A stretch of DNA of 43,572 nt. It comes from Clostridium sp. AM49-4BH (GTDB lineage: Bacteria; Bacillota; Clostridia; Lachnospirales; Lachnospiraceae). Position 1 is the first letter of the stretch; the number at the start of each line of letters is the position of its first letter. The stretch is taken from NCBI RefSeq assembly GCF_003478335.1, contig NZ_QUFB01000025.1, positions 1 to 43,572 of the forward strand, written 5' to 3'. The translations under genes and the position numbers were made by a program. Below are positions 1 through 43,572 of the stretch, one piece after another. The notes beneath the pieces were generated by a model, which saw only the letters and a program-made list of their open reading frames with translations, was not told where the DNA came from and did no database searches.

Positions 1-126
1 CGGGTCGTTTCGAAACGCAAAAACGCAGATGGTTTTGTAGAGATAACAAAACTCAAGCCAGGTCACAGGACAAGAGTGGTAGCAAACTGCTGCGAAGAAT
101 GTAGAAAGATAGTGATTAATTACTAA
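1..126 (+). CDS. C-terminal tail of an unidentified protein (partial)
   Basis: An open frame enters from the left edge and ends at TAA 124-126, giving the last 41 residues of a protein. The tail is basic and carries a cysteine cluster (ANCCEECRK) close to the C-terminus, which could bind a metal. I do not recognise the family, and the start lies outside the window. The frame is open along its full visible length, but it is too short for codon use to prove that it is coding. Confidence 0.4.
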   Translation, partial: RVVSKRKNADGFVEITKLKPGHRTRVVANCCEECRKIVINY

Positions 127-235
127 GAGTGACAAGACGCTAAAACCTAGAGCAGGGACTGGTCCCAGATACGAGCCCAGCTGGAGATTTATTTTGAAGA
201 ACGGATGGAAAAAGCAGAATTCTAGGGAAATCTAT

Positions 236-263
236 TTGACATGAGCATTTATACCTGTATAAT
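236..263 (+). promoter_or_regulatory. Consensus sigma-A promoter
   Basis: TTGACA at 236-241 and TATAAT at 258-263 are both perfect hexamers, separated by 16 bp. The predicted transcription start near 270 coincides with the first base of the hairpin at 271-300. No plus-strand gene follows; transcription would run antisense into the 3' end of the chemoreceptor gene. Confidence 0.6.
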
Positions 264-270
264 GCAGATA

Positions 271-300
271 GAGCAGAGAACCAAAATCTGGTCTCTGCTC
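271..300 (+). terminator. GC-rich hairpin, terminator-like but without a T-run
   Basis: GAGCAGAG and CTCTGCTC form the base of a hairpin that extends through ACC/GGT with one bulged base. Neither strand has a proper T-run after it, so calling it an intrinsic terminator is uncertain. It could equally be a stabilising 5' hairpin on the transcript starting at about 270, or serve the 3' end of the leftward chemoreceptor gene. Confidence 0.35.
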
Positions 301-378
301 TTAGTATAACTATTAATAAAATCTTATGTCTGTTTTTTGAGTTTACACAAAACTTGAAACGGTCTCGGGCTTTTCGTT

Positions 379-2046
379 CTATTCAAATTTGGCCACTTTG
401 AGTTCGCGTATCATATCACGTAAATGTTCTGCTTCGTTATTCATTTCCTGGCTTGCTGCAGCACACTCTTCAGAAGTTGCCGAATTGCTTTGTACAACAT
501 CATTAATCTGTTCGATTCCTACATTTATCTGCTGGATTTCCTCTGTCTGGGTTGCAAGTGTATCTGCAATTCCTGATACTTCTTCGGTAATCATTTTCGA
601 ACTTTTTGCGATTTCTTCAAGCTGTTGGGCAGTCTCTTCTGCAAGCAAGACTCCTTTTCCGACAGCATTGACAGATGTTTTAATTAAAGCAGCCGATTCT
701 TTTACTGCCTGTGCACTTTGATCTGCCAGCTGATTTACCTGATTAGCTACAACTGCAAATCCTCTTCCTGCTTCTCCGGCTCTTGCTGCTTCAATGGAAG
801 CATTTAATGCAAGAAGATTCGTCTGCGATGCAATATCATTAATTGTTTCAATAATCTTATCTATCTGCATAGATGAATCCTTGATTTCAAGCATGGATTG
901 AACCATCTCATGCATCTTAGAATCATTTTCTAAAATATGATCTCCTAGTTCCACTACCTTTGTACTTATTTCGCTGGCTGCCTCTGAATTATGTCTTACC
1001 TGTTCTGAAACATTCTCAACCGTTGCCGTCAATTCTTCTACGGATGCTGCTTGATTCGTAGCTCCATCCGCCAACTCTGTTGACCCTGCTGACACCTGTT
1101 CTGCGCCACCTGACACCTGATTGGAAGCTCGTTGTATCCCTTTTACCATCTTCGCCATACTTTTTTCAAAATCCATAAAAGAGCGTAAAATTCCAATAAA
1201 GTCGCCCTTCCATTCTACATTAGGCTGCACATCAAAATTTCCTTCTGAAAACAGCTTCATCGCACGATCAATATCATCTACATATGAACCAAGAATCCGA
1301 ATAGATTTACGCATACTATGTGCCAATCGTCCAATTTCATCTTCTGAACGATAATCTAATGTACTATGCAAGTTTCCCTCTGTTAATTCTTTTGCAACAT
1401 CCTCAATGGCATGTAAAGGCTCTAAAATACTGTGAAGAACTTTCTTGCTCGTTTTTCTTGCACTGATCCATGCCAAAGTTAAAAGGAAAATAATAAAAAT
1501 AATGCCTACAACAGCATAAAGTATGGTGTTTCTTACTGCCTCGCTGCTGACTTTATCAGTAAAATCATCTAGTTCTAGAGCAAGATTTACCAATTTATTT
1601 AATGCAGGAGTACATTTTGTAAGAATATCCTCAGTCCCTTTCTCTTTCTGTCCCGATTTGATCTCATTCACAATAGATGAACATATAGTTTCCCAATCAG
1701 ATAAGGCTGTTGCATATTCCTCATACTTCTTCTTTGGAACAACGCCCGAGTTTTTTATTATTTTCAGCTGTGAATCAACATCGTTAAGTAAGTTTGCTAT
1801 GGTCTGTTCATAACTAGTATAAGATGATGTGTCATCCTTTAGTGCCATTTCTCTCACATTTCTTGCTGCAGAATTTACATCCACTCTGCACATCTTAACA
1901 GCTATATCAGAAGCATTAATTTTATTAACATAATGTACAAGACTTGAAAACAACATGCCTATCGCTGCAATAGAAAGTATTCCAGAAATAAGCATCATTA
2001 TAATTACTTTTTTATATCCGTAGCCTATTCTTTCTCGTAACTGCAT
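379..2046 (-). CDS. Methyl-accepting chemotaxis protein
   Basis: A transmembrane chemoreceptor of 555 residues that would signal to CheA/CheW. Two hydrophobic segments (about 14-38 and 174-197) bracket an extracytoplasmic sensor of roughly 135 residues, small enough for a four-helix bundle. A HAMP domain follows (about 198-255), with a second HAMP-like stretch and then the long cytoplasmic coiled coil. The conserved hairpin tip is present ([20 protein letters not shown], about 415-435). There is no C-terminal CheR-binding pentapeptide. The start ATG has only a weak upstream purine tract. It diverges from the AraC-type gene at 2220 across a 173-bp spacer, so that regulator may control it, but this is inference. 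The ligand is unknown. Confidence 0.93.
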   Translation of the reverse strand: MQLRERIGYGYKKVIIMMLISGILSIAAIGMLFSSLVHYVNKINASDIAVKMCRVDVNSAARNVREMALKDDTSSYTSYEQTIANLLNDVDSQLKIIKNSGVVPKKKYEEYATALSDWETICSSIVNEIKSGQKEKGTEDILTKCTPALNKLVNLALELDDFTDKVSSEAVRNTILYAVVGIIFIIFLLTLAWISARKTSKKVLHSILEPLHAIEDVAKELTEGNLHSTLDYRSEDEIGRLAHSMRKSIRILGSYVDDIDRAMKLFSEGNFDVQPNVEWKGDFIGILRSFMDFEKSMAKMVKGIQRASNQVSGGAEQVSAGSTELADGATNQAASVEELTATVENVSEQVRHNSEAASEISTKVVELGDHILENDSKMHEMVQSMLEIKDSSMQIDKIIETINDIASQTNLLALNASIEAARAGEAGRGFAVVANQVNQLADQSAQAVKESAALIKTSVNAVGKGVLLAEETAQQLEEIAKSSKMITEEVSGIADTLATQTEEIQQINVGIEQINDVVQSNSATSEECAAASQEMNNEAEHLRDMIRELKVAKFE

Positions 2047-2158
2047 ATTTTCGATTTTTTTCTTAAAAAATTTAGTTGTACATTAATTCTCTAGTTCCTT
2101 TCTTATAGTTTGTATTCTTAATTCTGCAAGATTTTATCATTCTCATATATATATTTTC

Positions 2159-2188
2159 TTGCATAATTGTGTTTATAAATGATATAAT
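2159..2188 (+). promoter_or_regulatory. Promoter of the AraC-type gene
   Basis: TTGCAT at 2159-2164 and TATAAT at 2183-2188 are separated by 18 bp. An AGGAGG ribosome binding site at 2206-2211 lies 8 bp before the ATG at 2220. Confidence 0.55.
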
Positions 2189-2219
2189 TGTGTCGAAAAT
2201 GCATTAGGAGGCATCTAAT

Positions 2220-3422
2220 ATGAAATTTGTTGATTACAATTATATCGCCACAATGATAGGTGATTTTTCCAGAGTTCCAGTACATATTTATAAAAACAAT
2301 GAACTTATTTTTTATTATTCTATAACTCATTTTATAAAAGATCCCATTTCCATACATCAGTCAGATATTCTTAAAATCTCTGATCACATCGGTTATTTGC
2401 TGACAGATAATTTCAGTTGCTATGGCATTGTCAATTCTAATGAATATAAATTTGTGATCGGACCAACAAAACAAGTTTCCAGCACTGCTTCAAACCTGCT
2501 GGAACTAGCAATTCAATTAGATATCCCAAAAGAAGATATTGATGAATTTATAATTGCCATGCAGGAAATTAAACACATACCTTTTGAAAATCTTATGCAG
2601 ATCATGTGCTTTTTAAATTATATACTAAACAATGAAAAATGTTCTCTTGAAGATATTTTTATTGATGATTCCTTACAGGAGCATTTTGCAAAAAAAACAA
2701 GCCGTCATGGAACAGGCCATTCTCTCTCGGATAAGCTTTCTGAGCAGGATATAATATTCCACAGTACGTATGATCTGGAAGAAAATTTTATGAATATGAT
2801 TCGAAAAGGAGATTACATTTCTATATCGAATCTACTTGAAAACTCACAGATATTCAAGAAAGATGTAATGGAAAGTAACCATCTGCGCTTTTTTAAAAAT
2901 TCATTTGTTGCCGTTGCAACACTTGCTTCACGTGCAGCAATCCAGGGTGGTATGAATCCTGACGATGCTTTTACACTAATTGATAACTACATTCTTATGT
3001 GTGAATTACTAGATGATTGCAATCGGATCAATAAGCTTGGTCGTCTTATGGTCATAGACTTTGCAAAACGCGTAAATCAATTATACAAAGGAACACAAGC
3101 ATCGCACCTTATTTTGGATGTATCAAATTACATTAACCGTCATATGTCAGAGGCAATTACCGTAGAAGCAATGTCAAAAGATTTTTTTATGAGCCGGTCT
3201 TATCTTTCAAAACGTTTTAAGGCTGAAAGCACTGTTACTTTAACAGATTTTATTCTTACTAAAAAAACAGATGAAGCCAAACATCTGCTCCGTTACACGA
3301 AACAATCTCTAACTGCTATCAGTCTTCATCTTGGTTTTTCTTCGCCCGGACATTTTTCGCGTGTCTTCCGGAAATATGCTTCTGTTTCACCTAAGGAATA
3401 CCGTGAGAAATACACGAACTGA
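2220..3422 (+). CDS. AraC-family transcriptional regulator
   Basis: A 400-residue DNA-binding regulator. The C-terminal 100 residues hold the two helix-turn-helix units of the AraC/XylS family, including the first helix region (ITVEAMSKDFFMSRSYLSKR) and the conserved second motif (AISLHLGFSSPGHFSRVFRK) ending in SPKEYREKY. The first 290 residues have no segment I can assign to a named sensor domain; this long N-terminal region is common in Clostridia YesN-like regulators. Start choice is firm because of the AGGAGG site 8 bp upstream. It diverges from the chemoreceptor gene and precedes the potassium operon by 134 bp; neither relation proves a target. Confidence 0.9.
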   Translation: MKFVDYNYIATMIGDFSRVPVHIYKNNELIFYYSITHFIKDPISIHQSDILKISDHIGYLLTDNFSCYGIVNSNEYKFVIGPTKQVSSTASNLLELAIQLDIPKEDIDEFIIAMQEIKHIPFENLMQIMCFLNYILNNEKCSLEDIFIDDSLQEHFAKKTSRHGTGHSLSDKLSEQDIIFHSTYDLEENFMNMIRKGDYISISNLLENSQIFKKDVMESNHLRFFKNSFVAVATLASRAAIQGGMNPDDAFTLIDNYILMCELLDDCNRINKLGRLMVIDFAKRVNQLYKGTQASHLILDVSNYINRHMSEAITVEAMSKDFFMSRSYLSKRFKAESTVTLTDFILTKKTDEAKHLLRYTKQSLTAISLHLGFSSPGHFSRVFRKYASVSPKEYREKYTN

Positions 3423-3434
3423 CATATGTTAAAT

Positions 3435-3499
3435 CTTTATACAATCTTAATACCGAATTAGAGACTTTTATACTATCTTTGAAAGCAACTATATATAAT
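3435..3499 (+). promoter_or_regulatory. Putative KdpE-type tandem operator and promoter of the potassium operon
   Basis: A 13-bp motif is repeated in direct orientation, TTTATACAATCTT at 3436-3448 and TTTATACTATCTT at 3467-3479, 31 bp apart (three helical turns). A perfect TATAAT lies at 3494-3499, but the matching -35 position (3471-3476) has no TTGACA-like hexamer and lies inside the second repeat. This is the layout of an activator-dependent promoter. The KdpE-like regulator encoded at 7886-8611 is the natural candidate activator; that link is inference. Confidence 0.5.
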
Positions 3500-3556
3500 A
3501 AAAACAGCACAAAGATAGCAGTATTTAGAATCAATAAGAAGGAGTGCTGATTATTT

Positions 3557-4893
3557 ATGCTAGAAAAAACATATAAGAAAAAACATCTGACATCCTTTCA
3601 GTTAATTATTTTGGGGTTTGCAGGAGTGATCCTTTTGGGAACCGTTCTGCTGATGCTTCCATTTTCTACTTTAGATAAAGTACCAACTTCATTTCATGAG
3701 GCTCTTTTTACAGCCACTTCCGCAGTATGTGTGACAGGCCTTGTTGTGAAGGATACTGGAAGCTACTGGTCTGTGGCAGGACAGACGATTATTCTTGTAC
3801 TCATACAAATTGGCGGGCTTGGTGTGGTAACGGTGGCAGCATCTGTTTCCCTTTTTTCTGGAAAAAGATATCACTTATGCAAAGGAGCACCATGCAGGAT
3901 GCGATATCAGCACCTAAAGTGGGCGGAATTGTCAGACTGACAAGATTTATCTTAAAGGGGACATTTCTGATAGAGGCTGCAGGAACGCTGTTGTTACTGC
4001 CGGCTTTTTTTTCTGATTATGGCGGAAAGGGAATCTGGATGTCAGTGTTTCATTCAATCTCTGCTTTTTGTAATGCCGGGTTTGATATTCTGGGGACGGC
4101 TGACAATCCCTTTCCTTCGTTGACCGGGTATTCTGGAAATGTCCATGTAAATGTGGGAATTATGCTGTTGATCATTGTAGGAGGGATTGGTTTTCTCACC
4201 TGGGATGATATTTATACGAATAAACTGAATATTAAACGTTACCGTATGCAAAGCAAGATTATTCTGATGACTACTGCAGGCCTGATCTTAATTCCTACAG
4301 TTTTTTTCTTTGTCTGTGATCTAAAAAATTTATCCGCAGGAAAACGCCTGCTAGCTGCGGCGTTCCAATCGGTAACGACAAGGACAGCTGGATTTAACAC
4401 GATAAATATTTCAAAGATGAGTGAGGCTTCAAAAGCTGTTATGATCCTGTTGATGTTAGTAGGTGGTTCACCGGGTTCTACAGCAGGTGGAATGAAAACG
4501 ACAACCTTCACGGTGCTTATTTTAAATGCGATTGCGACATTTAGAAGCCGGGAAAACGTAGAGGCTTTTGGAAGAAGATTGGACCATTATGTGATAAAAA
4601 ATGCAGCAACGATAGCTATGCTTTATTTTACCATGTTTTTTTGCGGTGGAATCGCAATCAGTGTATACGAAGGTCTTCCACTTTTAGATTGTCTGTATGA
4701 AGCTGCTTCAGCTGTAGGCACGGTAGGACTGACACTGGGGATTACACCGGGACTGCATGTTTTTTCGCAAACCGTGCTGATTATACTTATGTATCTGGGA
4801 CGTGTGGGCGGTCTGACTTTGATATATGCGGTATTTTCCGGAAGAAGCAAGGGGAATGCAAAACTGCCCATGGAGAAGATTACAGTTGGATAG
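3557..4893 (+). pseudogene. ktrB: KtrB/TrkH-type potassium uptake channel, frameshifted
   Basis: The membrane subunit of a Ktr potassium transporter, about 445 residues once repaired. All four pore loops are recognisable: SAVCVTGLV, SAFCNAGFD, TTRTAGFNT and SAVGTVGLT, plus the GGSPGSTAGG segment. The frame is broken after residue about 102: one more A in the A-run at 3862-3866 would restore VSLFSGKKISLMQRSTMQDA across the junction. An AAGGAG site at 3539-3544 precedes the ATG by 12 bp. It is first in an operon with ktrA. The break may be a sequencing error, because both sides are otherwise well conserved; the motif does not form a canonical -1 slippery heptamer in the reading frame. Confidence 0.88.
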
Positions 4894-4911
4894 AAGGAGA
4901 GAGATAGAATT

Positions 4912-5558
4912 ATGAAGAATGTATTGCTTGTTGGACTTGGAAGATTTGGAAAGCATATGCTATGCAGTTAAGCCAGCTGGGACATGAAATTATGGCGGTT
5001 GACTGGAATGAAGAAAGGGTGGGCGAGGTACTGCCGTTTGTGACCAATGCACAAATCGGTGACAGCACTAATGCGGAATTTTTGAGCTCTCTTGGGATTG
5101 GAAACTATGATATTTGTTTTGTGGCCATTGGGGGAAGCTTCCAAAATTCCCTTGAAACAACGTCACTTCTTAAAGAATTGGGAGCAAAACTGGTAATCTC
5201 CAGGGCTGAACGTGATGTTCAGGAAAAATTTCTTTTACGTAATGGTGCCGATAAAGTGGTTTATCCCGAAAAACAGGTTGCAAAATGGGCCTCTATCCGT
5301 TACACAGATGACCATATCCTTGACTATATGGAGGTAGATGCGTCCAATGCGATCTTTGAGGTAGAAGTGCCAGAAGGATGGGCTGGAAAGACAGTGGGTG
5401 AGCTGGATGTCAGGAAACGTTATAACATTAATATCCTGGCAGTAAAGGATGAAGGGGAATTTAGTATTGCAATTTCCCCGGATACGTATTTAGCAGAGAA
5501 TAATAAATTACTGGTGTTAGGAGAATACAGGGCACTTCAGAAATGCTTCCGTATATAA
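4912..5558 (+). pseudogene. ktrA: KtrA-type RCK regulatory subunit, frameshifted
   Basis: The cytoplasmic gating ring subunit that binds nucleotides and controls KtrB, about 215 residues when repaired. The true start is ATG 4912, giving MKNVLLVGLGRFGK with the Rossmann GxGxxG motif; the frame then hits a stop at about 4969. Restoring one T in the CATATG at about 4954-4959 gives K-H-I-A-M-Q-L and joins the RCK-N domain to the rest. The C-terminal part (about 135-215) is an RCK-C domain. It lies 18 bp after ktrB in the same operon. The longest intact frame alone (from 4962) would lack the nucleotide-binding glycines, so the annotation must include the upstream segment. Confidence 0.87.
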
Positions 5559-5595
5559 TTAAGTTGCCGGATAGACTGGTAAAGAGGTGATGCTA

Positions 5596-5937
5596 ATGGT
5601 ACAGGGAATGTTAGCGGTTGCTGTGTTTTGTATGTTTGTTTTTTGCTTTTATATTGCCAATAAAATAGATCAGTTTTTTGATGCCATCCAGGAAACGGTC
5701 AAAGATAAACCGGAAAGAAAGCAGACAGGATTAAAGATACTGCTTTTGAACACTCTTTCAGATAATGACTTACTAAAAGAGGTTCACGAGTGTAAAAGGC
5801 AATATAAAGAAGCGAAAATTATCATTTTTGATGGACAGGCTGAAGAGGCAGAAAAGATTTTGACTATAACGCAGTCGAATGATATAATTTCCAAAACGTT
5901 AGAAAAAGGGGATTGGAAGGATGAATCAGAAAATTGA
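5596..5937 (+). CDS. Small membrane-anchored protein of the potassium operon, unknown function
   Basis: A 113-residue protein between ktrA and the sensor kinase. An N-terminal hydrophobic segment (about 3-24) is followed by a charged soluble region of about 90 residues. I do not recognise a family. The ATG at 5596 is preferred over GTG 5587 and ATG 5590 because the AGAGGTG ribosome binding site (5583-5589) overlaps the earlier codons. Its end overlaps the start of the kinase gene by 17 bp, suggesting coupled translation. Position and topology fit an accessory subunit of either the channel or the kinase; this is inference only. Confidence 0.7.
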   Translation: MVQGMLAVAVFCMFVFCFYIANKIDQFFDAIQETVKDKPERKQTGLKILLLNTLSDNDLLKEVHECKRQYKEAKIIIFDGQAEEAEKILTITQSNDIISKTLEKGDWKDESEN

Positions 5938-7893
5938 AGATGATATTCAAAAGGCAGATGACCATATTCTTGTTTGTCTGTCCGCAGCACCCTCGAATCT
6001 AAAAATAATAGATACAGCAGCAAAGATGGCAAATGCGCTGCAGGCGCGTTTTACGGCTCTGTATGTGCAGACTGGTACAAAAGCAGAAGCCATGGATAAA
6101 GAAAAGCTGGAAGAACATATCCGGTATGCGGAAACACTTGGGGCAGAAATAGTAATGACCCATGGGGAAAATGTGCCCGTGCAGATTGCAGAATATGCCA
6201 GACTTTCCGGTGTTACAATAATTGTTATAGGACAAAGCAATGCCAGACGAAATCACTTTTTCAGCAAATCAACTTTGACGGAAAAGCTAATTGAAATTAT
6301 ACCGGACATTGATATTCATATAGTTCAGGATGCGGTGAAAAATAGAACCTATTCGAAACGATCATTTACAGAACTTGCGGAAAAACCATCTGTAAAAGAC
6401 TATGTCTTAACAGCTTTTATATTTGTAGTATGTACTTTAATCGGTCTATTGTTTCAAAAGCTGAATTTCACGGATACAAATATTGTAACTATATACATTT
6501 TTGGGGTTTTGATTACTTCAATCGTGACAGATGGATATTTTTGCAGCATAGCCGGGTCTTTTTTAAGCGTATTTTTATTTTGTTTTTTTCTTACAGAGCC
6601 GAGAATGTCTTTTCAGACGTATGCGGTGGGATATCCGGTAACATTTCTTATCATGCTTATTTCGTCTGTGCTTACAGGAACACTTGCGGCAAAGCTGAAA
6701 ACACATGCAAAACTGTCCGCGCAGCTTGCCTTTCGTACACAGATTCTGTTTGACACAGATCGCCTGCTGCAAAGGGAAAAAGGAGAAACGGAGATTCTTG
6801 GAGTTGCCTGTACACAGTTGATTCGCTTATTAAACCGCAATATTACAGCGTATATTGTGAAAAATGGAACTTTATCAGAGGGGAAACTTTTCTCTGGGGA
6901 AAAAGAAAATTCGGATGATTTTTTGACGCAAGAAGAGCAGGATGTAGCCAGATGGACCTACGAAAACAGACAGCGTGCCGGTGTATCCACACATCATTTT
7001 CCCCAGGCCAAATGTTTATATCTGGCAATTCGAAGTGGGAATAATGTTTATGGCGTAATTGGGATACCGATGCAAAAAGAAACACTGGATTCTTATGAAT
7101 ACAGTATTCTGCTTTCTGTGATAAATGGATGTGCACTTGCTATGGAGAACGCACAAAACGCTATGGAAAAAGAGAAAAATGCGATTTTAGCCAAAAATGA
7201 GCAGCTCCGTGCAGATCTTCTCCGGGCAATCTCTCATGATCTTCGGACCCCGCTCTGTTCCATTTCCGGCAATGCAGATATGCTCCTTGGCAACAGCGAA
7301 CGCTTGGACGAAGCTACTAGGCATCAGATTTACACCGACATCTATGATGATTCCGAATGGCTGATCGGAGTTGTGGAGAATCTTCTTTCCATTACCAGGT
7401 TGAATGATGGAAGATTGAAATTTAAATTTACGGATCAGCTTTTGGATGAAGTGATTGCGGAGTCACTTCGGCATATTAGCCGGAAACATGATGATTATAA
7501 AATTATGACAGACTGTGAAGAACTTGTTCTTGTACGTATGGATGTACAGCTTATTATACAGGTTCTGGTAAATTTAATTGATAATGCAATAAAATATACG
7601 CCGCCAGGTCCGTAATCTGCATTCGGGGAATTAAAACAGAGGGGAAAGCACAGATAAGTGTAGAAGATAATGGACCTGGAATTCCGGAAGAGATGAAGTC
7701 ACATATTTTTGAGATGTTTTATACAGGAAAAACAACAGTTGCAGATAGTCATCGGAGTCTGGGACTTGGTTTGGCACTTTGCCATTCTATCATAGAAGCA
7801 CATAACGGAACTCTGATTCTTACGGATCATGCTCCCCATGGGTGCAATTTTATTTTTACATTACCATTAAGTGAGGTGACATTAAATGAATAA
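5921..7893 (+). pseudogene. KdpD-like sensor histidine kinase, frameshifted
   Basis: A membrane histidine kinase of about 657 residues when repaired. Domains in order: a universal-stress-protein-like domain (about 10-130), four transmembrane helices of the DUF4118 type (about 150-245), a GAF-like region (about 275-410), HisKA with the phospho-acceptor SHDLRTP (about 437), and HATPase with NLIDNAIKYTPPG and DNGPGIP. The N-terminal KdpD domain with its Walker A motif, present in E. coli KdpD, is absent. The frame breaks at about 7608, where one extra T in GGTCCG would restore ...PPGSVICIRGIK through to the G-box. Without repair the protein ends inside the ATP-binding domain and would be inactive. 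The end overlaps the regulator gene by 8 bp. Confidence 0.88.
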
Positions 7894-8611
7894 AGCATTA
7901 ATACTTGTGGTTGAGGATGACAGGCCCATACGTAACCTGATCATTACTACATTAAAAACACATGATTATAAATATCTGGCAGCAGAAAACGGATCTTCAG
8001 CTATTCTGGAAGCTTCGTCTCATAATCCGGATATTGTTCTTCTGGATCTGGGGCTCCCGGATCTAGAAGGAGTAGAGGTAATAAAGAAAATTCGGACATG
8101 GTCGAATATGCCGATTATTGTGATCAGTGCCAGAAGTGAGGATACGGATAAAATAGAAGCATTGGATGCAGGGGCTGATGATTACATTACAAAACCATTT
8201 TCAGTAGAGGAATTACTTGCACGTATCCGTGTCACTCAAAGGAGGCTTGCTATAACACAGACAGGGGATCAGCTGGAAACCTCTATTTTTGAAAATGGGG
8301 AATTAAAGATAGATTATACTGCCGGCTGCACATATCTGAAGGGAGAAGAACTACATTTGACGCCCATAGAGTATAAGCTGCTCTGCCTTTTATCTCGCAA
8401 TGTGGGCAGGGTACTGACACATACCTATATTACCCAGCGGATTTGGGGACGATGTTTGGAAAATGATGTCGCTTCTCTTAGGGTTTTTATGGCAACACTG
8501 CGGAAAAAACTAGAACCTGAGAAAAACGGGGAAAAATATATCCAGACGCATATTGGTATTGGATATCGTATGCTTAGAATTGAGAAAACAGAGCATGAGA
8601 CAAACAGCTAA
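7886..8611 (+). CDS. kdpE: KdpE-like response regulator (OmpR family)
   Basis: A 241-residue two-component regulator. The receiver domain (about 1-120) has the acidic pair after VVED, the phosphorylated Asp in VLLDLGLPD (about 53), the conserved Thr/Ser region (IVISARS) and the Lys in YITKPFS. The C-terminal winged helix (about 145-235) has the OmpR-type LTPIEYKLLCLL recognition region and ends in GIGYRM. Translation is coupled to the kinase by an 8-bp overlap. Kinase and regulator sit behind ktrBA instead of kdpFABC, so they probably control Ktr-type uptake through the repeats at 3435-3479. The symbol follows family similarity, not proof of kdp control. Confidence 0.88.
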   Translation: MNKALILVVEDDRPIRNLIITTLKTHDYKYLAAENGSSAILEASSHNPDIVLLDLGLPDLEGVEVIKKIRTWSNMPIIVISARSEDTDKIEALDAGADDYITKPFSVEELLARIRVTQRRLAITQTGDQLETSIFENGELKIDYTAGCTYLKGEELHLTPIEYKLLCLLSRNVGRVLTHTYITQRIWGRCLENDVASLRVFMATLRKKLEPEKNGEKYIQTHIGIGYRMLRIEKTEHETNS

Positions 8612-8654
8612 GAAGTAGTTTCTTGTTCGAGTATATGCTCAAATTTTTACTTCT
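8611..8654 (+). terminator. Inverted repeat after the response regulator
   Basis: AGAAGTA (8611-8617) and TACTTCT (8648-8654) can pair around an inner GAG...CTC hairpin (8629-8640). The lower arm contains a T-run (8644-8648), but no long T tract follows the hairpin. It is a weak candidate for the end of the potassium operon. Confidence 0.35.
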
Positions 8655-8660
8655 ATTAGT

Positions 8661-8795
8661 TGCGTGGCACAGTATCTGAGATGATGTTGTCATATCCAGT
8701 ATGAGGATTAAGTCATATGCTTTTGGTTTGAGCGGAAATGTTCAAGCAAACTGCCAGTGGTTATTCAGAGGGAAGCGTTTTCGCTTCCGTTTTAT
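8661..8795 (+). ncRNA. 3' portion of a structured RNA with terminator (truncated copy)
   Basis: About 130 bases match the RNA at 40817-40951 with about five substitutions. It ends in the same intrinsic terminator (GGAAGCG, TTTT loop, CGCTTCC at 8771-8788, then T-rich). The match starts abruptly at 8661; the 5' half seen in the other copy, including the strand that would pair with CCAGTG, is absent, and no promoter is visible in the 50 bp after the regulator gene. The stem TGGCA/TGCCA of the other copy is kept here as TGGCA/TGTCA through a G-U pair, which supports RNA structure. It is probably a truncated or fused copy. The RNA family was not identified. Confidence 0.6.
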
Positions 8796-8903
8796 TGCGC
8801 TGGCTTTGCACATAGAGAATGGATGCAGGTTGAACATCTAATGTTTTTTGTTTCGTGCCTATTATAAATGTATAAAAGAGAAAAAATGCAAGAAAATTTT
8901 TGT

Positions 8904-8932
8904 TTGACTTTTTCGAAAAAGAAAAATATAAT
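8904..8932 (+). promoter_or_regulatory. Promoter of the MATE exporter leader
   Basis: TTGACT at 8904-8909 and TATAAT at 8927-8932 are 17 bp apart. The predicted start near 8939 is just before the first riboswitch-like hairpin. Confidence 0.65.
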
Positions 8933-8938
8933 ACTGGT

Positions 8939-8985
8939 AAACGAGTAGCAGACTAGCGTAAATCCAGTTTTACTACTCTTTTTTT
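8939..8985 (+). promoter_or_regulatory. Riboswitch-like terminator hairpin 1 (candidate guanidine-IV/mepA motif)
   Basis: GAGTAG (8943-8948) pairs with CTACTC (8973-8978) and is followed by seven T. Inside lies AGCGTAAATCCAG, where TAAA and TTTA close a TCCAG loop. The same core recurs at 9046-9058 with a compensating change in the stem, which is good evidence for a conserved RNA. Guanidine-IV (mepA-motif) riboswitches are known to precede MATE exporters in Clostridia and to act by transcription termination; assignment to that class is by context and recollection, not by a covariance search. Confidence 0.6.
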
Positions 8986-9027
8986 GTGCACCTGCTGTCG
9001 CACATTATGAAAATATATCATGCAGTT

Positions 9028-9086
9028 AAAAGTGTGTAGCTTATCAGCGTAAGTCCAGCTTATGAGGTAAGTATACACTTTTTTTT
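9028..9086 (+). promoter_or_regulatory. Riboswitch-like terminator hairpin 2 (candidate guanidine-IV/mepA motif)
   Basis: AAAAGTGTGTA (9028-9038) pairs with TATACACTTTT (9072-9082), followed by T to 9086. The core AGCGTAAGTCCAG differs from copy 1 by one base, and the inner stem covaries (TAAG/CTTA here, TAAA/TTTA there). It ends 24 bp before the exporter start codon, so the hairpin would stop transcription before the gene unless a ligand prevents it. Two copies in tandem would sharpen or broaden the response. Confidence 0.62.
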
Positions 9087-9110
9087 ATGCAGAAAAGGAG
9101 GATTATTAAG

Positions 9111-10478
9111 ATGGCAGAAAGTAACAAGATGAGAGAGATGCCGGTAAATAAGCTCATGGTTCAGATGGGAATACCGATGATCTTATCTATGGCATTGCAG
9201 GCGGTTTACAACATTGTAGACAGTGCCTTTGTTGGAAACATGAGATCAGGAAGTGAGGCGGCACTTAATGCACTTACACTGGTGTTTCCGGTTCAGATGC
9301 TCATGGTAGCAGTTGGAATCGGAACAGGTGTGGGAACAAATGCACTTCTTGCAAGAACACTTGGACAGGAAAATGGTAAAAAAGCAGCAAAAGTTGCGGG
9401 AAACAGTTTGTTTCTTGGAGTGATTATTTATGTGGTGTGCCTGTTGTTTGGGATTTTTGGAGTAAGGGCATATATTTCATCACAGACAATTGACCCTGAA
9501 GTTACATCAATGGGAACAGACTACTTAAGAATATGCTGCGTAATTTCATTTGGAATTATTTTCTTTTCATTATTTGAAAAACTCTTACAGGCAACAGGAC
9601 GTTCATTATATTCTACAATCGGTCAGGTTGTGGGTGCGGTGGTGAATATTGTTCTTGATCCGATTTTGATTTATGGTATTGGACCGGTTCCTGAAATGGG
9701 AGTGAAGGGAGCTGCATATGCAACTGTTATTGGACAGGTTGCGTCTGCAATAGTATTGTTTGTATTTCATATGAAACTGAATAAGGAATTTGAACATGAT
9801 GTAAAGTATATGAAACCGGATAGCGGAATAATCAAGGAAATATATGCTATTGGACTTCCTGCAATTATTGCACAGGCACTTATGTCTATCATGGTATATG
9901 TGATGAATCTGATTTTGAAATTCAGCCCTTCCGCACAGACTGCATATGGATTGTTCTATAAAGTACAGCAGTTTGTATTATTCCTTGCCTTTGGGCTTAG
10001 AGATGCAATCACTCCGATTATTGCATTTGCTTATGGAATGAGAAGTAAAAAGAGAATTCGGGATGGGATCAGGTATGGACTGATCTATACAGTTGTATTA
10101 ATGATTCTTGGAATTGCAATTACTGAAATTTTTCCTGGAGCTTTTGCAACTTTGTTCAATGCAGGACAGTCAAGGGAATATTTTATCGGAGCAATGAGGA
10201 TAATCTCAATAAGCTTTCTGTTTGCTGGAATAAATGTTGCTTACCAGGGAATTTATCAGGCACTGGATGGCGGCGTTGAATCTTTGGTTATCTCTCTTCT
10301 GAGACAGCTTATCATTATCCTGCCACTGGCTGGAATTTTTTCTACGTTTGTCAGAAATGGTCAGATAGGAGTTTCACTTATCTGGTGGGCATTTCCAATA
10401 ACTGAGGTTATTTCATGTCTGGTAGGATATGTATTTTTAAAGAGAATTAGAAAGAATAAAGTAGATGTTTTGAATTAA
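9111..10478 (+). CDS. MATE-family multidrug/cation exporter
   Basis: A 455-residue inner-membrane exporter with about 12 predicted helices and the MATE signatures near the start ([19 protein letters not shown]) and in the N-lobe ([16 protein letters not shown]). It closely fits the MepA/NorM-like group that uses an ion gradient to expel cationic compounds. ATG 9111 is preferred over 9087 because an AAAGGAGG site (9094-9101) lies 9 bp upstream of it and 9087 sits just after the terminator T-run. The two upstream terminator hairpins suggest ligand-controlled expression; if they are guanidine-IV riboswitches the substrate would be guanidinium or related cations. The next gene follows after 13 bp. 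Confidence 0.93.
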
Positions 10479-10491
10479 GGAGGAACCGGAA

Positions 10492-11082
10492 ATGGAAAAA
10501 AGGATTATTACAATCAGCAGGGAATTTGGAAGCGGTGGTCGATTTATCGGTGAAGAAGTGGCAAAGAAACTTGGCATTGCATATTATGACAAAGATATTA
10601 TTGGACAGATTGCAGAACAGTCAGGATTGTCACCAGAGTACATTAAGGAAAATGCAGAGTTATCTCCAAAGAAAGGTTTATTTGCATATGCCTTTGCCGG
10701 ACGTGACATTACAGGAAAGTCCATAGAAGATATGGTATATGAGGCACAGAGAAAAGTTATTTTGGAGTTGGCTGGAAAGGAGCCTTGTGTAATTGTTGGA
10801 AGAAATGCTGATTACATTTTGAAAGACAGGGATGATGTGTTAAATGTGTTTATTCATGGGGATATGCCGGAAAAAGTACAGCGCATATGTAAATTGTATA
10901 ATGTTACAGAAACTGATGCTATAAATATGATAAATGATACAGATAAAAGACGCAGAACAAACTATAATTTTTATACGGAACAGAAGTGGGGAATGGCAGG
11001 CAATTATACATTGTCTTTGAACAGCTCTGTATTAGGATATGATATGTGTCATAAAATTATAATGGACTGTGCAAAAATATAA
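10492..11082 (+). CDS. Cytidylate-kinase-like protein
   Basis: A 196-residue P-loop NTPase of the cytidylate-kinase-like family. The N-terminus has the family pattern ITISREFGSGGRFIGEEVAK, where the GSGG segment replaces a classical GxxxxGK[ST] Walker A; family members carry this variant. The VIVGRNADYIL region and the RRRTNYNFYT lid are also typical. It lacks features of authentic Cmk fused to ribosomal protein S1. It follows the exporter by 13 bp with its own AGGAGG site, so the two are probably cotranscribed. The true substrate of this family is unsettled. Confidence 0.85.
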   Translation: MEKRIITISREFGSGGRFIGEEVAKKLGIAYYDKDIIGQIAEQSGLSPEYIKENAELSPKKGLFAYAFAGRDITGKSIEDMVYEAQRKVILELAGKEPCVIVGRNADYILKDRDDVLNVFIHGDMPEKVQRICKLYNVTETDAINMINDTDKRRRTNYNFYTEQKWGMAGNYTLSLNSSVLGYDMCHKIIMDCAKI

Positions 11083-11195
11083 GAATAATAGGGACGAATA
11101 AATCTAAAAGGGTTATTTGTCAGGAGTGTCCCAAAGTTTGTGTAAATCTTCAAACTGATGTAAGATAACATTACTCAGTTTGGAGGTTTTTTATT

Positions 11196-11360
11196 ATGGC
11201 AAGAAGAAAAAGTGATTCACCACAAAAAGCAGCAATGCGTGAAATGATGCAGGGATATCTCAGGGAGAATGATATGTCTGTTTTATTGGAAGGGGCTCTT
11301 GATGAAGAGCTTAATGAGGAACTTAGGTATTCCAAATATGATTACCGCAACAAATTGTGA
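11196..11360 (+). pseudogene. IS256-family transposase fragment
   Basis: A 54-codon frame starts like IS256-family transposases (MARRKSDSPQKAAMREMMQG) and then jumps to a segment normally further inside (VLLEGALDEELNEELRYSKY), so the middle of the N-terminal part is deleted; the DDE catalytic core is missing. Upstream 11119-11145 resembles an IS end. The scar reaches to about 11440 with no further recognisable coding. It cannot make an active transposase. Confidence 0.7.
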
Positions 11361-11793
11361 ACAATCAGGAGTTATTGGCGAAAGACCGGGCGGAGATATT
11401 GCTTAATGGAAGCTTGAGGGTCGAAAATGTCCCTTGGGATGCGACATAAGATGACAAAAATGTGTTAAGATAAAAACACAAAGGCGGGTGATCGATATGG
11501 CAGATAAAAAAAGAATTGATGAAGTAGAAAGAAGGAAAAGGAGCAAGTATCCGATACAGTATCTGTGATGAAAAAAGTGGTCAATAAGTGTTCAGTTACT
11601 GGTCATTTTATAAGTGAGTGGTCAAAAAAGTGATCAGTTACTGGTCAATATCGAACACTTTTGGCAGATTATAGGATACAAATCTCCGATAAGTATCCAT
11701 TACTGACCAGCTACCGGATACTAATTATCATACTGATTGAATAAGAGTAATTTGTGCAGACCGTCTGCATAAATTCATGTAGAAGGTGAAAAG
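11361..11793. other. Degenerate stretch with short frames and repeats
   Basis: No intact gene is seen. A 23-codon frame starting at 11496 (MADKKRIDEVERRKRSKYPI) has no recognised relative. The GGTCA-rich repeats annotated at 11577-11647 lie here, followed by GGATAC...GTATCC inverted repeats around 11674-11719. The region looks like a patchwork of mobile-element debris between the transposase scar and the flavodoxin gene. Confidence 0.4.
11577..11647. repeat. Two 29-30 bp imperfect direct repeats, GGTCA-rich
   Basis: Units at 11577-11605 and 11618-11647 share GTGGTCAA, AAGTG and TCAGTTACTGGTCA with one or two differences. An inverted part (TACTGACCAG) follows at 11701-11710. Spacing is about 41 bp, near four helical turns, which suggests protein binding, for example replication iterons or transposase sites. 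No replication gene is nearby. Confidence 0.5.
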
Positions 11794-11865
11794 ATGGACT
11801 TACAAAACATACAGGAACAATTAAATACTGAATTTGCAAAGGCGGATGTTCACATCATTTTCTAG
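11794..11865 (+). pseudogene. 23-codon gene remnant, possibly PglZ-like N-terminus
   Basis: A good ribosome binding site (GAAGGTG) precedes ATG 11794 and the frame MDLQNIQEQLNTEFAKADVH ends at TAG 11863. It resembles, from memory, the first residues of PglZ-domain proteins of BREX-type loci, in which a WYD motif would follow; here the frame stops. If right, it is a relic of a deleted defence gene. The match is short and may be chance. Confidence 0.3.
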
Positions 11866-11892
11866 AAAGACTGCAGGAAGGATGAGTAAGTA

Positions 11893-12324
11893 ATGAAAAT
11901 AGCAATCATATTTGCATCAGTACATCATGGCAATACACGAAAGGTCGTGGAGCAAATTGCCCAGAATAATGATGTAGATCTTATTGATGCAACACAGGTA
12001 AAAGAGAAAGATCTATCGGAATATGATCGGATAGGCTTTGCTTCGGGCATTTATTATGGAAAATTTCATCAATCCGTGTTGAATTTTGCATCTGTGAATT
12101 TGCCGGAATATAAGGAGGTTTTCCTGATCTGCACGCATGGTGGAAGTGCTGCATATCAGTCCATTGAAACAATTATAAAAGATAAACATTGTAATGTTAT
12201 AGGGAAATTCTCATGTAAGGGATATGATACATTCGGACCTTTTAAGTTGGTTGGTGGGATTGCCAAGGGACATCCGAATGAGAAGGACCTGGCGGCAGCG
12301 ATGGAGTTTTATCAGTCTTTATGA
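11893..12324 (+). CDS. Flavodoxin-domain protein
   Basis: A 143-residue single-domain flavoprotein. The FMN phosphate-binding loop is near the N-terminus (IIFASVHHGNTRKVVEQIA), and the later loops GIYYGKFH and ICTHGGSAAY fit the other flavin contacts. It probably carries electrons in the cytoplasm; the partner is not shown by the sequence. A purine-rich site (GCAGGAAGG) lies upstream. It precedes a PerR/Fur-like gene with its own promoter and a hemerythrin, which suggests a role in oxygen or redox stress, as inference. Confidence 0.88.
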   Translation: MKIAIIFASVHHGNTRKVVEQIAQNNDVDLIDATQVKEKDLSEYDRIGFASGIYYGKFHQSVLNFASVNLPEYKEVFLICTHGGSAAYQSIETIIKDKHCNVIGKFSCKGYDTFGPFKLVGGIAKGHPNEKDLAAAMEFYQSL

Positions 12325-12381
12325 CATGGTTGTATTTTTGCTGCGAAAATTATGTGATAATAGGAATAATTACTATATTTC

Positions 12382-12436
12382 TTGACATCGACTGAAAAGT
12401 AATATATAATCCTTGTTAAGAATAAATCCTAATAAG
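12382..12436 (+). promoter_or_regulatory. Promoter and putative autoregulatory operator of the Fur-family gene
   Basis: TTGACA (12382-12387) and TATAAT (12405-12410) are 17 bp apart. Directly downstream is an imperfect palindrome, CTTGTTAAGA (12412-12421), six bases (TAAA-containing spacer), TCCTAATAAG (12427-12436), matching in 8 of 10 arm positions. Its AT-rich TTA/TAA arms recall PerR boxes and it covers the transcription start, so autorepression is likely. Confidence 0.6.
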
Positions 12437-12447
12437 GGGGCCGAATA

Positions 12448-12837
12448 ATTATTAGAAGAAATACCATTCAAAAAGATTTAGTAAGAAACGCTGTGTATGA
12501 GATGAAAAGACATGTTACAGCAAATGAAGTGTATGAATTTATAAAAGAAGCACATCCTACAATTGGAAAAGGGACTGTATATAGAAACCTTGATATATTG
12601 GTAGAAGAAGGTGCTTTAAGAAAGGTTGAAGTTCCGGATGGACCGAACCGGTTCGATTTCACATTAAAAAATCATTACCATGTCAGGTGTGTAAAGTGTG
12701 GTGAGGTTTCAGATGTGGATATGGATGAAATACCGAATTTACTGGAAAGAATTCATGACACGCATGGAATCGAATATTTGGATTATGATATTTCATTTAA
12801 AGGCATTTGTCCCAAATGTAGGAAGGGATACCAATAA
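12448..12837 (+). CDS. PerR/Fur-family metal-dependent repressor with apparent non-ATG start
   Basis: A Fur-family repressor of about 129 residues. The winged helix covers about 1-80 (HPTIGKGTVYRNLDILVEEG is the recognition region), followed by the metal-binding dimerisation domain with RFDF...HYHVRCVKCGEV and a second CPKC pair, four cysteines for structural zinc. The pattern is closer to PerR than to Fur. The first ATG or GTG in frame (GTG 12493) would delete the first helix, whereas homology continues back to an ATT at 12448 giving M-I-R-R-N-T-I-Q-K-D. A GGGGG site at 12436-12440 is correctly placed for that ATT. Either ATT is the start or a base is missing here. It is followed by hemerythrin after 55 bp. 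Confidence 0.82.
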   Translation: MIRRNTIQKDLVRNAVYEMKRHVTANEVYEFIKEAHPTIGKGTVYRNLDILVEEGALRKVEVPDGPNRFDFTLKNHYHVRCVKCGEVSDVDMDEIPNLLERIHDTHGIEYLDYDISFKGICPKCRKGYQ

Positions 12838-12892
12838 GTTTAAAACATTTGAAAAGAGCGAAGTAGAGAATTACTAAGAGGAGGATTAAGTT

Positions 12893-13291
12893 ATGTATGA
12901 AATGAAACCAGAATATTATATCGGAATAGATATGATTGACGAGGAACATAAGCAATTGTTTTTGTATGCAGATGAAGCATATGAACTACTCCATGACGAG
13001 TACACACCAGATAAATATGATAGAATTGACATGATATTAGAGAAACTTCGTGATTATACGGTAAAGCATTTTGCTGACGAAGAACAGTATATGGAATCTA
13101 TCAATTATAAGAAATTATTTACACAAAAAACCCAGCATCAGGAATTTATATATAAGATTGATGAATTTATGGAACATCACAATGATGAGGTAGAAGATCA
13201 GGATGAACAGATTATGGGTATTTTAACATATCTTACAGAGTGGCTAGTAAACCACATTCTGTATGTTGATGGTCAAATTCCCAAAGGCTGA
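12893..13291 (+). CDS. Bacteriohemerythrin
   Basis: A 132-residue non-haem di-iron protein that binds oxygen. The ligand pattern is visible: His in DEEHKQL (about 19), HFADEE with the bridging Glu (about 60-65), His in TQHQEF (about 83) and HILYVD (about 121-126) with the bridging Asp. It probably stores or delivers oxygen to protect an anaerobe, fitting the adjacent PerR-like gene. A strong GAGGAGG site precedes the ATG. A transposase fragment on the other strand starts immediately after its stop, so the last residues may have been altered by that insertion. Confidence 0.92.
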   Translation: MYEMKPEYYIGIDMIDEEHKQLFLYADEAYELLHDEYTPDKYDRIDMILEKLRDYTVKHFADEEQYMESINYKKLFTQKTQHQEFIYKIDEFMEHHNDEVEDQDEQIMGILTYLTEWLVNHILYVDGQIPKG

Positions 13292-13504
13292 TATAACATC
13301 TAAATCCATTCGTTTGACAGCATGAAGGGTGCTTGGAGATGAAAACCAGCTGTCAAAAAGAACATATTTTGCCGGAATTGCAGCTTTTTTAGCAGTTCCC
13401 AGAAGTGCAAGCATGGCATGGGTTCCCTTTCCTATAGACAGCTTTCTGCGCCTGTAACCAACGGTTCTTTTGTCTACCTCAGCCAATAGAATAAAAATCA
13501 GCAT
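13292..13504 (-). pseudogene. IS4-like transposase fragment
   Basis: On the minus strand, about 75 residues match the central part of DDE transposases of IS4-like elements: VDKRTVGYRRRKLSIGKGT, then AAIPAKYVLFDSWFSSPSTL with the catalytic Asp of FDSWFSS, then HAVKRMDLDVI. Both ends of the gene are missing. It abuts the hemerythrin stop codon and is a relic of an old insertion. Confidence 0.75.
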
Positions 13505-13690
13505 TGTGAAAAGTGTTCATCCAGGAGACAGAATTTAGATTAATTTTCACCAGTTTCTAGCAATAGAACCACTAATATTTAGTAGAAGATAATTTAACAC
13601 TTTATTAATAGATTTTTTCAATAAAGTATGCTATATTATAACCGTTTATGGATAATCAAATGTGAATTTACAAAGGAAGGGAAAACTATC
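13505..13690. other. Leader of the chemoreceptor gene
   Basis: This AT-rich stretch has no gene. A possible -10 (TATATT, about 13631-13636) lies in GCTATATTATAA; no convincing -35 matches it. An AAGGAAGGG ribosome binding site ends at 13681, nine bases before ATG 13691. The upstream ATG at 13628 falls in the presumed promoter and is not used as the start. Confidence 0.4.
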
Positions 13691-15409
13691 ATGGAAAAGC
13701 TCAAAAAGCGTATATCTAACTTAAAGGTTGCAGGAAAATTAAAACTATATCGAATAACAGTGCTTGTTATGACATTATTTTTAATGTTGGTGGCACTGAC
13801 ATCGACATTAGTGATCCGTTCAAATATAGAGAAGATCACGGAGGTCTGGTCTCCGTCATTGGAATATATGCAGGATTTAGAGACAATGACTGCGCAATAC
13901 AGAATCAAACAGTATCAGCATCTGGTAGAATCAGATACAGCAATCATGAACTCCTGCGAAGCAGAAATTCAGAAGCTGGAGAGCCAGATCCAGGACACCA
14001 GTGCGAATCTGGGTGCGATCATCGCTGCAGACAGTGATGCTCAAAAAGGACAAGCTGATTATGAAGCAGCAAGCAAAGGATGGGAAAAATACAAGGCTGC
14101 TTCGGATGAAATTTTGCAGTTAAGCCGTGAGGGTAAACAGCAGGAAGCAGCAAAGCTGATGATCGGAGAGGTGTATGAAGAATATAAAGCTTTTACTGAA
14201 AAATTAACTATATTACGTGACGAGTTCCAGGTAGAATTAGACCGGGCAAAGACCGTGGCTAATGTATGCACTGTAATCATATTTATTGTGATCGTGGCAG
14301 CGGGTCTTGCGATAGCTGTAGTGACGACACTGATCGGAGGGATCATTACCAAATCCATTACCGAGCCGGTAGAACAGATAGATGCAGCAGTTGCCAGCCT
14401 GCGTAAGGGCGAACTGTCTAATGTAGAAATGCTTACCTATGAGTCTGAGGATGAGCTTGGCGATACCATCAGAAATCTGAAAGAAGCCATGGGTATTCTG
14501 GCAGATTATGTCAGCGAGATTTCTGTGGAGGTAAAGGCAATAGCGCAGGGTGACCTGACCAGAAATGGTGATGATATTACAGATTTCCTAGGCGATTTCT
14601 CGGAATTGAAGGAATCACTGCTGTATATTCTGAAACGGTTTAACAGTACCCTGACCGAGATCAGCAATCTGGCAGAACAGGTATCATCGAATGCATTAGA
14701 GGTGGAAAATGCATCAAAATCCCTGGCGGACGGTGCAACAGAGCAGGCAGCAGTCATCGAGGAATTGAATGCCACCGTTGATACAGTCGTGGATCTGGCG
14801 GAAGATACAGCGAAGGAAACACAGAGCGCATCTGCACGTGTAAAAGCTTCTGCAAATAAAGCGAACGAAGAAAAAGAAAAAATGAACGATCTGCTCACGG
14901 AAATGAAGCACATTACAGAAATCTCCAAGGAGATCGGTAATATTATCACAGATATCGAAGATATTGCAGCCCAGACCAATCTGTTATCCCTGAATGCTTC
15001 CATTGAAGCTGCCAGAGCAGGAGAAGCAGGAAGAGGCTTTGCGGTGGTTGCAGATCAGATCGGCAAGCTGGCAGCGGATAGTGCGAAGTCGGTTGTGAAT
15101 ACGAGAGATCTGATCGATAAGACCTTAGTGGAAATCGAAAAGGGCAATACGATTACAAGAACAACAGCAGACGCATTCAATCAGATCATTGCAGATATGG
15201 AGTCCTTTGCAGAGCTTGCAGAGAACACCATGGAGAAAGCCAACTCCCAGGCAGAGTCCTTGGAGCAGATCGGTCAGGGAATTGAACAGCTGTCCGGCGT
15301 AGTACAGGGCAATGCTGCATCCTCCGAAGAGAATACTGCGATCAGTATTAATCTGGCAGAGGGAGCAGCCAAGATGCATGACCGTGTGAATATCTTTAAG
15401 CTATTCTAG
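13691..15409 (+). CDS. Methyl-accepting chemotaxis protein
   Basis: A 572-residue chemoreceptor. A first transmembrane helix at about 20-43 and a second at about 192-218 enclose a helical sensor domain of about 150 residues of the four-helix-bundle type. HAMP follows (about 219-275), then the signalling coiled coil with the hairpin tip ([20 protein letters not shown], about 425-445). Start 13691 is chosen for its ribosome binding site. It belongs to a group with two c-di-GMP genes downstream (46 bp to the EAL gene), suggesting that it takes part in the same signalling, though no shared domain proves it. There is no CheR pentapeptide. Confidence 0.93.
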
Positions 15410-15455
15410 AAAATGACAGGAATAGAGTGAAGTAGTCAGAAGGAAGGTTTTTGTT

Positions 15456-17147
15456 GTGATTAATGATATATTTCAATTATTTGGAGAGCGGACAGATGAT
15501 ATTTTATTTGAGATTATTACAGAATGTATGGACGATTATCTGTATATATTTGATCTGCAGAATAATATCTTTGAGATTTCACAGTCAGCTGTGAAACGAT
15601 TTAATATACCGAGTAATATCCTGACAGATATGTTTAATGAAGTTATGAAGGCAGTATATGAAGGAGACCGTGAGATGCTTGCAAAGCATCTTGCGGATAT
15701 ATGTGAAGGAAGAGAAAAGGTACATAATCTTCATTATAGATGGCTTGATAAAGAAGGTATGCCGGTCTGGATCAACTGCCGTGGTATCGTTATCGATGAT
15801 CAGCAGGGAAATGCGGAATATCTGGTCGGGTGTCTGAATGAGACCGGCAACAAGAGAAGGGCTGATAATATCACCGGACTGCTTGGTGGTCCGGAATTCC
15901 TTACTTACTTGCGTTCGCAAAAGGAACCCATTTCAAAGGGCTTTTTTATGCATGTAGGAATTGATGATTTCGGAGCGATCAATAGCTCCAGGGGAGCTGA
16001 TTATGGTAATTATATCCTGAAAAGTGTAGCCGGCTGTATGAAGGAATGCCTTTCAGACAAGCAGAGAATTTACCATCTGGTAGCGGATCAGTATGTGATC
16101 GTGGATCTGGAAGCTTCCTCCGCAGAAGACGCTGTGGCACTGAAAGAAAAGATTACAGATAAACTTCATAATTTCATAGTAGCCGAAAAGTATGAAGCTA
16201 TATTTTCTATTTCAATTGGTGTTATAGATGCAGCAACATTTTGTGAGGGAGCCGAAGAATGCCGCAAAAAGTTTGAATTTGCCTTGAAACAGGCAAAAAG
16301 CATGGGTAAAAATGGATTCTATATTTTTGACCAGGATGACTATGAGGTCTTTTTACGAAAAGGAAGAATCGTAGCAACACTTCGTAATGCTATTGTGAAC
16401 CATTATGATGGCTTTGAAGTATACTACCAGCCGATCGTGGACTGTCAGTCCGAACAGATCATTGGAGCAGAGGCACTGATGCGTTTTTCCATGATAACGG
16501 AAGAAGGGCGGGAGTTTGTTTCACCGATGGAGTTTATCCCATTATTGGAAGAGACCGGATTGATCATTCCCGCTGGAAGATATATTTTGAACGAAGCTGC
16601 AGCAATGTGCTGTGAAATGCAGAAATATATTCCTGACTTCCGGATGAATGTAAATGTATCCTATGTTCAGATCCTGCAAGGCAATGTGGAGCGGGATATT
16701 CTGGGTGCAATTCAAAAATATTCATTACAGCCGGAATGCTTATGTGTTGAAATGACAGAAAGCGGATTTATGGATATGACACCTTCGTTCTGTAAATTCC
16801 GTAAAACTCTGGATAAGAACGGGATTCCTTTTGTGATTGATGATTTTGGAACAGGATATTCGAATCTTCATTGTATCCGTGATATGAATCCAAGTTACGT
16901 GAAAATGGATAGGGATTTTACTGCCAAGGCGATGAACAATGACAGGGATTATGAATTATATAAAAATATCATCCCCATGGTACATAGTATTAACGTCAGG
17001 ATATGCGCAGAAGGCATCGAGGAAAAAGAATGGCTTCTGAAAATGAAAGAAATGAAGGTTGATTATCTGCAGGGATATTATTTTGGAAGACCATGTGGAA
17101 AGAAACAGTTTCTGCAGCAATATGCCAGTGGCATCAACGTTAAATAA
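15456..17147 (+). CDS. EAL-domain c-di-GMP phosphodiesterase with degenerate GGDEF domain
   Basis: A 563-residue cytoplasmic protein. A PAS-like region (about 20-130) leads into a GGDEF-fold domain (about 145-295) whose signature is VADQY instead of GGDEF, so it should not synthesise c-di-GMP and may bind GTP or be structural. The EAL domain (about 310-560) keeps the key residues: EALMR, the Asn in NVNVSY, VEMTES, DDFGTGYS, the Lys in VKMDRDF, and AEGIEE with LQGYYFGRP. It is therefore probably an active phosphodiesterase. Translation starts at GTG 15456, 8 bp after AAGGAAGG. A terminator follows at 17155. Confidence 0.92.
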   Translation: MINDIFQLFGERTDDILFEIITECMDDYLYIFDLQNNIFEISQSAVKRFNIPSNILTDMFNEVMKAVYEGDREMLAKHLADICEGREKVHNLHYRWLDKEGMPVWINCRGIVIDDQQGNAEYLVGCLNETGNKRRADNITGLLGGPEFLTYLRSQKEPISKGFFMHVGIDDFGAINSSRGADYGNYILKSVAGCMKECLSDKQRIYHLVADQYVIVDLEASSAEDAVALKEKITDKLHNFIVAEKYEAIFSISIGVIDAATFCEGAEECRKKFEFALKQAKSMGKNGFYIFDQDDYEVFLRKGRIVATLRNAIVNHYDGFEVYYQPIVDCQSEQIIGAEALMRFSMITEEGREFVSPMEFIPLLEETGLIIPAGRYILNEAAAMCCEMQKYIPDFRMNVNVSYVQILQGNVERDILGAIQKYSLQPECLCVEMTESGFMDMTPSFCKFRKTLDKNGIPFVIDDFGTGYSNLHCIRDMNPSYVKMDRDFTAKAMNNDRDYELYKNIIPMVHSINVRICAEGIEEKEWLLKMKEMKVDYLQGYYFGRPCGKKQFLQQYASGINVK

Positions 17148-17154
17148 AGAGAGT

Positions 17155-17190
17155 AAGGTAGACTCAGCTATGTGGGTCTGCCTTATTTTG
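17155..17190 (+). terminator. Intrinsic terminator after the EAL gene
   Basis: AAGGTAGACTC pairs with GGGTCTGCCTT (17174-17184) through an 11-bp stem with G-U pairs, followed by ATTTTG. It closes the chemoreceptor-EAL unit. Confidence 0.65.
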
Positions 17191-17253
17191 TGGTCTTATC
17201 AGAAGGATGGATCCATAACGGCATCTTTCTATGACAAAAGGAACGTCCCTATA

Positions 17254-17282
17254 AAGACATTCTCCCTTTTCTGTGTTATAAT
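17254..17282 (+). promoter_or_regulatory. Putative promoter of the GGDEF gene
   Basis: A perfect TATAAT at 17277-17282 is preceded at 17 bp by AAGACA (17254-17259), which matches four of six -35 bases. An AAGGGGTGAGG ribosome binding site precedes ATG 17329. Confidence 0.45.
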
Positions 17283-17328
17283 AATGTGTAATTTGTATAT
17301 TTACAGATAGAAAAGGGGTGAGGAGTTT

Positions 17329-18411
17329 ATGCTTCATTATTTTTTACAGTTGAATTTTGCGACGATCTTAATATCCTTTTTTATGTTGATTTTCGTCAAT
17401 GTAAATCCTGTATTTCAGAGAAAGGTAATTCGGTTGTTTTCCATTGCGATAAGCACAGTACTGTGTCTGGTTATCGTTGACAGTATAGAATACTGGTGTG
17501 CGACACTTCCGTATCCGACAATGCTGCGTGTGGCAGTATCTATTATTGGGTATGCGCTTAGACCAATCAATATATGCTTTGTGATCATTCTTTCCTGTGG
17601 TAACAGAGTGTCGCAAAAGTTTAAGAAATTTATTGCGCTTCCGGGAATTCTGAATATGTTGATCGCTTCCACTGCGTTATTTTCAGGTGTTTGTTTTTCA
17701 TACTCGGATAAGAATGAATTTGTGCGGGGGCCACTTGGATATTCGGCATTTGTTGCCTCCGGTTTTTATTTGATTCTGTTGGTTATCCTGACTAATAAGT
17801 TATATAAGATGGAGCATACATACGAATCGCTGATCGCAATTTTCATTGCGGTGACGAACACGATAGCTGCCATTCTGGAGGCGTTTTTCCATTATGACGG
17901 ACTCATCAATACCACGGGAGCTGTGAGTGTTGCATATTATTATATGTATTTGACGACACAGCAGTTCAAGCGGGATCCACTTACGCGTGCGCTCAACCGT
18001 CGGTATTTTTATCTGGATGCGGATCGTTTGATGAAGAGCAAATGTCTGACAGCGGTAATTTCCATTGATTTAAATGATCTGAAGAGATTCAATGACGAGA
18101 ATGGCCATGCGGCCGGGGATACGGCTTTGTGTACGATTGTAGCGTGCATTCAAAATATACTGCCGAGGGGATGCCACCTGTATCGAACCGGTGGTGATGA
18201 GTTTATGATCTTATGTTCACGGGTTTCAAAAGATGATGTCCCTGCTCTGATCGATCATATGCGGAGGGAGCTTTCTAAGACTCTTTATTGTTGCGCCATT
18301 GGTTTTGCCACGCCGGATGCAGACGAGGATTTTGAACATATATGTTCTATTGCAGATGCAGCCATGTATGCAAATAAAAAACAATTAAAAGGCGAAGATG
18401 CGATTCGCTAG
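17329..18411 (+). CDS. Membrane-bound diguanylate cyclase (GGDEF)
   Basis: A 360-residue protein with about six transmembrane helices in the first 205 residues, resembling an integral-membrane sensor, and a C-terminal GGDEF domain (about 215-360). The signature is intact (RTGGDEF) and the metal/GTP site residues are present (IDLNDLKRFND, GHAAGD), so it should make c-di-GMP. The usual RxxD inhibitory site upstream of GGDEF is not visible, so product inhibition may be lost. It has its own promoter after a terminator, and pairs functionally with the adjacent phosphodiesterase. Confidence 0.92.
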   Translation: MLHYFLQLNFATILISFFMLIFVNVNPVFQRKVIRLFSIAISTVLCLVIVDSIEYWCATLPYPTMLRVAVSIIGYALRPINICFVIILSCGNRVSQKFKKFIALPGILNMLIASTALFSGVCFSYSDKNEFVRGPLGYSAFVASGFYLILLVILTNKLYKMEHTYESLIAIFIAVTNTIAAILEAFFHYDGLINTTGAVSVAYYYMYLTTQQFKRDPLTRALNRRYFYLDADRLMKSKCLTAVISIDLNDLKRFNDENGHAAGDTALCTIVACIQNILPRGCHLYRTGGDEFMILCSRVSKDDVPALIDHMRRELSKTLYCCAIGFATPDADEDFEHICSIADAAMYANKKQLKGEDAIR

Positions 18412-18417
18412 TAATTA

Positions 18418-18666
18418 AAGTAGCAGAAGATAACTATCCACTTGAGGAAGATACAAGATTAGCAGAGCCTTGTATGCTGTCAGCAGACAAGAGACTTACT
18501 TGCGAGAGCAGACTGGGCATTTAGCCCAAGCAGTAAGGTAGATCTGATCGTGCAGAAGGCTATTATAGATAAGCAGTATGATATTATGCAGCTGAATGTG
18601 ACCTTATTTAAGTACACGAATGAAATTCTTGGAGTAAAAAATTTACAAGTAAATATTGATCAGTAA
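18418..18666 (+). pseudogene. Degenerate coding remnant, unidentified
   Basis: A frame ending at TAA 18664 reads ...LLARADWAFSPSSKVDLIVQ...QLNVTLFKYTNEILGVK... and looks coding, but it is interrupted by TAG at about 18460. The upstream part continues in another frame (VAEDNYPLEEDTRLAEP). I do not recognise the protein. It is either a decayed gene or one more product of indels. Confidence 0.35.
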
Positions 18667-18671
18667 ATGTT

Positions 18672-18710
18672 ACGTCGGTACTCACATAGTATCGGCGTTT
18701 GTTTTTTATC
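18672..18710 (+). terminator. Intrinsic terminator
   Basis: CGTCGGTACT (18673-18682) pairs fully, counting G-U pairs, with AGTATCGGCG (18688-18697), followed by a T-rich tail to 18710. Confidence 0.75.
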
Positions 18711-18817
18711 TTAAAAGTGTCGCCGGGACAGCGACCATATAAAGATGCCATTCAATTATACTCATATTGTAACAGAGAAAGAGAGGCGCCGGAGTAATCC
18801 GGGGATTGGAGGCATAT

Positions 18818-18922
18818 ATGTACGGAGCAATTTTAGGAGATATTATTGGAAGTCTGTTTGAGTTATTATACCATCTCAAAGACCGGAGCAACAAAAGGCT
18901 ATCAGAAACTGATCATGGTTGA
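18818..18922 (+). pseudogene. ADP-ribosylglycohydrolase N-terminal scrap
   Basis: After a good ribosome binding site (TTGGAGG) the frame starts MYGAILGDIIGSLFE, the typical N-terminus of ADP-ribosylglycohydrolase-family proteins, but after about 16 residues it runs into sequence belonging to the surface-protein gene in another frame and stops. It marks a deletion that fused the starts and ends of two unrelated genes. Confidence 0.6.
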
Positions 18923-19596
18923 TGCAGATATTTTACAGAATCCAAATTATAAAACGATAACAGATCATACCTATTACCGTCAGAGAATTACACTGCATAA
19001 GCAGGACGAAGATGGGAAAGGGTTGGGCGGTATTAACAGATACAGTAGCAAGCGGAAGTGCAGTTACGGTAAATCCGGTCAGTGGAAGCGCAGTATCCGG
19101 CGAAACAGGTATTTCTTATACATCTGTAGTTGCTGTGAAACAGAAAGACGGAACTTTTGCTGATCATACCGATGACAAGATCATTATGGTGGATGAGCAG
19201 GCGCATATCCAGCTTTTGAAACTGGACAAGGAGACAGGACAGGCTCTTGGCGGTGCAAAGTTTGTTGTAACAGATTCCAAAGGAAATAAAGTGATGAAAT
19301 TTGTTGCAAAAGATGATGCTTATGACATCACCGGAAAACTGGTCGTTGGGGAGACTTACACCTTTACAGAGGCTTCCACTCCATCCGGTTATCAGTTGGC
19401 AAAGCCGGTACAGCTGACGATTAAGGATACTGGGAAAGTACAGGCAGTGACGGTTAAGGATGCGCCGATTCCGGAAGTACCGGATACACCGCAGACTGGT
19501 GGAAACATGCCAATCATTCCGATTGCTGCAGGATTGCTTATGGTAATTGGTGCAGCGGTGATGATTTGGAAGAGAAGAACAGTGGTAAAGAAATAA
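18864..19596 (+). pseudogene. LPXTG-type surface protein, C-terminal part, 5'-truncated and frameshifted
   Basis: The remaining part of a sortase-anchored surface protein. The first segment (YYTISKTGATKGYQKLIMVD, ending HKQDEDGKG) is in one frame. From about 19015 coding continues in another (WAVLTDTVASGSAVTV...), consistent with one extra G in AAAGGG. A prealbumin-like SpaA domain follows (HIQLLKLDKETGQALGGAKF to VTVKDAPI), then the sorting signal: PDTPQTGG, a hydrophobic helix and KRRTVVKK. This is typical of pilins or adhesins cross-linked to the wall. The 5' end is lost at the junction with the ADP-ribosylglycohydrolase scrap, so no signal peptide remains. A class B sortase gene is about 520 bp downstream. 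Confidence 0.78.
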
Positions 19597-19697
19597 GATT
19601 TTTGTAGATGCCTGGGAGTTTATTTGGTATAATTATGGTGCAGGGGACAAGGAATTGTTCCCTGCAAATCGGAAAATTGGAAGTTGTGGTGGTACTT

Positions 19698-20072
19698 ATG
19701 AAACGAGAATTAGGAATTGCTAGATGTGGTCTTGCATGTTGTTTATGCACAGAAAAAGCTGATTGTAACGGCTGTGGCTCAAATGGTTGTTCAGGTAATG
19801 ATATTTGCGAGAACAAAAAATGTTCGATTACAAAGGGACTGACACATTGTTATGAGTGTGAAGAAAATTGCAGGAAAGGACTATTAAGCAAAATCAAACC
19901 GTACGCATTTACCTTATTTGCTAAAAAGTATGGGGAAGAAAAGCTCTTGGACTGTTTAGAGAGAAATGAGAAAAACGGAATTGTGTATCACAGAAATGGC
20001 ATAAACGGGGATTATGATGATTTTGATGATGTAGAACAGTTAATGGATTTTATATTGACAGGAGTGCGATAA
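19698..20072 (+). CDS. Cysteine-rich DUF3795-family protein
   Basis: A 124-residue protein with about twelve cysteines in its first 70 residues (CGLACCLCTEKADCNGCG, then CENKKC, CYECEENC), the pattern of DUF3795 proteins, probably binding zinc or an iron-sulfur cluster. ATG 19698 is preferred because homology starts with MKRELGIARCGLAC; the upstream frame reads through intergenic sequence and the ribosome binding site is weak. Function is unknown. It lies between the surface-protein remnant and the sortase with no sign of a functional link. Confidence 0.75.
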   Translation: MKRELGIARCGLACCLCTEKADCNGCGSNGCSGNDICENKKCSITKGLTHCYECEENCRKGLLSKIKPYAFTLFAKKYGEEKLLDCLERNEKNGIVYHRNGINGDYDDFDDVEQLMDFILTGVR

Positions 20073-20114
20073 CTTCCAGTTTGTAGATGCAAATACATAG
20101 TAAAAAGGACAATT

Positions 20115-20915
20115 ATGAACCAACTAAATAACATTTCAACCCCAAAGGGAAGAAAGGTATTTTCAAGAAGAATACTTTTCTTCTCTTTTTTTATTTTAGC
20201 AGCCATTGCTTTGGCTCTGGGGCTTTGGTTAAAAAGAACCATGGATCAGGAGATCAAGCAGGACAACATAGAAAAAGAGATTACCACGGAGAAAGAAAAG
20301 GGTGGTGTACGGAACCTCCACAAAAAGTACAAAGATATGATCGGGTGGCTAGAAATCAAAGGCACCGGCTTTTCTTATCCGGTTATGCAGACAGGTATCA
20401 AAGGTCATCACGAAGGTGACTGGCAGTATTATCTTCACCGGAATGTGCATGGTGATTACAGCTTTTATGGGACACCGTTTTTAGATGTCCGCTGTAAGAC
20501 AGACAGTGACAATCTTATCATTTACGGTCACAACATCAACGGGAGACGGTACTTTGGCTATCTGCAAAATTTCCGTGAGGAAACATTTTTTAAGGAACAT
20601 CCCGTGTTTTCGTTTACTCCGGTAGAGAAAAAGGAGCAGGATTATCATATCGTTTCGGTATTAGAATCGGATAAATATGCAGATTACTATTCCTTCACGG
20701 ATTACGGAAACGAAGAGGATTATTACGGGATGGTAGAGAAAATCCTAAGTCACAGCAAGTTTCAGAGTGAAGCGGCAAAGAAGATGAAAAGGGAAATGGA
20801 TGAAAGTAGTGCTGAGGCATTCTTTCGGAAATATAAGTTTGTAACGCTTTCCACTTGCCGGACGATGGATGGGAAAGATAAGCGGCTCATGGTAATCGGC
20901 TGCAGGAAACGATAA
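20115..20915 (+). CDS. srtB: Class B sortase
   Basis: A 266-residue membrane transpeptidase. An N-terminal basic stretch and one transmembrane helix (about 20-40) anchor it outside; the catalytic His is in IIYGHNINGRRYFG (about 138), the Cys in TLSTC (about 244) and the Arg in the DKRLMVIGC end. The YPVMQ and YGTPFLD segments and the long helical insert before the Cys are typical of class B. It probably acts on surface proteins such as the broken one upstream, or on distant substrates, with a P-Q-T-type motif. A tape-measure scrap follows after 9 bp, indicating a deletion boundary. Confidence 0.92.
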   Translation: MNQLNNISTPKGRKVFSRRILFFSFFILAAIALALGLWLKRTMDQEIKQDNIEKEITTEKEKGGVRNLHKKYKDMIGWLEIKGTGFSYPVMQTGIKGHHEGDWQYYLHRNVHGDYSFYGTPFLDVRCKTDSDNLIIYGHNINGRRYFGYLQNFREETFFKEHPVFSFTPVEKKEQDYHIVSVLESDKYADYYSFTDYGNEEDYYGMVEKILSHSKFQSEAAKKMKREMDESSAEAFFRKYKFVTLSTCRTMDGKDKRLMVIGCRKR

Positions 20916-20924
20916 CAGGAAGCA

Positions 20925-21068
20925 ATGGGATTTGACGAGCTTAATGTGATCAATACTAATTCTGATAAGACAAAAAAGGATGATGATAAGAATAGTAAGC
21001 CTATCGATCTTACCAGTCAATTGTCTAGTGCTTTAGCTGATTACAAGACTGTTTGGGATAAAAGTTGA
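20925..21068 (+). pseudogene. Phage tail tape-measure fragment
   Basis: A 47-codon frame beginning MGFDELNVINTNSDK and continuing with a lysine/aspartate-rich linker and SSALADYKTVWDK. The MGFDELNV motif is a recurring element of Firmicutes phage tape-measure proteins. No tail genes accompany it, so it is probably the only remnant of the structural module. Confidence 0.5.
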
Positions 21069-21224
21069 AGTTCTTTTTGTGAGTTCCAAATCTTGGTATG
21101 CTAAAATACAATACAAGGGAAAAGTAGGTCACGTAAACAAAAAGTTTATAGAATAAACAAGGTTTATATGATAAAATAGGTTTGTTACCGCCTCCTAGAT
21201 TGGTACGGAAGGGAGGTGAACTGC
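21069..21224. other. Leader region of the small toxin
   Basis: There is no gene. CGCCTCC at about 21189-21195 can pair with GGGAGGTG at 21211-21218, which would hide the ribosome binding site of the small peptide gene. AAAATAGG/TATGATAAAAT stretches around 21167-21180 could provide a -10. Confidence 0.35.
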
Positions 21225-21311
21225 GTGGAATATATCATTTCTCTTATTGTCACTGTTGCGGCTGGTGTAATTTGCCATTACATCATCAAATGGTTGGACG
21301 GTGACAAATAG
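21225..21311 (+). CDS. Small hydrophobic peptide, type I toxin (holin-like) candidate
   Basis: A 28-residue peptide (MEYIISLIVTVAAGVICHYI followed by KWLDGDK) starting at GTG 21225 behind a strong GGGAGGTG site. It is one transmembrane helix with an acidic/basic tail, the form of the 'putative holin-like toxin' peptides common in Clostridia. A stem can sequester the ribosome binding site, and a strong terminator at 21368-21394 ends the short mRNA; both are usual for type I toxin-antitoxin loci. The antisense RNA was not located: a minus-strand promoter should overlap the 3' half of this region. It sits at the left edge of the phage-derived element. Confidence 0.65.
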   Translation: MEYIISLIVTVAAGVICHYIIKWLDGDK

Positions 21312-21367
21312 TCGGTAGCCAGCCTGTGGAATTAAGCCGTTCCACACCAAAAAATAGGAATAGAAAA

Positions 21368-21394
21368 CCCCGGTGCTGGAACACCGGGGTTTTT
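21368..21394 (+). terminator. Strong intrinsic terminator
   Basis: CCCCGGTG (21368-21375), loop CTGGAA, CACCGGGG (21382-21389), then TTTTT, with an A-run before the stem that makes it bidirectional. It ends the small toxin transcript. Confidence 0.85.
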
Positions 21395-21627
21395 GTTTTG
21401 AAGTCGAACTGCATGGACTTCTCATTTCTCTTTGCCTATTGGCATTATAGCATATGCAAAATTCAAATACAATATACAAAAATTAGATATTGGTCAATTT
21501 TTCTGAATTTCCCCTATACTATTCTAATTATTCTATTCTTATCTATACTTAATCTATACTATACTAATCTAATCTACTTATGTGACCTACAAGTAACCAT
21601 TTGACAACCAATCTGTAACCAAAGATT
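21395..21627. other. Gene-free AT-rich stretch
   Basis: No gene is seen. The stretch contains the CTATACT/CTAATCT repeats at 21512-21580. An antisense antitoxin RNA for the peptide at 21225 could start here and read leftward, but no convincing promoter was found by eye. Confidence 0.35.
21512..21580. repeat. AT-rich short-period repeats (CTATACT / CTAATCT)
   Basis: About 70 bp are made of irregular repeats of CTATACTA, TCTAATTA and AATCTATACT with a 5-10 base period, almost free of G on the plus strand. They lie just after the 3' end of the leftward gene at 21628 and could be a low-complexity spacer or a recombination site. No other function is visible. Confidence 0.45.
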
Positions 21628-22491
21628 CTAATTATGTATTTTGACGTATTTCATTTTTATTGTAAATACAGTATCTTTAGTGCCAGTAAGTGCTCTAGTC
21701 ATTTCCTCCGGCTTTTCTATAGTCCCATATACAGTGATTATATCATTGGAAAGCAATTTAGGCGTTTTAGCTGCACGCTCGTCAAATACTACATACTCAT
21801 CATCTGCATATATATCATATCCACTATAGGAATAGCATCTCAAAAATCCCTGCGTGAACAAACCATCTTCGGAAATTTGGTTTATTTGGCATTTGAGTTT
21901 GATTTTTTTGCCAACGTATTTGTTTGGATTGCGCATTACCTTTTTGTAGTTATATGTTTTACACGCATTTATGAATTTTGCCTTTTTTGCTTTAGCAGCT
22001 TTCTTTTCCTTAGCCTTAATCTGCTTCGGTGATAATGTTGGCTTAGCCTTCGCTGTCTTTTTAGGCTTTGCCTTTTGCTTAGATTTTGCCTCTTGCTTGG
22101 GCTTTGAATTTGTCTTGCTTTTTTGTGAGTCTTTTTTGACTGCTGGTGTGTTAGTAACTTTGTTGGACACGGATGTACTATTTGTATTTTTAGTATCAGA
22201 ATCTTTATCCGAATTACCGCATTGATATAGTAATGCACATACTAAGAAAAATATTATAATAGACCATAGGCATCCATGTTTCTTTTTCTTTGGGACATTA
22301 TTGATATTTTGAACCCCGGCACTCTGAAATCCATTATTAGTTGGTTGAACCGGTGGAGTTTGTTGGATTTCTACCCTAATTCTGCAATTATCGCAATATG
22401 CGAAATCCTTGAATATGGGATTACCGTTTATGTCAGTTCCACATGCTTCTTGACCAAAACGCATTTCTTGATTACATTTTTTACATTTCAT
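21628..22491 (-). CDS. Zinc-ribbon membrane protein with lysine-rich linker, unknown function
   Basis: A 287-residue protein in the immunity operon. It begins with a zinc ribbon (CKKCNQEM ... YCDNCRI, residues 3-36), then a proline/glutamine linker, a transmembrane helix (about 75-92, CLWSIIIFFLVCALLYQC), a long linker rich in Lys, Ala, Ser and Thr (about 95-170), and a C-terminal beta-rich domain (about 180-287) with YVGKKIKLKCQINQI, which looks like an OB fold. The C-terminal domain would lie outside the cell. Similar proteins accompany ImmA and the repressor in Clostridia prophages; superinfection exclusion is a plausible role but unproven. It follows the ImmA gene by 12 bp. Confidence 0.75.
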   Translation of the reverse strand: MKCKKCNQEMRFGQEACGTDINGNPIFKDFAYCDNCRIRVEIQQTPPVQPTNNGFQSAGVQNINNVPKKKKHGCLWSIIIFFLVCALLYQCGNSDKDSDTKNTNSTSVSNKVTNTPAVKKDSQKSKTNSKPKQEAKSKQKAKPKKTAKAKPTLSPKQIKAKEKKAAKAKKAKFINACKTYNYKKVMRNPNKYVGKKIKLKCQINQISEDGLFTQGFLRCYSYSGYDIYADDEYVVFDERAAKTPKLLSNDIITVYGTIEKPEEMTRALTGTKDTVFTIKMKYVKIHN

Positions 22492-22503
22492 TGTGATTCC
22501 TCC

Positions 22504-22941
22504 TTATTTTTGCAATCGTAACTCAATTAGTTTTTTTTCATAACCAGTTAAACGACTTAGTTGATTGATGGTATAATCTTTGTATTCGTATAGCATATCA
22601 TCAGTAAGTAATAGATTCATAGCAAATGTGTTGGCTTCAATTTCCCTTTTGGAATTAAGTAACAGTGTTTGATTCCGGATGAAGTAGCAGTTTACTTTGC
22701 GATGCATGATAGCATGTCCAAGTTCGTGTGCCATAACAAGAGTTCTATCGTGATCTGATAAATCTTCGCTTAAGAATATGCATCTATGGTTTTTAAGGAA
22801 CATATAGCATCCTTCAAATCCAAGTTTTCCTGTTTGAACAATTATTCCAAGAGCATCGGCTATTTCAAAGGGATTTGTTGTATCAAATTTTTTGATATAG
22901 TAGCTTACAAGTTTCTTTATATCCTTTTTCAATAAAATCAC
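22504..22941 (-). CDS. ImmA/IrrE-family metallopeptidase
   Basis: A 145-residue zinc peptidase with the HExxH-type motif MAHELGHAIMH (about 77-87) and the downstream Glu in the EIEANTFAMNLLL segment. Family members cleave the adjacent phage or ICE repressor to induce the element. It lies 9 bp after the repressor gene, so the two are an operon, and the repressor at 22951-23535 is its likely substrate. Confidence 0.9.
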   Translation of the reverse strand: MILLKKDIKKLVSYYIKKFDTTNPFEIADALGIIVQTGKLGFEGCYMFLKNHRCIFLSEDLSDHDRTLVMAHELGHAIMHRKVNCYFIRNQTLLLNSKREIEANTFAMNLLLTDDMLYEYKDYTINQLSRLTGYEKKLIELRLQK

Positions 22942-22950
22942 CCTAATCCT

Positions 22951-23535
22951 TTATTTCTTGTTTTTATTTGGATTGTACTTCTCCTTGTTTATTACTTTTA
23001 ATTGTGTAAGCATAGATTCCAACTGTATCTTAAACAACTCTGCTGATTCAGGAGATAGTTCCTGACCATCGAAAGTTGCAGGACCATCCTCACCGGACTG
23101 TAATTTGTGCATAATGTTATCTAGGTCTTTGGCTATATCCTTTTTGTCTCTGGAATTGAGTCTATCATATTCAAAGGCATGTTTTTGGTTTGAATGATGA
23201 TTATCAATACCTGCAAATATACCTGATATTCCTTCCATTTCTTGTTGAACTTGTTTGTTTTCTATGTATTGAGAGGTTTGCACATTATATCTTTCTTTTG
23301 GAACATCAAATCCCATCAACCAAGATTCGTTTACATCCAAAGCCATACCAAGTATGAAGAGTTTATCTTGTCCCGGTTCTGATTTTCCTGATAAATATTG
23401 GCTTACATCGGATTTGTTGAGTTTTATATGATATTCTTCAGAGAATGGTTGTGCTAGTTTCAAAATATCAACTTGCTTTAGATTTCGGTCTTTCATTATC
23501 TCTTTAAGCCGTATAGAAGTATTTTTTCTTTTCAT
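22951..23535 (-). CDS. Phage repressor (XRE/CI-like)
   Basis: A 194-residue repressor. The helix-turn-helix (about 8-65) includes LKQVDILKLAQPF, LNKSDVSQYLSGKSEPGQDK and ALDVNESWLMGFD, typical of CI-like proteins. The C-terminal half is acidic with no LexA-type peptidase residues, consistent with removal by ImmA rather than self-cleavage. Start MKRKNTS at 23535 is chosen because GAGGTGACTATA lies just upstream; the longer frame to 23601 runs through the operator region. It diverges from the Cro-like gene. Confidence 0.9.
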   Translation of the reverse strand: MKRKNTSIRLKEIMKDRNLKQVDILKLAQPFSEEYHIKLNKSDVSQYLSGKSEPGQDKLFILGMALDVNESWLMGFDVPKERYNVQTSQYIENKQVQQEMEGISGIFAGIDNHHSNQKHAFEYDRLNSRDKKDIAKDLDNIMHKLQSGEDGPATFDGQELSPESAELFKIQLESMLTQLKVINKEKYNPNKNKK

Positions 23536-23629
23536 TATAGTCACCTCACTTTCTAATAAGAATATAACATAATTACAATGTAGATTCAAGAAAAAAAACA
23601 TTGGAAGTTAAAAAAATTGAATTTTTGTA

Positions 23630-23681
23630 TTGACATTATTTTTTGGGGGTGATATGATATGACTAGTTCAAAAAAATGAAC
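23630..23681 (+). promoter_or_regulatory. Early rightward promoter and operator
   Basis: TTGACA (23630-23635) and TATGAT (23653-23658), 17 bp apart, form a strong promoter. An inverted repeat GTTCA-N6-TGAAC (23666-23681) covers the transcription start, where the repressor or the Cro-like protein would bind. An AAAGGAG site follows before ATG 23704. Confidence 0.7.
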
Positions 23682-23703
23682 AAAACGTGAAAGGAGAAAA
23701 ATA

Positions 23704-23946
23704 ATGGCATTTGATTACAGGAAACTGCGTGGTAAAATTGTAGAAAAATATGGATCACAGTCAGAATTTTCCGTAGTTATGGGCTTGTCTGAAAGAACAC
23801 TGTCCTTAAAGATGAACAGTAAGGTTCCGTGGAAACAAAAGGAAATTTGTAAGGCTGCAAGTCTCCTTGATATATCAGATGGTGATATAGGAGATTATTT
23901 TTTTGCAACAAGGGTTCAAAATGTTGAACGGAAAGAAGGAAAGTAA
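23704..23946 (+). CDS. Cro-like regulator (DUF739-type)
   Basis: An 80-residue helix-turn-helix protein (FDYRKLRGKIVEKYGSQSEF, then MGLSERTLSLKMNSKVPWKQ) of the Cro-like DUF739 group that opposes the CI-type repressor. It is the first gene behind the early promoter and its stop overlaps the start of the Rha gene (ATGA-type overlap). Confidence 0.85.
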   Translation: MAFDYRKLRGKIVEKYGSQSEFSVVMGLSERTLSLKMNSKVPWKQKEICKAASLLDISDGDIGDYFFATRVQNVERKEGK

Positions 23947-24662
23947 TGAATGATTTAGGAACTGCGTCTATAACTTCTATGGAAGTTGCAGAAATGACTG
24001 GAAAGATTCATAAAAATCTTATCCGAAGTATTGAAACATATATGAAGCATTTTAGCCAGCTCAATTTTGAGCCGACCCAATATTTTAAGTTATCTACATA
24101 TTTAGACGAACAGGAAAAAGAACGAAAATGCTACAACATTACCAAGAAAGGATGCGAGTTCATTGCTCATAAAATGACAGGAATTAAGGGGACGGAGTTC
24201 ACTGTAAAGTATATTGAGCGTTTCCACGAAATGGAACAGGCAATCAGCCAGCAGGAAGTGGTAGAGCAGAAGCAGGAGAAAAAGAGCTTATCGCAGTGGA
24301 CTCCAGAAGAAATTGTTGACTGGAAGTTGAATGATCTGCATAGAAGATTGCAGAAAATTGAAAGACAGGAAGAGGAAAAGCCAAAGATTGGACGGTTACA
24401 ACGCTTAGTTCCCAAAAAGAAAACCTGGTACGATCGCAACAAATCAAGAATATGGTGCATCACACGCAACAGGGATATGGAACTCAAAGAGTTGTATCAC
24501 ATCATTCTGGAGGAATGCGGTAGATATTACGATGTGGATTGTGCAATAGACGAATACCGCAGAGAAAACGGAAGAACGATGGTATATCCTATGGATATTG
24601 TGGAGGAGTACAGGGAATTGCAGGACATAGCAGATCAGGTGCTGGATTACTTTGAAAGGTAG
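23946..24662 (+). CDS. Rha-family phage regulatory protein
   Basis: A 238-residue protein. The first 100 residues are the Rha domain: SITSMEVAEMTGKIHKNLIR, then YFKLSTYLDEQEKERKCYNI, TKKGCEFIAHKMTGIKGTEF and YIERFHEME. After a glutamine/glutamate linker, a C-terminal part (about 155-238; RIWCITRNRDMELKELYHII) has no assigned function. Rha proteins regulate early phage development and can affect lysogeny. It overlaps the Cro-like gene by one base and is part of the early operon. Confidence 0.88.
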   Translation: MNDLGTASITSMEVAEMTGKIHKNLIRSIETYMKHFSQLNFEPTQYFKLSTYLDEQEKERKCYNITKKGCEFIAHKMTGIKGTEFTVKYIERFHEMEQAISQQEVVEQKQEKKSLSQWTPEEIVDWKLNDLHRRLQKIERQEEEKPKIGRLQRLVPKKKTWYDRNKSRIWCITRNRDMELKELYHIILEECGRYYDVDCAIDEYRRENGRTMVYPMDIVEEYRELQDIADQVLDYFER

Positions 24663-24715
24663 GTGTGGATAAATTCGTTTTTTGCTAGATTGAGTGGAGA
24701 GGAGAGTAGTTAAAT

Positions 24716-25060
24716 TTGAAAATGTTTATATTAAAATTCATTGCGGGTGGGTATTCCATCAAAATGAGATGCAATAAGAATAAGAATATTCTTTTACATA
24801 GAGTTGAGTATGGTTCTAATGAACTTGCAGGCGAAATGTATAACACTAGAGCGACAGCATGTGATATTGCTTATCATATTTATTCTGTAAAAATTAAAGA
24901 GAAGCATTCTGGCTATTTAAAAGATGCAACGCTTATTGAATATGCTGTTAGTTCAAGAGATGATGCTGATAATGAAGTGTCTTATAAATATAGAAAGTAT
25001 ATAGTTATTTGTGATGCAGGAATGTATATTTCTGATCTGCTGAAAGGAAATAATGAATAG
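24716..25060 (+). CDS. Early-region protein, unknown function
   Basis: A 114-residue protein starting at TTG 24716, 11 bp after GGAGAGGAG (the ATG at 24722 would be 17 bp away). It has no transmembrane segment and a mixed alpha/beta composition with two cysteines. I recognise no family. It lies between Rha and the paralogous trio, the part of phage genomes where anti-defence genes often lie, but there is no specific evidence for such a role here. Confidence 0.65.
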   Translation: MKMFILKFIAGGYSIKMRCNKNKNILLHRVEYGSNELAGEMYNTRATACDIAYHIYSVKIKEKHSGYLKDATLIEYAVSSRDDADNEVSYKYRKYIVICDAGMYISDLLKGNNE

Positions 25061-25071
25061 AGGTGAAATGA

Positions 25072-25509
25072 GTGAAAAGATTAAAAAATTGGATAAGAGA
25101 GTTTTGGGATGATCATTTTGCAAAGGTTCAGTGTATTCCTAATATAATGGTTATTCCATTTAATCTTGATGGAAGACTGATACTTAGAGTGACGAAAGAT
25201 TATTTCTCTGGCGAGATGGATAGCAAAACTTACTTAATCGAACACCTTCTAGATGAAGATTTTAACATTACAGAAGAAACGCTACAAATGGAAAAGGAGC
25301 ATTTTATTGTACCGTTTCGATCTGCTGAGAATGGGAAATTGGAACAGTGGTTAGATGAAAAAACATTAGGGGAATATAAAAAGATTGTTGTTGAGACAGA
25401 TGAAGAAAATCCAACAACTATTGCGACCATTACGCCAAATGCAAGGAATGCGATAACAGGTTATAGGGTTCGCATGATTCCGGTATATGAGAAAGCAGGT
25501 GAAAAATGA
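25072..25509 (+). CDS. Tandem paralogue 1 of a small early-region family, unknown function
   Basis: A 145-residue protein, the longest of three related tandem genes. The shared core (about 25-75) is GRLILRVTK, a Gly-containing turn, Y-L-I-E-H-L-L-D-E, then NITEETLQMEK. The first 20 residues are basic/aromatic (KRLKNWIREFWDDHFAK), like an amphipathic helix. A C-terminal extension of about 60 residues, absent from the other two, is acidic and then beta-rich. Its TGA overlaps the ATG of paralogue 2 by four bases (ATGA). No known family was recognised. Confidence 0.75.
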   Translation: MKRLKNWIREFWDDHFAKVQCIPNIMVIPFNLDGRLILRVTKDYFSGEMDSKTYLIEHLLDEDFNITEETLQMEKEHFIVPFRSAENGKLEQWLDEKTLGEYKKIVVETDEENPTTIATITPNARNAITGYRVRMIPVYEKAGEK

Positions 25510-25772
25510 TTAAATTAGCAAATAGAGTAAAAATCTTTTTTCATAAGCACTTTGTGAAACATGAAGTCCATTGGGTTCCAAGCACCACGATCATATGCTT
25601 GAATTCAGACGGGAGAAAGATATTGCAGATAACAAAGACATTTGCAGATGGAGAAGTAGTTCAGAGAAATTATCAAATAAAATGTTTGTTAGATGAAGGA
25701 CTGCAAATAACGGCAGAAACGCTTGAGATGGAGAAAATGTTATTTGGTGAACCTACAAAGACAGAACAGTAA
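25506..25772 (+). CDS. Tandem paralogue 2 of a small early-region family, unknown function
   Basis: An 88-residue protein that aligns over its full length with the first 80 residues of the upstream gene: an N-terminal basic/aromatic helix (KLANRVKIFFHKHFVK), GRKILQITK, FADGE, YQIKCLLDEG and ITAETLEMEK. Translation is coupled to paralogue 1 by the ATGA overlap. It is the minimal form of the family. Confidence 0.75.
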   Translation: MIKLANRVKIFFHKHFVKHEVHWVPSTTIICLNSDGRKILQITKTFADGEVVQRNYQIKCLLDEGLQITAETLEMEKMLFGEPTKTEQ

Positions 25773-25781
25773 TGAAAGGAT

Positions 25782-26033
25782 ATGGACATGCTTGATTTGT
25801 TTCGTAAAATACGATTTAAATTATCGAAGCGAATTTTCTCATTAAATACATCACTATTGGTGACATATGAATTCAAGGGAGAGAAAATTTTGCATATTTC
25901 ACAATTTGGAAAAGATGGAATTCGTTGCGAAAAGAAATACCAAATCGAGCATCTGTTGGATGATAACTTGCGGGTTACGAAACATACGCTCGAAATGGAA
26001 AAACAAATTTTTCAGAAACCTATTGTTCGTTAA
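25782..26033 (+). CDS. Tandem paralogue 3 of a small early-region family, unknown function
   Basis: An 83-residue protein, the most diverged of the three, with the same order of motifs: N-terminal basic helix (LFRKIRFKLSKRIF), GEKILHISQ, a Gly turn, YQIEHLLDDN and VTKHTLEMEK. It follows paralogue 2 by 9 bp. Its last codons overlap an opposite-strand zinc-ribbon frame (26020-26139). Confidence 0.75.
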   Translation: MDMLDLFRKIRFKLSKRIFSLNTSLLVTYEFKGEKILHISQFGKDGIRCEKKYQIEHLLDDNLRVTKHTLEMEKQIFQKPIVR

Positions 26034-26139
26034 TAAGCGACCAATAAGATTCGCCACAATTAGGACATTTTGGCAAAGTTTGATTATCAGATTCAATAAT
26101 CTCAATGTGTGGTTTTGTAGAGTTACACATTGTGCACAT
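26020..26139 (-). pseudogene. Opposite-strand zinc-ribbon protein fragment
   Basis: Read leftward, the 39-residue frame MCTMCNSTKPHIEIIESDNQ then TLPKCPNCGESYWSLI has two CxxC pairs 20 residues apart, a convincing zinc ribbon. The coding pattern continues upstream (YFGTYDKVKKGTY) without a start codon or ribosome binding site, so the 5' end was probably lost. Together with the antirepressor scrap to its right it marks a recombination junction. It may instead be a genuine 39-residue gene, but no binding site supports that. Confidence 0.5.
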
Positions 26140-26196
26140 ATATGTACCTTTCTTTACTTTGTCATATGTACCAAAATAAGCACTGTCAACAACCTG

Positions 26197-26304
26197 GATG
26201 GATCTGTTCGCATCAACCGGACTACAAAAGTGACCGGTAAGGGGCAGCAGTATTTTATCAATAAATTTTTAATCAAACAGGAAAGGAGGGCGGTTATATG
26301 TTAA
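26197..26304 (+). pseudogene. C-terminal scrap of a phage antirepressor (KilAC domain)
   Basis: The reading GSVRINRTTKVTGKGQQYFI then NKFLIKQ is the typical end of KilAC-domain antirepressors, and stops at TAA 26302. The N-terminal domain and most of KilAC are absent, and the sequence to its left belongs to an opposite-strand frame. This is a deletion or recombination scar in the early region. Confidence 0.65.
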
Positions 26305-26408
26305 TGGATGAAATGACATTAGAAGAGGCGTTGGAGTTACATGCTATTGGATTTGAGATTACTCTGAGAGCAGGACAAGTTGCAGAAATCAAGGAAAGAG
26401 AGGATTAG
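26298..26408 (+). CDS. Small phage protein, unknown function
   Basis: A 36-residue acidic helical peptide (MLMDEMTLEEALELHAIGFE, then ITLRAGQVAEIKERED) behind a strong AAAGGAGGG site. Spacing to the next gene is 2 bp. The ribosome binding site and tight packing support expression; no family is recognised. Confidence 0.6.
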   Translation: MLMDEMTLEEALELHAIGFEITLRAGQVAEIKERED

Positions 26409-26410
26409 CC

Positions 26411-26617
26411 ATGTTAAATGTGACAAGCGATAAGGGGATTTTTGATATTACCAAAAAGGAAATCACAATTCCATTGTCGGAGTACACGGATTTAATCGCA
26501 AAAGAGGCGATGTTGTCTCAAATAAGGCATGCAGTCTCTAAGGAATCTGGAGACTACGGAACTATCGGCATTGTCAAAGCAATTTTGCAGATTGATGATC
26601 CAGAAGACAAAAAATAG
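26411..26617 (+). CDS. Small phage protein, unknown function
   Basis: A 68-residue soluble protein (MLNVTSDKGIFDITKKEITI ... LSQIRHAVSKESGDYGTIGI). It begins 2 bp after the previous stop and so is probably translated by coupling, with GGAAAGAGAGG upstream. No family is recognised; the position just before the recombination genes is conserved in form in Clostridia phages. Confidence 0.65.
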   Translation: MLNVTSDKGIFDITKKEITIPLSEYTDLIAKEAMLSQIRHAVSKESGDYGTIGIVKAILQIDDPEDKK

Positions 26618-26715
26618 GCCCATAGGTATTGCAGTACCGATGAGCCAAAAACAAAGGACTATAAAAGTCCATCACATACAAGTGCATTGTAGCACGGAAA
26701 AGGAGAGATTGCAAA
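26618..26715. other. Short spacer with hairpins before the ATPase gene
   Basis: GGACTATAAAAGTCC is a short perfect hairpin at about 26655-26669, and an AGGAGAG ribosome binding site at 26701-26707 serves the next gene. An overlapping frame (26529-26780) was not accepted as coding. Confidence 0.35.
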
Positions 26716-28707
26716 GTGAAGATTTTATTGAAGAAGTTACATATGGAGAACTTCAAGAAAACGAAGGATCAGACGATTGACTTCGGCCATATAACTAAGA
26801 TCAGCGGGCAGAATGCAGTTGGAAAAAGTACGGTGGCGGATGCGTTTATGTGGTGTTTGTTCAATAAGAACAGCTTAGGAGAAGCTAAGTTTCAGGTGCG
26901 CCCATTGGATGCCTTTGGTAACCCGATTGATCATGTGGATATTAAAGTTGTCGTAACGCTAGATGTTGATGGTAGAGAGTTCGAATTATCCAAGACACAG
27001 AAACAGAATTGGGTGAAAAAAAGGGGGACTTTAGAAGCAACATTGCAGGGCAATGACAATCTTTATGAAATTGATGGCGTTCCAAAGAAAGAAAAGGATT
27101 TCAAAACATTTGTGTCAGACATTATCAATGAAGATCTTTTTCAACTGCTGACGAATCCACAGGCTTTTGTAAGCAAGAAATGGAAAGAGCAGCGTGAAGA
27201 ACTAATGAAGATGATACCGGGTGTAGATAACGATACAGTGATCGCATCCAACCCAGATGTGTTGTCGGAGTTAAATCTGGCGTTGTCGCTACACACTCCG
27301 GAAGATCTGCAGGCTAAAGCTAAAAAGGCATTATCAGAGTACAAGAAAAAGCAGACTGAGATTCCGGCAAGAGTTGATGAGGTCAGAAAGTCCATGACAG
27401 ATATTGATGTGGCAGAATTGGAGTTGCAGCGTAACGGCCTGAAAGAGCAGATTGCTACAGTAGAGAAATCTGAGGCAGATATGACAGCACAATACGAGGC
27501 ACACCAGAAAGTGACTGATGATCTGATGGATCTCAAATTTGCTCTTTCGGATGTGGAGCGCAAGGCAAATGAGAGGAATGTGACAAAAAAGAATTCATTC
27601 ATCGATGAATTAGCGCAATATGAAAATGATATCACTTCTTGCAAACGCAGAATGGAAATATGTGATCAGAACATCAGAGATGCCAATGGAACGATTTCGG
27701 CTTATGAGAAAAAGCGTGCGGAAATGCACGAAAAGTGGATTGCGGAAAAGGAAAAGGTTTACTCTGACACATTGGCATTTGACGAAAAAGAAACGGTTTG
27801 TCCATTGTGTGGGCAAAGCTACCCGGCAGATAAAATTGCACAGATTAAGGCAGAATTTGAAGAGAAAAAGGTTGCATTGAAAGCAAATTGGGAAAAGGAA
27901 CACACCGATGCATTGGAACGCATTGTAGCAGACGGAAATCGTTATAAAGATTTAATTTCCCGAACGCAGGAAAAAATTGTGGATCTGCGCACCAATCAGG
28001 AAAAGATCAAAGTCAATTTGCAAAGTGCAGAAACAGAACGAGACCGAGTGATAAAACTGCTCAAATCTTTACCAGACAAGGTTGATTGCTCAGAAAACGC
28101 AGAGTATCAGAAACTGCAGGAACAGATAACACTAAAGGAAGAGTATTTATCTAAGATGAACAGCGGTGCCGAGATTAGACAGCAGTTGAAAATCAAAAAG
28201 AATGGTTTGATGGATGAACTAGCTATCGTGGAAAAGCAGATCGCATCAGCAGATAATTCTGCCAAAGAGGAACGCATCGAAGAGTTAGAGGCAGAAATGC
28301 GTGAGATTGCTCAAAGTGTGGCAGATGAAGAAAAAATGCTCTATCTGCTGGAGAAGTTCATGAAAGCCAAAATGATGATCCTGTCAAAAATGGTTAATGA
28401 GAAATTTGGCATTGTGAATTGGAAGTTGTTTGACAAGCAGGTCAATGGTGCTGTGGTAGAGTGTTGCGAGTGTATGGTCAATGGTGTCCCGTATTCTGCC
28501 CTTAATACCGGGCATCGTATTGTAGCCGAATTGGATATTATCCATGCATTGTCTGTTATGCATGATGTGACCGCACCAATTTTTGTGGATAATGCCGAGG
28601 CCGTGAATGATTATAACATTCCAGAGATGGAGGGGCAGCTTGTATTGCTGCAGGTGACTGATGACAAAGAATTAAAAGTGGAAAGAGAGGACATGCGGAA
28701 TGATTAA
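26716..28707 (+). CDS. SMC/Rad50-like phage ATPase
   Basis: A 663-residue ATPase of the RecF/SbcC/SMC group. Walker A is GQNAVGKSTVADAF (about 32-45); long coiled coils (about 190-330 and 390-540) flank a Rad50-type zinc hook CPLCGQ (about 360-365); the C-terminal lobe contains the NTGHRIVAELDII signature-like region and IFVDNAEAVND as Walker B. The GTG start is supported by AGGAGAG 8 bp upstream. It probably acts with the RecT annealing protein and a nuclease in phage recombination. The gene overlaps the next by 8 bp. Confidence 0.88.
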   Translation: MKILLKKLHMENFKKTKDQTIDFGHITKISGQNAVGKSTVADAFMWCLFNKNSLGEAKFQVRPLDAFGNPIDHVDIKVVVTLDVDGREFELSKTQKQNWVKKRGTLEATLQGNDNLYEIDGVPKKEKDFKTFVSDIINEDLFQLLTNPQAFVSKKWKEQREELMKMIPGVDNDTVIASNPDVLSELNLALSLHTPEDLQAKAKKALSEYKKKQTEIPARVDEVRKSMTDIDVAELELQRNGLKEQIATVEKSEADMTAQYEAHQKVTDDLMDLKFALSDVERKANERNVTKKNSFIDELAQYENDITSCKRRMEICDQNIRDANGTISAYEKKRAEMHEKWIAEKEKVYSDTLAFDEKETVCPLCGQSYPADKIAQIKAEFEEKKVALKANWEKEHTDALERIVADGNRYKDLISRTQEKIVDLRTNQEKIKVNLQSAETERDRVIKLLKSLPDKVDCSENAEYQKLQEQITLKEEYLSKMNSGAEIRQQLKIKKNGLMDELAIVEKQIASADNSAKEERIEELEAEMREIAQSVADEEKMLYLLEKFMKAKMMILSKMVNEKFGIVNWKLFDKQVNGAVVECCECMVNGVPYSALNTGHRIVAELDIIHALSVMHDVTAPIFVDNAEAVNDYNIPEMEGQLVLLQVTDDKELKVEREDMRND

Positions 28708-29068
28708 AGTAACTATTGAAGCGGATGGAGAGGAAAAGAAGATTTTAACAGGAGAAATGCTTAATATGGCAGTATTGGGAGAAGATGGTTGTAAAATTGC
28801 GATGGTAAGTCAGCCTGCAAAACGAGGAATTAGTTCTAATAATTTTATTCAATCATTGCAGAAGTTAGTGCAATGCTCTATTAAGTCTTTTGCACAGGGG
28901 GACAAAACAATGGAGTCCATACTTAAAGTGTGCTTTGCAGAAGCGATGATAGAACGTCCTGATGGTATGAAAGACACTAAGGAAGAGGAGCAGGGCAGTA
29001 AAAAGGATGTAGAACATCGTGGACTTGATGTTCTGTTCGAAATTTTGAGAAAGGTGGTTGAAGACTGA
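28700..29068 (+). CDS. Phage protein, unknown function
   Basis: A 122-residue protein between the SMC-like ATPase and RecT, overlapping both neighbours (by 8 bp and by 1 bp). It starts with a beta-rich stretch (MIKVTIEADGEEKKILTGEM) and ends in an acidic/lysine-rich helix. No family is recognised; translational coupling suggests it belongs to the recombination complex. Confidence 0.7.
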   Translation: MIKVTIEADGEEKKILTGEMLNMAVLGEDGCKIAMVSQPAKRGISSNNFIQSLQKLVQCSIKSFAQGDKTMESILKVCFAEAMIERPDGMKDTKEEEQGSKKDVEHRGLDVLFEILRKVVED

Positions 29069-29814
29069 TGGCGGCAGAGATTGTGGAAAAGAAAGAAACA
29101 AAGGTAGCAGTAAAGCATGACACAGAACTTAGCAAAGGGATTTGGGGAAGTTCCGATAACTGGTTGATGGCTGGGCAGATGGCGAAAGCTCTTTCCTGCA
29201 GTACGATCGTACCAAAGGATTATCAGGGAAACGAAGCAAATGCATTGGTTGCCATCGACATTGCCAATAGATTACAGACCAGTCCATTGATGGTTATGCA
29301 GAACTTGTATGTGATCCAGGGCAGACCGAGCTGGTCGGCGCAGTTCCTGATTGCATCTGTAAATGGAAGTGGCAAGTATGACATGGAATTGCAATATGAC
29401 GAAAAGAATGACAAAAACGGAAAGCCGTATTCCTGTCAGTGTTGGACGATGAAAGATGGAAGGAAAGTAACTGGTCCGGTCATTGATATGGAAATGGCAA
29501 AGGCAGAAGGATGGACTACAAAGAGCATGAGTAAATGGAAGACTATGCCGCAGATCATGCTTCGATACAGAGCTGCTTCATTCTTTGCCCGTATGAATTG
29601 TCCAGAACTTACACTTGGTTTCTACACACAGGAAGAGGTCATTGACGGAGATTTTAAGGAATATCCGGTGGAAGAGATGCGGCAGAGTGTGGAAGATGAG
29701 ATAAAGGCAAATGCCAATACAGAGGATTTTGAGGAGGTTGTTCCGAAGCAGGAAGAAGACACTGCTGTAACTGAGACTATAGAGGAAGAAGTTCCGGATT
29801 TTATGAAGGGTTAG
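29068..29814 (+). CDS. recT: RecT-family single-strand annealing protein
   Basis: A 248-residue recombinase that pairs complementary single strands. The RecT core is recognisable: AIDIANRLQTSPLMVMQNLY, VIQGRPSWSAQFLIASVN and the WKTMPQIMLRYRAASFFARM segment. The last 50 residues are acidic, as often seen. It is part of a run of tightly packed genes (SMC-like ATPase, this gene, MBL-fold protein, SSB) that make up the homologous recombination module. Confidence 0.92.
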   Translation: MAAEIVEKKETKVAVKHDTELSKGIWGSSDNWLMAGQMAKALSCSTIVPKDYQGNEANALVAIDIANRLQTSPLMVMQNLYVIQGRPSWSAQFLIASVNGSGKYDMELQYDEKNDKNGKPYSCQCWTMKDGRKVTGPVIDMEMAKAEGWTTKSMSKWKTMPQIMLRYRAASFFARMNCPELTLGFYTQEEVIDGDFKEYPVEEMRQSVEDEIKANANTEDFEEVVPKQEEDTAVTETIEEEVPDFMKG

Positions 29815-29823
29815 GTTGCTCAT

Positions 29824-30541
29824 ATGAAACTGAAGTGTTTGGGTAGCGGTAGCAGCGGAAACTGTTATCTGCTTATTGCTAGCAATGGAGAAACGCTGAT
29901 CATAGATCCGGGGATCCCGATCAAAGAAATTAAGAAAGCCTTAAACTGGAATATTTCGTGTGTGGTGGGTGCTGTGTGCACTCATCATCATACGGATCAC
30001 GCGAAATCTGTTAAGGATCTGGAGCAGATGGGGATCCCGGTGCTTAAGCCATATGAGAGCTCAAAAAAAGATAAGCGTTGATGGTGCAGGATGGACGATA
30101 CAATATTTTGAATTGACAGATAAGAATAGAAGATTTATGCACACAAATGCCGATGGAACAGAATGTACTTGTTATGGATTTTTGATTTCTCATCCGGAGA
30201 TGGGACGATTGCTATATATCACAGATACGGAGTTGGTCAAGTGGCGCTTTTATGATGTTCATCAGATATTGGTGGAAGCAAATTATTCCAAAAAGATCAT
30301 ACAAGAAGATGATCCGAACTATGAGCATGTATGCCGGGGACACATGGAGCTAGAAACAACATTGGAGTTTCTAAAGGTAAACAAAAGCATGGATCTTCGG
30401 AATGTAGTACTGTTGCATCTGAGCGATGATAATTCCGATGCAGAGATGTTTGCCGCCAGAGCAAAGGAAGTTGTAGGAATGGCAGATGTTTATGTTGCTG
30501 ATGAGGGAATGGAAGTCGAGTTGAATAAGGATCCGTTTTAG
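29824..30541 (+). pseudogene. MBL-fold hydrolase of the recombination module, frameshifted
   Basis: A metallo-beta-lactamase-fold protein of about 238 residues when repaired. The first frame gives MKLKCLGSGSSGNCYLLIAS and the metal motif THHHTDHAKS (about 55-64), then stops at 30079; the second frame continues with ISVDGAGWTIQYF and later motifs (ITDTE, ANYSK, RGHME, LLHLSDDNSD). The break is in the A7 run at 30063-30069, where six A would restore SSKKISVDG. Family members in phages are thought to be nucleases working with RecT. The A7 run could also allow transcriptional slippage, so loss of function is not certain. Confidence 0.85.
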
Positions 30542-30554
30542 GAAAGGAGCATAA

Positions 30555-31007
30555 ATGAACAAAGTAATTTTAATGGGCAGACTGACCCGCGATCCGGAGA
30601 TCAGATATGCCAATAATGCAAACAGTACCTGCATTGCTAACTATACCTTGGCTGTTGACCGCAGGTTCAAGCGTCAGGGTGACGAGCAGACAGCAGATTT
30701 TATTCAATGCGTTGCAATGGGTAAAGGTGGAGAGTTTGCGGAGAAGTATCTGCATCAGGGAACCAAGATTGTAGTGGAAGGTCGTATTCAGACCGGAAGC
30801 TATACGAATAAGGATGGCCAGAAGATTTTCACTACAGAGGTGTGGGTGGAATCGCAGGAGTTTGCGGAGAGTAAGGCAGCGTCTGCGCAGAATGGTAATC
30901 AAAATGCGTCTGCGCCAACAAGACCAAATGTGGCACAGAATGATAGCGATGGATTTATGAACATTCCAGATGCCATTGAAGAGGAGTTGCCATTTGCAAC
31001 CAATTAA
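30555..31007 (+). CDS. ssb: Single-stranded DNA-binding protein
   Basis: A 150-residue SSB with a complete OB fold (MNKVILMGRLTRDPEIRYAN ... VVEGRIQTGSYTNKDGQKIF), a glutamine/asparagine-rich linker (about 108-130), and an acidic C-terminus ELPFATN, slightly different from the usual DDELPF end. It coats single strands in replication and recombination. A ribosome binding site (GGAAAGGAG) precedes it. A short TTG-started frame overlaps its end. Confidence 0.93.
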   Translation: MNKVILMGRLTRDPEIRYANNANSTCIANYTLAVDRRFKRQGDEQTADFIQCVAMGKGGEFAEKYLHQGTKIVVEGRIQTGSYTNKDGQKIFTTEVWVESQEFAESKAASAQNGNQNASAPTRPNVAQNDSDGFMNIPDAIEEELPFATN

Positions 31008-31122
31008 TGACCGAAATGTCATAAAACTAGGAATCGAATCAGAGCGCTTTGAGATAGTAACAGTTGACACAGCATATGACAAGAAAGGAAAGAGAATATG
31101 GAAATCAGTTTACAAGAGTTAG
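30994..31122 (+). CDS. Short overlapping phage frame with TTG start
   Basis: A 42-residue frame (LQPINDRNVIKLGIESERFE then IVTVDTAYDKKGKRIW) overlaps both the end of ssb and the start of the next gene. GAGGAG lies 7 bp before TTG 30994. The composition is protein-like and it fills an otherwise empty 90-bp gap in a tightly packed operon, so I think it is real. No family is recognised. Confidence 0.5.
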   Translation: MQPINDRNVIKLGIESERFEIVTVDTAYDKKGKRIWKSVYKS

Positions 31123-31514
31123 CTGGCGGTGCTTTACAGGAGAAAGTAAATCAGGCGTTTGAAAAGGTTATGCAAAATATGCAGGATCCAAACACGCCGT
31201 GGAAAAACAAAAGAAAAATCACCGTTGGGATAACATTTGCACAGAATGAGGATCGCACTGACTGCACCTGTGATATTTCGGTGGATACAAAACTTGCAGC
31301 GGTTAAGCCGGTGAGCACCAAATTTTGTACGCAGAAAGATTTGGCAACTGGTGAGATTTATGCCCAGGAATATGGACCGGGAATCAGAGGACAGATGTCT
31401 TTCGAAGATGTGGATCAAAACATGGTAGAGATTAATGGAAACATGGTTGATACAGAAACGGGAGAAATCAAAGAAGATGGTGTAATTGATCTTAGAGGAG
31501 CAAAGCAGGCATAA
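31098..31514 (+). CDS. Phage protein of the so-called replication terminator type
   Basis: A 138-residue protein starting MEISLQELAGGALQEKVNQA, with PNTPWKNKRKITVGITFAQN and a following beta-rich domain. The pattern matches a family often labelled 'replication terminator protein' in Firmicutes phages; that label lacks a demonstrated function as far as I know. It lies between ssb and a larger unknown gene in the early operon. Confidence 0.7.
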   Translation: MEISLQELAGGALQEKVNQAFEKVMQNMQDPNTPWKNKRKITVGITFAQNEDRTDCTCDISVDTKLAAVKPVSTKFCTQKDLATGEIYAQEYGPGIRGQMSFEDVDQNMVEINGNMVDTETGEIKEDGVIDLRGAKQA

Positions 31515-31533
31515 AGAAAGAAGGTAGGTAAAA

Positions 31534-32250
31534 ATGATTAAAGAAGCATTACAGTATGTCGTTGGTTTAAGCGAAACCAACATAACAGATATTGATGGGA
31601 AAAAGTATGCGGACAAGCCGTTGATTCGCATGGACTACGCCCCAAAGGCTAAGGCGATTAAGATGACCACTCTTAGAAGTTTAGTCGATTATATCAAGTC
31701 AAAAGCTGATACTATGAGTGATCAGATGATAGTCCATGTAGTGAGTCCTACGCAGGTTAATTTGTTTTCAAATTTGGATTCTGATCGGATTCGCGAGTGT
31801 ATGGTAGAGGTTCATGCGGAACTTCCAGAGTTTCCGTTTAACAAATTTGTTGACCATGAAGATTTTATCATTGGTGTGCAGGCAAAGTTTATTCCGAATA
31901 ATGATTCTGATTTGCTTTTGAAGTTTGCTGGAACAGTAGAGGGTGGAACGATTGCTGACTATGGAGATGACGGAGTATCGCAGAAGGCTACAGTTAAGAC
32001 AGGACTTGCATCCAAGAGTGACGCAATAATTCCAAGTCCGGTTACTTTAAAGCCATATCGAACTTTTACAGAGGTAGAACAGCCTGAAAGCCAGTTCGTT
32101 TTTCGCATGAAGGAAGACAAATATGATGGAGTACAGTGTGCGTTATTCGAAGCAGATGGTGGAGCATGGAAATTGCATGCAATGGAATCCATCCAAGAAT
32201 ATCTTGAGGAGCAGTTAAAGGGTGTCGATGGTTTCACAATCATTTCGTAG
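31534..32250 (+). CDS. Phage early protein, unknown function
   Basis: A 238-residue soluble protein (MIKEALQYVVGLSETNITDI ... TTLRSLVDYIKSKAD) with beta-rich composition. It regularly follows the 138-residue gene type in related phages, to my recollection, but I cannot name its role. An AAAGAAAGAAGG site precedes it. A GGCAGGC/GCCTGCT hairpin lies in the spacer after its stop (about 32276-32291). Confidence 0.65.
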   Translation: MIKEALQYVVGLSETNITDIDGKKYADKPLIRMDYAPKAKAIKMTTLRSLVDYIKSKADTMSDQMIVHVVSPTQVNLFSNLDSDRIRECMVEVHAELPEFPFNKFVDHEDFIIGVQAKFIPNNDSDLLLKFAGTVEGGTIADYGDDGVSQKATVKTGLASKSDAIIPSPVTLKPYRTFTEVEQPESQFVFRMKEDKYDGVQCALFEADGGAWKLHAMESIQEYLEEQLKGVDGFTIIS

Positions 32251-32315
32251 GCTTACATTGTTCACAGAAAAAGGGGCAGGCTTCTGCCTGCTCCGGTATG
32301 ATGAAAGGAGAAGCA

Positions 32316-32939
32316 ATGATCATATTGGAAGATATGGGGCAGAAAGAGGAAAAACACACAGTTAAAAATCAATGGTTTTATGAGAACGGTATTGATGTGG
32401 TGCGTGTACCGCTGCCGGTGGGAGATTATGTTATAGCAAATGACAAGGCTATAAATGTGTTGGAGCGCAAAGAACAACGCAATATTAAGCCAAAAAAAAT
32501 GGACTTCTTGGGTACATATTCTACGGCTGTGGACACGAAAGAGAACATAGGTGAGATTGTTAATAACATATGCGGCAAGTCGCATGATCGATTTCGTGAT
32601 GAATGTATTTTGGCTCAAAATAACGATGTGCAGCTATATATATTAGTAGAAAACGAAGATGGAGTAGCTTGTATTGGAGATTTATACCGTTGGCAGAATC
32701 CGAGATTGTACAGATACAATAAAATTAAATATATGCATGGTCTTGGAAAATGGCAGCACATTAAATTGCCAAAGAGACCTCCGACAAAGGGAGAGACACT
32801 CGCAAAGGCGATGCTTACAATGGAACAAGAATATGGTGTGCATTTTCTTTTTTGCCATCCAAATGAGGCAGGAGCAAAGGTAGTTGAATTGTTGGAGGGT
32901 GGTTGTGATGATGACAGAAGAACAAAAGCTGTTGGTTGA
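32316..32939 (+). CDS. ERCC4-domain nuclease
   Basis: A 207-residue nuclease of the XPF/ERCC4 type. The active-site pattern is visible: the Asp in PVGDYVIA (about 39) and ERKE (about 53-56), with further conserved residues in DFLGTYSTAVDTKENIGEIV and ECILAQNNDVQLYILVEN. It probably cuts branched DNA during phage recombination or replication. ATG 32316 is chosen because AAAGGAG precedes it closely; the frame extends 18 bp upstream without better support. It overlaps the sigma-like gene by 32 bp. Confidence 0.82.
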   Translation: MIILEDMGQKEEKHTVKNQWFYENGIDVVRVPLPVGDYVIANDKAINVLERKEQRNIKPKKMDFLGTYSTAVDTKENIGEIVNNICGKSHDRFRDECILAQNNDVQLYILVENEDGVACIGDLYRWQNPRLYRYNKIKYMHGLGKWQHIKLPKRPPTKGETLAKAMLTMEQEYGVHFLFCHPNEAGAKVVELLEGGCDDDRRTKAVG

Positions 32940-33432
32940 AAATAACCATAACCTGATTTATTTTATGATCCACAAAATGAATGAATCAGTAGAAGAATAT
33001 TATGATCTGGCTGCGATTGCACTTTGCAAGGCTGCTATAAGTTATCAATCAGATAACGGATCTTTCTCAAATTATGCCTGCAGATGCATCAGAAACGAAA
33101 TTCTATTGGATCACAGGGCAAGAATGATGCCCAAGCGTTGGATGAATGAATATTTGATCAGTTATGATGCCCCGTCGGTTGTTCAAAATGAAGATGGGGA
33201 AGAGAGCATTCTTCTTGATCAGCTTAAGTCTTTTGAATCTGTGGAAAACGAGGCGTTAAGCAGAATTATGTATTTGGAAGTCGTGGCAGAATTAGGGAAG
33301 ACAGACAGCAAGGTACTGAAATTTTTTGAAATGGGTCTTAAGCAACGGGAAATCGCTGAAATAATGGGAGTGACTCAGGCAAATGTTTCCAGAGTGAAAA
33401 GACGTGTGGAAAAGATGTTATGTTGTGATTGA
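32908..33432 (+). CDS. Phage sigma-70-like factor
   Basis: A 174-residue protein resembling sigma-70 family factors. Region 2 is in the first 75 residues (NLIYFMIHKMN, YYDLAAIALCKAAISY, ACRCIRNEILLDHRA) and region 4 at the end (VLKFFEMGLKQREIAEIMGV, TQANVSRVKRRVEKML). GGAGG at 32894-32898 supports ATG 32908. Such factors switch phages to late transcription; no late genes remain in this window, so its targets here are unclear. Confidence 0.8.
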   Translation: MMTEEQKLLVENNHNLIYFMIHKMNESVEEYYDLAAIALCKAAISYQSDNGSFSNYACRCIRNEILLDHRARMMPKRWMNEYLISYDAPSVVQNEDGEESILLDQLKSFESVENEALSRIMYLEVVAELGKTDSKVLKFFEMGLKQREIAEIMGVTQANVSRVKRRVEKMLCCD

Positions 33433-33445
33433 TTGGAGGGACTTT

Positions 33446-33703
33446 ATGGCAAAGCAGCAGTTGATAAACAGGGCAAAATATAAAGATATTAAAAGATATG
33501 ATCATAATCAGATGGAGCGGTTCGCGCGATCACTGTATGAGAGTGGTTTCAAGGATGGAGCTGTACAGGCAACGGAAAAATCCAATACGAGACAGATGGA
33601 TTTTAACATGTTAAACGAGAGACTTCTTACCATTAAGGGGATAGGAATTGTCAAGGCGGAACAGATTGTAAAGGTCGTGAAAGGGGCGCTGGAAAGTGAG
33701 TAG
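33446..33703 (+). CDS. Small phage protein with helix-hairpin-helix-like end
   Basis: An 85-residue basic protein starting MAKQQLINRAKYKDIKRYDH. Its C-terminal part, ERLLTIKGIGIVKAEQIVKV, resembles a helix-hairpin-helix DNA-binding motif (IKGIG). TTGGAGGG lies upstream. It overlaps the next gene by 8 bp. Role unknown. Confidence 0.68.
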   Translation: MAKQQLINRAKYKDIKRYDHNQMERFARSLYESGFKDGAVQATEKSNTRQMDFNMLNERLLTIKGIGIVKAEQIVKVVKGALESE

Positions 33704-34256
33704 CCGAAGAGCGGCAATGCGCCGTGAAAGAAAGCAGCGAGCAAAAATTGGGAAGAATAAGTCGTCCACTGGCGTAATGCTAAGAGCTGCGGAGCAGGGC
33801 AAATTGGACGGTAGAACCATTGCTTTCTGCGTAGCAGCTAATTTGTTGTATGATTTGCACGGATTCCGCAGGCGGCGAATATACAACTTTTTGGAAAAGT
33901 GCAATAAGGAAGCCGCAAGATTTGATGATTCTGGATTGCAATTTGTTCTAAAAGTATATGCAGATAGAATTGTTGAAAAATTTAATGATCTGCTTCTGAT
34001 GGAACACCCTGCGGATGTGGTGGAGCATATCTATTGCAATCAAAGAGATGATTTTTTCATTTCATCGCTGGCACTAATGTTTACTGTCCTAAACGGGGAA
34101 TATGGTATGGCGTTTAATCAGAAGAAAACAGGAAGGTTGGATGTCATGCTGGAGTACTGTGCAAATGAATACTTGAAATTGCAACTGGATCCGGATGGGC
34201 ATGATGTGGCATGGTATGTGCGACAGACGAGGGAAAAAACAGGGATTATTATTTAA
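33696..34256 (+). CDS. Phage protein, unknown function
   Basis: A 186-residue protein that starts at GTG 33696 with an arginine-rich N-terminus (MSSRRAAMRRERKQRAKIGK) and is helical afterwards (AFCVAANLLYDLHGFRRRRI ... FFISSLALMFTVLNGEYGMA). It occurs in the same position in Clostridia phages as far as I recall. It could bind nucleic acid through the N-terminus; no domain is recognised. Confidence 0.68.
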   Translation: MSSRRAAMRRERKQRAKIGKNKSSTGVMLRAAEQGKLDGRTIAFCVAANLLYDLHGFRRRRIYNFLEKCNKEAARFDDSGLQFVLKVYADRIVEKFNDLLLMEHPADVVEHIYCNQRDDFFISSLALMFTVLNGEYGMAFNQKKTGRLDVMLEYCANEYLKLQLDPDGHDVAWYVRQTREKTGIII

Positions 34257-34297
34257 TAAATACAGATAGAACTTGCGGAATATCTGGAGGGATAAAC

Positions 34298-34477
34298 ATG
34301 ATAGACGAAAAGAAAGTGATCAAAAAGCTGCAAAATCGCATTGATGATTTTGTATTAAAGCATTCGGACAAGAAAGATTGTGAATCGGTTCAAGTAGCAA
34401 AAGAGTTCATACATCTTTTGGAGGAAGAAGCAGTATATGCAGAGCAACAAGAAATAGAAACGTTTGGAAAGGAGTAA
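34298..34477 (+). CDS. Small acidic phage protein, unknown function
   Basis: A 59-residue helical protein (MIDEKKVIKKLQNRIDDFVL ... FIHLLEEEAVYAEQQEIETF). A CTGGAGGG site supports ATG 34298; the longer frame from 34211 overlaps the previous gene. It is the last gene before the structured leader at 34482. Confidence 0.62.
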   Translation: MIDEKKVIKKLQNRIDDFVLKHSDKKDCESVQVAKEFIHLLEEEAVYAEQQEIETFGKE

Positions 34478-34481
34478 TAAC

Positions 34482-34649
34482 GAATCCCGGTAAACCGGGT
34501 TGACTGCCAAAGCGTGAAAAGTGGCAAGAATAAAAGGGCTGACAGTAGCGTGAAAGAGGCATGAGTGGGAACAATCTTGTGAAAGCCATGTTGAAGTAGC
34601 AAGGGAAGCGTAATGCCCTATCCACGAACGGAATTTGTTTCGTGGTGTT
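34482..34649 (+). ncRNA. Structured leader RNA candidate before the PAPS-reductase-like gene
   Basis: A 170-base gap, unusual in this tightly packed operon, can form a series of stems: CCCGG/CCGGG (34486-34499, TAAA loop), TGCCA/TGGCA (34505-34526), AGGG/CCCT (34602-34619) and CCACGAA/TTCGTGG (34622-34645). The word GCGTGAAA occurs twice and a related TTGTGAAA once. No Shine-Dalgarno site is placed for ATG 34650, which begins four bases after the last stem. It is rich in stop codons in all frames. A cis-acting or stand-alone RNA is likely; the class was not identified. Confidence 0.5.
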
Positions 34650-35396
34650 ATGAAACAAAAACTAACAGTATGCTGGATCAGCGCAGGAATATCAAGCTTT
34701 ATGGCAGGTTATCTTGCCGGAAATGTAGACAAATGGATCTATATTGACATAGCTGACCAGCACCCGGATAGTATTCGATTTATCAAAGATTGTGAGAAAG
34801 CAATCGGAAAAGAGATCGAGATACTACGATCAAAAGAGTACAGCAGTGTAGAAGGGTGCGTCAGAGTATTCGGGGGATTTAGAAATCCCGGAAATGGCTT
34901 CGCACCATGCACGAACTGGTTGAAAAAGAGAGTGCGGAAAGAATGGGAAGAGCAGCACAAGGATTACGAATTGACCTATATCTGGGGCTTTGATCTAAAA
35001 GAGAAGAACCGGGCAGAGAGGACGATTGAAGCGAATCCGCAGGCAAACCATGAGTTTCCGCTTCTCGACAGGCAATTATCAAAAGAAGAGGTTCATGGAC
35101 TGTTTGAACGGACTTTTGATTTTGCCCGGCCAAAAATGTACGAACTTGGTTATCCGAACAATAACTGTATCGGATGTATCAAGGGGGGCATGGGTTATTG
35201 GAACAATATACGCAAGGATTTCCCGGAAATATTTGAAAGCCGGGCGAAGTTGGAAAGAGACGTAGGATATTCCATCTTGAAAGATAGCAATAGTAAGCCG
35301 ATTTTTTTAGATGAATTAGATCCGAACAGAGGAAACATGAATACAGAGATTTTCCCCGATTGTGGGATTATGTGCTATTTAGCAGAAAGTGAATAA
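34650..35396 (+). CDS. PAPS-reductase/DndC-like phage protein
   Basis: A 248-residue protein of the adenine nucleotide alpha-hydrolase-like fold. The PP-loop is near the start (MKQKLTVCWISAGISSFMAG), a weak version of SGGxDS. A cysteine cluster CIGCIKGGMGYWNNI (about 172-186) and a later CGIMC could bind an iron-sulfur cluster. Phage members are annotated as PAPS reductase but probably modify nucleic acid or nucleotides rather than assimilate sulfate; that is inference. The start at ATG 34650 is chosen over TTG 34635 because the latter lies inside a hairpin; no ribosome binding site is visible for either. Confidence 0.82.
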   Translation: MKQKLTVCWISAGISSFMAGYLAGNVDKWIYIDIADQHPDSIRFIKDCEKAIGKEIEILRSKEYSSVEGCVRVFGGFRNPGNGFAPCTNWLKKRVRKEWEEQHKDYELTYIWGFDLKEKNRAERTIEANPQANHEFPLLDRQLSKEEVHGLFERTFDFARPKMYELGYPNNNCIGCIKGGMGYWNNIRKDFPEIFESRAKLERDVGYSILKDSNSKPIFLDELDPNRGNMNTEIFPDCGIMCYLAESE

Positions 35397-35407
35397 TTAC
35401 ATTTTGC

Positions 35408-35567
35408 ATGAAAATAACACCAGCTGTCGCGTGTTCACGGGATAAAACAGTTTGAGACCGGACACCGACAATACAGCAATGCCATACTCCTCCCGGAACT
35501 GGTGATGAGGATATTATACACCGTCGGGTGGGATGTAGGCAAGAAAGGAGCAGAAAATGACGATTGA
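35408..35567 (+). pseudogene. Small phage frame broken by one base
   Basis: ATG 35408 gives MKITPAVACSRDK and then a stop. Removing one A from the A4 run at 35444-35447 lets it continue QFETGHRQYSNAILLPELVM, RILYTVGWDVGKKG and end at TGA 35565, about 52 residues. The repaired reading has protein-like composition and fills a 160-bp gap. Without the repair the gap has no coding sequence. It overlaps the next gene start. Confidence 0.45.
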
Positions 35568-35907
35568 TAGGGCAATACATGACCTAAAAGGAGCGTATGC
35601 AAGCGACTATAATAAGCAACTGGCTGAGTGGCTAGAAGAGCTGAAAATGCTTAGAGAATTAAAAAACGAGCATAGAAAGATTAGAAATATAGAGGGGTAC
35701 AATCAAGGGTATAAAGAGGCTAACAATATTAAAAATGTACCAGTAGCATATGATGTGGATTGGGTTGTGAAACAGTTGAAAGAAAGACTATCTCTGTATC
35801 AAAGATTACAAAAATTACAAGACAAAGATTGTCTGCAATACGGCTACAAAATAGAAGCCACAAATGATGCAATCGAGATAGTAAAGGCGGGTGCGAAGAA
35901 TGACTAA
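35557..35907 (+). CDS. Phage protein, unknown function
   Basis: A 116-residue, largely helical and charged protein (MTIDRAIHDLKGAYASDYNK ... VDWVVKQLKERLSLYQRLQK). A ribosome binding site AAAGGAG is just upstream. It overlaps the next small gene by 8 bp. No family is recognised. Confidence 0.7.
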   Translation: MTIDRAIHDLKGAYASDYNKQLAEWLEELKMLRELKNEHRKIRNIEGYNQGYKEANNIKNVPVAYDVDWVVKQLKERLSLYQRLQKLQDKDCLQYGYKIEATNDAIEIVKAGAKND

Positions 35908-36073
35908 TGCTGAAAGAATCAAACAGATGTCGGACAAAGATTTAGCAATATTTATTATGTGTCCAGCAGAGTACGATGTGGCATTTACTAAGAGTTGCGG
36001 ATGCAACGGAGAAATGAATAAAAACTGTTATCAATGCACATTGGAATGGCTACGGCAGGAAAGTGAGGGATAG
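35900..36073 (+). CDS. Small cysteine-containing phage protein
   Basis: A 57-residue protein (MTNAERIKQMSDKDLAIFIM) with C-PAEYDV..CGC..C..C spacing that could hold a zinc ion, ending in CTLEWLRQESEG. The form MTNAERIKQMSDEELA with a cysteine set and WL is a recurring small protein of Clostridia phages. ATG 35900 is preferred to GTG 35891. Function unknown. Confidence 0.68.
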   Translation: MTNAERIKQMSDKDLAIFIMCPAEYDVAFTKSCGCNGEMNKNCYQCTLEWLRQESEG

Positions 36074-36075
36074 CT

Positions 36076-36785
36076 ATGGCAGAAAAAAGAATGTTTTCCC
36101 GTGAACTGGTGGAAAGTGATCAGTTCTTGGAACTTCCGTTATCCGCACAGGGGCTTTATATGCATATTTGCATGGAGGCGGATGATGATGGCTTTGTGAA
36201 CAATGCAAACCGGATCCGAAAGGTTGTTGAGCTTCGCAGGAGGATTATAGGACTTTATTTGACAGAGGTTACCTACTACAGATGGCCAATGGCTTGGTGG
36301 TTGTGGCACATTGGAAAATATGCAATAGCATTCGAAAAGATCGGTATAAGCCTACTGTACATCAGAGCGAATACAAGAAATTAAAGGTTTGCGACAATGT
36401 ATATACGTTAAGTTCCGAAAGTGGGAAGTCGGTAGAATCGGTGGATGACATCTCACAGGTTAAGATTGTGGAGAAATTTGATGAATTTTGGAAGGCCTAC
36501 CCAAGGAAAGAGCATAAGGCAATGGCAGAGCAGGAATATGCCAAATTGATAGTGCAGGGAATTAAAGAGGAAATGTTGATTGCATCGGCCAAGGCATATG
36601 CTAGAGCAAAGGATGGACAAGATCCTAAATATTTGAACTGTCCGGATTCGTGGCTGCAGAAATGCATTTATTCGGATTATGAAGTGAAAGAGGAAAAGCC
36701 AAAAGGACCGCAACAACCGGAAGAAGAACCGGGAATAGATATGTGGAACGGAGAGGATGAACCGAAAAATGGGGAAACTGTATGA
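36076..36785 (+). pseudogene. Phage replisome organiser (DnaD-like), frameshifted
   Basis: A replication initiator of about 236 residues when repaired. The N-terminal domain begins MAEKRMFSRELVESDQFLEL with LPLSAQGLYMHICMEADDDG, the usual winged-helix start of phage replisome organisers. Restoring one G near 36230 (TTGAG to TTGGAG) gives VVGASQEDYRTLFDRGYLLQ and joins the frame MANGLVVVAHWKICNSIRKD RYKP. The C-terminal part (EFWKAYPRKEHKAMAEQEYA ... WLQKCIYSDYEV) resembles the region that binds the helicase. The gene precedes the primase-helicase and overlaps it, as expected. Confidence 0.82.
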
Positions 36786-38643
36786 ATTTAAGGAAGAGGA
36801 TGCCTATTCTTTCGCTAGACATGTACATATTCAGGCTAAGGCAAGAGGGCGTGAACTTCAATTTTTTCATTGTCCATACTGTAGAGGCGGCAAAGGTGGC
36901 AAGGACAAGGGAACCTTTTCTATCAATTTACAAACTGGACAGTTTAAGTGTCTCAGATCAAGCTGCAGTATTTCCGGCAATATGATCACCTTGGCAAGGG
37001 ACTTTGATTTTTCATTGGGAATAGAGGTTGATGAATACTATCAGCCTAGAAAACAGTACAGGCGTTTGAAGACGCCTAGCAAGCCTATAGAGCCACTACC
37101 TGAATCTGTTGAGTATTTGGAGGGTAGAGGAATTTCGGAGGCAGTAGCAAGACAATATGAGATTACAGTGCATGCAAAGCGGGATGATGTCTTGGTGTTT
37201 CCGTTTTTTGATGAAAATGGAAAGCTACAATATGTCAAATATCGAGACACGACCTTTTTCAAGGGGAAAACCTATATAGATAGGGATGGACAGCAGAAGG
37301 CAGCTGCAAAGGAATGGATGGAAAAAGATTGCAAGCCGATTTTATTTGGCATGAAACAATGCGGGAAGGATCGCAAGCGGTTGGTGATCTGCGAGGGACA
37401 GATGGACAGCCTTTCGGTGGCAGAGGCAGGAATTGGATGCGCAGTAAGTGTACCGGGTGGAATGAATAACTTCCGTTGGATCCCTTATTGTTGGAATTGG
37501 GTGTGCGAATTTGAGGAAATTGTGGTTTTTGGCGATTATGAGCGTGATCATATGACATTGCTTGAAGACATCCGTAAGCGATTCCCGAACAAGATCCGCT
37601 ATGTGCAAGAGGAAGATTATAGGGGATGCAAAGATGCAAATGAAATCTTGCAAAAGTATGGAAAGGATGCTGTAAAGACTGCAGTTGAAAATGCTATTGA
37701 ACAGCCGGTGAAACAGGTGGTCGAGCTTGCAGATGTTAAACGGCGCGACTTAAAGGATATACCAAAGTTCAAGACAGGATTTCGACAACTTGATTCATTC
37801 CTTGGCGGGTATTTTTACGGTGGGCAGCTTATAATTCTCACTGGAAAGCGTGGACAAGGAAAATCCACAGTGGCAAATGAGTTTTGCGTGTCTGCACTGC
37901 AGCAGGGTAAGAGTATATTTGCCTATTCTGGAGAGCTACCGGACTGGCAATATAAAAGCTGGATTGATTTTCAAATTGCCGGTCCGCAGAATATTGTGGA
38001 AAATACACTACCGGATGGTTCTGTAAAGCGTTTTATCACAAATAGCAATCAGGATCAGATTGAAAATTGGTACCGGGGTAAATTTTACTTATATAGCAAT
38101 AATGATGTTGAAGATGATGAGCTTGTGGATCTAGTAACGACAATAGAACATTCCGTGATGCAGTATGGCATTGAGTTGGTCATTGTGGACAACCTTATGA
38201 CGGCGTTAGATGTGGATATGGCTGCAGATGAATATCGCTGTCAAAGCAAGTTCGTAAAAAAGTTGAGTCGGTTAGCGAAGCGGTTGGATGTTGTCGTGAT
38301 TTTAGTCGCACATCCACGAAAAAACAGCTTTACAAGCGATGAAAACGATGCGGTGAGCGGTTCGGCTGATATAACCAATGCAGCGGATATAGTGATGACA
38401 TTCAAACGAGATGAAGATACACCGGATCACAATTATTTGTCTCTGAGCAAAAACCGCTGGTTTGGAAATTTGACAAAGAAAGATGGCATTGATCTCTGGT
38501 ATGATCAAAGATCACGGCGAATCATAGACAGATCCAAGAAAGATTTTTTCTACGAGACTGGTTGGAAGGTCGAACCGGAGCAACAGAATTTTGATGGATT
38601 TTTCAATATGCCAGACGATATGGAAAATCCATTTGAGAAATGA
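36769..38643 (+). CDS. Phage primase-helicase (T7 gp4-like)
   Basis: A 624-residue bifunctional protein. An N-terminal zinc finger (HCPYCRGG ... FKCLRSSC, about 35-70) and a TOPRIM primase domain (about 130-290; VICEGQMDSLSVAEAG, VVFGDYERD) are followed by a RecA-type helicase (about 330-600) with Walker A GKRGQGKSTVANEF, Walker B IELVIVDNLM and the RecA-fold VVVILVAHPRKN, as in DnaB/T7 gp4. The start is uncertain: ATG 36769 (MGKLYEFKEEDAYSFAR) fits relatives better, while ATG 36757 lies directly against the ribosome binding site. It overlaps the replisome organiser. Confidence 0.9.
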   Translation: MGKLYEFKEEDAYSFARHVHIQAKARGRELQFFHCPYCRGGKGGKDKGTFSINLQTGQFKCLRSSCSISGNMITLARDFDFSLGIEVDEYYQPRKQYRRLKTPSKPIEPLPESVEYLEGRGISEAVARQYEITVHAKRDDVLVFPFFDENGKLQYVKYRDTTFFKGKTYIDRDGQQKAAAKEWMEKDCKPILFGMKQCGKDRKRLVICEGQMDSLSVAEAGIGCAVSVPGGMNNFRWIPYCWNWVCEFEEIVVFGDYERDHMTLLEDIRKRFPNKIRYVQEEDYRGCKDANEILQKYGKDAVKTAVENAIEQPVKQVVELADVKRRDLKDIPKFKTGFRQLDSFLGGYFYGGQLIILTGKRGQGKSTVANEFCVSALQQGKSIFAYSGELPDWQYKSWIDFQIAGPQNIVENTLPDGSVKRFITNSNQDQIENWYRGKFYLYSNNDVEDDELVDLVTTIEHSVMQYGIELVIVDNLMTALDVDMAADEYRCQSKFVKKLSRLAKRLDVVVILVAHPRKNSFTSDENDAVSGSADITNAADIVMTFKRDEDTPDHNYLSLSKNRWFGNLTKKDGIDLWYDQRSRRIIDRSKKDFFYETGWKVEPEQQNFDGFFNMPDDMENPFEK

Positions 38644-38653
38644 GGGAATGCGA

Positions 38654-38911
38654 ATGGCAAAGAAAATAGAAGGAGAAAAGGAATTTTTTGGAGAATGGTA
38701 TATTTTACTGCAAAAATATGGATTTCCTCCGGATATTCACAACGAATCCAAAGAGGCAGTTCATTTTTGGAATTGTCTGTGTGATGATGTGAGGAATTTG
38801 AATAACAAATACAGGACGCATCAATTACAACCGTTTTTTAGGGAATTGTGCCTTGACCTGATCGGTGAGGTGCGGCGCAGAAGCAAAGCAATAACAAAGG
38901 AAAGGGGATGA
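38654..38911 (+). CDS. Small phage protein, unknown function
   Basis: An 85-residue basic protein (MAKKIEGEKEFFGEWYILLQ ... FFRELCLDLIGEVRRRSKAI) placed between the helicase and Xis. GAGGG lies 7 bp before ATG 38654. Its stop overlaps the Xis start by four bases. The length and position are usual in related elements; no function is known to me. Confidence 0.65.
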   Translation: MAKKIEGEKEFFGEWYILLQKYGFPPDIHNESKEAVHFWNCLCDDVRNLNNKYRTHQLQPFFRELCLDLIGEVRRRSKAITKERG

Positions 38912-39123
38912 CGGAAATGGCAAGAGGAAGATTAGATGTGCCGATATGGGAAAAGATGAATTTGACGATAGAGGAGGCCGCCGCATATAGCAATATAGGA
39001 ATTAACAAAATAGATGAGATGGCAAAGGCTCCAAACTGTTCGTTTGTATTGTATATAGGGAGAAAGAAGCTTATTAAAAGAAAAGAGTTTGAACAATATA
39101 TAGCGAAATCTGTTGAAATTTGA
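38908..39123 (+). CDS. xis: Excisionase (Tn916 Xis-like)
   Basis: A 71-residue winged-helix excisionase. The core DVPIWEKMNLTIEEAAAYSN, IGINKIDEMAK and IGRKKLIKRKEFEQYI match Tn916-type Xis proteins, which bind near the attachment site and direct the integrase toward excision. It has an AAAGGAAAGGGG site and lies 79 bp before int, separated by a terminator-like hairpin. Confidence 0.88.
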   Translation: MTEMARGRLDVPIWEKMNLTIEEAAAYSNIGINKIDEMAKAPNCSFVLYIGRKKLIKRKEFEQYIAKSVEI

Positions 39124-39138
39124 AAATATGGACTTTTA

Positions 39139-39186
39139 AGCCTTGATATGATAATATATTAAAATGTATCAAGGCTCTTTTCTTTT
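39139..39186 (+). terminator. Terminator-like hairpin between xis and int
   Basis: AGCCTTGATA (39139-39148) pairs perfectly with TATCAAGGCT (39167-39176) around an 18-base AT-rich loop, followed by CTTTTCTTTT. The loop side contains TATGAT (39147-39152), a possible -10. A hairpin with the same position and tail precedes the second integrase start at 43564. Confidence 0.7.
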
Positions 39187-39202
39187 GGAAGGAGTTGATT
39201 TT

Positions 39203-40336
39203 ATGGGCAAAGATCTAAGAGGAAGAGAGCTTGGCGTAGGAATATGTCAGCGAAAAGATGGGCTGTATACAGCTAGATTTATTAGCAAGCGCACAGGAAG
39301 GTCTGTCCAAAGATATTTTCCCAAGTTGCAGGAATGTCGTAATTGGTATGCTGATGCAAGGTTTCAAGATGAACATGGTGAAATCAATGCCGGTGGTGAT
39401 ATGACAGTCACAGCCTGGTTTGAGTATTGGCTTAATAATATAAAAGGCGATACTATCAGGCCAAATACGATAAGAAATTATAGGGAAAGGTTTGAACACA
39501 ATATCAAAGATTGCATAGGGAATATGATGTTATCTGATGTAAAACCAATGCATTGCCAGAATGTTCTAAATCAGATGAAAACCAGATATAGGACATCGAC
39601 AATATATCAGGCAAGGATTACTTTGTATTGTATGTTTGCGGATGCGGTTGAGAATGATGTGATCTCAAAAAATCCGGTTACAAAAGCAGTTAAATACAAT
39701 ATTGGTAAAGATCCTAAGAAAATAAGGGCATTGACAGTGCATGAACAGAAAAAATTTCTGGAAGTGGCGAAAGACAGCAGCAATTACAATCAGTTTGCGT
39801 TTGTATTACAGACTGGATTAAGAACAGGCGAAATGATTGGCCTTAAATGGTCTGATATTGATTTTGAAAAGAAGGTCGCACATATTCAACGATCAATGGA
39901 ATATCGGCATTCTGTTGGTGAATGGAGAATAGGCAAACCTAAAAGTAAATCGGGATACAGGGATGTTCCTTTGACGGAAGAAGCGATTCGATTATTGAAA
40001 GCACAGAAGGAAAAGATGACAAAAATGAAAGTTGTTAATATGGAATTTTCAGAGTTTGTGTTTTTGAATCGTAAGGGCGAGCCTACAAAGAACTCAGCGT
40101 ACGACTCAACATTGTTCAAATTGTGTGATAAGGCTGGTATAGACAGATTTTCGATGCATGTACTTCGACATACTATGGCTACACGGTGTATTGAAGCAAA
40201 TATGCGACCTAAAACCTTGCAGGTGATTCTCGGACATTCCAATGTGGGAATTACTATGAATCTTTATGTTCATGTGACTGAGGAGGAAAAGGTAAAAGAG
40301 GTAGAAAAGATAGAAAAAGCCCTAAAAATTGTGTAG
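39203..40336 (+). CDS. int: Tyrosine integrase (Tn916-like)
   Basis: A 377-residue site-specific recombinase. It has an N-terminal arm-binding domain (MGKDLRGRELGVGICQRKDG ... TARFISKRTGR), a SAM-like core-binding domain (about 75-160), and a catalytic domain with Arg in QTGLRTGEMIGLKW (about 218), HVLRHTMATRC (His and Arg, about 325), LGHSNVGITMNLYVHV with the nucleophile Tyr. ATG 39203 is chosen for the GGAAGGAG site upstream; the frame to 39164 crosses the hairpin. With Xis it moves the element; the attachment site should lie just past its end. Confidence 0.93.
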   Translation: MGKDLRGRELGVGICQRKDGLYTARFISKRTGRSVQRYFPKLQECRNWYADARFQDEHGEINAGGDMTVTAWFEYWLNNIKGDTIRPNTIRNYRERFEHNIKDCIGNMMLSDVKPMHCQNVLNQMKTRYRTSTIYQARITLYCMFADAVENDVISKNPVTKAVKYNIGKDPKKIRALTVHEQKKFLEVAKDSSNYNQFAFVLQTGLRTGEMIGLKWSDIDFEKKVAHIQRSMEYRHSVGEWRIGKPKSKSGYRDVPLTEEAIRLLKAQKEKMTKMKVVNMEFSEFVFLNRKGEPTKNSAYDSTLFKLCDKAGIDRFSMHVLRHTMATRCIEANMRPKTLQVILGHSNVGITMNLYVHVTEEEKVKEVEKIEKALKIV

Positions 40337-40350
40337 TAAATTGTGTAGTA
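40326..40350. repeat. Tandem 12-bp repeat at the int stop codon
   Basis: AATTGTGTAGTA occurs twice back to back, the first copy containing the int stop codon. Further right, TTGGTACAT is repeated at 40559-40567 and 40570-40578 with an 11-bp period. Such short direct repeats next to int are typical integrase arm sites, so the attachment site is probably within 40326-40744, but I found no matching core at the left side by eye. Confidence 0.45.
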
Positions 40351-40708
40351 AAAAAATATAGAAAGGCGAAAACCCCTTAAAATGGGATGTTTTCGGATAG
40401 GTATAAGATAAAATGAAACTAGGAATTGTGATTTACTAGCAATTTCGATGTAGGTTTCTATATCTTGATAAATGTCCTTAAAGCCTTATAAAATGGGAGA
40501 TTGCGATAAAAATTAGTTCGATAAAAGTTGTTATAACTTTATGTTATTCAGTAGAAAATTGGTACATAATTGGTACATGGCAAGTTGATGGATAAAAGAA
40601 AAATATGAAACTAGAAGTGATATCACGAGCCTCGGTACTCAAAAAATATGAATCTTATAGATTGCGTGACGGATGCTTGTCAATTATTGAAAAAAATCAA
40701 TTTATTGA
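40351..40708. other. Gene-free stretch, probable attachment region
   Basis: There is no credible gene. It holds CGAAAACCCC/GGGATGTTTTCG inverted repeats (40367-40395), two related CCTTAAAATGGGA and CCTTATAAAATGGGA motifs, and the TTGGTACAT pair. It separates int from the RNA-nuclease unit and is the likely place of attR/attL. Confidence 0.4.
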
Positions 40709-40740
40709 TTGACAAATGGATTACATGGGCATAATATAAT
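40709..40740 (+). promoter_or_regulatory. Promoter of the structured RNA
   Basis: TTGACA at 40709-40714 is perfect. The -10 may be TAATAT (40732-40737, 17-bp spacing) or the perfect TATAAT (40735-40740, 20-bp spacing). Transcription would start near 40745. Confidence 0.55.
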
Positions 40741-40744
40741 AGTA

Positions 40745-40951
40745 GAAAGCACTGGACATCCGCACAAAGGATGTAAAATATTTGTGGATTTGCTATAGTG
40801 ATACATTATAGCGACCTGCGTGGCACAGTATCTGAGGTGATGTTGCCATATCCAGTATGAGGATTAAGTCATATGCTTTTGGTTTGAGCAGAAATGTTCA
40901 AGCGAACTGCCAGTGGTTATTCAGAGGGAAGCGTTTTCGCTTCCCTTTTTT
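40745..40951 (+). ncRNA. Structured RNA of about 200 nt with intrinsic terminator
   Basis: Between the promoter and the terminator (GGGAAGCG 40926-40933, TTTT, CGCTTCCC 40938-40945, then six T) no protein is encoded. The RNA can fold as a multibranch: CACTGG (40750-40755) with CCAGTG (40910-40915) closes ACATCC/GGATGT, GCTATA/TATAGC, TGGCA/TGCCA and ATCC/GGAT hairpins. The 3' 135 bases recur at 8661-8795 at about 96% identity, with a pair preserved as G-U, so the structure is under selection. It may belong to a known Firmicutes family such as 6S or raiA, which I could not confirm. It ends 18 bp before the nuclease-like gene. Confidence 0.6.
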
Positions 40952-40969
40952 ATTTAGAGAGGAGTACAA

Positions 40970-41587
40970 ATGGGAAAATCTGCGATTTTGAAGAAGATAC
41001 ATAATGCTGCGAAGAATTATCAGAGATATTTGGCTGGAAAAACTTTTATGTATGTATATGAAGGAAAAAGCATTGAAGTAGTTTTTAAAAATTCCTCATT
41101 TTTACATTTAACTGGTGTAAATACGAAATTAAGGGCAAAAGAGTTTTATAAACATGCGAAAACTAAGAATGGATTAAAAGTACAAGAGTTTTTCTTTGAT
41201 AAAAATCATCCATATGATCTGGCAGAAAAAAAGACGGATCATTTAGAGGATTTATATAGGATTACGAATATGGAAGTTTTGATCACAGAGGATGTGGTTA
41301 CCTTTACAGCAAATTACAAGATAGGTATTACAGATTTGCAGTTTATTTTATTGTGTGGAGAAAACAGGGATAAGCACGGAAAATTGATTGATGATTGTCT
41401 GGTGCCATATTCTTTTCGGATAGAACAAATTGGAAATGAAAAGTTCGGAGAATTATATGAAGTGGATTTCATTTTTTGTAAGCAGACCAATGAATCAAAA
41501 TATGAAATAATATCCTATAAGGGGGATAAGGAAATGGGCACAATACCGGAAGCAATAAGGATGAAGATTAGTGATGATTTGGTATAA
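40970..41587 (+). CDS. PBECR4-domain nuclease-like protein
   Basis: A 205-residue protein resembling the PBECR4 domain (phage Barnase-EndoU-ColicinE5/D-RelE-like nuclease 4). Recognisable stretches are KTFMYVYEGKSIEVVFKNSS, FLHLTGVNTKLRAKEFYKHA, the KKTDHLEDLYRITNMEVLIT region and the later YEVDFIFCK. Related folds include toxins that cut RNA; the catalytic residues cannot be assigned from sequence alone. AGAGGAG lies just upstream of ATG 40970. The gene starts 18 bp after the RNA terminator, so its expression should depend on terminator read-through, as in type III toxin-antitoxin loci. It could instead be an effector or phage cargo nuclease. Confidence 0.68.
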   Translation: MGKSAILKKIHNAAKNYQRYLAGKTFMYVYEGKSIEVVFKNSSFLHLTGVNTKLRAKEFYKHAKTKNGLKVQEFFFDKNHPYDLAEKKTDHLEDLYRITNMEVLITEDVVTFTANYKIGITDLQFILLCGENRDKHGKLIDDCLVPYSFRIEQIGNEKFGELYEVDFIFCKQTNESKYEIISYKGDKEMGTIPEAIRMKISDDLV

Positions 41588-41774
41588 GGTGAGGGGCAGT
41601 ATAGAAATGAATCAATAAATGAAGCTTAAAAAGTATCATTGCAGCTATTCATTTTTTACGAGCTGGAAATAAGATTTTATGTTTGTGAAAATTACTAAAA
41701 ATAATTGTAAAATTTCTGGTTAGTTAAGGAGTGGTGTCGAATTTTGTCGAATGTGTGGAGCTGATTTGAAAAAG
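41588..41774. other. Spacer between nuclease gene and IS30 element
   Basis: No complete gene is seen. A short frame at the right end (GVEFCRMCGADLKK, ending at TAA 41775-41777 inside the IS end) looks like the last residues of a zinc-ribbon protein, so the IS may have landed in an older gene. Confidence 0.35.
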
Positions 41775-41828
41775 TAAATTCCAGTGCAAGAGTAAATTCC
41801 ACGGGCTTTTAAATTTTATTGATTTTGC

Positions 41829-41853
41829 AGGAGATTTTTTAACAAAATCTCCT
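41829..41853. terminator. Bidirectional terminator-like hairpin inside the IS30 end
   Basis: AGGAGATTTT (41829-41838) pairs with AAAATCTCCT (41844-41853) in a perfect 10-bp stem with a five-base loop. It could stop transcription from the host into the element or from the transposase outward. Confidence 0.5.
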
Positions 41854-42017
41854 ACTTTCTGCTATAATTAAGCCAACTTATCGAAATTTTGTTGATTTTA
41901 TGGCATGAAAAACAGGCTACTGGAATTCGGTGTGCTAGACTAAATTCCACCAGCCACATTATAAAAATGTGAAATGTTTACTTCCAGTCTGACAGCAGAT
42001 TTCGATCAGTTGATTGG

Positions 42018-43331
42018 TTACTTCTTAAAGCGTATCAGCTTAGGCGTTAAATTGACTTCATCTGGTGAAATCGGCTTGAGCTGAAATGCTTTAAGAACAT
42101 CTTCTCCAAGTGTTTTCAGGGAAGCATCATACGGTGTTTGGCCACCAAGGCTTTCTCTTGGAGTAGAGTTTATATGATTTACAATAAGATTGACATCCCA
42201 CTGAGTCAGAAATTCAAAGGATGATCCTTTGGGCAATATCGTGCGGAGCATTGTATGCGCCTGCTCGATGGTTCCCTTCTGTCCGCTCCGCATGGGATCA
42301 CAATAATAAATGCTGCTTCTTTGGATGCCGTTAATACCGGTTTCCAATTTTTCCGGGTCACCAAATTCAGAGCCACGATCAGTTAAGACATTTTTAAAAA
42401 CAGATGTAAATTCATACGTTCCCATACGTTTTTCCAAACGGTCAAATACAGCACGGACAGCACCTTTTGTGCACCGGTTAAGAAGAAATGCAAGAAACAG
42501 CTTTTCCTCTGTAAAGATCATAGTCAACAGTGTTTTATGGGAATCCCTTGATGACTTTACTGTATCCATTTGTACATAAGAATCTAATTCCATAGAACAG
42601 AAGTCTGCATAGGTTCTGTTGGTAAACACTTTGCGGTCTTTGATCTGTGTTTTGTGGCACTTTCTTGGTTTAAATTTTGCCTGCCTTTTCAGATCTACAT
42701 TTCTGGCTGTGAACAGTCCTTTATCGATGTATGTATACATGGAACGGACAGACATATCAAGCTCCGGATGATTGATCAGGATCTGATAGGGTGACTGTCC
42801 CTGAGCGATCAACGGAGTAATGATCTGATCTTTTTGGTGCAGCTGATGCCTGGTCATATTTATTCCGGCACGGGAACTGCTTAATAATTCACGGTACTTA
42901 CGGTCGGCAAAGCGGGCATCATAGCGATATTTATGGGCAATGGTACAATGATTGATTTTCATTGGACAACCATTGCATACATAAGGTGCCCTATCAAGTC
43001 TGCTGCACCGTTCCTTTTCGAAATCCTTACAGGTCTGGTTGCAGGTTGGACAGGATGTGCATTTGACACCGCAGAGAATGATTTTTCCACAGGCGTTTGT
43101 TTTTTTACAGTGATAGCGGTGTACACAAAAGTTTTTGGCATTATAGAAAGTTCCTTTGTGGCACCAGTCAGAAAGACGTCGTGATCTAACCTCTTTTGAG
43201 ATGGTTGTAGGATCTTTACAAAGGAATGCCGCAATGTCTTTAAAAGTTGCACCCTTGGATAATTCGTTTTCGATGTAGATACGGTCATTAAGTGTCAAAT
43301 GCTTTTGGTTTCCAGGGATATATTTACTCAT
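42018..43331 (-). CDS. IS30-family transposase
   Basis: A 437-residue DDE transposase that appears complete. An N-terminal helix-turn-helix (LTLNDRIYIENELSKGATFK DIAAF) is followed by a cysteine-rich segment (CGKIILCGVKCTSCPTC ... CNGCPMKINHC), then the catalytic core with Asp in VQMDTVKSS, Asp in VLTDRGSEF and Glu in GQKGTIEQAHTML, and the IS30-typical INSTPRESLGGQTPYD end. An AGGAGAATTATC site precedes ATG 43331. It cuts and pastes or copies the element through a circular intermediate, as in IS30 relatives. Confidence 0.93.
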   Translation of the reverse strand: MSKYIPGNQKHLTLNDRIYIENELSKGATFKDIAAFLCKDPTTISKEVRSRRLSDWCHKGTFYNAKNFCVHRYHCKKTNACGKIILCGVKCTSCPTCNQTCKDFEKERCSRLDRAPYVCNGCPMKINHCTIAHKYRYDARFADRKYRELLSSSRAGINMTRHQLHQKDQIITPLIAQGQSPYQILINHPELDMSVRSMYTYIDKGLFTARNVDLKRQAKFKPRKCHKTQIKDRKVFTNRTYADFCSMELDSYVQMDTVKSSRDSHKTLLTMIFTEEKLFLAFLLNRCTKGAVRAVFDRLEKRMGTYEFTSVFKNVLTDRGSEFGDPEKLETGINGIQRSSIYYCDPMRSGQKGTIEQAHTMLRTILPKGSSFEFLTQWDVNLIVNHINSTPRESLGGQTPYDASLKTLGEDVLKAFQLKPISPDEVNLTPKLIRFKK

Positions 43332-43448
43332 GATAATTCTCCTTCTACTGCTGTCAGAAGGAATTATTACAATAACACGGATGTATGAAAGAGTAAATAT
43401 CTACTGTGCAGGACTGAATTCCACCGACCCGTGGGGCAGTGGAATTTA

Positions 43449-43498
43449 AAATTTCATTTTAGGTGTCCGAGCAGATCGAAATATAGGATTTTACATTT
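43449..43498. other. Short spacer right of the IS30 element
   Basis: There is no gene. It joins the IS end to the leader of a second integrase gene. Confidence 0.35.
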
Positions 43499-43545
43499 GA
43501 GCCTCTTTATGATATGATTAAATTTGAGTATTGAGGCTCTTTTTG
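43499..43545 (+). terminator. Terminator-like hairpin before the second integrase
   Basis: GAGCCTC (43499-43505) pairs with GAGGCTC (43533-43539), followed by six T. The loop contains TATGATATGATTAAA, close in sequence to the loop of the hairpin before int at 39139. It is the same control element in front of a related gene. Confidence 0.6.
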
Positions 43546-43563
43546 TGTGAAAGGAGCTGCAAT

Positions 43564-43572
43564 ATGGGTAAA
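43564..43572 (+). CDS. Start of a second integrase gene (partial, three codons)
   Basis: AAGGAG at 43551-43556 and ATG 43564 followed by GGT AAA give M-G-K, the same start as the integrase at 39203 (MGKDLRGREL), behind the same type of hairpin. The reading is cut by the window edge, so identification rests on the leader, not on the protein. It suggests a second integrative element directly to the right. Confidence 0.5.

Follow-up and report, generated by a model that had tools for sequence, protein, structure and literature searches.

A structured RNA and terminator directly upstream of a PBECR4 nuclease-like gene in Clostridium sp. AM49-4BH: a probable type III-like toxin-antitoxin unit

The stretch of Clostridium sp. 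AM49-4BH DNA considered here (43,572 nt; hereafter the window, meaning the whole stretch) carries near its 3' end, on the forward strand, a promoter, a structured RNA, a terminator and a PBECR4 gene, confirming the order of elements given in a preliminary description made from the sequence alone. A sigma-70 type promoter (TTGACA-17 nt-TAATAT; 40709-40737) scored 10/12 in a consensus scan in which the promoter count across the region was no higher than in shuffled sequences, and by eye TTGACA-17-TATTAT occupies the matching position of a plasmid homologue (L001). It is followed by the proposed RNA antitoxin (approximately 40745-40955, the ends being inferred from the promoter and terminator), by an intrinsic terminator (40923-40955) formed of a hairpin at 40923-40948 and a T-run to 40955, by what its sequence suggests is a probable ribosome-binding site (AGAGAGGAG, 40956-40964), and by the gene for a 205 aa PBECR4 protein (PF18813; 40970-41587), a predicted endoribonuclease and the proposed toxin. 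The ATG at 40970 lies 14 nt past the end of the T-run at 40955 and 21 nt past the hairpin, near the gap of 18 bp originally given.

An integrase gene (39164-40336) lies shortly 5' of the unit, and the scan of 10 proteins of the upstream phage-like element identified RecT, SbcC-like, primase/helicase and integrase genes. Adjoining the unit is a helix-turn-helix transposase-like gene (PF13936; 42018-43331, reverse strand), which we take to belong to IS30, and a second integrase gene apparently starts at 43564, its leader similar in style to that of the integrase gene at 39203. A truncated second copy of the 3' part of the RNA and of the terminator hairpin is found at 8660-8788 on the forward strand (5 mismatches over 129 positions relative to 40816-40944). 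It lacks the 5' half, and no ORF of at least 80 aa directly follows it until 9087. This copy sits shortly past a response-regulator gene (7886-8611), approximately 32 kb from the intact copy and on the opposite side of the phage-like element; it could represent a repeated attachment site or the remains of an older unit. Between 8900 and 9090, 5' of a 463 aa phage gene at 9087 (phrog_6241), what resembles a promoter was noticed by eye, with two hairpins and their T-runs after it, an arrangement that looks like another short non-coding leader.

The RNA at 40745-40955 has a minimum free energy (MFE) of -77.1 kcal/mol (z -6.0) and none of 200 shuffled sequences was equally stable, a result that was maintained when the terminator was removed (40745-40921; z -4.5, 0/200). 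No Rfam family, drum (RF02958) included, matched the window RNA at its gathering score, and a match to a housekeeping RNA such as 6S, named at the outset as a refuting result, was not obtained. The seven matches at E ≤ 10 scored far under the respective gathering cut-offs, and those that did best on the plus strand fell on the terminator. PADLOC returned no match.

The protein matched PF18813 with an E value of 6e-26 and a score of 92.3 bits, the curated cut-off being 27. At E ≤ 1 the Pfam scan returned PBECR4 and a sub-threshold PH_29 match alone, with none to ToxN/CptN/TenpN, Abi or HEPN families, in agreement with the earlier statement that PBECR4 is not a ToxN relative. Its predicted structure (pLDDT 90.2, pTM 0.87) had no PDB match at E ≤ 0.001 in a fold search, which gave weak RelE similarity only. 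Across 77 full-length proteins His46 and Gly49 were invariant (77/77), with His46 in predicted helix 43-48, the second helix of the protein; S148 was invariant in 32 aligned close relatives and was not among the columns at least 75% conserved over the 77 proteins. In BECR and PBECR RNases a conserved His sits in the core's N-terminal helix, to which helix 43-48 may correspond, and a Ser/Thr near the C-terminus belongs to the active site. PBECR domains of phage polyvalent proteins are described, in the available text of PMC5512222, as predicted BECR RNases with an active-site His, and it is plausible that His46 would be that residue.

A blastn search of plasmids gave one good relative of the window RNA, which is 71% identical across 86% of the query and lies on the Butyrivibrio proteoclasticus plasmid pCY360, where it ends 10 bp 5' of a PBECR4 gene whose product is 51% identical to that of the window. 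An alignment-based scan then yielded 22 genome loci and two viral contigs, and in the 23/24 of these with upstream sequence visual inspection showed an RNA-like segment and what resembles a terminator hairpin 5' of the PBECR4 start (L021 is cut by a contig end, the RNAs of L022 and L023 are shortened and L007 fails the automatic terminator test). Two RNA classes were distinguished among these first loci, class A (the window and L001-L005) and class B (L006-L020 and L022-L025). The expectation that homologues of the window RNA would lie next to PBECR4 genes was borne out, class A RNAs adjoining such a gene on the Butyrivibrio plasmid and at four genome loci (L002-L005), with a short, weak PBECR4 remnant (E 0.006; scored as absent in the count of downstream genes below) in a further class A genome (L161). 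The placement of the unit as cargo just outside an integrase was correct for the window, but no integrase was found among the tested neighbours of the class A loci L001-L005. At L004 a Zeta-toxin/AAA-like gene (PF06414; 5640-6239) lies directly 3' of the RNA-PBECR4 unit.

Comparison of six class A sequences supported a structure that includes two pseudoknots absent from the single-sequence fold of the window RNA. Across 32 proposed pairs all 192 of 192 cells were paired, 12 pairs were changed on both sides, and none of 500 shuffles equalled the cells paired, the double changes or the covariation score; the observed number of further pair types was reached by 467/500 shuffles, and slid registers gave 27-50% pairing. 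All the elements lie on the forward strand. A closing helix (helix 1; 40750-40755 with 40910-40915, present in 6/6 sequences) encloses a first pseudoknot at 40757-40786 (helices 2 and 3), in which the stem 40757-40761/40769-40773 is followed by an A-rich linker and the loop 40763-40768 pairs with 40781-40786, a hairpin at 40792-40812 (helix 4; 40792-40796/40808-40812) and a second pseudoknot at 40850-40874 (helices 5 and 6; stem 40850-40853/40861-40864, loop 40855-40860 with 40869-40874). Hairpin H6 was left out of the pair count, its alignment register being unsure. Compensatory changes were found in the first pseudoknot, and L161, as a seventh relative, has both pseudoknots and keeps all five helices checked.

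In order to survey PBECR4 genes independently of the RNA we searched with PF18813, which matched 56 of 392 genomes of one order (54 above the cut-off), 3 of 299 genomes of the phylum and all 12 genomes bearing the first loci. Up to nine matches were found per genome (G004; six in G003), some being pieces of one gene, and each of these two genomes has differing RNA classes. Together with the earlier loci this gave 101 distinct PBECR4 genes, after exclusion of re-fetched duplicates, the fragments L049 and L052 and the contig-edge cases L021, L072 and L081; 98 had at least 300 nt upstream. These were compared with 252 mechanical ORFs of >120 aa in the same loci, which are not annotated genes, and start codons were called by rule, wrongly in some cases (L044, L077, L107). 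A strong terminator ≤40 nt from the start preceded 86/98 PBECR4 genes vs 6/252 control ORFs, any terminator within 90 nt preceded 91/98 vs 80/252, and a promoter scoring at least 10/12 was found for 70/98 vs 27/252. The pairing of an RNA with PBECR4 is therefore wider than first proposed, most PBECR4 genes carrying an upstream RNA and terminator. Folding energy of the RNA body without the terminator was weakly unusual across the family (mean MFE z -1.19 for the PBECR4 upstream RNAs vs -0.74 for controls; z below -3 in 3/98 vs 20/252), which counts against the toxin-antitoxin reading given below.

The RNAs of the 101 genes fell into class A (6), B (21), C (27), D, which is drum (22), E (4), F (3), G (4) and 'other' (14), labels B to G being assigned by regular expressions, Rfam matches and eye, and 'other' including the viral pair L024/L025 (class B-like), contig-edge cases and divergent RNAs. 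The RNAs of classes F and G are possibly diverged forms of drum; one class G RNA (L117) scored 41.6 bits with the drum model, whose cut-off is 43. Though at the same position 5' of the gene, the classes have by eye no obvious common sequence.

Drum, reportedly first described by Weinberg et al. in 2017, provides an independent test of the association, its Rfam model having been made by others. Using cmscan, RF02958 was found directly 5' of PBECR4 in 5/20 loci and in 7 of another 20, the latter seven including the four loci L152-L155, which are on plasmids of Enterococcus and Streptococcus suis. Run over the 392 genomes surveyed above, the RF02958 model picked out 25 places. Of these, 22 exceeded the cut-off, and 17 of the 22 lay immediately 5' of a PF18813 match (15 intact and two broken genes); two further matches preceded broken PBECR4 pieces (L130, L132), one (L128) had by eye a short N-terminal PBECR4 stub downstream that gave no HMM match, and of the other two, L140 had no gene downstream and L137 a different gene. 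Amongst the three places below the cut-off, that in G074 was 5' of PBECR4 and L139 and L144 were not. From its position ahead of PBECR4 genes, drum seems to belong to the same system as the window RNA. At L128 (G335:C6) drum and its terminator precede about a dozen PBECR4-like codons fused to a short hydrophobic peptide with a Lys/Arg tail that resembles a type I toxin, and at L155, on an Enterococcus faecalis plasmid, an annotated AbiH-family gene lies 3' of the drum-PBECR4 unit.

Covariation was also found in class C (19 RNAs, 26 pairs), with 98.4% of cells paired and 14 pairs changed on both sides, and here loop 1 pairs with tail 3, loop 2 with tail 2 and loop 3 with tail 1. Without use of an alignment these three loop-tail pairings, in that order, were fully complementary in 17, 15 and 18 of 18 distinct sets, compared with shuffled means of 5.8, 4.6 and 14.1 and with 0, 0 and 2 of 10,000 shuffles equally high. 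Non-cognate loop-tail pairs were fully complementary in 10, 3, 0, 0 and 1 of 18, and the first of these, loop 2 with tail 1 (10/18), is a real ambiguity. Most class B RNAs have two local loop-tail pseudoknots; in counts made without a control, the first had at least five pairs in 20/22 RNAs parsed and the second in 19/19 parsed. Neither pseudoknot was parsed in L105, and L024/L025 are without the first. Class E has tandem H-type units, both of which pair fully in L048 and L102, one of two in L106 and neither strictly in L113. The statement that the RNA has no tandem repeats was true of the window RNA, in which none were found, and not of all its relatives, as Tandem Repeats Finder (TRF) reported 55 nt in 2.1 copies in L157 and 84 nt in 2.0 copies in L105; TRF found no array in the L057 RNA.

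The RNA class followed the protein tree, requiring 12 changes compared with a shuffled mean of 47.3 (0/200 shuffles as low), a test which, like other shuffle tests, is inflated by near-copies and related sequences. Class A formed one clade with 100/100 support (five full-length rows). There were 76 ORFs that reached 180 aa and had 380 nt of DNA in front of them; 69 of these had a class A-G RNA and seven were 'other'. Of the seven, L024 and L025 are class B-like, a strong terminator together with an RNA-like segment is present at L095, L099 and L109, and at L107, whose start was miscalled, repeats and a terminator can be made out by eye. L103 is hence the only one of the 76 clearly without an upstream RNA and terminator, and a class C RNA match lies downstream of its ORF on the same contig. 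Shorter ORFs, which are broken, cut by a contig end or have a miscalled start, carried a class A-G RNA in 18/22 cases. Viewed from the RNA, the genes after the 22 drum matches were intact in 15 cases, broken in four and absent in three. The 38 class C matches were followed by 18 intact genes, three broken and three cut by a contig end, with two at a contig end without a gene, one that is itself a second RNA further upstream and 11 with the gene absent. This association count is partly so by construction, since 14 of the 19 RNAs used to train the class C model (R2) come from the 392 searched genomes; for the 24 class C matches outside the training set, eight were directly 5' of a detected PBECR4 gene and two of a remnant. 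The four class A matches gave three genes scored intact, of which that in G003 has an in-frame stop, and one absent or remnant, the R1 matches in G002-G004 being training sequences. Such an asymmetry of decay would be expected if the gene were harmful without the RNA and the RNA harmless without the gene.

Protein relatives were found in records titled Lachnospiraceae, Clostridia, Ruminococcus and Selenomonas and in one Muribaculaceae MAG. On plasmids, a drum-type query gave 20 records (19 Enterococcus, one Streptococcus) and a class C query 80 (74 Enterococcus, three Pediococcus, one Lactococcus, one Lachnospira and one Eubacterium eligens), 55/80 of the latter being typed as conjugative; in 6/6 plasmid loci inspected by eye (L152-L157) the gene was preceded by what looks like an RNA and by a hairpin resembling a terminator. 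Judged by names and annotation, some of the Enterococcus plasmids carry resistance genes.

Taken together we consider it probable that the unit in the window is a type III-like toxin-antitoxin unit, in which both the toxin and the RNA antitoxins would be new. The argument is built on sequence, namely gene order, homology, an RNA structure with covariation, co-occurrence, the agreement of RNA class with protein clade and the asymmetry of decay, and from it we infer the RNase activity and toxicity of PBECR4, its binding and neutralisation by the RNA and the trigger. Counting against this reading are the lack of tandem repeats in the window RNA, the class C matches with no PBECR4 gene after them, the weakly unusual folding energies, a fold search that gave weak RelE similarity alone and the absence of a PADLOC match. 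A single promoter would drive the pseudoknotted RNA, most transcripts ending at the terminator so that RNA is in excess, and occasional read-through would give a little PBECR4 mRNA, setting a high ratio of RNA to toxin. PBECR4, as a predicted BECR-type, metal-independent endoribonuclease toxin, would be bound by the RNA and held inactive, probably with the A-rich pseudoknot linkers in the active site. If phage takeover or loss of the element were to cut off the supply of RNA, the nuclease, as the more stable partner, would be freed and growth would stop. Far more tentatively, PBECR4 may be a large superfamily of RNA-controlled RNase toxins whose antitoxins, drum included, consist of serial pseudoknots that contain A-rich linkers. 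The outermost loops and tails pair crosswise, first loop to last tail and last loop to first tail, in class C as judged by covariation and in class B as judged by eye only. This would close the RNA into a ring, which could hold several toxins on a single RNA that stays unprocessed, whereas the repeats of ToxIN are cut up.

The most serious competitor, which we nevertheless regard as unlikely, is that the RNA is a cis-acting leader, an attenuator or riboswitch-like RNA sensing a signal and controlling read-through into an ordinary mobile-element nuclease gene. The terminator directly 5' of the ORF at most loci would suit such a role, and the authors of the AbiF work, in the available text, first suggested that their upstream RNA works in the manner of a riboswitch and then treated it as antitoxin-like (PMC12373285); a leader fits poorly, however, with several RNA classes lacking obvious common sequence at one position, with tandem copies in some RNAs and with RNAs that sit beside broken or absent genes. 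Less probable still, with only a slim chance of being right, is an active ribonucleoprotein in which the RNA, as cofactor or guide, directs or activates cleavage by PBECR4. The agreement of RNA class with protein clade speaks for such a pair, and AbiF toxins with their ncRNA are described in the available text of PMC12737573 as Cas13 ancestors, yet no variable spacer-like segment was noticed and the class C loops are complementary to the RNA's own tails. That a free-standing regulatory RNA lies beside the nuclease gene by chance, as the gene-less RNAs (3/22 drum and 11/38 class C matches with no PBECR4 downstream) might suggest, is contradicted by the co-occurrence counts, by the same order at most PBECR4 loci examined and the plasmid loci inspected, and by the independent finding of drum, and has a negligible probability.

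If the toxin-antitoxin reading is true, drum, an orphan among Rfam RNAs, would gain a function, and the few toxins that are neutralised by RNA would be joined by a new superfamily of toxins with several classes of RNA antitoxin. It would also offer a reason for the presence of a nuclease gene on Enterococcus plasmids and in gut Clostridia. Within the literature searched, part of it available as incomplete text, nothing linked drum or PBECR4 to an RNA antitoxin and the name 'PBECR4' was not found, and earlier reports may exist.

Type III systems are defined, in the available text of a review (PMC5086642), by a single promoter, an RNA placed first, a Rho-independent terminator and an endoribonuclease gene, with the RNA pseudoknotted, and the type III-like order put forward in the preliminary description agrees with this account. 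The window and its family share the order promoter-RNA-terminator-nuclease with ToxIN, CptIN and TenpIN as there described. As far as the DNA sequence can tell there is one transcription unit with a single promoter and the RNA 5' of the toxin gene; a Rho-independent terminator separates RNA and gene in the window and most of the family; pseudoknots occur in classes A and C (by covariation) and, less strictly, in B and E; and two tandem RNA copies occur in some relatives (L157, L105). In contrast to type III systems, the proposed antitoxin of the window is not encoded as tandem repeats, and in contrast to ToxIN, CptIN and TenpIN the proposed toxin is PBECR4, with no ToxN-family match by sequence, and class C RNAs have long-range loop-tail pairing of the first loop with the last tail. 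Because the window has neither tandem repeats nor a ToxN-family toxin, we file the unit as type III-like rather than as ToxIN, CptIN or TenpIN. AbiF, e.g. RCd22-abiF of C. difficile, offers a precedent for an Rfam RNA (RF03085) and terminator 5' of a non-ToxN RNase toxin, according to the available text of PMC12373285 and PMC12737573, but the window protein has no Abi or HEPN match, and RF03085 had no match in the window or in 51 scanned loci. AvcID, in the partial text available, likewise has an antitoxin made of RNA, and its toxin, a deaminase, does not resemble ToxN. Drum RNAs, like the window RNA, lie 5' of PBECR4 genes, although the window RNA itself has no drum match. The PBECR section of PMC5512222 describes no RNA partner, and the word 'noncoding' is absent from the main text in the part available; the PBECR domains of phage polyvalent proteins set out there resemble the window protein as predicted BECR RNases with an active-site His, whereas the PBECR4 of the window is a solo protein preceded by an RNA.
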